Shown here piece by piece: positions 1 to 51,396 of a stretch of DNA of 51,396 nucleotides. A program made the position numbers and the translations under genes. The notes beneath the pieces were generated by a model that was given only the letters and a program-made list of their open reading frames with translations, was not told the origin of the DNA and searched no databases. Position 1 is the stretch's first letter; each line of letters begins with the position of its first letter. The stretch spans positions 1 to 51,396 of the forward strand of contig JABINZ010000054.1 in the NCBI GenBank assembly GCA_018698135.1. Reading direction: 5' to 3'. The stretch is from Bacteroidota bacterium. GTDB taxonomy: Bacteria; Bacteroidota; Bacteroidia; CAILMK01; JAAYUY01.

Positions 1-1
1 A

Positions 2-694
2 AATTTAAGAGCACCACTCTCAGACCAAATCAGGAAGGCAATTTACCTGATTCTGGACAAAGGCTTCTATCTTGATTATGGCATCAATTTGTGGCAAAGC
101 TGGAAACGCAGTGAAACTTGTGTTTCAGGCATGTTCCTTTCCATTATGGGGCATTTCAACATTGATGATGATAGAGTCGCAAAAATGTCTCAGTTTTTAA
201 TAAAAGAACAAATGCCTGATGGAGGCTGGAACTGCAGAGCCCACAAAGGAGCAACTCATTCATCCTTTCATACGACCATGTCGGCCATGGAAGGACTTTG
301 GGAATTTCAGAAGAATCAAAAAGTAAAATCTGAAGCTATTGAAGAAGCCTTAGCGAAAAGTCTGGATTTTTTACTACAACATCAGCTATACAAGTCACAT
401 CGAACAGGTCAAATAGTTGATTACAAAATGACTAAAATGATTTTCCCTCCACAATGGCAATTCGATTTTATGCGCTTTTTAGACTATGCACAGGAAAAAA
501 GAATTTCAAAAGATACAAGACTTGAGGAGGCTATTGATTTGATTCGAACAAAGAAAAGTTCCGAAGGCTTCTGGAATCAGGAAAAGCTACATAGTGGAAA
601 AATGCATTTTACGATGGAAACTCTTGGCAAAGCCAGCCGATGGAATACAATGAGGGCTATTAGGGTTTTGAATTGGTGGGAAGGAATAATCTAA
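2..694 (+). CDS. Squalene-cyclase-like repeat protein, C-terminal part (5' truncated by window edge)
   Basis: The frame is open from base 2 to the TAA at 692-694, about 230 codons, so the gene enters from the left. There is no good internal start; a TTG at 89 is the first near-start codon. About residue 70 of the visible part lies QMPDGGWNCR, which resembles the QW-type (QxxDGGW) repeat of the prenyltransferase/squalene-oxidase alpha-barrel fold. It is followed by helical segments and a second aromatic block (WQFDFMRFLDY). The catalytic DxDD motif of a true cyclase is not in the visible part. I read it as a terpene-cyclase-fold protein of unknown substrate. Nothing downstream is co-directional and close, so it ends its transcript before the palindrome-rich gap. 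Confidence 0.6.
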   Translation, partial: NLRAPLSDQIRKAIYLILDKGFYLDYGINLWQSWKRSETCVSGMFLSIMGHFNIDDDRVAKMSQFLIKEQMPDGGWNCRAHKGATHSSFHTTMSAMEGLWEFQKNQKVKSEAIEEALAKSLDFLLQHQLYKSHRTGQIVDYKMTKMIFPPQWQFDFMRFLDYAQEKRISKDTRLEEAIDLIRTKKSSEGFWNQEKLHSGKMHFTMETLGKASRWNTMRAIRVLNWWEGII

Positions 695-697
695 TTT

Positions 698-790
698 GTC
701 GTCATCGCGAAGAAGGGACGACTGAAGCGATCTCCCAAGAGAGAAGGTTTCAATTCAGGCGATTGCTTCGTTCTGCTCGCAATGACGAAA
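698..790. repeat. Intergenic palindromic repeat (GTCATTGCGAG-type)
   Basis: The left arm TCGTCATCGCGAAGAAGG (about 700-717) and the right arm (about 755-789, complement TCGTCATTGCGAGCAGAA) are imperfect inverted repeats. The arms continue inward as AAGCGATC against AAGCAATC. The motif resembles a class of short palindromic intergenic repeats seen in many unrelated bacterial genomes; that link is from memory. No ORF is inside. It begins 4 bases after the stop of the upstream gene. Confidence 0.6.
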
Positions 791-885
791 CCATGAGGCA
801 TTGAATTTAACTAAACCACTACGGATTTAAAATTCATATGTTTGGATTATGAATGAAATTCATTTGCAAACACCAAAAAACAATC

Positions 886-1030
886 AACAAATTTCAAAAA
901 ATAACCAATGTTAAAAATTTCAATAACCAAACAGTATTGAATATCTAGTACGATTTTGAAGTTTGGTTATTATATTTTGTGATTTATTTGTCCGCAGGAC
1001 TCCTGCGGAGTGATTTGATCATTGGAATTT
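886..1030. repeat. Nested inverted-repeat element in a gene-free stretch
   Basis: This fills most of the remaining gene-free stretch 695-1111. Outer arms are CCAATG at 905-910 and CATTGG at 1020-1025. Inner arms are AATAACCAAAC at 922-932 and GTTTGGTTATT at 961-971. A separate perfect hairpin sits at 991-1009, TCCGCAGGA then C then TCCTGCGGA. I see no ORF and no RNA gene here. It looks like a REP/MITE-like intergenic element; whether it recurs in the genome cannot be seen from this window. Confidence 0.5.
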
Positions 1031-1111
1031 ATGATTTCTATTCTAGATATTTATAGAAACTAATTAGCTACAATGAATTGCAGGGTTTTAACCATTAACT
1101 AGAGAATAAAA

Positions 1112-2203
1112 TTATGGCCTCACAACAATCAACTTAACAGCCTCCTCATTCACCAAAACAAAATACACTCCTGATTTCAGTTTTGTTAAATCAATTCGCA
1201 AGCTCCCATTCTTGGCTATTAGATGACTGACTTCCAACTGCTTAACCAGTTCACCTTGGATGTTATAAATTCGAATTGGCTGATTGAATTGAATAGCTTT
1301 TGAGAAATAGATAGCCGTAAATTCATTTGCTGGATTTGGAAATAAGCTAATTGGTTTAATAATTTTAAATTCAAAAACGTCCGTATTAATACTTGGCGTG
1401 CCCGCCTCATACCAAGCTGAGTAAATCAATTCAGCTAATGCATGAGAAGCTTTGGCAAACAAATCAATTGTAAACAGTTTTGTTTCATCCCATAAAGTAG
1501 AATAATACATTGTGGAAGAAGTATTCCCAGCTGCTAATGATGCGGCATCATCTGCAATTAATATAGAGTCAACATATTTATAATTTTGATACAAATAATC
1601 AAAAACATATTGTCTGGTGTCAGAAACAAACTGTATTGGCTGCCCGGCATAATCAATTTCGTTCTTATAATCCCCTATCATGCTCGACTCATAACGTGAA
1701 TGTATGCCATAATTCCCAGTGAATTGGCCATTGTAGTTGGCAGTAATATGCATGGGCATATGTCCATCAGCTACATAATGTCCCAAATCGGATGCAAACA
1801 AAATAGCCTTATCCCAATCACTTCGCTCAAAACAGGCTTTCAATGAATCATACGTTTTTAATGTTGCCCATGGTAAAATTCCCTGATCATATACAAACGC
1901 TTCCCCATGAATAGTAATGACTAAATCCAAGCTCTGAGGAATTCGACCACTACTCACAAATTCTGGGTAATTATCAATATCAATATAATGCCTTGGCGAT
2001 TCGTCAGGATCCTGATATTTTCGGCTGTCAGCATCCGAAGCATGATTCGCTAATTCAGTGCCCCAGCTCAAAAACTGCTTCATTTCTGAATTAAAAGACT
2101 TCGTTGAATTGTTAGAGATAATGGTATGCCCTGTCCTTCCCCATGATGACAAAATGAGGGCTACAAAAACAAATAGGATGATACGTAAGTGGTGTTTTAT
2201 CAT
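1112..2203 (-). CDS. Secreted S1/P1-type zinc nuclease family protein with T9SS sorting domain
   Basis: Predicted zinc-dependent nuclease/phospholipase C-fold protein, exported and carried out of the cell by the T9SS. I start it at the ATG 2201-2203 (363 aa): this gives a signal peptide (MIKHHLRIILFVFVALILSS), and a promoter-like TAGTTTTG lies just upstream, inside the longer open frame that reaches 2281. Cleavage before WGRTGH would free an N-terminal Trp, which in P1 nuclease is a zinc ligand. Other ligand-like residues follow in order: GRTGH, HASDAD, PRHYIDID, LGHYVADGHMPMH and GIHSRYE. The last ~75 residues (LFPNPANEF to the C-terminus) are a T9SS type A domain. It is a single-gene unit; substrate (nucleic acid or phospholipid) is not decided by sequence. 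Confidence 0.85.
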   Translation of the reverse strand: MIKHHLRIILFVFVALILSSWGRTGHTIISNNSTKSFNSEMKQFLSWGTELANHASDADSRKYQDPDESPRHYIDIDNYPEFVSSGRIPQSLDLVITIHGEAFVYDQGILPWATLKTYDSLKACFERSDWDKAILFASDLGHYVADGHMPMHITANYNGQFTGNYGIHSRYESSMIGDYKNEIDYAGQPIQFVSDTRQYVFDYLYQNYKYVDSILIADDAASLAAGNTSSTMYYSTLWDETKLFTIDLFAKASHALAELIYSAWYEAGTPSINTDVFEFKIIKPISLFPNPANEFTAIYFSKAIQFNQPIRIYNIQGELVKQLEVSHLIAKNGSLRIDLTKLKSGVYFVLVNEEAVKLIVVRP

Positions 2204-2220
2204 GTCTGTAAATTGGAAAT

Positions 2221-2228
2221 CAAAACTA
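2221..2228 (-). promoter_or_regulatory. -7 element (TAGTTTTG) of the S1/P1 nuclease gene
   Basis: On the minus strand TAGTTTTG fits the Bacteroidota TAnnTTTG consensus and lies 18-25 bases before the proposed ATG at 2203. No TTG -33 element is seen at normal spacing. Confidence 0.4.
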
Positions 2229-2300
2229 CGGAATAAAGATGAATCCTTTCTAGGTTTTGAGTTATGAGTTGTAGGGTGCATATTTACAATAATTCAAAAT

Positions 2301-2326
2301 TCGTTAATCAAATGTTCTATTGTTCG
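2301..2326. repeat. Degenerate repeat fragment shared with 46094-46119
   Basis: TCGTTAATCAAATGTTCTAT (continuing TGTTCG) matches TCGTTATTCAAATGTTCTTT (continuing TATTCG) at 46094-46119 with few mismatches. Both are intergenic. It looks like an arm of a dispersed repeat. Confidence 0.4.
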
Positions 2327-2485
2327 AAATTAAGTTTCACCTTCAGCAAGCGTTATCTTTACTCAAAAGTTTCTGTGCTGCCACATTGGGATGATAGGAT
2401 ATGAAAATTGAATCATATACAATTATTTGAATATTCTTTTTGATTTGATTAAATTCGAATATAAATTAAACCAAAAAATAACAAT

Positions 2486-2899
2486 ATGGATTTTTCAAGT
2501 ATTAACTATTTAGCTGTTCTGGTTTCTGGAATTGCCATGTTTGCATTAGGTTCTCTATGGTATACCCTTTTATTTGGCAAAGTCTGGCAAAAAGAATCAG
2601 GTATGACTGATGAAAAAGCAAAAGGTGCTAACATGGCTGTTACGATGGGTTCCAGTTTTTTATTGATGGTAGTGATGGCTTTTGGCTTAGCAATTTTAAT
2701 TCAGGGACACGAAGGTGATGGTGTTGAATGGCTTTCTGGATTATATCATGGCCTTGTAGTTGGTCTTCTATTTATTGGAGCATCAATTGGAATAAACTAT
2801 TTATATCAACTGAAATCATTCAAACTTTGGCTAATTGATGCTATGTATCAAATAATTTGTTTAGGTATAGCAGGAGTTATTTTAGGTGGATGGCATTAG
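2486..2899 (+). CDS. DUF1761 family membrane protein
   Basis: Small integral membrane protein of 137 aa with about four transmembrane helices (roughly residues 5-28, 50-70, 80-103 and 113-134). The pattern GSLWYTLLFGKVWQ near the end of helix 1 and the charged loop MTDEKAKGAN are typical of DUF1761. The function of the family is not known. The gene stands alone, transcribed away from the nuclease gene and towards the vitamin-salvage operon. The ATG at 2486 is the only sensible start. Confidence 0.8.
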   Translation: MDFSSINYLAVLVSGIAMFALGSLWYTLLFGKVWQKESGMTDEKAKGANMAVTMGSSFLLMVVMAFGLAILIQGHEGDGVEWLSGLYHGLVVGLLFIGASIGINYLYQLKSFKLWLIDAMYQIICLGIAGVILGGWH

Positions 2900-3012
2900 G
2901 TCTTTTTTCAGTGGTAGGCAGACTTTAAGTCGCACTACCACTGAATGCAACTAGCAGGTTCAGTTTTGCTATCACATCTTGTTTCTCTGTGAGGACACTG
3001 ATATTTGATTTA

Positions 3013-3525
3013 TTATCTCAGTAATTTACTAATTTCATTTGTTGATGTTTGAAATCGCATTTCCTCATCTCCTGAAACAATGATATACTTGAATCCTCTG
3101 TTTTTCAGTTTTTGTTGATACAAATCAAAAAAATACTGTCGCAATTCAGGATGTTCTCTCTGTGGATCATATTCCCAGGGAATATCTATATCGCATAATA
3201 AATAGAGATCATATTTCTGCCTATCAATTTCATAATCAAGCCAATACGGAGTTTTGTTAAACTTATGCTCCAACCATATTTTTATAACAAGCAGTTCGGT
3301 ATCAGCAAAAAGGATAGTTTTAGCAGAAGGTAGAAGTTCTTTTTCTTTTTGAATTTGAGACACAGCAATTTTCTCTACATCTTCATATGTGTAATCTCGA
3401 TCCAGATTGTCAATGTATTCACGTGAATATTCTGGCACCCAAAGAGTATTATAGTGTTCTGCCAATACTTTTGCAAGGCTAGATTTTCCTGTTGATTCAG
3501 GTCCTGTAATGGCAACTCTTATCAT
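3013..3525 (-). CDS. NadR-like P-loop kinase in vitamin-salvage operon
   Basis: Predicted ATP-dependent kinase of 170 aa. A Walker A motif GPESTGKSS stands at residues 8-16, followed by VPEYSREYI and FADTELLVIKIW, as in the nicotinamide-riboside-kinase (NadR C-terminal) family. I start it at the ATG 3523-3525 and not at the longer frame: this ATG overlaps the stop of the upstream transporter as ATGA, which suggests translational coupling. NadR-type kinases phosphorylate nicotinamide riboside. Here the first gene of the operon looks thiamine-binding, so a thiamine-related substrate is also possible. There is no NMN adenylyltransferase domain, so it is not a full NadR. Confidence 0.8.
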   Translation of the reverse strand: MIRVAITGPESTGKSSLAKVLAEHYNTLWVPEYSREYIDNLDRDYTYEDVEKIAVSQIQKEKELLPSAKTILFADTELLVIKIWLEHKFNKTPYWLDYEIDRQKYDLYLLCDIDIPWEYDPQREHPELRQYFFDLYQQKLKNRGFKYIIVSGDEEMRFQTSTNEISKLLR

Positions 3526-4133
3526 GCAATCTCCAATTTTCGATACTCTTTCATCCACTGGATCAATCCGAAAACAGCTAAAATGGTGAAAACAAAATAC
3601 AGGAAAACAAAGCCATATAGTTCTTTATAAAAATAAATCCCTGTATTGAGGAGATCAATTAATATCCAGATAGCCCAATTTTCAATCATCTTTTTGGCCA
3701 TCATAAATGTAGCAATGATTCCCCAAACTGTGGTTGTTGCATCCCAATAAGGAAGTGCTGCATCCGTATATCGATTGAATAAATAACCGAAAATATAAAT
3801 ACTCGAAAAGCCTACCAAGATTAGAACTAGAGCATTTCGACTACTGATTCTATTTACTTTAAGCTTCGTTTTATTCTTTCCACCATAGCGCCAATTGTAC
3901 CATCCATATATAGCCATGGCAAAATAAAAGACTTGTAACAATCCATCTTGGTAAAGCTTAGTATCATAAAATAAGTAGGCTGACAAAACAACGCTTATAA
4001 TGGAAACCGGCCAGCACCAAATAATTTGTTTAGCTGTTAACCATACACCAATAATACCTGTAACAACAGCAATAAACTCAAGATAATTATTAATTACCCA
4101 GTCGAAAAACAGTTTAATAAAATCAATCATCAT
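3522..4133 (-). CDS. PnuC-family vitamin transporter (nicotinamide riboside or thiamine)
   Basis: Inner-membrane facilitator of 203 aa with about seven hydrophobic helices. It shows the PnuC features IIGVWLTAKQIIWCWPVSI, VFYFAMAIYGWYNW and WAIWILIDLLNTGIYFYK. PnuC proteins carry uncharged vitamins across the membrane and depend on a cytoplasmic kinase for trapping; the next gene, overlapping by 4 bases, is such a kinase. The gene before it ends 3 bases upstream and is a YkoF-like thiamine/HMP-binding protein. Bacteroidota have PnuC homologues assigned to thiamine (PnuT), so the ligand is open. The symbol is left blank for that reason. Confidence 0.85.
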   Translation of the reverse strand: MMIDFIKLFFDWVINNYLEFIAVVTGIIGVWLTAKQIIWCWPVSIISVVLSAYLFYDTKLYQDGLLQVFYFAMAIYGWYNWRYGGKNKTKLKVNRISSRNALVLILVGFSSIYIFGYLFNRYTDAALPYWDATTTVWGIIATFMMAKKMIENWAIWILIDLLNTGIYFYKELYGFVFLYFVFTILAVFGLIQWMKEYRKLEIA

Positions 4134-4136
4134 TGA

Positions 4137-4388
4137 TTAATCCAATTTCTGAAGATCAGCATTAATCACTTTCAGTATAAAAACAGAATGTGGCAATTCA
4201 AATGCTTTTTCAATTTCATTGGTAATAGCTTCCATCACATCTCTATACTGCCCAAATACCTGGGTACTCATTCCATTCGTATTTACAACTAGCTTTTCGT
4301 AGGTATTTAACCTATCAATAAATGCACGAATAGGTTTTACAAATTCTTCCTTAAGGGGATAATAACTAATATCTACTGAAGTTCTCAT
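4137..4388 (-). CDS. YkoF/MTH1187-like thiamine-binding protein
   Basis: Small cytoplasmic protein of 83 aa. The run SVDISYYPLKEEFVKPIRAF, then NTNGMSTQVFGQYRDVMEAI and HSVFILKVINADL, follows the YkoF-related ferredoxin-like fold that binds thiamine or hydroxymethylpyrimidine. The ATG at 4386-4388 is the only ATG; the open frame extends to a TTG at 4445 but the extra residues do not look like the family. It is the first gene of the operon with the PnuC-type transporter and kinase, with 3 bases between this stop and the next start. No TPP riboswitch is visible upstream. Confidence 0.75.
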   Translation of the reverse strand: MRTSVDISYYPLKEEFVKPIRAFIDRLNTYEKLVVNTNGMSTQVFGQYRDVMEAITNEIEKAFELPHSVFILKVINADLQKLD

Positions 4389-4461
4389 ATTCGACTCTAT
4401 TTGCTTTAATATTTCAAAATTGCTACATTGATTGGACTTAACCAAATAAATGCAGGGCAGA

Positions 4462-4469
4462 CAAAAATA
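4462..4469 (-). promoter_or_regulatory. -7 element (TATTTTTG), vitamin-salvage operon
   Basis: TATTTTTG on the minus strand fits TAnnTTTG and lies about 74 bases before the ATG at 4388. No -33 TTG at standard spacing. Confidence 0.3.
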
Positions 4470-4554
4470 GGTATTAATTCATTTTTACTTCATCATATTA
4501 TTTGTCTTAAACAAGGATGCAGGCTAATCACTTATTTTATTTATTTAATATTAT

Positions 4555-4562
4555 TATCTTTG
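4555..4562 (+). promoter_or_regulatory. -7 element (TATCTTTG), MBL-fold hydrolase gene
   Basis: TATCTTTG fits TAnnTTTG, 60 bases before the ATG at 4623. No clear -33 element. Confidence 0.35.
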
Positions 4563-4622
4563 ACTAGCAAAAAATAATTTGGTTATTAATAATTTGGTAA
4601 AAGCTATCTTTCAATCCTGCAT

Positions 4623-5585
4623 ATGAAAATACAATTATACGGCACCAGAGGCTCTGTTCCTGTATTTAATCCAAAATCTGTTAAATACGGTGGCAATACT
4701 ACTTGTTTACGGATTATTGCTGATCAAATTCCAAATAATCACGCATTGGTTATTGACGCTGGAAGTGGATTTATTCCTATGGGAAACGATTTGTTAAATG
4801 AAACCGAAGGCAAGTTAACGCAAACCACCATATTATTTACACATTGGCATAACGATCATACACTGGGTTTATTTTTAAGCCCCATTACCTACTTTAAAAG
4901 CATTAAGATGAAGTTAATGGGCCCCAGTGAGAACAACATTGGTCCAAAGGAGATGATGGAAGACATGATGCGTCCGCCTTATTTTCCGATCGATGTCAGA
5001 GAGGTCAGAAGTAAATTCGAATACATCAATATTGATACCCCTCAGGCTCAAGTTATTTTAATTCATCCCAAAGCAATACAATTAATTGATTTAGATGTAT
5101 ATGAAACAATCGAGATCAATGACGACACTATTGAAATTGAAAACGAATTATATCCGCTGAATGAGTTTTTGGTAGTTAAAATGCACAGAGCTAAGCATCC
5201 TGATAAAACCATTTCTTTCCGTTTTGAAGATAAAAAAACAGGAAAAGTATTTGTTTTCCTTACTGATAATGAAAACGAGGATGGATTTTCAGGGCACTTA
5301 AAAAAACATGTACAAGGGGCCGATTTACTGATCATGGATGCGCAATACAGTAGAGAGAAATACATTAAACATACAGTAGGCTATGGCCATGGAACACCTG
5401 ATTATGCTGTTAGGCTGGCTGAAAAATGTGCTGTTAAGCGTCTGGGATTAACCCATCACGACCCAACGTCTGAAGATACAGATGTTGATCAAATTATGAT
5501 GGAAGGAATAAAGGCTAAATCTGCTGATTCTGATTTACAAATTTTTGCTTGTGCAGATTACATGACTGTTGAAATTAAGAACTAA
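4623..5585 (+). CDS. MBL-fold metallo-hydrolase
   Basis: Cytoplasmic metallo-beta-lactamase-fold hydrolase of 320 aa. The metal motif HWHNDH is at residues 74-79. The opening YGTRGSVPV and GGNTTCLRI, the later MDAQYSREKY (bridging Asp) and the terminal LTHHDP (His ligands) are the pattern of the phosphodiesterase-like group near RNase Z. It has no signal peptide. An internal region (about 115-190) is longer than in minimal MBL enzymes. The substrate cannot be read from sequence; a cyclic nucleotide or other phosphodiester is plausible. Its 3' end overlaps the end of the opposing rnc gene by 11 bases. Confidence 0.8.
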   Translation: MKIQLYGTRGSVPVFNPKSVKYGGNTTCLRIIADQIPNNHALVIDAGSGFIPMGNDLLNETEGKLTQTTILFTHWHNDHTLGLFLSPITYFKSIKMKLMGPSENNIGPKEMMEDMMRPPYFPIDVREVRSKFEYINIDTPQAQVILIHPKAIQLIDLDVYETIEINDDTIEIENELYPLNEFLVVKMHRAKHPDKTISFRFEDKKTGKVFVFLTDNENEDGFSGHLKKHVQGADLLIMDAQYSREKYIKHTVGYGHGTPDYAVRLAEKCAVKRLGLTHHDPTSEDTDVDQIMMEGIKAKSADSDLQIFACADYMTVEIKN

Positions 5586-6222
5586 GTAGTTTTAACTTGT
5601 TACATGCTTCTTTGGAAGCCAATTGTTCTGCTATTTTCTTTTTGGTTCCCAAACCTGATCCCAAGATTTGATCTCCTATAAAAACAGTAGATTTATAGAT
5701 TGGTGTATTTTTCTTTCCTGATTCCTCAAAAGTATATTTTATATTAACATCTTCCTTTTGAGAATATTCATATAACATTCCCTTATAATTGGTATCGTTG
5801 GATATTAATTCATCTAAATCAACCCATTTTTTCAGAATATGATTATTGACATATTTTTTGGTAAAAGCAAAACCTTTATCGAGATAAATTGCTCCAACCA
5901 ATGCTTCGAGCGCATTACCGAACATATCTCTGCTTTCGCCTTCCTTTATTTTGATACTTGATTTATTAAATTTCAGAAGAGAATCCAGACTTAATTCCAA
6001 AGCGAGATGATTTAAGTTATCGCGTTTTACAATATCAGATTTTAATCGGGTTAAATCACCTTCGTTGTATTCAGGAAGTTTTTGAATAAGATAGTCAGCT
6101 ACCAGAAAGTTTATGACAGCATCTCCCAGAAATTCAAGTTTTTCATTGTCTTCCTGGTTTCCATTCGCAACAGATCGATGTGTAAATGCATCCTTATAGA
6201 CTTGAGGATTTTCAGGACGCAC
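5575..6222 (-). CDS. rnc: Ribonuclease III
   Basis: Double-strand-specific endoribonuclease for rRNA and mRNA processing. The RNase III signature NEKLEFLGDAV is at residues 26-36 of this version, MFGNALEALVGAIYLD follows, and the C-terminal ~70 residues are a dsRNA-binding domain. The coordinates use a GTG at 6220-6222, the first ordinary start codon. That leaves only 13 residues before THRS (about 23 in E. coli), and the frame stays open upstream to 6319 with family-like sequence, so the true start is probably further up at a non-standard codon (see findings). The position equal to E. coli Asp114 is Asn (GNALEAL). Third gene after acpP and fabF. Confidence 0.9.
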   Translation of the reverse strand: MRPENPQVYKDAFTHRSVANGNQEDNEKLEFLGDAVINFLVADYLIQKLPEYNEGDLTRLKSDIVKRDNLNHLALELSLDSLLKFNKSSIKIKEGESRDMFGNALEALVGAIYLDKGFAFTKKYVNNHILKKWVDLDELISNDTNYKGMLYEYSQKEDVNIKYTFEESGKKNTPIYKSTVFIGDQILGSGLGTKKKIAEQLASKEACNKLKLLSS

Positions 6223-6302
6223 TTTTAGCGTATTCCAAATTAATTTAGAATATTCTTCGTCAAATGACTTACGTGAAAAAAGATTATTAAGGGAGAACCT
6301 GA

Positions 6303-7556
6303 TTATGATATATACTTTTTAAATATCAGGGAAACATTATGCCCACCAAATCCAAAAGTATTGCTCAAAGCGTAATCGATATTTCTTTCTTGCGCTTTGT
6401 TCAATGTCAAATTGAGTTTAGGATCAATGTTAGGATCAGCTTCTTTGTGATTTATTGTTGGAGGCACAACACTATGCTGAATAGCTAAAAGTGCCATAAC
6501 AGCTTCCATTGCACCGGCTGCACCAAGTAAATGACCATGCATCGATTTTGTTGAACTAATATTCAACTTATAAGCATGTTCCCCAAAAAGTCTTTGAACT
6601 GCTTTTGTTTCGCTAATATCACCTAATGGAGTTGCTGTTCCATGGACATTGATATAATCAATCATCTCAGGCTCTATTCCTGCGTCAGCAATAGCTTTTT
6701 TCATCACCATATAGGCTCCATTCCCATCAGGATGTGGGGCCGTTAAATGATGCGCATCAGCAGAATATCCAGCACCGATAATTTCTCCATAAATGGTAGC
6801 ACCTCTTGCTATAGCATGCTCATATTCTTCCAGAACCAAACCTGCACCACCTTCACCCATAACAAAACCATCTCTGGTAACATCAAAAGGACGTGAAGCA
6901 GTTTTTGGATCGTCATTACGTTCCGACATTGCCTTCATCGCATTGAAACCACCAACAGATGCTTCTACAATACAAGCTTCTGAGCCACCTGTGATTACTA
7001 TATCTTCACGACCACTTCTGATATGCTCGAAAGCAGCACCAATAGCATTGGAAGAAGAAGCACAAGCAGAAACAGTAGCAAAATTGACTCCTCTAAACCC
7101 AAAACGCATAGAAATTAATCCAGCAGCAATATCTGCTATCATTTTAGGAATAAAAAACGGGTTAAAACGTGGAGTTCCATCACCACCAGCAAAAGAAAGA
7201 ATTTCTTCCTGAAAGGTTTTAATACCTCCTATGCCAGATGCCCAAATAACACCACAACGATCCAAATCAAGTTTCTCCAAATCAAGACCACTGAGTGCAA
7301 TGGCCTTATTAGCAGCTACAAGAGCATATTGTGTAAACAAGTCCATTCTTCGGGCTTCTTTACGATCAATATAGTCCTCTGGTTTAAAATCCTTTACCTC
7401 GCAGGCAAATTTTGTCTTAAACTTTTCAGGGTCAAATTTGGTAATCGGTCCAGCTGCGCTAACACCTTTTACTGCATTTCCCCATACTTCGTCAATGGTA
7501 TGGCCCAGTGGAGTTACCAGGCCAATACCAGTTACAACAACTCTTTTATGATCCAT
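6303..7556 (-). CDS. fabF: Beta-ketoacyl-ACP synthase II
   Basis: Elongating condensing enzyme of fatty-acid synthesis: joins malonyl-ACP to an acyl-ACP in the cytoplasm. At 417 aa it is the normal length. The catalytic triad is visible: Cys165 in TVSACASSS, His305 in VHGTATPLGD and His340 in STKSMHGH, plus the NTFGFGGHN glycine loop near the end. acpP lies directly upstream (15 bases), supplying the carrier protein. The stop TAA is the region where rnc translation probably begins. One operon acpP-fabF-rnc. Confidence 0.97.
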   Translation of the reverse strand: MDHKRVVVTGIGLVTPLGHTIDEVWGNAVKGVSAAGPITKFDPEKFKTKFACEVKDFKPEDYIDRKEARRMDLFTQYALVAANKAIALSGLDLEKLDLDRCGVIWASGIGGIKTFQEEILSFAGGDGTPRFNPFFIPKMIADIAAGLISMRFGFRGVNFATVSACASSSNAIGAAFEHIRSGREDIVITGGSEACIVEASVGGFNAMKAMSERNDDPKTASRPFDVTRDGFVMGEGGAGLVLEEYEHAIARGATIYGEIIGAGYSADAHHLTAPHPDGNGAYMVMKKAIADAGIEPEMIDYINVHGTATPLGDISETKAVQRLFGEHAYKLNISSTKSMHGHLLGAAGAMEAVMALLAIQHSVVPPTINHKEADPNIDPKLNLTLNKAQERNIDYALSNTFGFGGHNVSLIFKKYIS

Positions 7557-7571
7557 AATCAGAAAAGGAGT

Positions 7572-7808
7572 TTATTTTAAATCAGCTTCTAAATACGAAA
7601 TGGCCTGTCCAACAGTCCCGATCTTCTCAGCTTGCTCATCTGGAATAGATACATTGAACTCTTTTTCAAATTCCATTATTAATTCAACTGTATCCAATGA
7701 ATCTGCACCCAGATCATTTGTGAAACTAGCTTCAGGAGTTACTTCACTTTCATCAACACCTAACTTCTCAACGATTATCGCTTTAACTTTAGCTTCAATT
7801 TCAGACAT
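7572..7808 (-). CDS. acpP: Acyl carrier protein
   Basis: Acidic carrier of 78 aa. The phosphopantetheine attachment site is Ser37 in [16 protein letters not shown]. The length and the high Glu/Asp content are typical. It leads the acpP-fabF-rnc operon; the order acpP then fabF is common across bacteria. A TACTTTTG -7 element stands about 70 bases upstream. Confidence 0.97.
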
Positions 7809-7877
7809 ATTAAAAGATTTAATTGGTTGCTAAAAAATCCTTAATTTTCATCCTTTCTGGATGTAAGGAATTCGCCA

Positions 7878-7885
7878 CAAAAGTA
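7878..7885 (-). promoter_or_regulatory. -7 element (TACTTTTG), acpP-fabF-rnc operon
   Basis: TACTTTTG on the minus strand fits TAnnTTTG. The same octamer precedes the DUF4412-like gene (12924-12931) and the DUF2061 gene (14016-14023). Confidence 0.45.
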
Positions 7886-7913
7886 ATAATACAATTTAAA
7901 ACCTGACACTATT

Positions 7914-8327
7914 TTGAAAAAATCATCAATAGCTACTAATTCTGAGAACCTTCTTTTGTATGGCATTGTCAGTTTTGAGAAGGATTATCGATTGGTGTAT
8001 TTTATTAACAAAATCGCTGGAATTGAGCTAACTAAAAGTAATGATCTGCTAAATTTTTCTTTTCAGCAGAGCATAATTGAGGTACCCTTTTATGAGTATA
8101 TTGATTTCGATTTTGAATATTTTCTCATTGCCAACAAACAAAATGGAGTGAATATACTTGACAAGCTTAAAAACATCAACTACTGGCTTGTTTTAAAGAA
8201 AAAGGCCTTCGAATTTGATTTAACTGAGTTTGAAAGAAAAATTAATTCATTAGCTGTTGTACTTGGATGTTTTCATATTTCTGACGAAAAAGAGAGAGAA
8301 AAATTGGCAAAACTACTTTTCTGCTGA
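7914..8327 (+). CDS. IPExxxVDY-like family protein
   Basis: Small protein of 137 aa starting at TTG (7914-7916); no ATG is available at the N-terminus. FEKDYRLVYFINKIAGIEL and the following FYEYIDFDFEYFLIANKQ match the general shape of the Bacteroidota IPExxxVDY family, whose role is unknown. The family's IPE...VDY stretch is degenerate here (LDKLKNINYWL). It is divergent from acpP with about 105 bases between them, and its end overlaps the opposing HsdR-N gene by 15 bases. Confidence 0.6.
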   Translation: MKKSSIATNSENLLLYGIVSFEKDYRLVYFINKIAGIELTKSNDLLNFSFQQSIIEVPFYEYIDFDFEYFLIANKQNGVNILDKLKNINYWLVLKKKAFEFDLTEFERKINSLAVVLGCFHISDEKEREKLAKLLFC

Positions 8328-8777
8328 TTTATTCATTTCTTGAAAATCAGGCAATTCTTGAAGGCTTAAATTCTTTACTCCTTCAGCATGTTTCCAATAA
8401 AAATGCTTCAAACCATTTGTTATTCCAATAAATGGGGCTCTTAATTTGACATTATAGGTGGCTACCTGAAATATGACTTGCTCATTCAATTCAATAGTAC
8501 TTGCTTTGCATTCAATTAACAGCAGAGCTTGCCCTTTTTGACCATAAACAACAATATCACTTCTTTTTGCTAAACGATTGTAATTCAATCCCCTTTCAAG
8601 ACTGATTAGTTTCTGTGGTACTGATTTTTCAGTGATCAAATAATTCACAAAATGTTGCCGAACCCATTCTTCAGGGGTAAGAAAAATATATTTCTTTCTA
8701 ACCAGATCGAAAATATATAGTTTTCCTTCTCTTTTTTGAATTAAATAATCATATTTGGGCAGAGTTAAATCAAGCAT
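8313..8777 (-). CDS. HsdR N-terminal-domain protein (putative PD-(D/E)xK nuclease fold)
   Basis: Protein of about 154 aa made of one domain related to the N-terminus of type I restriction subunit R. The segment LTPEEWVRQHFVNYLI, then RSDIVVYGQKGQALLLIECKA, gives the D...ExK pattern of a PD-(D/E)xK nuclease core. I prefer the ATG at 8775-8777 (MLDLTLPKY) because the family starts about there; an ATG at 8792 and a frame running to 8849, across the holA start, also exist. No helicase part and no HsdM/HsdS are nearby, so it is not a restriction system. It is common as a lone gene next to holA in Bacteroidota; function unknown. Confidence 0.7.
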   Translation of the reverse strand: MLDLTLPKYDYLIQKREGKLYIFDLVRKKYIFLTPEEWVRQHFVNYLITEKSVPQKLISLERGLNYNRLAKRSDIVVYGQKGQALLLIECKASTIELNEQVIFQVATYNVKLRAPFIGITNGLKHFYWKHAEGVKNLSLQELPDFQEMNKSAEK

Positions 8778-8822
8778 TAATCCTAACTTCATTGGCTTAA
8801 AAATGCCATTTATTTTGCAGTA

Positions 8823-9830
8823 ATGATAAAGAATTTTGAACAAATACAAAGAGATCTAGCGGCAAAACAGTATCATTCCGTTTATTTTCTTACCGGAGAG
8901 GAATCCTTTTTCACCGATACAATTAGCGACTATATTGCTGAAAATGTATTAGATGAGTCCGAAAAATCTTTCAATCTTTCTATTTTCTACGGAAAAGAAA
9001 GTAGTCCGGGAAATATCATTGAAAGTGCATTGCGTTTTCCAATGATGTCGGATTACAATGTAATTATTCTAAAGGAGGCTCAGGATTTCAAAAAATTTGA
9101 TGAGTTTACAAAATACTTCCAAAATCCGAACGATAAAAGCATAGTCGTTTTTTGCTGTAAAAGAATGAAGCTCGATAAGCGAACTGCAGTTTATAAAGCA
9201 CTTAAGGAAAGTAGTTCATGTTGCTTCATGGAAGCAAGCAGGGTATACGAAAACAAAATCGCCCCATGGATTGACAACTATTTGGCACCCAAAAAGCTTA
9301 AAATTACCAACAAAGCTTCTGCCTTACTGATCGAATATCTAGGTAGTGATCTAAGTAAAATTGCCAATGAACTGGAAAAACTTATTAAAATTAAAAATGA
9401 AACAGGAGTTATTGATTTAGACGACATTGAATATCATATCGGTATCAGTAAGGATTATAATATTTTTGAACTTCAGAATGCATTGGGAAGCAAGAATTCA
9501 AATAAAGTGGCAAAAATATGTCGCTATTATCAGGCTAATATTAAAAGCAATCCTATTTACATGACAACTGGTGCATTATTCAATTTCTTTAGCCGGAGTT
9601 TTGTATTGGAAAACAATGGAAAATCACAAAAAGAAACCGCCAATGAGTTGGGAATAAGTGATTGGCAAATGAAATCTTATTACCCTGTTTTGAAGAATTA
9701 TAAGGGTACAATTGGAAAAGTACTGGCAATTATTCAGGAATATGATTTGAAATCAAAAGGGATAAACGATCGTGGAACCGATCAGGGAGAACTCACAAAA
9801 GAAATGCTTTTTAAAATATTAATGGCCTAG
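8823..9830 (+). CDS. holA: DNA polymerase III subunit delta
   Basis: Clamp-loader subunit that opens the sliding clamp. It has 335 aa, the usual length. The N-terminal YFLTGEESFFTDTISDYI, then MMSDYNVIILKEAQDFKKF and the C-terminal helical collar region (IKSNPIYMTTGALFNFFSR onward) follow the delta family. As usual for delta, no complete Walker A motif is present. ung follows after 3 bases on the same strand, so the two are probably cotranscribed. Confidence 0.93.
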   Translation: MIKNFEQIQRDLAAKQYHSVYFLTGEESFFTDTISDYIAENVLDESEKSFNLSIFYGKESSPGNIIESALRFPMMSDYNVIILKEAQDFKKFDEFTKYFQNPNDKSIVVFCCKRMKLDKRTAVYKALKESSSCCFMEASRVYENKIAPWIDNYLAPKKLKITNKASALLIEYLGSDLSKIANELEKLIKIKNETGVIDLDDIEYHIGISKDYNIFELQNALGSKNSNKVAKICRYYQANIKSNPIYMTTGALFNFFSRSFVLENNGKSQKETANELGISDWQMKSYYPVLKNYKGTIGKVLAIIQEYDLKSKGINDRGTDQGELTKEMLFKILMA

Positions 9831-9833
9831 CTA

Positions 9834-10544
9834 ATGTCTGATCTATTCTCATACAACAATCAAAAAAACTTCAAACTTGTTTTGGATCCGGAATGGTATA
9901 ACTTGTTAAGGTATGAGATTGAATCTGAATATTTTAATCAAATTCTTGATTTCCTAATTGAGGAGGAAGAATCAGGAAGAACAGTCTATCCACCTTCTGC
10001 TGAAATTTTCAATGCATTGAATTTAACGCCACTCAAAAAAATAAAAGTTGTCATTATAGGACAGGATCCTTATCATGGAGCAGGCCAAGCTCATGGTTTG
10101 TGTTTTTCAGTTAAAAAAGGAATTCCGGCACCACCTAGCTTGGTCAACATTTTTAAGGAAATAAAAAGTAATACAGGCTTGAATATTCCACCGCATGGAG
10201 ATTTATCGAATTGGGCAAACCAAGGTATTCTACTTTTGAATTCCATACTAACGGTTAGGGCAAGTCAGGCAGCTTCACATCAAAAAATAGGTTGGCAATT
10301 ATTTACAGATTCAATTATTAAAACTATTTCAGCTAAACTGGAAGGTGTTGTTTTTTTACTGTGGGGAAAATTTGCTGAAGGAAAATCCGAAATTATCGAT
10401 TCCAGCAAGCATTATATTTTAAAAGCAGCACACCCATCCCCTTTTTCTGCCCACAATGGATTTTTTGGATGTAAACATTTTGCAAAATCAAATGAGATTT
10501 TAAAAAGTATTGGTCGAGAACCAGTTGACTGGCGGCTAGGCTAA
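9834..10544 (+). CDS. ung: Uracil-DNA glycosylase
   Basis: Removes uracil from DNA to start base-excision repair. The family 1 motif GQDPYHG is at residues 76-82 with the water-activating Asp78, and HPSPFSAHNGFFG near the C-terminus is the DNA-intercalation loop (most family members have HPSPLSA, so Leu to Phe here). Length 236 aa is normal. It starts 3 bases after the holA stop. The stop is 2 bases from the end of the opposing S8 peptidase gene. Confidence 0.97.
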   Translation: MSDLFSYNNQKNFKLVLDPEWYNLLRYEIESEYFNQILDFLIEEEESGRTVYPPSAEIFNALNLTPLKKIKVVIIGQDPYHGAGQAHGLCFSVKKGIPAPPSLVNIFKEIKSNTGLNIPPHGDLSNWANQGILLLNSILTVRASQAASHQKIGWQLFTDSIIKTISAKLEGVVFLLWGKFAEGKSEIIDSSKHYILKAAHPSPFSAHNGFFGCKHFAKSNEILKSIGREPVDWRLG

Positions 10545-10546
10545 AA

Positions 10547-12208
10547 TCACATTCTGACAATTTTTTTCTGAAGGATTTCATCACCATTTGCCACGGAAAG
10601 CACATACAGACCAGGAAGCATTTTTTGGCTTAAATGAATGTAAAACTTCTCCAGACTTTGCGCTTGAACCATTAGATTTTCTTGATAATAATTTTGGCCT
10701 GTCACACTATTAATGCTAATCACCAGCTCATTTGCTTCTTTAGAATATAAACTCAAAACAAGTCCGTTTTGAAACGGATTGGGATAAAGTTCCAGCAATT
10801 CGATAGAAGCCGACAATTCATCCTCAGTCATTTTCAAATAGGTAAATGCAAGATCAAAATCCGGGATTCCATAACCATAATAAACATCAGGCTTGGGATA
10901 AAGATGAGCACTTTTTTCGATAGCCCTTATTATTTCCATATTGGTTTTGTCAGGAAAAGCTTGAACCAAACAAGCTACCATACCTGCAATAATCGGTGAT
11001 GACAAGGAAGTTCCATTAATCAAACCAACTATTCCATCTTTATTTGTTGCAACAACTGCATTCATCCCTTGTGCTACAACGTTGGGTTTTACATCTCCAT
11101 CGGAAGAAGGTCCTATAGAACTGAATGGAGCATATTGCCCAGTTTCATCTACAGCTCCTATCGTTAGTATACTGTCGGCATCACCAGGGGCAGTTATATG
11201 CAACCAGGGATCATTGCCTTCATTTCCAGCACTATTGACAACTATTAATCCTTTACTGGCAGCAACATCAGCTCCTATGCTTACTCGAATCGTATTGCCA
11301 TCATAATCGGCATAGCTGTGATTCATATTGGAATCATTAAAAACGGAATAACCCAAGGATGAGTTAATCACATCAGCACCCGCACTGTCGGCAAATTCAG
11401 CAGCAGCAATCCAGGCATCCTCTTCAATAATATATTCACTATCTGCATTTTCAGACCTTAATAAAATAAAGCTGGCTTCGGGAGCAGTACCGATTAACTT
11501 TCCCCAAATCTTGCCGGCTATGGTTGACAATACATACATTCCATGAGAGTGGTGAGAAAAAACCTGATCATCGCCATCAACAAAATCATGTGTTGCTAGA
11601 ATTCGGTTATTTGCAAATAGATAACTAAATGCATCCAAAGAATCAATTCGATTAAAACCTGCATCAATAATTGCGATGACAACTCCATCTCCATTATATC
11701 CTTTTTCATGCAATAAATGACCATTCAGCATTTTTATTTGATTATAGGATTGCCCATAAACCGGATCAGTTTCCCATGCATTCAATGCAGAAGTTGAAAT
11801 TGTTGATTCCAGATTAACATCCAGTGAACGATATATTCTTTCAGTTTTTTTAACAAAAGGAAACTTGAGAATGGTTTTAATAACTAATTCCGTATCGACA
11901 CTTACCGTAGCTGTATTTAGCCATTTTGATGTAAAATGAACTATAGCTCCTGCTGATTTTAAACTATCCAAGTAGCTTGGATTTACTGGAATATCCTGTT
12001 CATTTATGTCAATTTGCATCCGAATTCTTCTATTCAATGCTCTTTGCGAAAGATAATCCAAGGGCTCGGCCAAACTGTATGGGGAATTATTTTTATCAGT
12101 AAACTTAATCAGAAATGTTTTGTGTGAATTAATTTGCCCACTGACTATGTATGGGGAAATGCTATTGAAAATAACAATAACAAAAAAAGCAAGTACAAAT
12201 CTTTGCAT
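10547..12208 (-). CDS. Subtilisin-like (S8) serine peptidase with T9SS sorting domain
   Basis: Secreted protease of 553 aa. The signal peptide is about residues 1-24 (ending IVSGQ). A propeptide-like region runs to about 165. The S8 triad is visible: Asp182 in AIIDAGF, His222 in HHSHGM and Ser401 in GTSLSSP, with Asn329 in the NSAGNEG oxyanion loop. The final ~80 residues (LYPNPFQNG onward) are a T9SS type A domain. It follows the DUF4412-like gene by 6 bases and shares its promoter. Targets are unknown; a role in external protein degradation is likely. Confidence 0.93.
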   Translation of the reverse strand: MQRFVLAFFVIVIFNSISPYIVSGQINSHKTFLIKFTDKNNSPYSLAEPLDYLSQRALNRRIRMQIDINEQDIPVNPSYLDSLKSAGAIVHFTSKWLNTATVSVDTELVIKTILKFPFVKKTERIYRSLDVNLESTISTSALNAWETDPVYGQSYNQIKMLNGHLLHEKGYNGDGVVIAIIDAGFNRIDSLDAFSYLFANNRILATHDFVDGDDQVFSHHSHGMYVLSTIAGKIWGKLIGTAPEASFILLRSENADSEYIIEEDAWIAAAEFADSAGADVINSSLGYSVFNDSNMNHSYADYDGNTIRVSIGADVAASKGLIVVNSAGNEGNDPWLHITAPGDADSILTIGAVDETGQYAPFSSIGPSSDGDVKPNVVAQGMNAVVATNKDGIVGLINGTSLSSPIIAGMVACLVQAFPDKTNMEIIRAIEKSAHLYPKPDVYYGYGIPDFDLAFTYLKMTEDELSASIELLELYPNPFQNGLVLSLYSKEANELVISINSVTGQNYYQENLMVQAQSLEKFYIHLSQKMLPGLYVLSVANGDEILQKKIVRM

Positions 12209-12214
12209 ATATTT

Positions 12215-12901
12215 TTATTTGGGGAAATTGAGCATATCGTTTAGAGCTTTAACATCATAATCATCAGGAATAACAAAATCTTTTGCATCAAGTTTTGCTT
12301 TTTCAATTTTAACAGCAGTTAAAAGCAAGCTGAATGAAATACCACCTTCACTTATTTTACTTTGAATTTTTAGAGGAAAAGCATCCAAACCCATGAAATT
12401 GAATTTACCTGGAACACCCGATTCGTTTAGGCCATTTAGTCGATTGCTTATTTCTTTTGTTGCCCACACATATTGAATATACTCATTACCGCCCTTGTTA
12501 AAAAGCATTTCATATTTTTTACATTCAAAGCCAAGAATGGTCTCTGTTTCATTAAGTTCCGTAATTATTGCTCCTTGCTGATCTGCATCAATTTCCTCAG
12601 GATTATCTGTTCCTGATAATTCGTAAACTGATTTTTCAGCATCATTTATTATATAGGATTTCTCACTTTCAATTAATATTTTTCCCATGATTGATTCCAA
12701 TAACCCACCATTTATCCGCAGAAGTGTTTTGCCTTCTTTAAAACTAAACACATACGAATCAGGCATATAAGCTTCCATTAAACCCATAAAATCACCTTCT
12801 AAATCTAGCTCATATGTAAGGCTTCCTTCAAAATCCTTTTGAGAACAAGTTTGTCCCATCGCAAGAAAAGCAAGCATGATTAAAACAAATACGTTTTTCA
12901 T
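12215..12901 (-). CDS. DUF4412-like exported protein
   Basis: Protein of 228 aa with a signal peptide (MKNVFVLIMLAFLAMGQTCSQ). There is a Cys near the cleavage point, but GQTC is a poor lipobox, so I read it as a soluble periplasmic protein. The body is beta-rich: FEGSLTYELDLEGDF, then TETILGFECKKYEMLF and KFNFMGLDAFPLKI. This resembles the LolA/LolB-like DUF4412 group. Function is unknown. First gene of a two-gene unit with the S8 peptidase. Confidence 0.65.
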   Translation of the reverse strand: MKNVFVLIMLAFLAMGQTCSQKDFEGSLTYELDLEGDFMGLMEAYMPDSYVFSFKEGKTLLRINGGLLESIMGKILIESEKSYIINDAEKSVYELSGTDNPEEIDADQQGAIITELNETETILGFECKKYEMLFNKGGNEYIQYVWATKEISNRLNGLNESGVPGKFNFMGLDAFPLKIQSKISEGGISFSLLLTAVKIEKAKLDAKDFVIPDDYDVKALNDMLNFPK

Positions 12902-12923
12902 ATTATTATGATTAATTCATTTA

Positions 12924-12931
12924 CAAAAGTA
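12924..12931 (-). promoter_or_regulatory. -7 element (TACTTTTG), DUF4412-like/S8 peptidase operon
   Basis: TACTTTTG on the minus strand, 23-30 bases before the ATG at 12901; fits TAnnTTTG. Confidence 0.45.
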
Positions 12932-13035
12932 AGTATTTAGGTCTGTGATTATCTGCTATTTGGTCAATAAATATGCCATTCAAAGCAATTATTTGGATAT
13001 AATAATTTACGTAAGAAATTTTAGCATGCAATTTG

Positions 13036-13043
13036 TATATTTG
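13036..13043 (+). promoter_or_regulatory. -7 element (TATATTTG), FISUMP gene
   Basis: TATATTTG fits TAnnTTTG and lies 24-31 bases before the ATG at 13067. The 12-base string TATATTTGAGGA is identical to that before the HU gene at 19849. Confidence 0.45.
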
Positions 13044-13066
13044 AGGACTAACTAAATCAAAAAATC

Positions 13067-13612
13067 ATGAGAAATTTTTTAGTGTTAAGCTCTCTCATTC
13101 TTTTCACTTTTTCCATTCAGGCACAAAGTATTAAAGATAAGCGTGATGGGAAAATATATGCTACAGTTAAAATTGGAAGTCAAGTATGGATGGCTGAAAA
13201 TCTTAATTATAAAACAAGTGGCAGTTATTGTTTTGATGATGAAGCTATTAATTGTGATTCTTTTGGACGTTTGTATACCTGGAAAACAGCTTTAAATGCA
13301 TGTCCTGCTGGTTGGAAAATTCCTTCAAAAGATGATTTTCTAGAACTCCTAAGCCACAATGGAGGCAAGGATGTAGCTGGTGCTAAATTAGTTGAAGGTG
13401 GAAAAAGTGGTTTCAACGCTAAATTCGCAGGCGATTATACGGGTGACGATGAGTTTTATTTCGGACAAGGAGAAAACACCAGTTTTTGGAGTACTACTCA
13501 AGCCAATGTTGAAGATGCATTTACAATGGCCATTCATAAAAATGGATACAATATAGCTGTATATGGAAACTTATTCCAAAATGGGTATAGTGTCAGATGT
13601 ATTCAGAAATAG
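13067..13612 (+). CDS. FISUMP-domain exported protein
   Basis: Protein of 181 aa with a signal peptide (MRNFLVLSSLILFTFSIQAQ). The mature part is one FISUMP domain (Fibrobacter succinogenes major paralogous domain, TIGR02145): DGKIYATVKIGSQVWMAENL, then GRLYTWKTALNACPAGWKIP, SFWSTTQ and YSVRCIQ at the end. Such domains resemble C-type-lectin/formylglycine-fold surface proteins, but no activity is established. It lacks a T9SS tail or a lipobox. It stands alone and ends 3 bases before the opposing DUF2061 gene. Confidence 0.85.
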   Translation: MRNFLVLSSLILFTFSIQAQSIKDKRDGKIYATVKIGSQVWMAENLNYKTSGSYCFDDEAINCDSFGRLYTWKTALNACPAGWKIPSKDDFLELLSHNGGKDVAGAKLVEGGKSGFNAKFAGDYTGDDEFYFGQGENTSFWSTTQANVEDAFTMAIHKNGYNIAVYGNLFQNGYSVRCIQK

Positions 13613-13615
13613 AAA

Positions 13616-14005
13616 CTAATTTCTTGTAATAAGATTACGAATTCTGTCTCGTCTTATTTTATTAATTTTCCTTCTTCGGTTGTGTTTACGAATCCAACCT
13701 ACATTAACTGATTGCCAGATTCTTTCATGGAAATAGTAGAGCACAAGTTTTATGACCAATTCAAAAACCGCAACTATTCCGGCAAAAGACACAGCATCTT
13801 CAAATGCATTTTGGCGTGCTTGTTTTCTAGCCAATTCCAAAAGATCATGTTCTATCCCTTCGAGTAGATCTGCTTTTGTTCTTGCCATGAAAACATAATA
13901 GGTTATAAAGAAAGTAGTTAGCGTAGCAACAACACGCCAGGTTACTGCTTTTACAATACTTCTCCAGTGAGATTCCTGATATGTTCGGATTTTATTATTG
14001 CTCAT
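13616..14005 (-). CDS. DUF2061 family membrane protein
   Basis: Small membrane protein of 129 aa. ESHWRSIVKAVTWRVVATLTTF at the N-terminus and AVFELVIKLVLYYFHERIWQ at the centre are the hallmark segments of DUF2061, each a transmembrane helix with flanking charges. The C-terminus is strongly basic (KHNRRRKINKIRRDRIRN). In some bacteria this domain is found near sulfate-assimilation genes, but no such gene is adjacent here. It may share the region with aroC downstream (31 bases between). Confidence 0.85.
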   Translation of the reverse strand: MSNNKIRTYQESHWRSIVKAVTWRVVATLTTFFITYYVFMARTKADLLEGIEHDLLELARKQARQNAFEDAVSFAGIVAVFELVIKLVLYYFHERIWQSVNVGWIRKHNRRRKINKIRRDRIRNLITRN

Positions 14006-14015
14006 AAATAGCCTA

Positions 14016-14023
14016 CAAAAGTA
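14016..14023 (-). promoter_or_regulatory. -7 element (TACTTTTG), DUF2061 gene
   Basis: TACTTTTG on the minus strand, 11-18 bases before the ATG at 14005. It sits between the aroC stop and this gene. Confidence 0.4.
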
Positions 14024-14036
14024 CTCAAATTAATAG

Positions 14037-15125
14037 TTATGAAAGCTTAGTTATTTTACTCCTAAACAAATGATCAACCAGAACAAGGGAGGTCATTGCT
14101 TCGACTACAGCCACAGCTCTGGGAACAATACAGGGATCATGTCTTCCTGTTAGATTTTCCAAAATAACTTCTTCATTGTTTTTACTAATGAATGAACTAT
14201 TTGATTTAATTGTAGAGGTTGGCTTAAAGGCTACATTAAAATAGATTTCTGCACCGCTACTAATTCCTCCAAGTATACCGCCTGCATGATTGTCTGCTAT
14301 TTCAATTTCTTTATTTTTGTTCAATCGAAAGTTATCATTATGATCAGAACCTCTCATAGCAGCAGCTTGGAAGCCTGAACCAATTTCAAATCCTTTACTA
14401 GCATTAATGCTAAGCATAGCTTTTGCGAGATCAGCTTCTAATCTATCAAATACAGGCTCACCCAATCCAACAGGACATTTTTTCACAACACAGGAAACAA
14501 CCCCACCAATACTATCACCTTCAGACTTACATTTCTTAATCAATGAGCTCATTTGCTCTGCAATCTCTAAATCAGGGCACTTTACTTCATTCCTATTTCT
14601 GATTGAAAAGTCAAGTTTTTCAATATTCTCTTGCAAAGAAATATGGCCAATCTGTTTAGTGAATGCAATTACTTCAATTCCTTCTTTTTCAAGAATTTGT
14701 TTTGCTACTGCTCCAGCAGCAACTCTAGCTGCAGTTTCTCTAGCCGAAGATCGTCCTCCTCCTCTGTGATCCCTCCATCCATACTTTAGCTCATAGGTGT
14801 AATCTGCATGAGAAGGCCTGTAAACATCCTTTAGCATATTATAATCTTCGGATCTCGAATCTTGGTTTTTAATAAAAATAGTTAAGGGAGCTCCTGTAGT
14901 TTTCCCTTCAAATAGACCTGATAATATGTCAAATGTATCCTGCTCCTTTCGGGCAGTGGTAATGGCAGATTGTCCGGGTTTTCTTTTATTAAGCTCCTCT
15001 TGTATTTGATCCAGATTTAAATTCATATTTGCAGGACAACCATCAATAACAACGCCTATGCCTTTGCCATGTGATTCACCAAATGTGGTGATTTTGAATA
15101 GTGTCCCAAATGAATTTCCGCCCAT
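14037..15125 (-). CDS. aroC: Chorismate synthase
   Basis: Last step of the shikimate pathway: EPSP to chorismate with reduced FMN. 362 aa, normal length. GESHGKGIGVVIDG at the N-terminus, RPSHADYTYELKYG, GGGRSSARETAARVAAGAVA and the C-terminal RHDPCIVPRAVAVVEAM are family signatures. The start codon overlaps the aroA stop by one base (TAATG), so translation is coupled. No flavin reductase domain is fused, so it relies on free reduced FMN. Confidence 0.97.
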   Translation of the reverse strand: MGGNSFGTLFKITTFGESHGKGIGVVIDGCPANMNLNLDQIQEELNKRKPGQSAITTARKEQDTFDILSGLFEGKTTGAPLTIFIKNQDSRSEDYNMLKDVYRPSHADYTYELKYGWRDHRGGGRSSARETAARVAAGAVAKQILEKEGIEVIAFTKQIGHISLQENIEKLDFSIRNRNEVKCPDLEIAEQMSSLIKKCKSEGDSIGGVVSCVVKKCPVGLGEPVFDRLEADLAKAMLSINASKGFEIGSGFQAAAMRGSDHNDNFRLNKNKEIEIADNHAGGILGGISSGAEIYFNVAFKPTSTIKSNSSFISKNNEEVILENLTGRHDPCIVPRAVAVVEAMTSLVLVDHLFRSKITKLS

Positions 15126-16360
15126 TATTGCTCAGCTAAGTATCCAAATTTTAATCCAATGCTTTCTAAATCACTCCAAAATCCGGGGTAAGATTTTTCT
15201 ACTACATCAGGATCTTCAATTACAAGATTTGAGTTTGTAGAAGCAGCAATGGCAAAACTCATGGCAATCCGATGATCTCCATAGGTATTGAATGTTTTAT
15301 AATCATATTCTGCTTCAAAGAAATCAGTACCAATCATTTCATTTTCAGTAGTCTTAAGCTTCAAACCCAATTTTTCTAATTCAACAGATAATGCTTCTAC
15401 CCGATCACTCTCCTTCAGTCGCAAAGCATTAATGCCTCTAAAATGAAATGGAATTTTATGGATAGTACACAGCACAGCAAAGGTTGGAATCAAATCAGGA
15501 TTTTGAACAAAATTATACTCAAAATTCTTCAGTTTAAATGGTTTCTTTGTTAGCAGTATCCTATCTTTTTTAAACCTTGTTTTTACACCAAATTTCTGCA
15601 TTAGGGTACTCACCACACTATCTCCCTGAAGACTTTTTTTCTCCAAACCCATGATTTCAACCTTTGACGTTTTTGATAAACTTACCATGGCAAAAATATA
15701 GGATGCAGCAGACCAATCTGTTTCGACATGAAATCGCTTGGATTTATATTTTTGATGATCAACCGTAATCATATTTCTCTTTACATTGGCTTTCACACCA
15801 AAATATTTCATGATACGCAGTGTCATCGATACATATGGAAAAGAAACTGCCGAACCCTGTAAGCTTATTTCAAGCCCATTTTTTAGCATTGGAGCAATCA
15901 GTAGCAAAGCCGAAATAAATTGGCTACTGACCTCTGCATTGATAACACACTCTCCACCTTGAATGTCTTGCCCAACAATTTTCAGCGGTGGATAACCTTC
16001 ATTACCCATATAGGTGATATCAGCACCTAAGCTTAGCAACACATCTACCAGATTCCTAATGGGTCTACTTTTCATTCGCTCACTACCTATCAATTCCCAT
16101 TCTCCTTCTTTGATAGCAAAATAAGCAGTTAAAAACCGCATGACCGTACCGGTATTACCTGTATTTAAAATTTTTTCCGGAAATTCCAGCAATTGTTGCA
16201 TAAGCAAGGTATCGCCAGCTTCTGATAAATTATCAATATGAATGTAGCGTCCGCTCAATTCCCTGATAAGCAATACCCGATTACTAACACTCTTTGAGCT
16301 TGGCAAGGACAAAACTCCTTCCAGATGCCCCGTATTACTTTGTAAACAAATTTTTCTCAT
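15125..16360 (-). CDS. aroA: 3-phosphoshikimate 1-carboxyvinyltransferase (EPSP synthase)
   Basis: Joins phosphoenolpyruvate to shikimate-3-phosphate. 411 aa. Visible motifs: LPSSKSVSNRVLLIREL, GNTGTVMRFLTAYFA, LKESDRVEALSVELEKLG and YGDHRIAMSFAIAAS. The residues around GNTGTVMRF differ from the NAGTAMRPL of the classical glyphosate-sensitive enzymes, as is common in Bacteroidota. Its ATG overlaps the aroB stop as ATGA. Middle gene of aroB-aroA-aroC. Confidence 0.96.
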   Translation of the reverse strand: MRKICLQSNTGHLEGVLSLPSSKSVSNRVLLIRELSGRYIHIDNLSEAGDTLLMQQLLEFPEKILNTGNTGTVMRFLTAYFAIKEGEWELIGSERMKSRPIRNLVDVLLSLGADITYMGNEGYPPLKIVGQDIQGGECVINAEVSSQFISALLLIAPMLKNGLEISLQGSAVSFPYVSMTLRIMKYFGVKANVKRNMITVDHQKYKSKRFHVETDWSAASYIFAMVSLSKTSKVEIMGLEKKSLQGDSVVSTLMQKFGVKTRFKKDRILLTKKPFKLKNFEYNFVQNPDLIPTFAVLCTIHKIPFHFRGINALRLKESDRVEALSVELEKLGLKLKTTENEMIGTDFFEAEYDYKTFNTYGDHRIAMSFAIAASTNSNLVIEDPDVVEKSYPGFWSDLESIGLKFGYLAEQ

Positions 16361-17409
16361 AATTTCATGTATTCCTCTAAGGCTTTAATAATCCCTTTCT
16401 TTGATACAATATTATCTATTTGAGCCTCTCCTATCGATTTCAAAAGTGTGAAATTTACAACTGCATTTTGATTTTTCTTATCAAATGACATAATCTCGTA
16501 AAGTTTGTCAAAATACTCAGGTAATAAACTAAGCTTCTGAAAATGCCTAAAAACAACTATTTCAATCTCTTGCGTATCTGAATCTGATAATAAACCACAC
16601 TGATTTGCAATAATACTTTCTATAACTAATCCATGTGCCACTGCTTGGCCATGAGACAACTCACTTTCTGATTTGCCTATAAAAAAGCTTTCTAAAGCAT
16701 GACCAACTGTGTGACCAAAATTCAATACTTTGCGGTAATTTTTTTCATAATAATCAAGCTCAACAACAGATTGCTTAATTTCCAGGCATCGATTTATTAA
16801 TTCAGTTTGAGTAAACAAATCCGATTGGATATCAATAGTTTTCAACTCATTCCATAATTTCCTATCCAGTATCAAACCATATTTCAACATTTCTCCAAAA
16901 CCTGAAAGCAAATGGTTTTGTGCTAAGCTTGCTAAAAATCGATGACAAATTACGACCAAATCAGGATCCGAAAATAATCCTATTTGGTTTTTCAGCGATT
17001 TAAAATTAATACCCGTTTTGCCACCAACCGAAGCATCAATCATTCCTATTAAGCTAGTCGGAATATTAACAAATGGAATCCCTCTTTTATAAACTGAAGC
17101 AGCAAAACCGCCAATATCAGTAAGCAATCCTCCTCCTAAATTAATGATTAGTGCATCTCTATTTGCATTATTGTGCAATAATTCAGACCAGATGTGCTCA
17201 CAATTTACCAGATTTTTAGACTCTTCGCCTGTTGGGATTTCAATTATTTGAGCATCGCTTAATATTTTGACATCTGATACTAATACAGGCAAACAATGTT
17301 TTCTTGTATTTTCATCAATTAACAGAAATATATGCTTGTACTCATTTTGGATTAACCATTTTGAGAAAAATTGCAGGGATGTGTCAAAAATGATGTTTCC
17401 TTTATTCAA
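16357..17409 (-). CDS. aroB: 3-dehydroquinate synthase
   Basis: Second step of the shikimate pathway: NAD- and metal-dependent cyclisation of DAHP. 350 aa. GGGLLTDIGGFAASVYKRG, IPTSLIGMIDASVGGKTG, GEMLKYGLI and LNFGHTVGHALE (metal-binding His) are clear. It must start at TTG 17407-17409: the next upstream in-frame codons run into a TAA at 17419 and no ATG occurs before the cofactor-binding region. First gene of the aro operon, with a TACCTTTG -7 element 64 bases upstream. Confidence 0.95.
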   Translation of the reverse strand: MNKGNIIFDTSLQFFSKWLIQNEYKHIFLLIDENTRKHCLPVLVSDVKILSDAQIIEIPTGEESKNLVNCEHIWSELLHNNANRDALIINLGGGLLTDIGGFAASVYKRGIPFVNIPTSLIGMIDASVGGKTGINFKSLKNQIGLFSDPDLVVICHRFLASLAQNHLLSGFGEMLKYGLILDRKLWNELKTIDIQSDLFTQTELINRCLEIKQSVVELDYYEKNYRKVLNFGHTVGHALESFFIGKSESELSHGQAVAHGLVIESIIANQCGLLSDSDTQEIEIVVFRHFQKLSLLPEYFDKLYEIMSFDKKNQNAVVNFTLLKSIGEAQIDNIVSKKGIIKALEEYMKL

Positions 17410-17472
17410 AATTAAGTTTTAGCATGAACGATGCACTACAAGTTGCTTTTTCTCTTTGGAGACAGATTAAAA

Positions 17473-17480
17473 CAAAGGTA
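17473..17480 (-). promoter_or_regulatory. -7 element (TACCTTTG), aroBAC operon
   Basis: TACCTTTG on the minus strand fits TAnnTTTG. It lies between the aroB start and the end of the S46 peptidase gene, so the aro genes need not be transcribed with the peptidase. Confidence 0.4.
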
Positions 17481-17496
17481 AAATTAACAAAAGATC

Positions 17497-19713
17497 TTAA
17501 ATTGACCCAACACCTAGCTCTTTCAAAAGATGGTTTGCTTTGCCTACTTCTTTGGTAACGAATAGAATATACCTGATGTCGACACCAATGGATCTGCTAT
17601 AGGAATCATTCCAGGCAAAATCATTAACTGTTGCTTCATAAGCACGATCGAAATTTAATCCAACAATTTCTCCATAAGCATTCAAAACGGGGCTTCCTGA
17701 ATTACCTCCTGTTGTATCCGCATTATATAGCATATTAACAATCACTTTATTTATTTTTTCCTGATTGTTTTCTACATACAGATTGTCGATTTCAGCTATT
17801 AATTTGTCATTAGCAATGTATTCACCACCCATCGAGATTTTTTGTTTGATTCCGGCTAATGATGTAAAAGGAGATTGATAAATCCCATCTCTTGGATAAT
17901 ATCCTTTAATATAGCCATAGGTTAATCGGAAAGTAGAGTTAGCATCGGGAAGAAAAGCTTCACCATTTGCTTCCATTTTAAGTTCTAAATAACGGGGTAA
18001 CAATGCATCTACTGAACTGTTCCATATATTCATATTTTGAGCTACTAGCTTTAAACCTTCATTTAAATGAAGATACAATTGAACAAATGGATCCTTGCTT
18101 TTTACTATTTTACTCGATTTTGCCAACATCTTGTCGATATAGGCTTCAGAATATATAAAATCCTGATACGATTTTCTTAAATAGGCAATTACATCCTGTG
18201 CATATTGTTCTTTGTCAAATATCTTATAAAATTCCTCAATCGGAAATTTGAATTCATTATTCATCAGCAGCAATTTGGTCAGATTTAAGCTGTCCATTAT
18301 AGGATCGTAGGACGCAAGTGACTGCATAATATCTTCCTTGACTTTTAATTTGTATTCCTCAAAAGCAGCTGATTTCTTATCAAATGTCATGGCTCTTTCA
18401 GCATAGGAAACCAAAGTTCTGGCAATACGCATATTCATCGATGCACTTAGCATTTGCCCATAAAACATATATTCTTCGGTATGCTCAAATATTTTTTGAT
18501 ACAATTCATCAATTTGCGATAAGAGACTTTGATATTCAGCTGCCTTTTGTCCATCATCTTTTAATAAAGCCAGTATCATTCGTTCTTCGGCTCTTTTTTT
18601 ATCCAGCAAATGAATTCTTTTCATCGTACTTAATTTCCCTCGATAATTTTTCGAAGTATTTGCTAATCCTTTAATAAATGGATCATACTTCACTTTCATG
18701 CTTGGATTCGCATGAGTCAGCTGCTCCATTTGATCAATCCTATACTCAAAAAACTCGGCAATAAATGGCATATGATAATCATGCATATACTCCAGAAAAT
18801 CAGCCGGACGATTTCTGAAAGTCCTTCCAGGATACCCTAAAATGAAAATAAAATCATTTTCCTGAACACCATCTGCACTAACTGTCAAGTGAATGGATGG
18901 TTTGAATGGTACATTTTCAGCATTGTATTCTGCTGGTTGACCATCAGGCGACACATAGGCTCTTGCAAAAGCAAAATCCCCACTGTGCCTAGGCCACATC
19001 CAATTGTCTGTTTCTCCTCCAAATTCACCTATTTCTCTTTGAGGAGCATACACTATCCGAATATCTTTCAAAAATTGATATCGAATAATCATGTAGGATT
19101 TCCCTGTTATCATTTCTGAAAGCTGCACAGATAAATCAGTATGCAGACTTTGATCCGCATCTAAAACCTTTTTCATATTAGCAGAAATAGCACTTCTTCT
19201 TTGAACAGGATCCATTTCACTCGAAATACCCTCCAATACTTGCTCGCTAACATCTTCATAGCTCATCATTATTTTAACAGTCATTCCCTTCATTTGCAAT
19301 TCCTGTTGTTTGTCCATTGCCAAAAAACCTTTTTCCATTAAATTATTATCCGCTGTAGATAAAGATTTTAATGAACTGAACACACAATGATGATTTGTCA
19401 GTATCAATCCATCTTCAGACACAAAAGAGCCTGTACAACCTCCTAAATTAACAACAGCTTGCAATAAGCTAATGCTATCAGGATTGTAGATTTTATCGAT
19501 ATCAATTTTTAATCCAGCAGCCTTTAAATTCAACTTGTTAAGCTGATTAATAGGATACATCCCGCCATCAGCATATAATTTGCCAGCTAAAAAGATGAAA
19601 ATCAAGCTAGTTAATAGATATATTTTGATTCCCTTTTGGGTGAAGGTGTTTTTTCGTTTATTATTCATCATAACAGTTTGCTTTAATTTGCAAATTTTTG
19701 ATTTTATTTTCAT
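17497..19713 (-). CDS. S46 family dipeptidyl-peptidase (DPP7/DPP11 type)
   Basis: Periplasmic or surface serine exopeptidase that releases dipeptides; 738 aa. A long basic leader precedes the signal peptide, which probably starts at the ATG near 19671 or 19668 (MMNNKRKN) and ends in KLYADGGMYP. Catalytic residues are visible: His in LTNHHC (residues 107-110), Asp in GGETDNWMWPRHSGDFAF and Ser672 in GGNSGSPV. Substrate preference (hydrophobic or acidic P1) hinges on a residue near the C-terminal SRSIGVDIRYIL that I cannot assign safely. Such enzymes feed amino-acid-fermenting Bacteroidota. It is a single gene whose leader holds a strong palindrome. Confidence 0.92.
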   Translation of the reverse strand: MKIKSKICKLKQTVMMNNKRKNTFTQKGIKIYLLTSLIFIFLAGKLYADGGMYPINQLNKLNLKAAGLKIDIDKIYNPDSISLLQAVVNLGGCTGSFVSEDGLILTNHHCVFSSLKSLSTADNNLMEKGFLAMDKQQELQMKGMTVKIMMSYEDVSEQVLEGISSEMDPVQRRSAISANMKKVLDADQSLHTDLSVQLSEMITGKSYMIIRYQFLKDIRIVYAPQREIGEFGGETDNWMWPRHSGDFAFARAYVSPDGQPAEYNAENVPFKPSIHLTVSADGVQENDFIFILGYPGRTFRNRPADFLEYMHDYHMPFIAEFFEYRIDQMEQLTHANPSMKVKYDPFIKGLANTSKNYRGKLSTMKRIHLLDKKRAEERMILALLKDDGQKAAEYQSLLSQIDELYQKIFEHTEEYMFYGQMLSASMNMRIARTLVSYAERAMTFDKKSAAFEEYKLKVKEDIMQSLASYDPIMDSLNLTKLLLMNNEFKFPIEEFYKIFDKEQYAQDVIAYLRKSYQDFIYSEAYIDKMLAKSSKIVKSKDPFVQLYLHLNEGLKLVAQNMNIWNSSVDALLPRYLELKMEANGEAFLPDANSTFRLTYGYIKGYYPRDGIYQSPFTSLAGIKQKISMGGEYIANDKLIAEIDNLYVENNQEKINKVIVNMLYNADTTGGNSGSPVLNAYGEIVGLNFDRAYEATVNDFAWNDSYSRSIGVDIRYILFVTKEVGKANHLLKELGVGSI

Positions 19714-19725
19714 TGCGCAACAAAA

Positions 19726-19759
19726 AATAAGATTTAATTGTTATTAATTAAATCTTATT
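19726..19759. promoter_or_regulatory. Perfect 14-bp inverted repeat in the S46 peptidase leader
   Basis: AATAAGATTTAATT at 19726-19739 and AATTAAATCTTATT at 19746-19759 are perfect inverted repeats with 6 bases between. On the minus strand the hairpin is followed by TTTTTTG, so it looks like an attenuator or terminator 13 bases before the first ATG of the peptidase gene. An operator palindrome is the other option. Confidence 0.5.
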
Positions 19760-19848
19760 CCATCGAAGATGCAGGCCTAATTAAGGTTACAGACTTCTAT
19801 TAGTTAAAATTTCTGAAAAAAAAACAAACTGCGAGTTCATATTTTCTT

Positions 19849-19856
19849 TATATTTG
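19849..19856 (+). promoter_or_regulatory. -7 element (TATATTTG), HU gene
   Basis: TATATTTG lies 49-56 bases before the ATG at 19905 and shares TATATTTGAGGA with the FISUMP promoter. Confidence 0.5.
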
Positions 19857-19904
19857 AGGAGTATTAAGGAATTCAGGTTTTTTTTTAACACAAAAATTTT
19901 TATT

Positions 19905-20177
19905 ATGAACAAAGGAGATTTAATTAACAAAATTGCAGCTGACGCTGAAATTACAAAAACACAAGCACAAAATGCTTTAAACTCTTTTATAGGAGCTACA
20001 GCAGATGCTTTAAAAAAAGGGGATAAAATTACTTTAGTAGGATTTGGAACCTTTGCTACATCGGAAAGAGCAGCAAGGAAAGGAAGAAATCCTCAAACCG
20101 GAGCAGAAATTAAAATACCAAAGAAAACAGTTGTTAAATTCAGACCAGGCAAAGACCTTTCAACTAAAATCATGTAA
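19905..20177 (+). CDS. HU family DNA-binding protein
   Basis: Nucleoid-associated protein of 90 aa that bends DNA. I start at the ATG 19905 (MNKGDLINKIAADAEITK), the family N-terminus; the frame runs back to 19854 but that part overlaps the promoter. The beta-arm motif is VGFGTFATSERAARKGRNP, followed by GAEIKIPKKTVVKFRPGK. Single gene with its own promoter and a strong rho-independent terminator. Confidence 0.95.
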   Translation: MNKGDLINKIAADAEITKTQAQNALNSFIGATADALKKGDKITLVGFGTFATSERAARKGRNPQTGAEIKIPKKTVVKFRPGKDLSTKIM

Positions 20178-20197
20178 CTTAACGACACAACAAAATG

Positions 20198-20226
20198 AAC
20201 CCTGCTCCAATAGCGGGGTTTTTTTT
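20198..20226 (+). terminator. Rho-independent terminator of the HU gene
   Basis: Stem AACCCTGC / GCGGGGTT (8 pairs with one G-T) around loop TCCAATA, followed by eight T. It is 20 bases after the HU stop. Confidence 0.85.
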
Positions 20227-20267
20227 GCCCATTTGTCAAATCATTACATTCGTATATTTCAAATTAA

Positions 20268-21311
20268 ATGTTGTACGGTAATACACAAACATCATTAAGA
20301 AGCAGAAGCCTCTCTTTTTACAGAATCCATCTGGCTATATTGGTCATTTTATTAGCTATTTTTCTTGGTGTATTTGGTTATATGCTTATCGAAGACCTGA
20401 CTTTTCTTGATGCATTTTATATGGCAATTATAACACTTTCTACTGTTGGTTTTGGGGAAGTAAAAGAACTTAGCAGTGAGGGTAAGGTCTTCACGATTAT
20501 TCTCATCATCATTTACATATCTGTATTTACGTATGCAGTAACAACAATCACATCTTATGTAATTGATGGGGAATATAAAAAAAGGCTTAAAATGTTTAGA
20601 ATGGAAAAACAAATACTAAAACTAAGTAATCATGTAATTGTTGTTGGTTACGGACGAAATGGAAGAAAATGCATTGAAGAGTTATCGCGAGGCAATGTAC
20701 CCTTCATCATCATTGAAAATAATCCTGAAATTATCGAATTAATTCAGGAATATGGTTTCCCTTATGTACAAGGCAATGCATCTGAAGACGAAATACTTTT
20801 AAGATCTAATATCGTTAATGCAAAGGCCATAATCAGTACACTACCCATTGATGCAGATAATGTTTTTGTTGTATTGTCGGCCAGAAAACTAAATAATAAG
20901 CTAACTATTATCAGCAGGGCTGCTATGGCTAGTTCAGAAGAAAAACTTCAAACAGCTGGTGCAGATCATGTGGTTATGCCAGAAACGATTGGAGGGCATT
21001 ATATGGCCAATTTAGTAAACAGACCAGACCTCATTGAATTTTATCATGTATTAACTGATGATATTGACTCCGGAGTATGCACAGAAGAATTGGAATGCAG
21101 CAATATTAAAAAAGAATATGTTGGTAAATCGATTGCAGAAATTAACTTTCGCAAATTGTCGGGTGTAAATGTAATTGCATTAAGAGATCCGCACGATGGA
21201 GCATTTCAAATCAATCCCGCACCAGAAACAATCATTAATGAAAATTCAATAATAATTGTTTTGGGAACCAAAGAGCAAGTTCTTAAAATGAAAAAAACTT
21301 TCAGTGAATAA
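20268..21311 (+). CDS. Potassium channel protein with RCK (TrkA-N/TrkA-C) domains
   Basis: Two-helix ligand-gated K+ channel of 347 aa. TM1 is about residues 20-42, the pore loop carries the selectivity filter TVGFGE (residues 59-64), and TM2 is about 72-94. The RCK N domain begins at about 120 with HVIVVGYGRNG, a Rossmann nucleotide-binding loop, and a TrkA-C domain covers about 260-345. It matches MthK/Kch-type channels. The start ATG at 20268 follows the HU terminator. Its end faces the HTH gene with 14 bases between. Confidence 0.92.
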   Translation: MLYGNTQTSLRSRSLSFYRIHLAILVILLAIFLGVFGYMLIEDLTFLDAFYMAIITLSTVGFGEVKELSSEGKVFTIILIIIYISVFTYAVTTITSYVIDGEYKKRLKMFRMEKQILKLSNHVIVVGYGRNGRKCIEELSRGNVPFIIIENNPEIIELIQEYGFPYVQGNASEDEILLRSNIVNAKAIISTLPIDADNVFVVLSARKLNNKLTIISRAAMASSEEKLQTAGADHVVMPETIGGHYMANLVNRPDLIEFYHVLTDDIDSGVCTEELECSNIKKEYVGKSIAEINFRKLSGVNVIALRDPHDGAFQINPAPETIINENSIIIVLGTKEQVLKMKKTFSE

Positions 21312-21325
21312 ATAGCTTGAATACC

Positions 21326-21799
21326 TTAATCGTCAATACGCACAAAACCCAGAGCCTTTCGATTATGCAACTTCAGTTTTTTCTTCAACATGATATAAAT
21401 GTTGGCCTTACGATAATCTACTCCAAATTCTTTTTTAATTAAATCAGTGATAATTTGTCCATTCCAGATTTTAGAATCGAAACCAAAATCTTCAGGCGTT
21501 TGGGTTAGTAAAATAGTTTTAAGTTGCTTGTAATCACTCTCTGTTAATTTGGCCCTTCTTCCTCTACCTTCTCGATCACGTAATCCCTCTATTCCTTCCT
21601 CATTGAATCTTCTGGCCCAGAAAAAATATCTGGCAGCTGATTTATAATAAAAAATCTTTTGAAGTTCGGTCACCGAAAAACCTTTCGCTACAAGGATACA
21701 GGTCATTAATCGCATAGCAACTCGGAACTCCTCCTTGCTATGAAGTAATTTCTCCATTTCCTCAATTGTGTAGCGTGTAATAAATTTTTTTCTTCTCAT
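21326..21799 (-). CDS. Helix-turn-helix protein related to the N-terminus of IS630-type transposases
   Basis: Basic protein of about 157 aa. I start at the ATG 21799 (MRRKKFITRYTIEEMEKLL) because the TATATTTG promoter lies inside the longer frame to 21829. The first half carries a helix-turn-helix (KGFSVTELQKIFYYKSAARYFFWARRF), then GIEGLRDREGRGRRAKL, then a second helical domain (DYKQLKTILLTQTPEDFG ... WNGQIITDLIKKEFGVDY). This is the DNA-binding part of IS630/winged-helix transposases, but no DDE catalytic domain follows: the next DNA downstream is the K+ channel gene. It is a domesticated HTH protein or a transposase remnant. Confidence 0.7.
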   Translation of the reverse strand: MRRKKFITRYTIEEMEKLLHSKEEFRVAMRLMTCILVAKGFSVTELQKIFYYKSAARYFFWARRFNEEGIEGLRDREGRGRRAKLTESDYKQLKTILLTQTPEDFGFDSKIWNGQIITDLIKKEFGVDYRKANIYIMLKKKLKLHNRKALGFVRIDD

Positions 21800-21826
21800 G
21801 ACACTACATTTCAATAATTGTACATA

Positions 21827-21834
21827 CAAATATA
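21827..21834 (-). promoter_or_regulatory. -7 element (TATATTTG), HTH gene
   Basis: TATATTTG on the minus strand, 28-35 bases before the ATG at 21799. It supports the shorter start. Confidence 0.45.
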
Positions 21835-21849
21835 ATAAATAATATAATT

Positions 21850-21900
21850 AAATAAAATAGAAAAATGCATTAATTTATTAATTCTCTGAGGATTAATGCA
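21850..21900 (-). terminator. Terminator of the hutI-ftcD operon
   Basis: Perfect 9-bp inverted repeat ATTAATGCA (21892-21900) / TGCATTAAT (21866-21874) starts at the ftcD stop codon. On the minus strand it is followed by a T-rich run (TTTTTCTATTTTATT). The loop is long (17 bases). Confidence 0.5.
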
Positions 21901-23581
21901 AAATATTATGTTCAACTATTGATAATATTTCTTTTTCAAGCAACTCTGATTTTTCAATAATTTCGGATCCTTTTTCTAGTATTTCCTTAACATAATCCTT
22001 GTCATCTAAATCAGCAGAGTTTATTTTAACATTCAAATAAGCTCCTTTCACTGCCATACAGGCACACAATGCTCCCACTCCAGCATCTGATGCTGAATTA
22101 GGATTTCCAGATTTAGCCATTGCCAATATCACTTGCATGGACGAAAATGCAGTTTCCATTACTGTAAAAGGTACTTCAATAGCATATTTGGTTGCTATCT
22201 GAATAGCTTGTTTTCGAATGGCTTTTTCAGCATCATTCCCATTTGGCAATTTAAAAGCATCCATAATTTTATTAAAGGCTTGTGTATCCTCATCTACGAA
22301 TGCAACCAACTTTTTCATGAATTCCTGACCTTTATCTGCCCAAATTGAAAACTCTTCCCAGCGATCGTCCCAGCCTCGTTTGTGAGCAGACAAATTAGAC
22401 ACCATGGTTCCAAGAGCAACTCCCATTGCGCCAACATAAGCTGAAACAGATCCTCCTCCAGGAGCAGGTGATTCACTGGCTGTTTCTTCAGCAAATTCTT
22501 TCAAATTCATATCTACCAGTTTTTTGGTAGTGCGGTCTTCAATTAAATATTCAATTATTTTTTCTTCAGCCTTGAATTCATACAAATCATCCAAACCCAT
22601 CGATTTCACTGCGATTTTAATCAATTCACTATCTGAAACGCCTGTTGAGCGCTCTTGTTTTTTTAGATAATGTTTTCCTGCTGAAAGCAAAGTATGCAAG
22701 GGTACTAGGCCAACTAATTCAGCACCCGTTACACGCATTCCTCTTAATTGAGCCTTGTCGGAAACTTCATCAAAAGCGATGTGGATAGGTGTTTCATTAA
22801 TATTTGTAATATTCATGGAAACCTGGGCAACTCCATATTCATCTATAAACCAACCAATTGCTTTGGTTCCTTTTAATGTTCCGGCTTCCCAGACAACATT
22901 CCCCTGATCGTCTATGATTTTTTTACCATTTGGAGTCCCATCATCAGTTTTTGCCCGTCCTTTTTCTCTTACATCAAAAGCAATTGCATTTGCTCTTCGG
23001 GTTGAAGTCGTATTCAAATTGTAGTTAATTGCTATTAAAAAATCGCGTGCACCAACTGCAGTTACACCTGTTTTTGGATTAAACTCTGCAGGACCAAAGT
23101 CAGGCTTCCATTCAGCTTTGCTCAGCTTATCAGCCAAACCTTCATACTCACCAGCTCTGCAATTTGCCAGATTTCTTCTATCAGGTTTTTGAGCTGCATT
23201 CTCATAACAATAAATACCGTACTTCAATTCTTCTCCAATGCGTTTGGCCAGTTTATGAGCATATTGCACCGTTTCTTCCATACTAATATTTGAAACAGGA
23301 ACCAATGGGCAAACATCTGTTGCACCAAATCGAGGATGAGCTCCCTTATGCTTACTCATATCTATTAACTCAGATGCTTTTTTAACTGCATTAAATGCAG
23401 CTTCTAAAACGGCCTCAGGTTCACCAACAAATGTTACAACTGTGCGATTAGTAGCATGGCCAGGATCAACATCCAGCAAATTAACACCATCGATTTTTTC
23501 AATTTCATCTGTAATTTGCTTGATGATGCTGAGGTCTCTTCCCTCACTAAAATTTGGTACGCATTCAATCAGTTTCTTCAT
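21893..23581 (-). CDS. ftcD: Bifunctional glutamate formimidoyltransferase / formimidoyl-THF cyclodeaminase
   Basis: Last step of tetrahydrofolate-linked histidine degradation, moving the formimino group from formiminoglutamate to THF and then releasing ammonia. 562 aa, two domains: formimidoyltransferase from LIECVPNFSEGRDL to about residue 330 (GAHPRFGATDVCPLVPVSN in it), and cyclodeaminase from about 345 (SESPAPGGGSVSAYVGAMG). The double-domain form is like the mammalian enzyme and is common in Bacteroidota. It begins 3 bases after hutI. hutH and hutU are not in the window. Confidence 0.95.
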   Translation of the reverse strand: MKKLIECVPNFSEGRDLSIIKQITDEIEKIDGVNLLDVDPGHATNRTVVTFVGEPEAVLEAAFNAVKKASELIDMSKHKGAHPRFGATDVCPLVPVSNISMEETVQYAHKLAKRIGEELKYGIYCYENAAQKPDRRNLANCRAGEYEGLADKLSKAEWKPDFGPAEFNPKTGVTAVGARDFLIAINYNLNTTSTRRANAIAFDVREKGRAKTDDGTPNGKKIIDDQGNVVWEAGTLKGTKAIGWFIDEYGVAQVSMNITNINETPIHIAFDEVSDKAQLRGMRVTGAELVGLVPLHTLLSAGKHYLKKQERSTGVSDSELIKIAVKSMGLDDLYEFKAEEKIIEYLIEDRTTKKLVDMNLKEFAEETASESPAPGGGSVSAYVGAMGVALGTMVSNLSAHKRGWDDRWEEFSIWADKGQEFMKKLVAFVDEDTQAFNKIMDAFKLPNGNDAEKAIRKQAIQIATKYAIEVPFTVMETAFSSMQVILAMAKSGNPNSASDAGVGALCACMAVKGAYLNVKINSADLDDKDYVKEILEKGSEIIEKSELLEKEILSIVEHNILH

Positions 23582-23584
23582 TAT

Positions 23585-24850
23585 CTATTGTTTATTTGTT
23601 ATTTCAATTCCGTTAAAATATTTTCCTTCAATAATCATACTTTCAATCACATGATTACCAAAATTATAGGGCATAAACTTAATCGAAGGAATTTGTTTTG
23701 TAATGATCAGATTGGCTTTTTTGCCAAGCTCAATACTTCCCATTTCATTTTCAATTTCCAATGCATGAGCTGCGTTAATGGTAATTGCATTCAGTGCTTC
23801 TTCAGGCATCATTTTCATTTTGATGCAAGCTAGCGACATGGAAAAATTCAAGTTACCTGATGGAGAACTTCCCGGATTATAATCAGAAGCAATGGAAACG
23901 CCTAATCCTGCATCAATCATTTTTCTGGCCGGAGGAAATTTCATGTTTAAATAAAATGAACAAGATGGCAATAATGTAGGGATGGTATTACTGTTCAGTA
24001 AGGATTTAATCCCTTTTTCACTGGTGTTTTCCAAATGATCCACCGAAATACTTCCAAATTTTATGGCTAAATCAAGTCCACCTAATTCATTCATCTGATC
24101 AACATGAAGTCGGGGTTTCAGACCTCTTGTCTTTGCTGCCGTTAATATTTGTGTTGCATCTTCCAGGTCATAAAAACCTTCTTCAATAAAAATATCGATA
24201 TAATCTGCTAATTTTTCTTTTTCTATTACAGGAAGCATCTCATCAATAATCAAACTTATGTATGCTTTTTTATTGCTTTTATATTCTTTAGGAACTGCAT
24301 GTGCGCCAAGAAATGTTGCCTTTATTGGGATTGGGCTAATTTCTTTAAGTTTTTTGATAACGCGAAGCATTTTCAATTCTCCACCTACAGATAAGCCATA
24401 GCCGCTTTTAATTTCCACAGCAGCAGTTCCCAGATTGATAATTTCATTCAATCGGGTTACTGCTGACTCTATAAGTTCTTCTTCGGATAGAGTGGCTAGC
24501 TTTTGAGCTGAATTCAAAATCCCACCTCCAGCAGCAGCTATTTCTTCATAACTGGCTCCTTTTAGTTTTAATTCAAATTCTTGCTCCCGACTTTCAGGAA
24601 AAACCAAATGTGTATGAGAATCGACATAAGCTGGCAATACAAAACAACCTGATAAATCCTTGGTTTCGTCAGCTATAATGCTTTTGCTTAAATGCTGCAT
24701 TTCTCCAAAGGCCGCTATTTTCCCATTTTCAACTAATAAATAAGAATTCTCAAGTACAGGCAGGTTGAGCATTTCTTTTCCAGCCTTAAAAGACATTGGG
24801 TTCATGCTATATTGAACCAATCCTTTGATATTTGTGAATAATATGCTCAT
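23585..24850 (-). CDS. hutI: Imidazolonepropionase
   Basis: Amidohydrolase that opens imidazolone-5-propionate to formiminoglutamate, the substrate of the next gene. 421 aa. Metal-binding VDSHTHLVF at about residue 76-84, then AGGGILNS, IEIKSGYGL, GAHAVPKEY, HVDQMNELGG and ASDYNPGSSPSGNL fit the family. First gene of hutI-ftcD; a TATTTTTG -7 element lies 32 bases upstream. Confidence 0.96.
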   Translation of the reverse strand: MSILFTNIKGLVQYSMNPMSFKAGKEMLNLPVLENSYLLVENGKIAAFGEMQHLSKSIIADETKDLSGCFVLPAYVDSHTHLVFPESREQEFELKLKGASYEEIAAAGGGILNSAQKLATLSEEELIESAVTRLNEIINLGTAAVEIKSGYGLSVGGELKMLRVIKKLKEISPIPIKATFLGAHAVPKEYKSNKKAYISLIIDEMLPVIEKEKLADYIDIFIEEGFYDLEDATQILTAAKTRGLKPRLHVDQMNELGGLDLAIKFGSISVDHLENTSEKGIKSLLNSNTIPTLLPSCSFYLNMKFPPARKMIDAGLGVSIASDYNPGSSPSGNLNFSMSLACIKMKMMPEEALNAITINAAHALEIENEMGSIELGKKANLIITKQIPSIKFMPYNFGNHVIESMIIEGKYFNGIEITNKQ

Positions 24851-24881
24851 AATTGTTTTTCTGTCAGCTTGAATTAAAAGT

Positions 24882-24889
24882 CAAAAATA
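24882..24889 (-). promoter_or_regulatory. -7 element (TATTTTTG), hutI-ftcD operon
   Basis: TATTTTTG on the minus strand fits TAnnTTTG, 32-39 bases before the hutI ATG. Confidence 0.4.
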
Positions 24890-24927
24890 GAAACAAACCT
24901 ATATCATTGGAATAATATTTAAATGAA

Positions 24928-25665
24928 TTATAAAATATAGGCTATTTCTTTCATATCAAATGACTTCAACTCAGCATGGGTTTCCACTACTAATTTACCA
25001 TATTCATCAACTCCTCGAATGATTCCATCAAAACACTTTTGTTGACTTGAAAACTCAGCACTTAAATTATATTTATAGAGTTGACTTTCATAGTTTGCTT
25101 TAATCTCTTCAAATCTTCCTTCAATCAATAAATGATACTTATGAAGAATAAATTCGACCAATTTTTCTCTAACAAAGGTAAGATCAATCTCTTTTTTCAA
25201 TACATGCTGCATTGATATCGGATTAGGAAGGCTATTGGAAAATGACATTTGGTTAACATTTAATCCTATTCCAATAATACTTGAACTTATTCCATGCTGA
25301 TTCAAGTCATTTTGAATTAAAATTCCGGCCACTTTCCGGGCATTAATGTATATATCATTTGGCCATTTGATTTTGACATTTTCTATTCCAAATGCAGTAT
25401 GCAAACAATCTGCAATTCCTAAACTAGCTATCATGCTAATAAAAAAATACTTTTCAGCCATTAAAAACTCAGGCTTCAGAATAATCGACATTAATATATT
25501 CTTCCCTTTCTCACTCTCCCAAACAGCTTTTGATTGTCCTTTCCCATGACTTTGGAAAGCTGCACTGATAATCATCCCATTTTCTGCCCCAGAATTTTCA
25601 ATTAATTCTCTTGCATAATCATTCGTGGAATTCAATTCATCTATTTCAATCAATTTCAATTGCAT
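24928..25665 (-). CDS. birA: Biotin--[acetyl-CoA-carboxylase] ligase (catalytic domain only)
   Basis: Activates biotin to biotinyl-AMP and attaches it to carrier proteins. 245 aa. NSTNDYARELI near the N-terminus, the biotin-loop region SHGKGQSKAVWES (GRGRxGRxW in E. coli, here with fewer Arg), KWPNDIYINARKVAGILIQ and the GIGLNVN strand are diagnostic. The protein begins directly with the catalytic domain, so the repressor HTH of E. coli BirA is missing and it should not regulate transcription. Divergent from the Gfo/Idh gene; stop 78 bases beyond the hutI start. Confidence 0.92.
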   Translation of the reverse strand: MQLKLIEIDELNSTNDYARELIENSGAENGMIISAAFQSHGKGQSKAVWESEKGKNILMSIILKPEFLMAEKYFFISMIASLGIADCLHTAFGIENVKIKWPNDIYINARKVAGILIQNDLNQHGISSSIIGIGLNVNQMSFSNSLPNPISMQHVLKKEIDLTFVREKLVEFILHKYHLLIEGRFEEIKANYESQLYKYNLSAEFSSQQKCFDGIIRGVDEYGKLVVETHAELKSFDMKEIAYIL

Positions 25666-25772
25666 TTGCTATTCATTAGATTGTTCAAAAATCGAAAATA
25701 ATCCCCATAAATCATGAAAATATACCATATTTGCACTCCAATACAAATCCATTTCAAGTCAAAAATTGTAGG

Positions 25773-26762
25773 ATGTTAAAAATAGGCGTTCTGGGAGCAG
25801 GACATTTAGGTAAAATACATATCAAGCAAATCAAGGAAATTCCTGAATTTCAGTTAATCGGATTCTATGATCCTGATACTGAAAAAGCTCAATCTGCCAG
25901 CGATGAATTTAACATCAAAAGCTTTCCAGATATTGATTCACTGATAGATGAAGTAGATGTTGTTGACATTGTTACACCTACAATTTCTCACTATGAATGT
26001 GCAATTCAAGCTATTCAAAAAAACAAACATATTTTTATTGAAAAGCCACTGACTTATACACTGGAGCAAGCTAATGAACTGGTAAAGCAAGTTACTGAAA
26101 AAGGCATTAAGGCTCAGGTAGGTCATGTGGAGCGATTTAATCCAGCTTTTCTGGCCGCCAAGGAACTCAATTTAAAGCCTATGTTTATTGAAAGTTCAAG
26201 GATTGCTCAATATAACCCAAGGGGAACAGATGTTTCTGTTGTGCTGGATTTGATGATTCATGATCTGGATTTAATCCTAAACTTAATTCCCTCCGAAGTA
26301 TTTCAAATATCGGCTAGTGGAGTTCCAATAATATCTGACACACCAGACATAGCCAATGCGCGAATTGAATTTGAAAATGGCTATGTTGCCAATGTGACAA
26401 CAAGTAGAGCATCTTTGAAAAATGAAAGGAAGATGCGTGTTTTCCAAAAAAATGCATACATCACCATTAACTTTCTGGATAAAAAAGTTGACGTTTACAA
26501 CATCCGTGAATTAGAAGGAGAACAAGAAAATCCATTTTCTATTATTGTTGACCCTGGAAATGGAAAACCGAAAAAAGAAATCAGTTTTAGCTCGCTGAAA
26601 GTGCCAGAAATAAATGCAATCAGACATGAGTTGTCGCTTTTTGCAAAGTCGATTAAAAATAATACAGAACCAGAAGTAACAATTACCGATGGATTCCGTT
26701 CTTTAAAATTAGCCCACCAGATTTTAGAAAAAATTGAGGAAGGCATGAATCGAATAAAATGA
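25773..26762 (+). CDS. Gfo/Idh/MocA family NAD(P)-dependent oxidoreductase
   Basis: Sugar or sugar-nucleotide dehydrogenase of about 329 aa. I start at the ATG 25773 (MLKIGVLGAGHLGKIH); the frame reaches back to a TTG at 25731 but those residues precede the Rossmann strand. The nucleotide-binding loop is GVLGAGHLG, the catalytic-domain signature FIEKPLTYTLEQA contains the usual EKP, and GHVERFNPAF follows. It overlaps the lipoprotein gene by 4 bases (ATGA), and that gene overlaps a sugar transferase, suggesting a role in surface-glycan synthesis. The exact substrate is not visible. Confidence 0.9.
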   Translation: MLKIGVLGAGHLGKIHIKQIKEIPEFQLIGFYDPDTEKAQSASDEFNIKSFPDIDSLIDEVDVVDIVTPTISHYECAIQAIQKNKHIFIEKPLTYTLEQANELVKQVTEKGIKAQVGHVERFNPAFLAAKELNLKPMFIESSRIAQYNPRGTDVSVVLDLMIHDLDLILNLIPSEVFQISASGVPIISDTPDIANARIEFENGYVANVTTSRASLKNERKMRVFQKNAYITINFLDKKVDVYNIRELEGEQENPFSIIVDPGNGKPKKEISFSSLKVPEINAIRHELSLFAKSIKNNTEPEVTITDGFRSLKLAHQILEKIEEGMNRIK

Positions 26763-27631
26763 GGTTTCAAAATTTTTTAATCATACTAAGCATCCCTTTT
26801 TTCATTGGCTTTTTACATTCCTGTGACCTGATTAATCCCTCTGAAGAAATACCCGCCTATATACATATTGATACGTTTACGCTAAGTGGTAGCTACGATA
26901 GCTTTGGCACAGTAAATCATCGAATTACAGATGCATGGGTAGTTTTAGACAATGAAGTGGTTGGGGTATTTGAACTTCCCACTACTTTTCCGGTTTTGAG
27001 TAAAGGAGAACATAAATTAATCATACAAGCTGGTGTTATTGAAAATGGAATTTCAAATACACGAACCTCCTACCCTTTTTATGAACCATTAATCATCGAT
27101 AATTACAACTTTCAGGAATTGAATATCGATACGATTAATCCAAAAGTCAGATATAAAAAATCAAATATGTATTTGGCCTTAAACGAAGATTTTGAAAGTG
27201 CTAATCTGGATTTTGATCCAAGTGCAACCAGCAATGTATCCTTAGCAAGAACATCTGAAGATCAACATGTTTTTGAAGGAAATTATAGTTTTGAAGCCGT
27301 ATTAGAAAAAAACGGTGACAAATTGGAAATGATCAGTGAAAATATTTTTGTCGTACCCAGAGGAAAAGCAGTATTCCTTGAAATGAACTATAAATCAGAT
27401 ATTGAATTTACCGTTGGTTATTTTGCTTTGAGTTCAACCAGCTCAAAACAGCATCCTGTTTTGTATTTAAATCCAAGCAAAGAATGGAAAAAAGTGTATG
27501 TAAATTATGGAACAGAAATCGCTTTTGAAGATTTGCATGATGTGTTCAAATTATTTGTTGGTTCCTATAATGCAAGCACCGATACCGCTAAAATTTATCT
27601 TGACAATTTAAAATTATTGTGGCTTGAATAG
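26759..27631 (+). CDS. Predicted lipoprotein of unknown function
   Basis: Protein of 290 aa with a lipoprotein signal peptide (MRFQNFLIILSIPFFIGFLHSC, lipobox LHSC, Cys22). The mature part is beta-rich: an N-terminal region with TDAWVVLDNEVVGVFELP resembles a carbohydrate-binding or Ig-like fold, and the second half (LNEDFESANLDFDP ... AKIYLDNLKLLW) resembles a jelly-roll-like domain. I do not recognise a named family. It is sandwiched with overlaps between the oxidoreductase and the sugar transferase, so it probably serves in the envelope alongside glycan assembly. Confidence 0.75.
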   Translation: MRFQNFLIILSIPFFIGFLHSCDLINPSEEIPAYIHIDTFTLSGSYDSFGTVNHRITDAWVVLDNEVVGVFELPTTFPVLSKGEHKLIIQAGVIENGISNTRTSYPFYEPLIIDNYNFQELNIDTINPKVRYKKSNMYLALNEDFESANLDFDPSATSNVSLARTSEDQHVFEGNYSFEAVLEKNGDKLEMISENIFVVPRGKAVFLEMNYKSDIEFTVGYFALSSTSSKQHPVLYLNPSKEWKKVYVNYGTEIAFEDLHDVFKLFVGSYNASTDTAKIYLDNLKLLWLE

Positions 27632-29039
27632 ACGTAAATTCACCATACAATATTTATTATCTGATTTATTAGGGACAGGAATTGCCTGGACCCTTTTCTT
27701 CATATTCAGGAAAATGTTTATTGAGCCAGCAAAATATGGCTATAAAGTACCTATCCGATTTGATGAGAATTTTTATCTTGCATTAATCATCATTCCAGCT
27801 TTTTGGCTATTCATTTATTGGTTAAATGGCTCTTATAAAAATATTTACAGAAAATCAAGATTAAAGGAAATTGTAAGCGGTTTTATCATCATCTTTTTTG
27901 GCACATTGTTAATTTTCTTTGTTTTGCTTTTGGATGATGAAGTTAGAAATTACAAAGTTTATCGCACAACTTTCTCCTCACTTTTTATACTGCAATATTT
28001 CATTGTCACCACATCGCGAATGGTTATTCTGACAATGATAAAAAATAAAATTCGAAAAAGGATTATCTCTTTCAATACCCTGATTGTTGGAAGTAACGAC
28101 AATGCACTTAAACTATTTCAGGAATTAGAAAATGAACGTTATTCTCAAGGATATAATTTCAAAGGTTATGTGAATGTAATTGATTCGCCAGAACCTTCAC
28201 TGAATAATTTCCTAACACATTTTGGAAATTACACGGATATCAGAAAAATCATTCAGGAACATAATATCGAGATCGTTATTCTTGCTATACAATCATCCGA
28301 ACATGAGCAATTGCACAAAGTGATTTCTTTGCTGAAAGAAGAGCAAGTTAACATCAAAATCATTCCTGATAATTATGATTTAATTAGTGGCAGTGTGAAA
28401 ATGAATTACATTTTTGGTACTGCATTAATGGATATTTCTCCTGAAATCATGCCTCAATGGCAAAAGCATTTCAAGCGCTTGATTGATATCGTTTTTTCTG
28501 CTCTCGTATTAATTTTGTTCTCTCCTGCATTAATTACCATTGCAATTTTCATCAAACTGGACAGTAAAGGTTCTATTTTCTTTTTACAGGAACGAATTGG
28601 TAAAAACATGAAGCCTTTCCAGATTGTGAAATTCAGAACCATGATTAAGAATGCAGAGAAAAATGGTCCGGAACTTTCACATACGAACGATCCAAGAGTG
28701 ACCAAAGTTGGTCATTATCTGCGGAAATATAGATTGGATGAAGTTCCACAGTTTTACAATGTGCTAAAAGGCGAAATGTCTATTATTGGTCCCCGGCCAG
28801 AACGACAATTTTTCATTGACAAAATTATGGAGCATGCTCCTCAATATAGATACTTATTAAAAATAAGACCCGGCATTACTTCCTGGGGGCAAATCAAATA
28901 CGGCTATGCTGAAAATGTTGAGCAAATGCTTGAGCGCATGAAATTCGACATTCTCTACATGGAAAACATGTCGTTAAGCATGGACTTTAAGATTGTTTTC
29001 TACACCATTCTCATCATTATAAAGGGTACTGGTAAATAA
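27624..29039 (+). CDS. Polyprenyl-phosphate sugar-1-phosphate transferase (WbaP/WcaJ type)
   Basis: Initiating glycosyl-phosphotransferase that loads a sugar phosphate onto undecaprenyl phosphate at the inner membrane. 471 aa. N-terminal transmembrane helices (about residues 8-28, 50-70, 85-105 and 115-135), a soluble CoA-binding-like domain (about 150-270), then the bacterial sugar transferase domain from about 282: FKRLIDIVFSALVLILFSPA, QERIGKNMKPFQIVKFRTM, YRLDEVPQFYNVLKGEMSII and GPRPER. It starts at TTG 27624, overlapping the lipoprotein stop by 8 bases; the first in-frame ATG would remove a transmembrane helix. No glycan cluster surrounds it. Confidence 0.92.
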   Translation: MNRRKFTIQYLLSDLLGTGIAWTLFFIFRKMFIEPAKYGYKVPIRFDENFYLALIIIPAFWLFIYWLNGSYKNIYRKSRLKEIVSGFIIIFFGTLLIFFVLLLDDEVRNYKVYRTTFSSLFILQYFIVTTSRMVILTMIKNKIRKRIISFNTLIVGSNDNALKLFQELENERYSQGYNFKGYVNVIDSPEPSLNNFLTHFGNYTDIRKIIQEHNIEIVILAIQSSEHEQLHKVISLLKEEQVNIKIIPDNYDLISGSVKMNYIFGTALMDISPEIMPQWQKHFKRLIDIVFSALVLILFSPALITIAIFIKLDSKGSIFFLQERIGKNMKPFQIVKFRTMIKNAEKNGPELSHTNDPRVTKVGHYLRKYRLDEVPQFYNVLKGEMSIIGPRPERQFFIDKIMEHAPQYRYLLKIRPGITSWGQIKYGYAENVEQMLERMKFDILYMENMSLSMDFKIVFYTILIIIKGTGK

Positions 29040-29120
29040 CAAACCCTGATGTTGTTATTTTGCTAAAATCTTTTGTCTTCTCCTTTTAAAAATTAAAATT
29101 TGCATTCTAAAATTCAGCAC

Positions 29121-30311
29121 ATGAAAACAGTCGACAACTTCAATTTTAAAAATAAAAAAGCTCTTGTTCGAGTTGATTATAATGTTCCCTTAAACGATGC
29201 GTTTGAAATAACAGATGATAGCCGCATCAAAGCCTCCTTGCCAACACTGAATAAAATTCTTGCTGATGGTGGCAGCCTGATTTTAATGTCACATATGGGG
29301 CGCCCTAAAGGAGAAAAAGTTGAAAGATATTCATTAAAGCATATTGTTGATCATTTATCCAAAGCGCTGAATACCAATGTAAAATTTGCTGATGACTGCA
29401 TAGGTGAAACGACAAACGAATTAAGCACTAATTTGCTAGCAGGAGAAGTGTTGTTGCTTGAAAATCTTCGTTACTACAAAGAAGAGGAAAAAGGTGATGA
29501 GAGCTTTGCGAAAAAACTGGCTGAAATGGGCGAAATTTATGTAAATGATGCTTTCGGTACAGCACATAGAGCTCATGCATCTACGACCATAGTTGCAAAT
29601 TATTTCCCTGACAATAAGTGTTTTGGCTACTTAATGAAAAGTGAAATTGAAAACATTAATAAAGTTTTAAAAGAATCGGTTAAACCGCTTACAGCTATTA
29701 TAGGTGGAGCCAAAGTTTCTGACAAAGTATTGATTATTGAACAACTACTTGAAAAAGTTGACAACCTGATTATTGGTGGTGGAATGGCCTATACATTTTT
29801 CCGAGCAATGGGAGGAAAAACAGGCGATTCATTGGTTGAGGAAGATCGTATTGAATTGGCTTCAAAACTTCTCAACAAAGCAGCTTTGAAAGAAGTTAAG
29901 ATTTATTTACCTATCGATTCGCATATTGCAGATTCATTCTCAAATGAAGCCAAAAGAAGAATATGCAATAGCGATAAAATTCATACAGGATGGATGGGAC
30001 TCGATATTGGAAAAACGGCCATTGAAACGTATACAAATGTCATCCAAAACTCAAAAACAATTCTCTGGAATGGCCCAATGGGGGTTTTTGAATTCAGTAA
30101 TTTTCAGCAAGGAACAAAAGCCATTGCTGAAGCCGTTGCCGAAGCTACAAAAAATGGTGCATTCTCCTTAATTGGTGGTGGCGATTCAGTGGCAGCAATT
30201 AATAAATTTGAGCTACACGATCAGGTGAGCTATATATCGACTGGAGGAGGTGCTATGCTTGAATATCTGGAAGGAAAGGAATTACCAGGAATAAAGGCTA
30301 TACTGGATTAA
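29121..30311 (+). CDS. pgk: Phosphoglycerate kinase
   Basis: Glycolytic enzyme making ATP from 1,3-bisphosphoglycerate. 396 aa from the ATG 29121 ([20 protein letters not shown]); the frame continues to a TTG at 29100 that is not needed. Visible motifs: [48 protein letters not shown] and [12 protein letters not shown]. It stands 81 bases behind the sugar transferase and is probably separately expressed. A palindromic repeat follows its stop. Confidence 0.97.
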
Positions 30312-30314
30312 ACA

Positions 30315-30369
30315 ACCACCAAGACACAAAGACACGGATAGTCCTTTGTGGCTTGGTGTCTTAGTGGTA
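30315..30369. repeat. Imperfect palindromic intergenic repeat between pgk and the DUF2400 gene
   Basis: The left arm starts ACCACCAAGACACAAAGACA and the right arm, read on the other strand, starts ACCACTAAGACACCAAGCCA. They form a long imperfect hairpin filling nearly the whole gap. Similar CACCAAGACACAAAG-type strings are dispersed in many bacterial genomes (recalled, not checked). Confidence 0.55.
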
Positions 30370-30374
30370 ATAAC

Positions 30375-31163
30375 ATGAGCATTCTACCAATTACATCACT
30401 TGAACTCAAAGTTTTCCTTGACGAAAAAGTTGAACAATACAACAACACATCCTTTATTGAAACAGATCCAATTTCTGTTCCCCATTTATTCAGCAAAAAA
30501 GAGGATATTGAAATAGCTGCTTTTTTTGCTGCTACGCTTGCCTGGGGACAACGTTCTGTTATTATTCGTAACGCTAAATTACTGATGGAGTGGATGGACT
30601 ACAGTCCACATCAGTTTATACTCAATTATCAAGAAAAAGACTTAATTCCTTTTCAGCAATTCAAACACCGTACTTTTAATGGTGATGATTGTGTTTTCTT
30701 CATTCAGTCATTGCATCATATCTACAAAAAATTTGGAACTCTTGAAAAAGCATTTGAGGTAGATAAAAGCTCCAATTCTAATGAAATAATAAAATCTGCA
30801 ATCATCAATTTCAGAACTCATTTTTTTCAAGGAGAACATCTCAAGAGAACACAAAAGCATGTATCCAATCCCCTATCAAATTCGGCATGTAAACGATTGA
30901 ATATGCTTCTTCGCTGGATGGTTAGGCATGACAATAAAGGAGTTGATTTTGGCATTTGGAAGAGCTTATCACCAGCTGATCTTCTTTGTCCGCTAGATAT
31001 CCATACAGGCAATACTGGCAGAAAACTTAAGCTTATTCAAAGAAAACAAAACGACTGGAAAACTGTTGAAGAATTAAGCAAAGTGCTTAATTCTCTTGAT
31101 TCAGAGGATCCTGTGAAGTATGATTATGCTTTATTTGGATTAGGGGTGTTTGAAAAGTTCTGA
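30375..31163 (+). CDS. TIGR02757/DUF2400 family protein
   Basis: Protein of 262 aa from the ATG 30375 (MSILPITSLELKVFLDEKVE); the upstream extension to 30348 is inside the palindromic repeat. IAAFFAATLAWGQRSVIIRN, HRTFNGDD, RLNMLLRWMVRHD and CPLDIHTGNTGRKLKLI are the conserved blocks of the family, which has no established function. The pattern with a late DWKTVEELSKVLNSLDSEDPVKYDYALFGLGV segment recalls HhH-type DNA glycosylases, but I cannot confirm a catalytic Lys/Asp pair. Probably cotranscribed with pgk, 63 bases upstream. Confidence 0.85.
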   Translation: MSILPITSLELKVFLDEKVEQYNNTSFIETDPISVPHLFSKKEDIEIAAFFAATLAWGQRSVIIRNAKLLMEWMDYSPHQFILNYQEKDLIPFQQFKHRTFNGDDCVFFIQSLHHIYKKFGTLEKAFEVDKSSNSNEIIKSAIINFRTHFFQGEHLKRTQKHVSNPLSNSACKRLNMLLRWMVRHDNKGVDFGIWKSLSPADLLCPLDIHTGNTGRKLKLIQRKQNDWKTVEELSKVLNSLDSEDPVKYDYALFGLGVFEKF

Positions 31164-31283
31164 GTGCTCTTATTATTTTGTTAACATAAACTTTCTTTAT
31201 TTCCCAAGACACTGTTTATCTGTATCTTAAAGTACTAATTCAATAAAAGGTTGTTAACAAATAAATGTATATAAAAACTATCA

Positions 31284-31312
31284 TTGATATTTATCAATAA
31301 ATGATAAATTTG
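31284..31312 (+). promoter_or_regulatory. Promoter with -33 TTG and -7 TAAATTTG
   Basis: TTG at 31284-31286, an 18-base spacer and TAAATTTG at 31305-31312 fit the Bacteroidota sigma factor consensus. It is 33 bases before the ATG of the lamin-tail protein gene. Confidence 0.6.
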
Positions 31313-31344
31313 TACGGAGAAAATTTTTCAAACTAAAATATGAC

Positions 31345-33528
31345 ATGATGAAAAAGGGATTTTTACAATTTTTTAGCTTATTGATTGGTTTAGTCTTTTC
31401 AGTAGGTGTTTATGCACAAACCGCCTCCGATTTATTCTTTTCGGAATATGCAGAAGGCTCAAGTAATCATAAATACATTGAGCTCTTTAATGGAACAGGC
31501 GCAAGTGTCGATTTATCCGATTATGCTATCTTGATTAACTACAATGGCAATGCCTGGAATGGACTTTTTACTTTTGCAGCTTCAACCATGTTGGCAGATA
31601 AAGATGTGTATGTAATTGGTAATAGCAGTGCTGATTCAGTAATTGTTGCAAACTCTGATGTATCAGTAGCATACAATGATTCTGGCTATATAGTTGGTTT
31701 CAACGGTGATGATGTTCGTGGTTTATGCAAAATTGTTGGTGCCGGAACAACCGAAACTGACACCTATACTTATTATGGTGTTGATTTCTATCTTCAAGTA
31801 ATTGATCTTTTTGGTCTTTATGATGGAATTGATCCTGGTTCAGGATGGGACGTAGCCGGAGTTGCTGCAGCAACTAAAGATCACACATTGATTCGGAAAC
31901 GTACTGTTATGGGACCAAATACTGATTGGACTGCATCTGCAGGTACAAACACAACAGACTCAGAATGGATTGTTGAAGCGAAGGATACATGGACAGATGT
32001 TGGAATGCATACTTTTGGTGCACCTCCTCCAACCACTTTCCCAAAATACTACATTGGTCAGGTAACAACCAATGATAGCATTTTTTCGCCTGATTCACTT
32101 GGCGTAAAATGTTGGGTTGAAGGAATTGTAATTGGTCCTGATTTCGATGGAAACGCTGGTTTATCTTTCACCATTGCTGATGGAGATGGAATCAATGTTT
32201 TCAATTTTGTTGATGTTAATGATTATGTAGTTAAAGAAGGTGATAAAATTGCCGTACTTGGAGCAATTGATTTCTACAGAGGATTAACTGAAATCAAAGT
32301 GGATTCAATAGTGGTACTTGATTCAAACAAAATGTTTCCTCCTCCTATGCTGGTTAGCATGTTAGGAGAAACTACAGAATCTGAATTAATCATGCTTGAG
32401 AAGGTGATGTTGACTGACACTTCTCAATGGCCTTTAGCAGGTAGCAGTGCCAATGTTGAAATTACAAATGGTATCGATACATTTGTCATGAGAATTGATA
32501 GCGATACAGATATTGATGGCACTCCATTCCCAACAATGCCATTTAATGTTATTGGTATTGGTGGACAGTATGATTATAATTCACCCTATGATGAAGGTTA
32601 TCAAATCTTCCCAAGATATTTATCTGATATCATGGTAATAATTCCTCCTCCAATGTACACAATTGGTCAAGTTACGTCTGTTGATGCAGATGGTAGTCCT
32701 GATTCATTAGGTGTAAAATGTATTTTACAAGGAGTTGTTCATGGAGTAAATTATCGTGCTTACAAGCCAGGTTTACAATTTGTATTACACGATGGACTTA
32801 ATGGTATCTGGTTATATCTTAACAGTGGCGATTTAGGTTATACCTTCCGTGAAGGTGATCGAATTGGTGTTGCCGGTGAAATTGGCTTCTATAATGGTTT
32901 AACAGAAATTATTCCTGAAGCTATTATGGTTCTCGATTCTGCTCAAACATTAAATACACCAACTGTTGTTACAGAAGTGAAAGAAATGTATGAAGCAGAA
33001 TTAGTGAAATTCGAAATGGTTTGGGTAGCTGATACTAACCAATGGCCAAAGCCTACTGACTATGCTGTAAATGTTGAAGTTACAAACGGTATTGATACGT
33101 TTATCATGAGAATAGTTACAGATTGTGATATCCATGGAACACCCGTACGTTTGGATACATTCCATTTAGTAGGATTAATTGGACAATATGACTTTGCTGC
33201 TCCTTATGATGAAGGTTATCAAATATTCCCAAGATACATGACTGACCTTATTCATCATGATCCAGTATCTGTAAATGATATTGATTTTACTAGCAAATTC
33301 AGAACATTCCCTAATCCAAATAGTGGTCAATTTGTTTTGGAAAACAATAGTAGAAAAGAAGTTCAAATAACTGTAATCAACCCATTAGGTGAAACAGTTT
33401 ATAGTTCAAAATCAAGCAGCATGCTGCATCGAATTAATTTGAATGAAAAAGCAAGTGGAATCTATTTTATTCAGGTGAATGAAGTAGATGGAGATGGTGC
33501 TTACACTGGAAGAGTACTTGTTAAATAA
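31345..33528 (+). CDS. T9SS-secreted lamin-tail-domain protein with two related OB-like domains
   Basis: Surface or secreted protein of 727 aa. Signal peptide about residues 1-24 (VGVYAQ). A lamin-tail (LTD) domain follows: LFFSEYAEGSSNHKYIELFN and VDLSDYAILI. Two homologous segments of about 200 aa come next, each opening with a YxIGQVT strand and SPDSLGVKC and closing with YDEGYQIFPRY; REGDRIGVAGEIGFYNGLTEI and KEGDKIAVLGAIDFYRGLTEI are the matched strands, resembling OB-fold/DUF5689-like domains. The final ~75 residues (FRTFPNPNSGQF) are a T9SS type A tail. It has its own promoter and terminator; no enzymatic motif is visible. Confidence 0.82.
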   Translation: MMKKGFLQFFSLLIGLVFSVGVYAQTASDLFFSEYAEGSSNHKYIELFNGTGASVDLSDYAILINYNGNAWNGLFTFAASTMLADKDVYVIGNSSADSVIVANSDVSVAYNDSGYIVGFNGDDVRGLCKIVGAGTTETDTYTYYGVDFYLQVIDLFGLYDGIDPGSGWDVAGVAAATKDHTLIRKRTVMGPNTDWTASAGTNTTDSEWIVEAKDTWTDVGMHTFGAPPPTTFPKYYIGQVTTNDSIFSPDSLGVKCWVEGIVIGPDFDGNAGLSFTIADGDGINVFNFVDVNDYVVKEGDKIAVLGAIDFYRGLTEIKVDSIVVLDSNKMFPPPMLVSMLGETTESELIMLEKVMLTDTSQWPLAGSSANVEITNGIDTFVMRIDSDTDIDGTPFPTMPFNVIGIGGQYDYNSPYDEGYQIFPRYLSDIMVIIPPPMYTIGQVTSVDADGSPDSLGVKCILQGVVHGVNYRAYKPGLQFVLHDGLNGIWLYLNSGDLGYTFREGDRIGVAGEIGFYNGLTEIIPEAIMVLDSAQTLNTPTVVTEVKEMYEAELVKFEMVWVADTNQWPKPTDYAVNVEVTNGIDTFIMRIVTDCDIHGTPVRLDTFHLVGLIGQYDFAAPYDEGYQIFPRYMTDLIHHDPVSVNDIDFTSKFRTFPNPNSGQFVLENNSRKEVQITVINPLGETVYSSKSSSMLHRINLNEKASGIYFIQVNEVDGDGAYTGRVLVK

Positions 33529-33547
33529 TATATTTAATTATTCTTAG

Positions 33548-33582
33548 AAAGGCTGTCCCTAGTTATAGGGATGGCCTTTTTT
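33548..33582 (+). terminator. Rho-independent terminator of the lamin-tail protein gene
   Basis: Stem of 13 pairs (AAAGGCTGTCCCT / AGGGATGGCCTTT, two G-T pairs) around AGTTAT, followed by a T-run; 19 bases after the stop. Confidence 0.8.
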
Positions 33583-33600
33583 GGTTTTATGTGACAACTC

Positions 33601-33632
33601 TGTATTCAGTCTGTGATTTAATTCATACTGAA
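33601..33632. repeat. Degenerate hairpin unit upstream of the tandem repeat
   Basis: TTCAGTCTGTGATTTAATTC is similar to the GATTAAGTC-TGT-GACTTAATC hairpin of the repeat at 33672 onward; the outer TTCAGT/ACTGAA arms also pair. Confidence 0.35.
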
Positions 33633-33671
33633 ATAATATTCCAAGAAAATTTACAAATCACTTACACAAAA

Positions 33672-34026
33672 GGCGTTTAAGTTGCAAACTTAAACGAGAG
33701 GTAGCTCTGCGACTTAATACCTAGCCTTCTCTGGATTAAGTCTGTGACTTAATCCTATTATCTACAAGTATAATTATTGCTTTTGTTGTGAATGAATGGT
33801 TTTAGCCATAACTTAAACCAATGTAGTGGCGTTTAAGTTGCAAACTTAAACGAGAGGTAGCTCTGCGACTTGATACCTAGCCTTCTCTGGATTAAGTCTG
33901 TGACTTAATCCTATTATCTACAAGTATAATTATTGCTTTTGTTGTGAATGAAAGGTTTTTGCTTCAAACTTAAACGAGAGATTGTTCCATATTTAAACGT
34001 TTAAGTTGCAAACTTAAACGAGTGGT
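33672..34026. repeat. Tandem 156-bp-period repeat with nested hairpins
   Basis: Two nearly identical units of about 133 bases (33672-33804 and 33828-33960) start 156 bases apart and differ at only a few positions. Each has hairpin A (CGTTTAAGTT, GCA, AACTTAAACG), a weaker palindrome AGGTAG...TACCT, and hairpin C (GATTAAGTC, TGT, GACTTAATC). Two further copies of hairpin A or its half follow near 33963-33980 and 33998-34026. No ORF fits. Lengths and spacing do not match a CRISPR. Together with the neighbouring terminators this accounts for nearly all of the gene-free stretch 33529-34120. Confidence 0.8.
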
Positions 34027-34045
34027 CTAGACAACACACCCCTAA

Positions 34046-34061
34046 CCCCTCTCAAGAGGGG
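34046..34061. repeat. Short perfect hairpin (CCCCTC/GAGGGG)
   Basis: CCCCTC, TCAA, GAGGGG forms a 6-bp stem with a 4-base loop between the tandem repeat and the tricorn-gene terminator. The string CCCCTAACCCCTCTCAAGAG looks like a dispersed intergenic motif. Confidence 0.4.
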
Positions 34062-34062
34062 A

Positions 34063-34100
34063 ACAAAAAAAATAGCAGTGAGTTTAAACCCACTGCTATT
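34063..34100 (-). terminator. Rho-independent terminator of the tricorn-like protease gene
   Basis: AATAGCAGTG (34071-34080) pairs with CACTGCTATT (34091-34100), and on the minus strand eight or more T follow. It is 20 bases beyond the stop. Confidence 0.8.
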
Positions 34101-34120
34101 CAAACTTTAATCTTATGCTT

Positions 34121-37100
34121 TTATTTATTCTTTAGCGGAAACTTTGGAATATCAGGAATTTCCTGTGGATTGTTTTTCAATTCTTCCAATATAACTTCGA
34201 TGGCTTTATTGAGTTGTTCATCAATTCCAGCATATTCTTTTGCAGGATCATTATCGACATAAATATCAGGATCAACACCATAACCTTCAATGATCCAACC
34301 ATTTTCATCATAGGTTGAAAACTCAGGTTTATTCAAACTTGCTCCATCAATAAATGGCAAAGATCCTCTGATGCCAACAACACCTCCCCAACTTCTTTTA
34401 CCAATTAATTTACCTAATTCATATTTCCTGAACTGATAAGGAAAAAGGTCGCCATCAGAAGCAGAATATTCATTAATCAGACACACTTTAGGTCCATGCA
34501 GCATTTGCTTTGGTGTGGCAGTCTTGGTGGTATTTCTAGCCATGTTTGCACGAGCCATTTCTCTTCGCAATCGCTCAATAATCATGGGTGATACATTTCC
34601 CCCACCATTTCCTCTGTCATCAATAATAAGTGCTTTTTTTGATAGTTGAGGATAGAAATATTTTACAAATTCATTCAAACCAGCAACACCCATATCAGGA
34701 ATATGAATGTAACCAACCTTGCCATTGGTTGCCTTATTTACCTTTTCAATATTTTCCTGAACCCAATTATAATAGTACAATTTACTCTCATCTGAAATAG
34801 GTATAACGATTACTTTTCTGCTTCCTGCTAGCTCAGCTTTTGAATTGACAGTCAATTCAACTTGCTTGTTTGCACTTCCGATCAATGAGGCAAAAATATT
34901 CTGCATTAATTTGGTAGACTCTCCGTTTACTGCTAAAATAAAATCACCTTCTTGAATATTTAAGCCTAATTCAGTTAATGGAGAACGCATTGACTTATCC
35001 CAATTCTGACCTTTCAGGATTTTGTTAATTTGATAATAGCCTGAAGAATGGTTGGCCAATTCCGCTCCTAACAGTCCCATTTGAATGCGTTCTGCTTTGG
35101 GTTTATCGCCTCCACTCACATAAGCATGTCCCACACTAAGCTCACCAATCAATTCACCGATCAGGTAATTCAAATCATCTCTATGCTTGACAAAAGGAAC
35201 CAAGCTTCCATATTTGCTTTTTAATGCTGCCCAATTCGTACCATGCATATTCGGGTCGTAAAAGAAATCCCTCATCTGCCTCCAGGCTTCATTATAAATT
35301 TGCATCCATTCTTCTTCTTTATTAACTCGAACCTTCATATCAGCCAAGTTAACTTTACCTTCACTGAGGTTGATTTTGGATTTTGCTAAAGCAATTATAT
35401 AATAATCCCTGCCCTTGCGAATTAGCATTTTTTTGCCATCAACAGAAACATCATATGAATTATACTCACCAAGTTCTGTTTCTTTTTGCTTTTCCAAATC
35501 ATACATATTGAGGGATGCCTTTGAACCTTGTTTTCTTTTCACATAATAAACAACACCATCAATACAATTGATTCCATAATAATTACCTGCATCAGTTGGT
35601 ATGGCCAAAATTCTCTGCTGAATATCTTCCAAGTCAACCTTCATGACATCCTCTTTCTCTTCTGATTCTGACTTTTTATCAGTATCCTCTTTCATTGTAA
35701 CTTGATCGTTGGTGGGTTCAAAAGGTGAAGGCGTTTCTTTGGATAAAGTAACAAAATACATTTTGCTCATATCCACATAGGCATGATTCCATTCAGTCCA
35801 GCTATAAGTTGGATTAAAATCGCGTGCTGATGTGAAAAACAGATATTTACCATCATTGCTAAATTTAGCAGAACCTGAATTATACCAACCATCGGTCACC
35901 ACTTGTTTTTTATCATCGTCTAAACTGTAGATGTAAATATTACTCATACTACTTACTTCAGATCTACTGTATGCTATCCACTTGCTGTCTGGTGACCAAT
36001 TATAGTTTGAGAACTCCCATGCTTGGGCTTTATCAACCACTTTTATTTTTTTCGAATCAATATCTACATATTGTAATTGCAATTCCTTATCTGCCCAAAG
36101 AATTTTTTTACTATCTGGCGACCAGGAAATATGGTATTTATAGCTACCTCCTCCTTTGGTTAAGGCTACCGGATCTTGACTTCCATCCTGAGCAAGTATA
36201 TAAATTTCATTTTCACCACTAACATCACTGATATAGGCTATGTATTTTCCATCGGGTGACCATATTGCATTGCGATCATGTGCTCCAGAACTTTTAGTAA
36301 GATTTAAAGTAATCCCTTTTTCTGCTGGAATACTAAACACATCGCCCCTGGCTGTTGCAACCAGACGTTTTGCATCAGGCGACATTTCAATACCTCTCAT
36401 AAATTTAGAAGCATCTACAATCTCATCCCGGCTATAGATCAAATCATCGTGAATGATAATTTTCAACTTGTTTAGCTTTAAACTTTGCAAATCATAAGTG
36501 TATATAAATCCACCATTCTCAAAAACAATAGCCTTATCTCCCAATGATGGAAACTTGACATCATAATTGGTAAATTCTGTTATTTGTTTAGTAGTTTTAT
36601 CGGTCATATCATAAACAAATAAGTTCATGGTTCTATTTCGATCCGACAAATAATAAACTTTGTTTTTATACCACATGGGAAAAATATCCTGTGCTTTATT
36701 ATTGGTTATATTTTCAGTGCTTTTGCTTTTAAAATCATAAATCCACACATCGTCAGCCATTCCACCTTCGTAGTATTTCCAGGTTCTAAACTCACGAAAA
36801 ACCCGGTTATAAGCCATTTTTTCACCATTAGGCGAAAAAGAGCAAAAACCACCACGAGGTAGTTCTAATTGCTTCTGTAAACCCTGATTAATATTGACTT
36901 CAAATAACTGACCCACAAACGCATTGTAGCTCTTCATTCTCGAACGAAAGACAATTGTCACATTATCTTTCCAAGCCATCACAATATTATTAGGCCCCAT
37001 GCGATCCGAAATATCATCACGACCTAAAGTAGCTGTATAGGTCAATCGTTTTGGAACTCCACCCTTAGCAGAAATCACATAAACCTCTCTGTTTCCATCA

Positions 37101-37348
37101 TATTCTCCTGTAAATGCTATATTCTTTCCATCTGGAGAAAAATGTGCAAACATTTCATAACCTACATGATTTGTTAGCTTTTTGGCTTGGCCATCTTGTG
37201 TATTTGCGCTAAACAGATCACCTGCATAGGAGAAAACAACCTGATTGCCATGAATGCTAGGAAAACGCATTAATCTGGCTTCTTCTTGTGCAATTGCAGA
37301 CGTTATGGATACTACAATCAAAAATAAAAGTACTGATACTTTATTCAT
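34121..37348 (-). CDS. Tricorn-like S41 family protease
   Basis: Large exported protease of 1075 aa. Signal peptide about residues 1-20 (ITSAIAQ). Two beta-propeller regions follow with repeats of the type AHFSPDGKNIAFTG and AIWSPDGKYIAYISD (about 25-330 and 330-560); then an acidic linker (KEDTDKKSESEEKED, about 566-580), the C1/tail-specific-protease-like helices, a PDZ-like domain (about 780-850) and the S41 core. The catalytic site is visible as SASDGDLFPYQF with Ser964-Asp965; a His in SVGHAYV is the probable general base. Periplasmic peptide degradation is likely. Single gene, divergent from the sialidase-like gene. Confidence 0.92.
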   Translation of the reverse strand: MNKVSVLLFLIVVSITSAIAQEEARLMRFPSIHGNQVVFSYAGDLFSANTQDGQAKKLTNHVGYEMFAHFSPDGKNIAFTGEYDGNREVYVISAKGGVPKRLTYTATLGRDDISDRMGPNNIVMAWKDNVTIVFRSRMKSYNAFVGQLFEVNINQGLQKQLELPRGGFCSFSPNGEKMAYNRVFREFRTWKYYEGGMADDVWIYDFKSKSTENITNNKAQDIFPMWYKNKVYYLSDRNRTMNLFVYDMTDKTTKQITEFTNYDVKFPSLGDKAIVFENGGFIYTYDLQSLKLNKLKIIIHDDLIYSRDEIVDASKFMRGIEMSPDAKRLVATARGDVFSIPAEKGITLNLTKSSGAHDRNAIWSPDGKYIAYISDVSGENEIYILAQDGSQDPVALTKGGGSYKYHISWSPDSKKILWADKELQLQYVDIDSKKIKVVDKAQAWEFSNYNWSPDSKWIAYSRSEVSSMSNIYIYSLDDDKKQVVTDGWYNSGSAKFSNDGKYLFFTSARDFNPTYSWTEWNHAYVDMSKMYFVTLSKETPSPFEPTNDQVTMKEDTDKKSESEEKEDVMKVDLEDIQQRILAIPTDAGNYYGINCIDGVVYYVKRKQGSKASLNMYDLEKQKETELGEYNSYDVSVDGKKMLIRKGRDYYIIALAKSKINLSEGKVNLADMKVRVNKEEEWMQIYNEAWRQMRDFFYDPNMHGTNWAALKSKYGSLVPFVKHRDDLNYLIGELIGELSVGHAYVSGGDKPKAERIQMGLLGAELANHSSGYYQINKILKGQNWDKSMRSPLTELGLNIQEGDFILAVNGESTKLMQNIFASLIGSANKQVELTVNSKAELAGSRKVIVIPISDESKLYYYNWVQENIEKVNKATNGKVGYIHIPDMGVAGLNEFVKYFYPQLSKKALIIDDRGNGGGNVSPMIIERLRREMARANMARNTTKTATPKQMLHGPKVCLINEYSASDGDLFPYQFRKYELGKLIGKRSWGGVVGIRGSLPFIDGASLNKPEFSTYDENGWIIEGYGVDPDIYVDNDPAKEYAGIDEQLNKAIEVILEELKNNPQEIPDIPKFPLKNK

Positions 37349-37503
37349 ATCTTTTTTTTAAAGTTTATTAAAGGAGATAAATTTATAACATTTATTTTTC
37401 TGAACCCTTGAATTTGCACTAACTTCATGCCAGCTGAAAATCAAAGCATTCTGCATGTTCAGGCCTGATCACAAAGATTTGAATTGCCTAAATACTAGAC
37501 AAG

Positions 37504-39087
37504 ATGTCAAAAAAAAGAACAACATATATCATCCCTATTGTTTTTATCTTCTTAATAAATGGGTTTTCATCAAGCCTTTTTTGTCAACACATCAATATTC
37601 TGATTAGTAACTCACCCAGCATTGAGGAACCCTCCATTATGATTAATCCATTTAAAACAGATGAAATGGTTGCTGGCGCAAATTTAAACTATAGTTTTTA
37701 TAGTTACGATGGTGGAGTAAAATGGACTGAGCAAAAACTACAATCAACATATGGCGTTTGGGGTGATCCAGTGCTCATAATTGATAACAATCAGGATTAT
37801 TATTATTTTCACTTATCGAATCCGGATAGTGGTAATTGGATAGATCGAATTGTATGTCAGAAAAGTACAGATCAGGGGCGAAATTGGTCGAATGGAACAT
37901 TCACAGGTTTGAATGGTACAAAAGTACAAGACAAAGAATGGGCTGTTGTCGACCGAACTACTAATAATATTTACATGACATGGACACAGTTTGATGTATA
38001 TGGAGGTATTACAACACCCAAACCCGGAGATAGTACGCACATTATGTTTTCCATGACATCTGATGGAGGTCAAAATTGGTCACAAGCCATTCGAATTGAC
38101 GAAACCGGAGGATATTGCTTTGATGATGACGATGCTGTGGAAGGAGCGGTTCCTGCAGTTGGACCCAATGGAGAAGTATATGTTTGTTGGACGGGTCCAT
38201 TGGGATTGATGTTCGATCGTTCTGTTGATTCTGGAAAGAAATGGTTGGAACATGACATCAAAGTTTCTGATGTACCTGGCGGCTGGAACTATGTAATTCC
38301 CGGAATATACCGAGCCAATGGATTACCTGTCATAGCTTGCGATACTTCTGGAGGGAATAATCATGGGACAATTTATATCAATTGGAGTGATCAAAGAAAC
38401 GGGCTTGACAATACAGATATCTGGCTTGTTAAATCAACTGATGGAGGCAATACCTGGACACAACCTACATTAGTAAATAATGACAATGCAGTAAAACAGC
38501 AATTTTTCACATGGATGACTATTGATCAGACCAGTGGGTTTCTTTACTTTGTTTTTTATGACAGACGTAATCATGATGATGAATATACCGATGTGTATTT
38601 AGCTCTTTCAAAAAATGCAGGAGAAACATTTGAGAACCATTTGATTAGTGACTCTCCTTTCAGACCATTTCCAACCGTATTTTTTGGTGATTACACCAAT
38701 ATTTCAGCACATGATGGGGTTGTGCGACCTATTTGGACCCGACTAGATGATACGAAACTCAGTGTATATACTGCTATAATCGACACCTCTTTTACAGCTT
38801 TACCTGAGATAAAAAATCAGGATTTTGTTGTTGAAAATCCATCACCAAATCCATTCAACAGCAGCTCGTATTTATCTTTCAAATTAAAAAAATCGTCTTA
38901 TGTAAAACTTAATGTTATTGATATTTTTGGGCGTCAAGTTGAATTAATGATAGACGAACAACTTCCTCCAGGAAAATATATCAACCATTTAGATGCCGAG
39001 AAACATGAATTAAAAGAAGGCATTTATTTCTATCAGTTACTCGTTGATAAAAAGCTGACCAGCCGTAAAATCCTATTTACAAATTAA
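37504..39087 (+). CDS. Asp-box (sialidase-like) propeller protein with T9SS sorting domain
   Basis: Secreted protein of 527 aa with a signal peptide (MSKKRTTYIIPIVFIFLING to about residue 27). Six Asp-box repeats (SxDxGxxW) mark a six-bladed propeller: SYDGGVKW, STDQGRNW, TSDGGQNW, SVDSGKKW, STDGGNTW and SKNAGETF. The C-terminal ~80 residues (NPSPNPFNSSSYL onward) are a T9SS type A tail. Arginine-triad residues of true sialidases cannot be assigned with confidence, so it may bind rather than cleave glycans. The HAD gene follows 12 bases later. Confidence 0.85.
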   Translation: MSKKRTTYIIPIVFIFLINGFSSSLFCQHINILISNSPSIEEPSIMINPFKTDEMVAGANLNYSFYSYDGGVKWTEQKLQSTYGVWGDPVLIIDNNQDYYYFHLSNPDSGNWIDRIVCQKSTDQGRNWSNGTFTGLNGTKVQDKEWAVVDRTTNNIYMTWTQFDVYGGITTPKPGDSTHIMFSMTSDGGQNWSQAIRIDETGGYCFDDDDAVEGAVPAVGPNGEVYVCWTGPLGLMFDRSVDSGKKWLEHDIKVSDVPGGWNYVIPGIYRANGLPVIACDTSGGNNHGTIYINWSDQRNGLDNTDIWLVKSTDGGNTWTQPTLVNNDNAVKQQFFTWMTIDQTSGFLYFVFYDRRNHDDEYTDVYLALSKNAGETFENHLISDSPFRPFPTVFFGDYTNISAHDGVVRPIWTRLDDTKLSVYTAIIDTSFTALPEIKNQDFVVENPSPNPFNSSSYLSFKLKKSSYVKLNVIDIFGRQVELMIDEQLPPGKYINHLDAEKHELKEGIYFYQLLVDKKLTSRKILFTN

Positions 39088-39099
39088 ACAATTAATGTA

Positions 39100-39567
39100 A
39101 TGGAAATACATATTCCCGGTTTCAAAAAATTAGAGATAAAAAACTTAGTATTGGATTTCAATGGAACTCTAGGAAATGATGGATTATTAAATACAAACAT
39201 CATTGAGAGTGTTAACATTCTTGCTACCAAATTGAATGTATATGTATTGACAGCCGACACCTATAAAATGGTCAGAGAACAATGCATTAATTTACATGTA
39301 ACATTAAGGATTATTGCAGAAAACAATCAGGATTACACAAAAATGCAATTTGTGAAACAACTGGGCAGTGATGAAACGATATGTATCGGGAATGGACGAA
39401 ATGATTCTCTTATGCTCCAGGAAGCAGCATTGGGAATTGCTGTAATCGAAAAAGAAGGTGGTGCAGTTGCTGCAATCAATTCAGCGGATTTAGTTGTTCA
39501 GGGTATTGAAAATGCAATTGAATTATTGATGAAACCTATGCGCTTGGTTTCAACCTTACGCTCCTAA
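39100..39567 (+). CDS. Small HAD-superfamily protein (soluble P-type ATPase-like)
   Basis: Cytoplasmic protein of 155 aa built as a capless HAD domain. Motif I is LVLDFNGTL (Asp19; the usual second Asp is Asn21), motif II is VLTAD, and motif IV is CIGNGRNDSLML. It resembles the phosphorylation/P domain of P-type ATPases. With motif I D-x-N, phosphatase activity is uncertain though Asp19 is kept. It follows the sialidase-like gene by 12 bases and is perhaps cotranscribed. Its stop codon lies inside the first base of a REP-like element. Confidence 0.8.
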   Translation: MEIHIPGFKKLEIKNLVLDFNGTLGNDGLLNTNIIESVNILATKLNVYVLTADTYKMVREQCINLHVTLRIIAENNQDYTKMQFVKQLGSDETICIGNGRNDSLMLQEAALGIAVIEKEGGAVAAINSADLVVQGIENAIELLMKPMRLVSTLRS

Positions 39568-39657
39568 TGTAGGTCCGATTTAAAATCGGACTGAATTTAT
39601 TACTCCTTTTGTGACCGAATGCCAGTCTGATTTCTAGCAAGCAATTCGGTCCTACAT
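39567..39657. repeat. REP/MITE-like inverted-repeat element, copy 1
   Basis: Outer arms ATGTAGGTCCGATTT and AATTCGGTCCTACAT. Left hairpin TCCGATTT/AAATCGGA, right hairpin GACCGAAT/ATTCGGTC with a 23-base insert. It begins at the last base of the HAD stop codon. Confidence 0.75.
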
Positions 39658-39748
39658 AAATATAATCAGAATTCCAGTTCACTCAGTAACTCCAAAAAGG
39701 AATACAAAGTTCAGGCGTTAATTAATTCTGTCAAAACAATTATACTGT

Positions 39749-39817
39749 TGTAGGTCAGATTTAAAATCGGACTATTGATTTTACATCTTTTTTGACCGAA
39801 TAAAATTCGGTCCTATA
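39749..39817. repeat. REP/MITE-like inverted-repeat element, copy 2
   Basis: Starts TTGTAGGTCAGATTT, ends ATTCGGTCCTATA; same two-hairpin plan. It ends 4 bases before the stop of the VOC gene. Confidence 0.75.
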
Positions 39818-39821
39818 TCAA

Positions 39822-40265
39822 TTACTTCTCTTTCGGATTTTCATTGAAGGAAATCATCCAATTGACACCAAACTGATCGATGAACATTCCAAAATAATCG
39901 CCCCAAAAGGTTTTTTCTAAAGGCATTGTCACTTGTCCGTTTGCAGAAAGCCCATTGAACAATCTCTCCGTTTCCTTTTTAGAATCAGTATTTATTGATA
40001 TAGAGAAATTATTTCCTTGCTTATATGATGAAGCCCATTCTCCACCAACATCACTTCCCATAATCACAGTCTCCTGACTGACAGGCAATGAAATATGCAT
40101 GATTCTATCCCCATCTTCAGGTCGCATTGGCTTTTGACCGTCCTGAGCAGGCATATCTTTGTAACGGCCAACATAGGGGAATTCACCTCCAAATATCGAT
40201 TTGTAAAAATTAAAAGCTGTTTCGCAATTCCCATTAAAGGTCAGGTAAACATTTACTGTTGTCAT
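39822..40265 (-). CDS. VOC family protein (PhnB-like)
   Basis: Cytoplasmic protein of 147 aa of the glyoxalase/bleomycin-resistance/dioxygenase (VOC) superfamily. The N-terminal VNVYLTFNGNCETAFNFYKSIFGGEF and the C-terminal GDYFGMFIDQFGVNWMISF are those of PhnB-like proteins with two beta-alpha-beta-beta-beta units. Substrate unknown. It stands alone between two REP-like elements, copies 2 and 3. Confidence 0.88.
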   Translation of the reverse strand: MTTVNVYLTFNGNCETAFNFYKSIFGGEFPYVGRYKDMPAQDGQKPMRPEDGDRIMHISLPVSQETVIMGSDVGGEWASSYKQGNNFSISINTDSKKETERLFNGLSANGQVTMPLEKTFWGDYFGMFIDQFGVNWMISFNENPKEK

Positions 40266-40352
40266 AATATTTTCTTTTATTCTATAAAATTCCTGTTGCC
40301 ATTAATCAAAAGGAGTACCAGCAATATCATAAATTTGAGTATCAGAATCCTG

Positions 40353-40423
40353 ATGTAGGTCCGATTTGCAATCGGACTAATCATATTACTCCATTTTTGA
40401 CCGAATAAAATTCGGTCCTACAT
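40353..40423. repeat. REP/MITE-like inverted-repeat element, copy 3
   Basis: Starts ATGTAGGTCCGATTTGC, ends AATTCGGTCCTACAT; same plan. It ends 4 bases after the ppc stop on the plus-strand map, so it may serve as a stem after the ppc transcript. Confidence 0.75.
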
Positions 40424-40427
40424 TAAT

Positions 40428-42974
40428 TTATACAGAGTTCCTGCTGGCATTGATATTTCCATACAAAGACCTGATAATGATTTTCTCATAAAGATCTTTA
40501 TATCCTGCATTCTCACTTAGTTTTTGCAGAGCATATTGTTGGATAACTAACAAAGGCAATACGATGCTTTCTCTTATCCTGATGGATTCTCTTGAAATAG
40601 GTTCTTCTTCCATCAAAGTTGTTGTATCAGAAATAAGCAATAGCATTTCCTTTGAAAGCATATATTCCTTGTTTAATATTTCCCAAAAGTCCTTGTATTC
40701 TTCATCTTCTTTCATATAAGCTGTTAAATCAAAATTGGATTTCGATAACGACATCATGCTATTTTGAACAAGTGCCTTGAAAACAGGGACTTCAGCATAT
40801 ATTTTTTTTAAATCTTCAAGCTTGCCTTTTTTTAACAATGCCTGAATAGCTGTACCTGTACCAAAATATCCAGGCACATTTTGTTTCAACTGACTCCAGG
40901 ATCCAACAAAAGAAATGGCTCTTAAATCGGTAAGCTCAAGCTTTTCCTTATTGCCTCTTTTTCCAGGCCTGCTTCCAATATTAGCTTTTCCGTAGTATTT
41001 TAAAGTGCTTTTGTTTTCCAGATAAGAGATAAACTTAGGATGTTCTTTGAGTGCATTATATTTTTCAAAACTAATGTTTGCCAACTCTTCTAAAATTTGT
41101 CTGGCATTGTCATCAATTTCATTTTTATTTCCCAAAAAGCTTTTGGATAAACCTGCAGTAATTAATTGTTCGCAATTGTAAATAAAATGCTCTTTTGTTC
41201 CGTATTTACTGGTTATGGTTTGACCTTGTATGGTCAGTTGAATTTCATGATTAGCAATTTTCTGGCTTTGTGCCGCATAAAAACGATGCGTTTTCCCTCC
41301 ACCCCTTGCCGGGGGACCTCCACGCCCATCAAAGAAAATGGCTTTAATATTATGTTCTTCACATACTTGCGATAAAGTCTCTTTTGTTTTAATTATCGAC
41401 CAGTTTGCTTTTAGATAACCTCCATCTTTGGTTCCATCCGAAAAGCCGAGCATAATGGTTTGTTTTTCCTTTCTTCTTAAAACATGAGCACGGTATTCGG
41501 GCAGTTCAAAAAGTTCTTTCATGATCGATTCAGAACTGTTCATGCCCTCCATGGTTTCAAAAAGAGGAATAATGTCGAATGTAAGTTTTTGTACTTCCCA
41601 ACCACACCATCTGAACAAAGCATAAACAAAAAGTACGGAGAATATATTTTCGGAATTACTGATAATGTAGCGATTACAACCTTCTTCCCCATTTTTATGT
41701 TGAATATTTTTTAACTGAGAAATATTCCTGATTGTATCCTCAAATATTTCTTCTTCAAAGCTATCTGGATCAATGTTGAAATTTTGATGAAGCAAAATGG
41801 AGATTAGCTCTTTCTCATCAAGTTCATCTATACTTTCATTAATAATTCCTTTCTGCTTTAAAATTGCTGTAACTACTTTCTCATGAATGCTATGATCCTG
41901 TCTTATGTCGAGGCTGGCAAAATGGGTCCTAAATATTTTAACCCTGTCAATTAATCTCTTCAGGTCTTCCAGGTACAGGCTATGATATGTATTGCTTACA
42001 ATTTCCTGAACCTCCAAAAGGGGATTAATAATTTCTTCGTAGGACAAGTATCTTTCTGAATTAAAGATGGTTTGGTAAATTTTGTCTCTCAGTTCCTGAA
42101 GTATATTTTCAACCTCCCTGAAAGTGAGTTTCTTCTGTATGCTTTTAATGTCGTCATCGTAACATTTCATCAAGCTCATGCGCAATTCATCCGCTACATC
42201 CTTGGTAATATCGAATGTTACAAATGGATTGCCATCCCTATCCCCTCCCGGCCAGAAGCCTAATTTTACTAAGTCAGTATTATCAAAATCACTAGTATTG
42301 ATATGATCCTTGATGCATGCATATAAATCACTTACAGCAAAATAATACACATCTCGTAGATAATATATGATATTTTTTGCCTCATCAAGAGGTGTTGGCT
42401 TTTTGGAATTGATGAGAGATGTCAATCCCAATTGCTGCAAGGTTTTGTCTATATCATCAATTTTGTTTTCGGCTATCAGCAACTTCAAAGAGCTTATGAT
42501 TTCAAGTACTGAGGGTGGATAGAACTGCGTTGGATGAGCGGTAAAGACGATTCGGGCACTGAAAGAGGAAAGTTTTTCAGCAATTTCCTCCCGTATTTTG
42601 GCATTGTCGAACAATTGAAAAAATCCTTTGATCGATAAATCATCACTCAATTCCTGTATGGAAGAAAAAGCAGCATCTTCAACACTATCGTACAATACAA
42701 CCTGTCTTTCAACATACTGAATAACCCGAAACATAAAATCGAGTTGTTCTTTTTCTTCATCCAAATTAAGCTGTTGTTGAAAAAACGAACCTAAAATTTC
42801 CTTGGGATGCAGCCCTTCTTTAAGACCAGTTTTACACACATTATTCAACATGGGAATCAATGTTCCAATATTATATTCCTTGCTATAAGGCAGGTTCAGA
42901 AATAAACTGTTGTAAATACTGAACTTTGTATTAACCAGTTTTTCAAACAGTTCGATTCGTTTTGATGGATACAT
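40428..42974 (-). CDS. ppc: Phosphoenolpyruvate carboxylase
   Basis: Anaplerotic enzyme fixing bicarbonate onto PEP to give oxaloacetate. 848 aa, a little shorter than E. coli (883). Motifs: VFTAHPTQFYPPS with the catalytic His, LGFWPGGDRDGNPFVT, LDIRQDHS, FSDGTKDGGYLKANW and FDGRGGPPARGGGKTHRFYA with the mobile glycine-rich loop. The loop reads GRGGPPARGG, against GRGGSIGRGG in E. coli. It is a single gene flanked by REP-like copies 3 and 4. Confidence 0.96.
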   Translation of the reverse strand: MYPSKRIELFEKLVNTKFSIYNSLFLNLPYSKEYNIGTLIPMLNNVCKTGLKEGLHPKEILGSFFQQQLNLDEEKEQLDFMFRVIQYVERQVVLYDSVEDAAFSSIQELSDDLSIKGFFQLFDNAKIREEIAEKLSSFSARIVFTAHPTQFYPPSVLEIISSLKLLIAENKIDDIDKTLQQLGLTSLINSKKPTPLDEAKNIIYYLRDVYYFAVSDLYACIKDHINTSDFDNTDLVKLGFWPGGDRDGNPFVTFDITKDVADELRMSLMKCYDDDIKSIQKKLTFREVENILQELRDKIYQTIFNSERYLSYEEIINPLLEVQEIVSNTYHSLYLEDLKRLIDRVKIFRTHFASLDIRQDHSIHEKVVTAILKQKGIINESIDELDEKELISILLHQNFNIDPDSFEEEIFEDTIRNISQLKNIQHKNGEEGCNRYIISNSENIFSVLFVYALFRWCGWEVQKLTFDIIPLFETMEGMNSSESIMKELFELPEYRAHVLRRKEKQTIMLGFSDGTKDGGYLKANWSIIKTKETLSQVCEEHNIKAIFFDGRGGPPARGGGKTHRFYAAQSQKIANHEIQLTIQGQTITSKYGTKEHFIYNCEQLITAGLSKSFLGNKNEIDDNARQILEELANISFEKYNALKEHPKFISYLENKSTLKYYGKANIGSRPGKRGNKEKLELTDLRAISFVGSWSQLKQNVPGYFGTGTAIQALLKKGKLEDLKKIYAEVPVFKALVQNSMMSLSKSNFDLTAYMKEDEEYKDFWEILNKEYMLSKEMLLLISDTTTLMEEEPISRESIRIRESIVLPLLVIQQYALQKLSENAGYKDLYEKIIIRSLYGNINASRNSV

Positions 42975-43080
42975 TTTGGTTCTTTTTCAATTTCAGGATA
43001 TTTACGTAAAGGTAATTATTTGAGTGGAATTAATCTAGCAAATGCAACTTGAAAAGCACATGTGTTAACTAAAATTTCTA

Positions 43081-43170
43081 ATGTAGGTCTGATTTGCCTG
43101 CCAGAAGTCAGGCTGGTAATCGGATTATTTTCGTACTTCTTTATTGACCGAATGCAATTCGGTCTTACAT
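43081..43170. repeat. REP/MITE-like inverted-repeat element, copy 4
   Basis: Starts ATGTAGGTCTGATTT, ends AATTCGGTCTTACAT. The left hairpin carries a 21-base insert (GCCTGCCAGAAGTCAGGC, continuing TGG), while copy 1 has its insert in the right hairpin. Confidence 0.75.
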
Positions 43171-43213
43171 TTCTATTCTATTATCAGCCTTGAGATACTA
43201 ATACATCGTTCAC

Positions 43214-43239
43214 TCAGTGTCCTCTTTGAGAGACACTGA
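43214..43239. repeat. Hairpin next to the thiS stop codon
   Basis: TCAGTGT and ACACTGA with inner CTCT/AGAG form an 11-pair stem with one bulged C. No T-run follows on the minus strand, so I do not call it a terminator. Confidence 0.4.
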
Positions 43240-43244
43240 TGAGG

Positions 43245-43448
43245 CTAGCCTCCACTAATCAAGTGCAACACCATTACATCATCGCCATCACTAATTATTG
43301 TGGTTTCGTATTTTTCTTTTTTCACAAATACACCATTGATTTTGATTACCAATAGTTTAAACGTAAAGGTCTTATAATCTAGCAGTTCTCTTACACTCAA
43401 CGAATCTTTGTCAATACTTTCTGGTCGGTTATTCAGTGTAATTTGCAT
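43245..43448 (-). CDS. thiS: Sulfur carrier protein ThiS
   Basis: Ubiquitin-like protein of 67 aa that carries sulfur for the thiazole of thiamine. MQITLNNRPESIDKDSLSV, then KLLVIKINGVFVKKEKYETT and the ending VLHLISGG with the required C-terminal Gly-Gly. It sits directly behind thiF (1 base between). The other thiazole genes (thiG, thiH, thiE, thiC) are not in the window. Confidence 0.93.
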   Translation of the reverse strand: MQITLNNRPESIDKDSLSVRELLDYKTFTFKLLVIKINGVFVKKEKYETTIISDGDDVMVLHLISGG

Positions 43449-43449
43449 G

Positions 43450-44031
43450 CTATTTGGTCAATAATATTTCTAAAACGGTATTGGCTTGCATGTGGGCTAC
43501 CATACCTACACGGGGCGCTAAGGGCGGATTTTCATCTGAGACTTCTGACTGCCCATCTCCACAAACATATAGGTTGTTATTCTTTTGCAGTTGTATGCTA
43601 TTGCTATCACCAAACCCAGCCATCCCTAAACCAACAACTATTGGTTTATCAGGAAAATGAGTCAGAACAGCTTCTATAATCATTTCTTTTTCTGAGGCTT
43701 TATCAAATGCTTCAACAATCACATCACAGTCTTTAAACTTGCGTTTAATTTCACCTTCACATAATTTGATATCGTGAGCTTCTACTTCAACATCCGGATT
43801 AATGGCTTTGATATTCTCTGCTAAAGCTAAAACTTTCTTCTCTCCTATTTGCTTTTTGAAATAATACTGTCGGTTGAGATTGGATTCATCCACCACATCA
43901 AAATCACAAATAATTAGTGTGCCAATTCCTACACGAGCCAAGGCAACAGCACAGTTAGAGCCGAGTCCTCCTGCACCTGCAATACCAATCGTATATTTTT
44001 TTAGCTTTGACTTGACTGTTTCAAAATCCAT
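43450..44031 (-). CDS. thiF: ThiS adenylyltransferase ThiF (family 2)
   Basis: Activates the C-terminus of ThiS with ATP. 193 aa. Nucleotide-binding GIAGAGGLGSNCAVALAR at about residues 16-33 (GAGGLG), then DFDVVDESNLNRQYYF with the catalytic Asp/Arg region and LGMAGFGDSN. It is shorter than E. coli ThiF and lacks the two CxxC zinc pairs and the C-terminal part, which fits the family 2 form (TIGR02354). Paired with thiS; upstream by 33 bases is the FMN-binding gene, which shares the strand. Confidence 0.9.
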   Translation of the reverse strand: MDFETVKSKLKKYTIGIAGAGGLGSNCAVALARVGIGTLIICDFDVVDESNLNRQYYFKKQIGEKKVLALAENIKAINPDVEVEAHDIKLCEGEIKRKFKDCDVIVEAFDKASEKEMIIEAVLTHFPDKPIVVGLGMAGFGDSNSIQLQKNNNLYVCGDGQSEVSDENPPLAPRVGMVAHMQANTVLEILLTK

Positions 44032-44064
44032 GATACGAAGTTAATAAATCCCACAAAATCCTGA

Positions 44065-44562
44065 TTAGAGTTTAACTAATTCAGCAATTCGTGAATTTAT
44101 TATATTAATATCTTCAGTTATTGATCGTGAAGACAAAGTAGCTCCACTAATAGCGTCAATGTCTTTAGAGAATTCTCTTTTCTCTCCCGATTTCATTCCC
44201 TCATACTGAACGAGCCACCTTTTATTGCAAATTTCCATTCCATGATCAGATCGATAAACCAATACCTCGATTTTTTGTATTTCCAGATTTAAATCATATA
44301 AAATGTAATAGTCAAAATAGTCGTAGCGACCTTTTGCACTTGATACAACCAAAAAGGCTATGTTGTTTCCATTTGAAAGAATTGAATACAGGTCTTTTGT
44401 TGAATCAAAAGATTTAAAATAAAGATATGAGATAGCTTCTCCTTCAAATTGTTCAGCTAACAGTTTATCAATCTTTTTGAGTGACGATTTGCTTAGTTTA
44501 ATATTTTCCCCATTCGTTAAAAACAATAAGGAGAATAAGATAGCTATTATTGAGATCTTCAT
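44065..44562 (-). CDS. Exported FMN-binding domain protein
   Basis: Protein of 165 aa with a signal-like N-terminus (MKISIIAILFSLLFLTNG). The sequence DAISGATLSSRSI (residues 136-148) matches the flavinylation motif DxxSGAT, with Thr142 the probable covalent FMN site, as in NqrC/RnfG-type domains attached by ApbE. KDLYSILSNGNNIAFLVVSS and YDLNLEIQKIEVLVYRSDHG form the rest of the fold. It starts 2 bases after the porin stop, so porin and flavoprotein form one unit, and thiF follows after 33 bases. Its redox partner is not known. Confidence 0.85.
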   Translation of the reverse strand: MKISIIAILFSLLFLTNGENIKLSKSSLKKIDKLLAEQFEGEAISYLYFKSFDSTKDLYSILSNGNNIAFLVVSSAKGRYDYFDYYILYDLNLEIQKIEVLVYRSDHGMEICNKRWLVQYEGMKSGEKREFSKDIDAISGATLSSRSITEDINIINSRIAELVKL

Positions 44563-44564
44563 TA

Positions 44565-45752
44565 TTAAAATCCTACAGCGATTCCTGCATTAAATTGTTT
44601 TGTAAAATTAGCATTTGATTCATTCCCAAAAAGCTGCAAATCAGCCTTTATCATGGCACCATCAGCCACTTTCCATCCTAAACCAAAAGTATATTCAGTA
44701 CGATCATTGGACAAATCAATACTTGTTATGCCTGAAACTGAGTTCTGTGTATTGTAATTTTCATAGCGTACAAAAGGAATCAGTTCAGTTTTGCATTTAT
44801 CAAAATGACGTAATACATCATAACCTAATTCAATATAATATCCTTGTAAGGACGCTCCAACATCGCTTCCTGTAAACTCATTGTACTGCACACTATTTGA
44901 AATATTACCCAAATAGTATTGTCCTCTGACCATAAAACCACCTGTTTTATAGCGTGCATCAAAACCAAACATCGACAATCCGATAACTGAAGAATCAGCT
45001 ATTGAAATTTCATTTGCATCTGATTTGTCAACACCCTGATATAAAGTTGATTGTGAGTTTCCAAAGTAGCCTGATAAACCAAGATTCAATCCTCTAATTC
45101 CATAAAACTCTACTTTTGATGTATAATTTGGTGAAGAAATATAGGATTCTGCAGCTTTTTGCCTTCCGCTTCTTAAACCTCCCGATCCAGAAAATTTTGC
45201 ACTTCCATCATATCCATTAAACCCATTAACAACATAAGCTTGATATTTAATATTTGCAGATTGTATTTTCCCGCTAAAACCAGCTCCAATTTCCCTCCAT
45301 GTTGTTGGAGCTATTCTGCTATCTAAATTTGGTCTTTCCACTCCATTAAATGTATTGGGTTCGTGATACTCATTGATTATTCCCATTGGAATTAATAATA
45401 AGCCTGATCTGAAATTCAAATAATCATTTATTTTATAATTCAAAAACGCTTGCTCCACATACACTTCTGAAACATGTTCAAATTCAAGTTCTGTTACAAA
45501 ACTGGTTCTTTCATTGAACTTATAACCAAATAAAATGACTAAACGATGTACATCCAATTTCCCATTATTCATTTCATCACCAGACAATTTCTGATTGTAA
45601 TCCACCTGTCCGTATCCTCCTATGGTTAGTTTATCTTCCTTATCCAACATTACTGAACTTGCGTTTTTATACTCATTATTCTTGTCTTCATCTGTTTGCG
45701 CATAAAGCATCCCTGAAAACAAAATCAATGAAATGGCTACTACTCTTTTCAT
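44565..45752 (-). CDS. Outer-membrane porin (phosphate-selective porin O/P-like)
   Basis: Beta-barrel of 395 aa with a signal peptide (MKRVVAISLILFSGMLYAQ). LTIGGYGQVDYNQKL at the start, RTSFVTELEFEHVSEVYVEQ, FRSGLLLIPMGIINEYHEP and alternating polar/apolar strands up to the final aromatic residue (FNAGIAVGF) suit a porin of the OprP/OprO-like group. It lies first in the unit with the FMN-binding protein and has a good promoter. Solute is not known. Confidence 0.85.
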   Translation of the reverse strand: MKRVVAISLILFSGMLYAQTDEDKNNEYKNASSVMLDKEDKLTIGGYGQVDYNQKLSGDEMNNGKLDVHRLVILFGYKFNERTSFVTELEFEHVSEVYVEQAFLNYKINDYLNFRSGLLLIPMGIINEYHEPNTFNGVERPNLDSRIAPTTWREIGAGFSGKIQSANIKYQAYVVNGFNGYDGSAKFSGSGGLRSGRQKAAESYISSPNYTSKVEFYGIRGLNLGLSGYFGNSQSTLYQGVDKSDANEISIADSSVIGLSMFGFDARYKTGGFMVRGQYYLGNISNSVQYNEFTGSDVGASLQGYYIELGYDVLRHFDKCKTELIPFVRYENYNTQNSVSGITSIDLSNDRTEYTFGLGWKVADGAMIKADLQLFGNESNANFTKQFNAGIAVGF

Positions 45753-45786
45753 CTTAATATTATTTAGACTGTTTTTTAATACAGGG

Positions 45787-45818
45787 CAAATCTAAATAAA
45801 AACAAAACTCATAAACAA
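45787..45818 (-). promoter_or_regulatory. Promoter with -33 TTG and -7 TAGATTTG (porin operon)
   Basis: TAGATTTG (45787-45794 on the minus strand), 21-base spacer, TTG at 45816-45818. It lies about 35 bases before the porin ATG. Confidence 0.55.
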
Positions 45819-45971
45819 GAAAAAATTGAAGTAATTTAAGTACTGCTAATCCTGAATGTTTTTACTAGTAATTAATAATTACTGTTCACCTCATTATTTG
45901 AATAATGTATTCATCCCCGAAAGCATTTTATCTTGTATTAGAAGGTCATTTATTATCCTTTCGGACTGGAC

Positions 45972-46125
45972 TCAACAATAGAACATTTGAACAAATGAAC
46001 AATAGAATAACGAAGTAAAATAAGATACAATGAAAGAGCGAATGACTTTCAGTAGTTCTGAAATTGTTATATAATCTAAACCTACTTCCTAAATCGTTAT
46101 TCAAATGTTCTTTTATTCGTTATTC
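45972..46125. repeat. Inverted-repeat element within the porin/AOR gene-free stretch
   Basis: GAACATTTGA (45981-45990) pairs with TCAAATGTTC (46101-46110), and AATAACGA (46006-46013) with TCGTTATT (46094-46101). The right arm is shared in degenerate form with 2301-2326. Apart from the two promoters, I see nothing else in 45753-46300, a 548-base stretch without a gene. Confidence 0.45.
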
Positions 46126-46256
46126 ATTTTATATAAGTTGGCTGAACAGCAACAAATTAATCTTAGTAAAACTAGAGTTTCTATAAATTACCGATATGCA
46201 ATGACTTACATATTGCAAAAAAAACAAAATTGTCTAGCATGATTTAACAAAATTTA

Positions 46257-46264
46257 TACATTTG
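46257..46264 (+). promoter_or_regulatory. -7 element (TACATTTG), AOR gene
   Basis: TACATTTG fits TAnnTTTG, 37-44 bases before the ATG at 46301. A TTG at 46230-46232 lies 24 bases upstream, slightly outside normal spacing. Confidence 0.4.
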
Positions 46265-46300
46265 TGAATAATAGATGAACGACTTTAAAACATGTAAACA

Positions 46301-48454
46301 ATGAACGTAGCTGAATTGAAAAAACAACGCACGCTCTTAAAAGAGGTAAGCTATAAATGGGCTCCTATTGATAAGGGATATAATGACCGAACTCTCTATA
46401 TCAATTTGGATGACAACCGGATTGAAGAAAAAAAGGTTTCCCCAATGATGAAGGAAAAATTCATCGGTGGTAGAGGATATGGTTTAAAAATGCTATGGGA
46501 TGCCACAAAACCAGATACAAAGTGGAATGATCCTGAAAATGAAATCATCATTGCAGGAGGACCAATTTGTGGTATAACACAATATAGTGGAACTGGTAAA
46601 TCTTTGGTTGTCAGTATTTCACCACAAACTAATTCAGTTATGGATAGTAATGTGGGTGGATTTTTCGGCCCTTTCTCAAAATTCTGTGGGTTTGATGCCG
46701 TTGAAATTCAAGGCAAAGCAGATAGAGAAATTATCATTGTCATTGACAAAACAACTGAAACAATTCGTATTGAAGAAGCTCCTGCTGAAGCAATTGATAG
46801 TCATGTTTTAGCTGAACAGCTTACAGAGATGTATGCCAATGATGATAAAGACAAAAAGAATGTAGCAGTAGTTTCTGCCGGTACAGCAGCTGATCATTCC
46901 TTAATTGGAATGCTTAATTTCAGTTTCTATGATCCAAAACGAAAGTTGGTTCGTTTAAAGCAAGCTGGTCGTGGTGGTATTGGAACTGTTTTCCGTGATA
47001 AAAAAATCAAGGCTATTGTTGCTAAAATTGATGGAGTAAAAGGAAACCTAAACAATGTAGTTGACTTGAAACCCATCATGGAAAAAGGTAAGAAATTCAA
47101 TGCAGAAATGCGCGAATTTGATGATGATCAGGCCGAAATGAGAACAAAAGGTACTGCTCACCTGACCAATGTTATGAATGATTATGACCTTTTCCCTACC
47201 AATAACTTTAGGTTTGGTAGTCATCCAGATGCAGAAAAAGTTCATTCAGAAGTTTATAAGAAGTTCTTTACACAAGGTATTCCTGATGGTTGCTGGATTG
47301 GTTGTAATATGTCGTGTGCTAAAGGAGTTGATAATTATTTACTCAGAACAGGTCCATATGCTGGTGATAGAGTGATTGTAGATGGACCAGAATACGAAAC
47401 AGCAGCATCATTAGGTTCATGTGCAGGTATTTTCAATCCTGATTTTACCATTGAAGCTAATTTTTATTGCGACACATATGGTATTTGCACAATAACCTGG
47501 GGAACTATCTTAGGTTTTGTCATGGAATGTTACGAAGAAGGAATCTTAAATGATGAAAGAACAGGTGGACTCAAATTGAACTTTGGCAATGCTGATACAG
47601 CTATGGAATTACTTCATATGTTAGCAAAAGGTGAAGGATTTGGTGTAACTGCAGGTTTAGGTGTTCGTGCAATGAAACTCATGTTTGGTGAGAAAGGTTG
47701 GGGCGATCCAAAATTCTTGTTTGACATTGCTATGGAAAATAAAGGACTTGAGTATTCACAATATGTTTCTAAAGAATCTCTAGCACAGCAAGGTGGATAT
47801 GCTTTAACAAACAAAGGTCCACAGCACGATGAAGCTTGGTTAATTTTTATGGATATGGTTAATAACCAAATTCCAACATTCGCAGATAAAGCAGAAGCTT
47901 TACATTACTTCCCAATGTTCCGTACATGGTTCGGCTTGGTTGGTTTGTGTAAATTACCATGGAATGATGTTGAGCCTGCAGGAAATGCAGAAACTGATGA
48001 ACCAGCAAAAGTTCCAGAGCACGTAGATAATTACGTAACAATTTACAAAGCAGTTACAGGATTAGAATTCGATAAAGAAGAAATGATTCGTCAATCAGAA
48101 CGCGTATATAACTTCCAAAGAGTATTCAACTTAAGAAGAGGTTATGGTACCAGGGAATTTGATGCTCAACCATATAGAGCAGCAGGTCCTGTTACTGAAG
48201 AAGAATATTTAAGCAGACAAGATCGTTATGATGGTCAGCTGAAAGATATTATTGGAATTGATCCAGAAGGTTTAAGCTTACAAGAAAAGATGGATCATAC
48301 ACGTAAATATCGTGAGAGTCAATATGAGCAGCTTTTAGATGCCGTATACAAACGTAGAGGATGGACTAACAATGGTGTTCCGAAAATTGAGCATCTTAAA
48401 GAGTTGGGAATGGATTTCCCAGAGCTTATTGAACTGGTTGCTCCACATCAATAG
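46301..48454 (+). CDS. Aldehyde ferredoxin oxidoreductase family tungsto-enzyme
   Basis: Predicted tungsten (or molybdenum) bis-pterin oxidoreductase of 717 aa. KFIGGRGYGLKMLWD near the N-terminus and AGGPICGITQYSGTGKSLVVSIS are the cofactor-binding N-domain. The 4Fe-4S ligands are Cys331, Cys335 and Cys339 in GCWIGCNMSCAKG (C-x3-C-x3-C; most AOR enzymes have C-x2-C-x3-C) and probably Cys550 in LVGLCKLPW. DGPEYETAASLGSCAGIFNP follows. No ferredoxin or electron-transfer subunit lies next to it. Its oxidised substrate may be an aldehyde or a related compound. Own promoter and terminator: a single-gene unit. Confidence 0.9.
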   Translation: MNVAELKKQRTLLKEVSYKWAPIDKGYNDRTLYINLDDNRIEEKKVSPMMKEKFIGGRGYGLKMLWDATKPDTKWNDPENEIIIAGGPICGITQYSGTGKSLVVSISPQTNSVMDSNVGGFFGPFSKFCGFDAVEIQGKADREIIIVIDKTTETIRIEEAPAEAIDSHVLAEQLTEMYANDDKDKKNVAVVSAGTAADHSLIGMLNFSFYDPKRKLVRLKQAGRGGIGTVFRDKKIKAIVAKIDGVKGNLNNVVDLKPIMEKGKKFNAEMREFDDDQAEMRTKGTAHLTNVMNDYDLFPTNNFRFGSHPDAEKVHSEVYKKFFTQGIPDGCWIGCNMSCAKGVDNYLLRTGPYAGDRVIVDGPEYETAASLGSCAGIFNPDFTIEANFYCDTYGICTITWGTILGFVMECYEEGILNDERTGGLKLNFGNADTAMELLHMLAKGEGFGVTAGLGVRAMKLMFGEKGWGDPKFLFDIAMENKGLEYSQYVSKESLAQQGGYALTNKGPQHDEAWLIFMDMVNNQIPTFADKAEALHYFPMFRTWFGLVGLCKLPWNDVEPAGNAETDEPAKVPEHVDNYVTIYKAVTGLEFDKEEMIRQSERVYNFQRVFNLRRGYGTREFDAQPYRAAGPVTEEEYLSRQDRYDGQLKDIIGIDPEGLSLQEKMDHTRKYRESQYEQLLDAVYKRRGWTNNGVPKIEHLKELGMDFPELIELVAPHQ

Positions 48455-48469
48455 TTTAAAACTAAGATT

Positions 48470-48499
48470 AAAAGCCATCTAAAAAGGTGGCTTTTTTTT
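48470..48499 (+). terminator. Rho-independent terminator of the AOR gene
   Basis: AAAAGCCATCT / AGGTGGCTTTT stem with one G-T pair, loop AAAA, T-run to 48499; 16 bases after the stop. Confidence 0.8.
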
Positions 48500-48574
48500 A
48501 AACAATATCTTAATCTTTGTTTTTTCATTTTTTTAACATTATTTACTAACTTGCATAAAATTAAAAATTCGTAT

Positions 48575-49027
48575 ATGAAAAACCTACTTAGTATTACTAT
48601 TTTGGTAATGGCACTTACCCTGAGTTCTTGTTTTGGCAATTATCTGAATTATTCAGTGAATGTTGACCCCAATGTACCTGATACATATGATGGTCGCGAT
48701 GTAACAGTTGCAGGTACTGTGTATGTTAGCTCCCAAGATGTTACTTTTTATGCATGGGATTCTGGTGACGTTGATGGCGATATCGTCAGTTTAATTGTTA
48801 ATGGAAACACAGTATTAGACTATTACACATTAACAGGTTCTGAAAAAGCTATTAGTGTTTCATTAAAAAACACAGGTTACAACTATGTTCTGTTGTATGC
48901 ACATAATGAAGGTGATATTCCTCCAAACACATGTGCATTAGACTTGGATGATGGTATTGATAGACAATCACTCACATTATCATCTGACTTAAGCACAAAT
49001 GAAGCATATAATATTTATGTTCAATAG
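48575..49027 (+). CDS. Small predicted lipoprotein
   Basis: Protein of 150 aa from the ATG 48575 (MKNLLSITILVMALTLSSC); the frame begins earlier at a TTG but the lipoprotein signal sits here. Lipobox LSSC, Cys19. The mature domain (FYAWDSGDVDGDIVSLIVNG, YVLLYAHNEGDIPPNTCALD) recalls a small beta-sandwich found at the ends of Bacteroidota secreted proteins, where AxNEGxxPPNTxAL recurs; I do not know a named function. Short gap to the AOR terminator. Confidence 0.75.
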   Translation: MKNLLSITILVMALTLSSCFGNYLNYSVNVDPNVPDTYDGRDVTVAGTVYVSSQDVTFYAWDSGDVDGDIVSLIVNGNTVLDYYTLTGSEKAISVSLKNTGYNYVLLYAHNEGDIPPNTCALDLDDGIDRQSLTLSSDLSTNEAYNIYVQ

Positions 49028-49047
49028 TTTTTATTAACCTCAAAACT

Positions 49048-49082
49048 AAACCGGATGCAATTTGTATCCGGTTTCTTATTTT
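49048..49082 (+). terminator. Terminator flush against the DUF3943 start codon
   Basis: AAACCGGAT / ATCCGGTTT (9 pairs) around GCAATTTGT, followed by CTTATTTT, ending one base before the ATG 49083. It may instead be a stem that masks or sets off translation of the next gene. Confidence 0.6.
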
Positions 49083-49784
49083 ATGCGTATTTCTTGCATC
49101 CTACTAGGTCTATTCCTTTTTTCCTTTACTGATTTGCATGCTCAAAAAATGCAAGCTTACTCCGCTTTTTCAAAGCAAGATTTTAATTCAGCATTACATT
49201 CACATCTAAATTTTGATAGGAATTTTGATTCTAAAAGGTTCGGGCATTCATGTCGATTGCTTAATCAAGATAGTTTGCCTGTATTAGCCCGTTTTGCTTA
49301 CACCAATTTGGTCATGCTTTCTTCAAGTATTGCTGGACATGCCTATTTAGTTTTAAGAACACACAAAACCGAGGATTGGTCTAGTAAATATAGTTGGCAA
49401 AGTATTGAACGAACATTTACTCTACCACCAAAGTGGGATGAGGATCATTGGTCTTTTAATTATTTAGTACACCCGTATATGGGCTCTCTCACCTATCTTG
49501 CATGGCGTAATCGAGGAGGTTCACCATTGTCTGGCTTACTAGTTTCCGGCCTTAATTCCACCTTGTATGAATACCTAATCGCCAGTGCTATTCAACGACC
49601 AAGTGCCAACGATTTAATCATTACACCTCTTACAGGAGCCATATTAGGAGAAGCCATCTTTTTTATTGAAAAGAAGATATTGGGTCAAAAATACCTAAGC
49701 GTAACGGAGAAAATTATTTTGACAATAATTGATCCTTATGAAGTAGCACGAAATCGATTTCGGTATAACAAAATGATTCGATAA
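49083..49784 (+). CDS. DUF3943 family envelope protein
   Basis: Protein of 233 aa from the ATG 49083 (MRISCILLGLFLFSFTDLHAQ, signal peptide); the TTG at 49062 lies inside the terminator stem. The conserved WDEDHWSFNYLVHPYMGSLTYLAWRNRGG, then EYLIASAIQRPSANDLIITPLTGAILGE, defines DUF3943, which is predicted to sit in the outer membrane as a short barrel or helix bundle. Function unknown. It is flush against the hairpin at its 5' end, so it probably depends on readthrough or on an uncharacterised start. Confidence 0.8.
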   Translation: MRISCILLGLFLFSFTDLHAQKMQAYSAFSKQDFNSALHSHLNFDRNFDSKRFGHSCRLLNQDSLPVLARFAYTNLVMLSSSIAGHAYLVLRTHKTEDWSSKYSWQSIERTFTLPPKWDEDHWSFNYLVHPYMGSLTYLAWRNRGGSPLSGLLVSGLNSTLYEYLIASAIQRPSANDLIITPLTGAILGEAIFFIEKKILGQKYLSVTEKIILTIIDPYEVARNRFRYNKMIR

Positions 49785-49877
49785 GTATTCTTTTGTTAAA
49801 TTTCTCCTGTAAAAACATAAATTTTGTTCAAAGTAAAATACAAAATTTATATTCTCAGTCGGAATCGCTTCGCTTTT

Positions 49878-49932
49878 ACATGATTTTTTTTCATTTGCCT
49901 GCAGGTAATTTCAAACGAAAAAAAAATCATGT
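49878..49932. repeat. Long imperfect palindrome upstream of the SpmAB gene
   Basis: ACATGATTTTTTTTC at 49878-49892 and GAAAAAAAAATCATGT at 49917-49932 are inverted repeats differing by one A. Inside is CCTGCAGG. The right arm runs into the TATATTTG promoter. It could be a terminator of the DUF3943 transcript or an operator for the promoter. Confidence 0.5.
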
Positions 49933-49939
49933 ATATTTG
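49932..49939 (+). promoter_or_regulatory. -7 element (TATATTTG), SpmA-SpmB fusion gene
   Basis: TATATTTG fits TAnnTTTG, 32-39 bases before the ATG at 49971. Confidence 0.45.
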
Positions 49940-49970
49940 ATTCAAGCTTAAAATCTATCAAGCATAACAA

Positions 49971-51203
49971 ATGGTATTAAATTATATTTGGATTGCATTT
50001 TTTTTGATTGCATTTGTTGTTGCGCTCCTCCGGCTAATTTTTCTTGGTGATCTGGATGTATTTCCAAATTTGGTCAATAGTACTTTTGAAATGGCCGAAG
50101 CCAGTGTCAAAATATCCATTTATTTGATTGGTATTATGGCTTTATGGCTGGGTATTATGCGTATTGGAGAAAAAGGTGGAGCTGTAAAAGGTATTGCACG
50201 TGTATTTAATCCTTTGTTTTCAAAACTATTTCCTGAAATTCCAAAAAATCATCCTTCAATCGGATCGATGATTATGAATATTTCAGCGAACATGCTTGGT
50301 TTGGACAATGCTGCTACACCACTTGGCCTAAAGGCTATGAAAGAGCTTCAGGAAATTAATCCTTCATCAGACACCGCTTCAAATGCGCAAATATTATTTC
50401 TGGTGCTGAATACTTCTGGATTAACTATCATACCAGTCAGTATTATGGCATTACGGGCGGCAAATGGTGCCGCTAATCCATCTGATGTTTTTCTGCCCAT
50501 TTTATTAGCTACTTTTTTTTCAAGCATGGCAGGCTTGATTGCCGTTTCAGTCGTTCAGCGAATTAATTTATTCAATAAAGTAGTTGTTACCTATCTCGGA
50601 AGCGCCATAGTAATTATTACAGCTTTAATTTGGTATTTTAGCACATTACAACCCGAAGCAGTTGGGAAAATATCAACAGTTGCAGGAAACCTAATACTAT
50701 TTTCAATAATCATAACCTTCATATTATTGGGAATAAGGAATAAAATTAATATCTATGATAATTTTATTGAAGGGGCTAAAGAAGGTTTTAGTGTTGCAAT
50801 AAAAATCATTCCTTTTTTAGTTGCCATGTTGGTAGCTATCGGTGTTTTTCGGGCATCTGGTGCTTTAGATTTTATCATGGATGGCTTCAAACATTTTTTC
50901 TCTCTTTTTAATATCAATACTGATTTTGTTGATGCACTGCCAACAGCATTCATGAAACCATTAAGTGGTAGTGGAGCACGTGGGATGATGGTTGAAACAA
51001 TGCGCACTTTTGGAGCTGATTCTTTTCCAGCAAAACTTTCAGGGGTATTTCAGGGGTCGACTGAAACAACATTTTATGTTTTGGCGGTTTATTATGGTGC
51101 TGTGAATATTAAACGAACACGTCATACCTTAGGTTGTGCACTTTTCGCAGATTTTGTTGGAATTATAGCAGCTATTTTTATTGCCTACCTATTCTTTCAC
51201 TAA
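49971..51203 (+). CDS. SpmA-SpmB fusion, nucleoside-recognition (Gate) domain membrane protein
   Basis: Integral membrane protein of 410 aa with about eleven hydrophobic segments. The first half matches SpmA (LDNAATPLGLKAMKELQE, FLVLNTSGLTIIPVS), the second half SpmB (FMKPLSGSGARGMMVETM, FQGSTETTFYVLAVYYGAV); both contain the Gate domain. In Bacillus the two are separate spore-maturation genes. The fusion is known from non-sporulating Bacteroidota, where the function is undefined; nucleoside or nucleotide transport has been proposed from the domain. It has its own promoter-like element and a long upstream palindrome. Confidence 0.88.
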   Translation: MVLNYIWIAFFLIAFVVALLRLIFLGDLDVFPNLVNSTFEMAEASVKISIYLIGIMALWLGIMRIGEKGGAVKGIARVFNPLFSKLFPEIPKNHPSIGSMIMNISANMLGLDNAATPLGLKAMKELQEINPSSDTASNAQILFLVLNTSGLTIIPVSIMALRAANGAANPSDVFLPILLATFFSSMAGLIAVSVVQRINLFNKVVVTYLGSAIVIITALIWYFSTLQPEAVGKISTVAGNLILFSIIITFILLGIRNKINIYDNFIEGAKEGFSVAIKIIPFLVAMLVAIGVFRASGALDFIMDGFKHFFSLFNINTDFVDALPTAFMKPLSGSGARGMMVETMRTFGADSFPAKLSGVFQGSTETTFYVLAVYYGAVNIKRTRHTLGCALFADFVGIIAAIFIAYLFFH

Positions 51204-51271
51204 GATTCTTTTTAATTGCACAAAATTTGATTTAACAAAATTGCCTGTAAATAATTAAACATTTATCGTAA

Positions 51272-51394
51272 CTAATCAGGGATATATGTAGCAAGGCAAT
51301 TTAAGCCCTCAAGAACATTGTTTCTAGACTTGATGATTGTATCAATAATTGACCTGTTTATTGCGAAAGTCTGAGCACCATTTGTCGATTTAAA
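51272..51394 (-). CDS. Possible C-terminal end of a gene running off the right edge
   Basis: On the minus strand the frame is open from the window edge to a TAG at 51272-51274, 40 codons (ending IEGL-like LEGLNCLATYIPD). No start is needed as it enters from outside. It is only 40 codons in AT-rich DNA, so it may be chance. I recognise no domain. Confidence 0.35.
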   Translation of the reverse strand, partial: FKSTNGAQTFAINRSIIDTIIKSRNNVLEGLNCLATYIPD

Positions 51395-51396
51395 AA

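Follow-up and report, generated by a model that had tools for sequence, protein, structure and literature searches.

A REPIN family in a Bacteroidota genome, its cognate RAYT in a sister species and a recurring 20-nt module in the hairpin tips

Within 3.6 kb of a Bacteroidota contig, four copies of a short repeat with two internal hairpins are found among genes that encode a HAD-like protein, a VOC/glyoxalase protein, PEP carboxylase (ppc) and ThiF, which raises the question of what kind of element they represent, how such an element would move, and what the inserts are that two of the copies carry. The window, i.e. the whole analysed stretch of 51,396 nt, is one contig (C54) of an assembly of 4.23 Mb in 287 contigs with a completeness of 97% (G000). 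We compared it with the metagenome-assembled genome of a member of the same genus (G001) and with a genome of the same order (G006). The copies in the window genome were gathered by pattern searches together with a fuzzy scan of fetched stretches.

All copies follow the same layout, ATGTAG-(8-bp stem, 3-nt loop)-spacer-(8-bp stem, 3-nt loop)-CTACAT, with GTCCGATT/AATCGGAC forming the left stem and GACCGAAT/ATTCGGTC the right. Read 5' to 3' from either end of the unit, each hairpin consists of GTAG followed by a hairpin, and the unit is therefore an inverted pair. The four copies, all given on the + strand, are: copy 1 (39567-39657, 91 bp), with a short left hairpin (39572-39592) and a 20-nt tip module in the right hairpin (39622-39641); copy 2 (39748-39818, 71 bp), with loops of 3 nt in both hairpins and one mismatch in the left stem (GTCAGATT); copy 3 (40353-40423, 71 bp), with two short and perfect hairpins; and copy 4 (43081-43170, 90 bp), with the tip module in the left hairpin (43097-43116) and a short right hairpin. 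The first-pass annotation had described the same two hairpins per copy and placed copies 1, 3 and 4 exactly, but its copy 2 was one base too short at each end. The repetition is real: ATGTAGGTCCGAT with at most 2 mismatches matched 7 times in the window (0.63 expected; 7 reached in 0 of 100 shuffles), and perfect hairpins of GTAG + 8 bp + 3 nt + 8 bp occurred 3 times, whereas 200 dinucleotide shuffles contained 0.01 on average and never more than 1. The exact ends of the unit are uncertain because several copies have the extra bases TTAGTG in common outside CTACAT.

The placement that had been proposed, adjoining the stops of the HAD, VOC and ppc genes or upstream of ppc, is borne out by the gene coordinates: the HAD-like gene stops at 39567, and the final base of its TAA is also part of copy 1; the VOC/glyoxalase gene (39822-40265, - strand) and ppc (40428-42974, - strand) have their stops 4 nt from the end of copy 2 and 5 nt from the end of copy 3, respectively; and copy 4 is located upstream of ppc, ~107 nt from its start, and on the downstream side of an ORF that by eye reads as ThiS-like. 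A palindrome of a second repeat family (TCAGTGTCCTCTTTGAGAGACACTGA, 43213-43241, + strand, read by eye) was also seen; it resembles, again by eye, the flanking palindromes of two further RAYT genes in the window genome (on contigs C278 and C180).

The family extends well beyond the window. A strict hairpin pattern had 39 matches in the window genome, 12 in the same-genus genome and 19 in the genome of the same order (reversed-pattern control: 0 in all three), and the other 57 genomes yielded one marginal match. The fuzzy motif and hairpin scan gave 49 hairpin readings in the window genome, ~45 of them distinct after removal of both-strand readings, on 12 contigs, and one further hairpin on C249 brings the number of contigs to 13. 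The hairpins occupy ~21 intergenic regions, and all 49 readings fall between ORFs, none inside a gene; counted by hand, ~11 of the ~19 places that could be classified by gene orientation are convergent, 7 tandem and 1 divergent. Neighbouring hairpins were in the (+,-) orientation 25 times and on the same strand 4 times. From the three genomes 21 inverted pairs were extracted; left and right arms usually have different sequences, and the spacers vary. The foot TGTAG, which contains the GTAG/GTRG of REPINs, is strongly conserved across 40 distinct hairpins. The genome-wide search on which the first reading had been staked thus recovered many further copies with conserved ends, and the organization, two REP hairpins inverted around a spacer and present in multiple, dispersed and extragenic copies, is that of a REPIN.

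The stems of these 40 hairpins covary. Paired cells amounted to 97.2% (81.6% in shuffles), double-sided stem changes to 40 (12.7 in shuffles) and the covariation score to 0.378 (0.113 in shuffles), none of which was reached in 500 shuffles, although these figures are somewhat inflated by the relatedness of the sequences and by the fact that the scan itself required a hairpin. When the partner was shifted by one column, pairing fell to 30-50%. The alternations G-C/A-T, T-A/A-T/G-C and A-T/T-A are evident in the stem sequences.

A REP-associated tyrosine transposase (RAYT), the search for which had been suggested, was found in the same-genus genome ('Bacteroidetes bacterium BS150m-G14', JADHTG010000035.1), where the gene for a protein of 190 aa (P0001) lies between clusters of the same hairpins. 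The protein matches NCBIfam NF047646 (80.6 bits, cut-off 80) and PF01797 (40.5 bits), and it carries a WQ motif in addition to the HUH motif and catalytic tyrosine that mark the Y1 HUH fold of a RAYT, with H101, H103, W139 and Y160 invariant in 36 relatives. Its AlphaFold model (pLDDT 91) has as best PDB match 4er8, TnpA-REP with a REP hairpin (E 1.2e-7). The motifs NHVH, F-W-Q and YILNNP resemble those of RAYT subclass 2.4, for which NH[IFV]H, WQ and YIxNNP, a length of ~194 aa and an occurrence in Bacteroidetes and Cyanobacteria have been described (Quentin et al. 2018, PMC6006769); judged by these motifs against the published table, the protein appears to fit that subclass. Around the genes of 66 RAYT relatives from several phyla, 118 GTAG hairpins were found within 400 nt of the gene (51 kb) versus 3 at a distance of 1.5-2.5 kb (112 kb). 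Such hairpins, most of them of the same 8+3+8 architecture, were present near the gene in 39 of the 66 loci, and the match between this RAYT clade and this hairpin type is therefore general.

The repeats are thus very probably REPINs, non-autonomous inverted REP pairs spread in trans by a RAYT/TnpA-REP that resembles subclass 2.4. The anatomy, the covariation, the copy number, the intergenic bias and the hairpin-flanked RAYT with intact catalytic motifs support this directly, and the REP part of the original description was right. By analogy with work on E. coli and Pseudomonas, the window REPINs would be processed as single strands and moved in trans: in single-stranded DNA, for instance on the lagging-strand template, a RAYT would bind the 8-bp/3-nt hairpins together with the GTAG guide 5' of each, its HUH/Tyr active site would nick beside them, and the unit, as a single strand, would then be transferred or copied into a different intergenic site. 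Some of the loops would have received the 20-nt hairpin later. The biochemistry of the E. coli, Stenotrophomonas and Marinomonas proteins, which bind the folded single strand via the GTAG guide and the hairpin, cleave nearby and transfer the unit (PMC8266576), is one basis for the scheme of movement; the excision reads of SBW25 (PMC3116915) are the second. The label MITE-like applies loosely, in that the elements are non-autonomous and would depend for movement on a transposase acting in trans; they are related, however, to HUH/Y1 single-strand transposases and not to DDE transposons with target duplications. The ends are inverted repeats and no consistent flanking duplication was seen by eye; the reading as a DDE-type MITE was considered but not adopted. 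At gathering thresholds, Rfam had no match in the window.

As had been stated, no Y1/RAYT gene is present on the window contig. The window genome encodes 13 Y1 proteins (11 RAYT-like and 2 IS200-like), among which no ortholog of the sister-species RAYT was found in this incomplete assembly (best match 26% identity). In the flanks that were read (150-250 nt of each RAYT gene), GTAGGTCCGA hairpins were absent, and several carried a palindrome of their own. The window copies may thus be relics or orphans, or may depend on a RAYT that was not assembled. As to their age, a contig of the sister genome (C87) is collinear with the window. The gap upstream of ppc that holds copy 4 in the window is likewise occupied there by a REPIN, whose 20-nt module sits in the opposite hairpin, and at the place of copy 3, downstream of ppc, stands a right hairpin in a decayed state; the VOC gene is missing from this contig, as are copies 1 and 2. 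At least copies 3 and 4 are therefore probably older than the split between the two species, and the gap between the HAD gene and ppc has been altered since. A REPIN-free allele of a single insertion was not isolated from the two related genomes, the sister HAD-ppc gap also being without the VOC gene.

Several other explanations of the repeats and of their present state have to be weighed. The hairpins could be host RNA elements, i.e. terminators or 3'-end stabilisers of mRNA that are selected near stop codons, and not mobile DNA. The gene orientations given above and the many hairpins within tens of bases of a stop are compatible with this, covariation of the stems is equally expected from RNA pairing, and copies 1 and 4 contain one terminator-like match each. 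However, a position near stops is typical of REPs generally (PMC3733652), the GTAG feet outside the stem are conserved and would be needless for a terminator, and the RAYT is flanked on both sides by the same hairpins; moreover, a loose terminator scan matched only 2 of the 8 hairpins, both on the + strand and with interrupted T-runs, and no T-run follows the hairpins on the - strand, from which ppc and the VOC gene are read. We hold host RNA elements to be quite improbable, and an intrinsic terminator, a GC-rich hairpin followed by a T-run, was not adopted; a secondary role for the hairpins after insertion may nevertheless exist. A substantial possibility, to which we give somewhat less than an even chance, is a variant of the same REPIN/RAYT explanation in which the organism does have the RAYT and the gene was lost in an assembly gap, so that the copies are not orphans. 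The assembly is fragmented into its 287 contigs, with REPs close to one end of C167 and on C14 and C176, which are very short, and the sister RAYT lies inside a REPIN cluster, the type of site that breaks short-read assemblies; against this stand the high completeness and the 13 other Y1 genes that were assembled, several of them with flanking repeats. That the copies were mobilised by one of the 11 other RAYT-like proteins would account for their presence in a genome that encodes these and the two IS200-like proteins and has no ortholog of the sister RAYT. This is very unlikely in view of the flanks just described, of the reported specificity of RAYT/REP pairs (PMC6006769, PMC8266576) and of the sister genome, which has both the cognate RAYT and the same hairpins.

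The inserts that had been noticed in opposite hairpins of copies 1 and 4 are indeed there and turned out to be the same 20-nt imperfect hairpin, CCTGCCAGAAGTCAGGCTGG on the + strand in copy 4 and a diverged form, CTTGCTAGAAATCAGACTGG, on the - strand in copy 1. The suggestion that the loops vary can accordingly be sharpened: the 3-nt loops do vary, and in addition there is a discrete, recurring insert. It sits between the two outer loop bases, always in the same orientation relative to GTAG, and is carried by 7 REP hairpins of the window genome and 2 of the sister genome; at the ppc locus the two genomes carry it in opposite arms. The module also occurs in an unrelated leader-like repeat of ~95 nt in the window genome, at GACTATATGYGAGTTC^CATATGACC, a site that is empty in 5 copies and filled in 3 (with one base different in one copy), and a fourth, diverged filled copy is found on C108. 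In this repeat no target duplication is seen, apart from a possible single C. All the filled sites described here, in REP loops and in the leader-like repeat, read TTN^YA. In a search of 395 genomes of the class, the module turned up only in this genus, except for two matches that look like chance occurrences in coding sequence. The leader-like repeat had no Rfam match at E <= 1, and neither the module sequence nor Y1 domains within methyltransferases were found in searches of the literature. Related GC-rich palindromes (CCTGCCAGCCGGCAGGCTGG and similar) are present in further repeats.

The same exact boundaries in two unrelated contexts, together with the empty sites, argue for insertion over deletion. 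Tentatively, and as something possible rather than probable, the 20-nt CCTGCCAGAAGTCAGGCTGG hairpin, with its variants in the sister species, could be a micro-element, parasitic on hairpins and much smaller than any autonomous element, that inserts precisely, without duplication and in a fixed orientation at TTN^YA loops of unrelated repeats, via an undefined activity or via template switching between hairpin tips. A short similarity between the REP and leader-like contexts, GARTTC^CATW, would also allow template switching. Conversely, the module could be ancestral and the short loops the product of repeated deletion of the hairpin tip: such tips are prone to slippage deletion, and long and short forms alternate between orthologous copies (copy 4 and its counterpart in the sister genome). 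This is unlikely, as the module has the same boundaries in an unrelated repeat family with both empty and filled copies, separate deletions would need to have ended at one and the same pair of bases in both contexts with a direct repeat of at most 1 bp, and the short form is the one found in the REPtron and across the RAYT relatives.

The family shares with the REPINs of Pseudomonas fluorescens SBW25 (Bertels and Rainey 2011, PMC3116915) the inverted REPs with a spacer, the intergenic, dispersed and clustered distribution, the compensatory stem changes and, in the sister genome, a cognate RAYT flanked by the same REPs. It differs in its occurrence in Bacteroidota, in having only tens of copies, in the 20-nt tip inserts, in the arms that usually differ (GTCCGATT left, GACCGAAT right) and in the apparent absence of the RAYT from the window genome. 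With the TnpA-REP/RAYTs of subclass 2.4 and their canonical or double-foot REPs (PMC6006769) it has in common the NHVH, WQ and YIxNNP motifs, the length of ~190 aa, the Bacteroidetes host and the GTAG foot directly on the hairpin, but the sister RAYT gene has no internal REP. The E. coli TnpA-REP/REPtron (4er8) is similar in its HUH/Tyr fold, the best PDB match, and in its inverted pairs of GTAG-tagged hairpins; the identity is only ~15%, and the E. coli REP stems are imperfect and bulged (PMC8266576), in contrast to the perfect 8-bp stems with a 3-nt loop found here. The module would target REP palindromes specifically, like the insertion sequences IS1397, IS621, ISKpn1 and ISPpu9 (PMC1525189, PMC8450116), but these are full insertion sequences whereas the module is 20 nt long, non-coding and also present in a non-REP repeat.

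The family is well supported, new as a family and ordinary in kind (REPIN/RAYT), and the 20-nt tip module is its only surprising part. Knowledge of REPINs and RAYTs is mostly gammaproteobacterial, and the present case adds a well-delimited duo from the Bacteroidota with a structural model and strong covariation. A genus with a RAYT in one species and apparently none in another is useful for studying the persistence of REPINs once their transposase is missing. Should the 20-nt module prove mobile, it would rank among the smallest precise insertions so far described and would allow loop-targeted insertion into folded DNA to be tested directly.

A second palindrome family, of the form CAGTGTC...GACACTG, adjoins the REPIN (an inverted pair of REP hairpins) upstream of ppc, with its member at 43213-43241 of the window, and palindromes of this family also occur at the orthologous locus of the same-genus genome G001 (contig C87, ~5570-5650 and ~8290-8360). 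In G000, the genome of the window, two other RAYT genes have palindromes like these on their flanks (C278:38530, L028; C180:11011, L031), so two RAYT-linked repeat families occupy common intergenic regions. The 4.2-Mb genome has a rich RAYT-like complement of 13 Y1_Tnp genes (L021-L033), several with flanking palindromes that differ between genes. It also contains a dispersed, leader-like repeat of ~95 nt, of the form TGAAACRAGCATGAG...GGAAATGACTATATGCGAGTTCCATATGACCTTTTAAAA, whose two variable hairpins are the 20-nt module, known from the loops of some REP hairpins, and CCTGTGTGCCGAAACACTTCGGTGTGCAGG. Copies were found at C52:1992, C59:1061, C129:1320, C267:2382, C282:5019, C254:18727, C254:19116, C270:4293 and C108:14540 (L257-L264 and L167), several closely followed by a probable start codon; an Rfam search with the repeat gave no matches at E ≤ 1.

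In G006, a genome of the same order, a related REPIN (arms: left GTCCGATT, right GTCCCAAT; spacer ~76 nt) forms an array at C33:46588-47542 (L145), with units spaced 110-240 nt. G001 carries two ppc genes (C87:5705-8251, L151; C129:6396-7262, L152), the second being partial, extending to the contig end, with 71% identity across the first 289 aa.

An in-frame, internal RAYT/Y1 domain with the HUH motif was found in an Eco57I-type (IIG-like) restriction-modification methyltransferase of two genera, both of the window's family (G003:C231:3198-7676, L146; G002:C484:3-3341, L147), immediately ahead of the motif DPACGSGAF/DPAAGSGAF. The surrounding genes include PLD-SNF2 helicase, KilA-N-like and DUF1016-like genes. 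The domestication of an HUH domain within a defence methyltransferase would be unusual.
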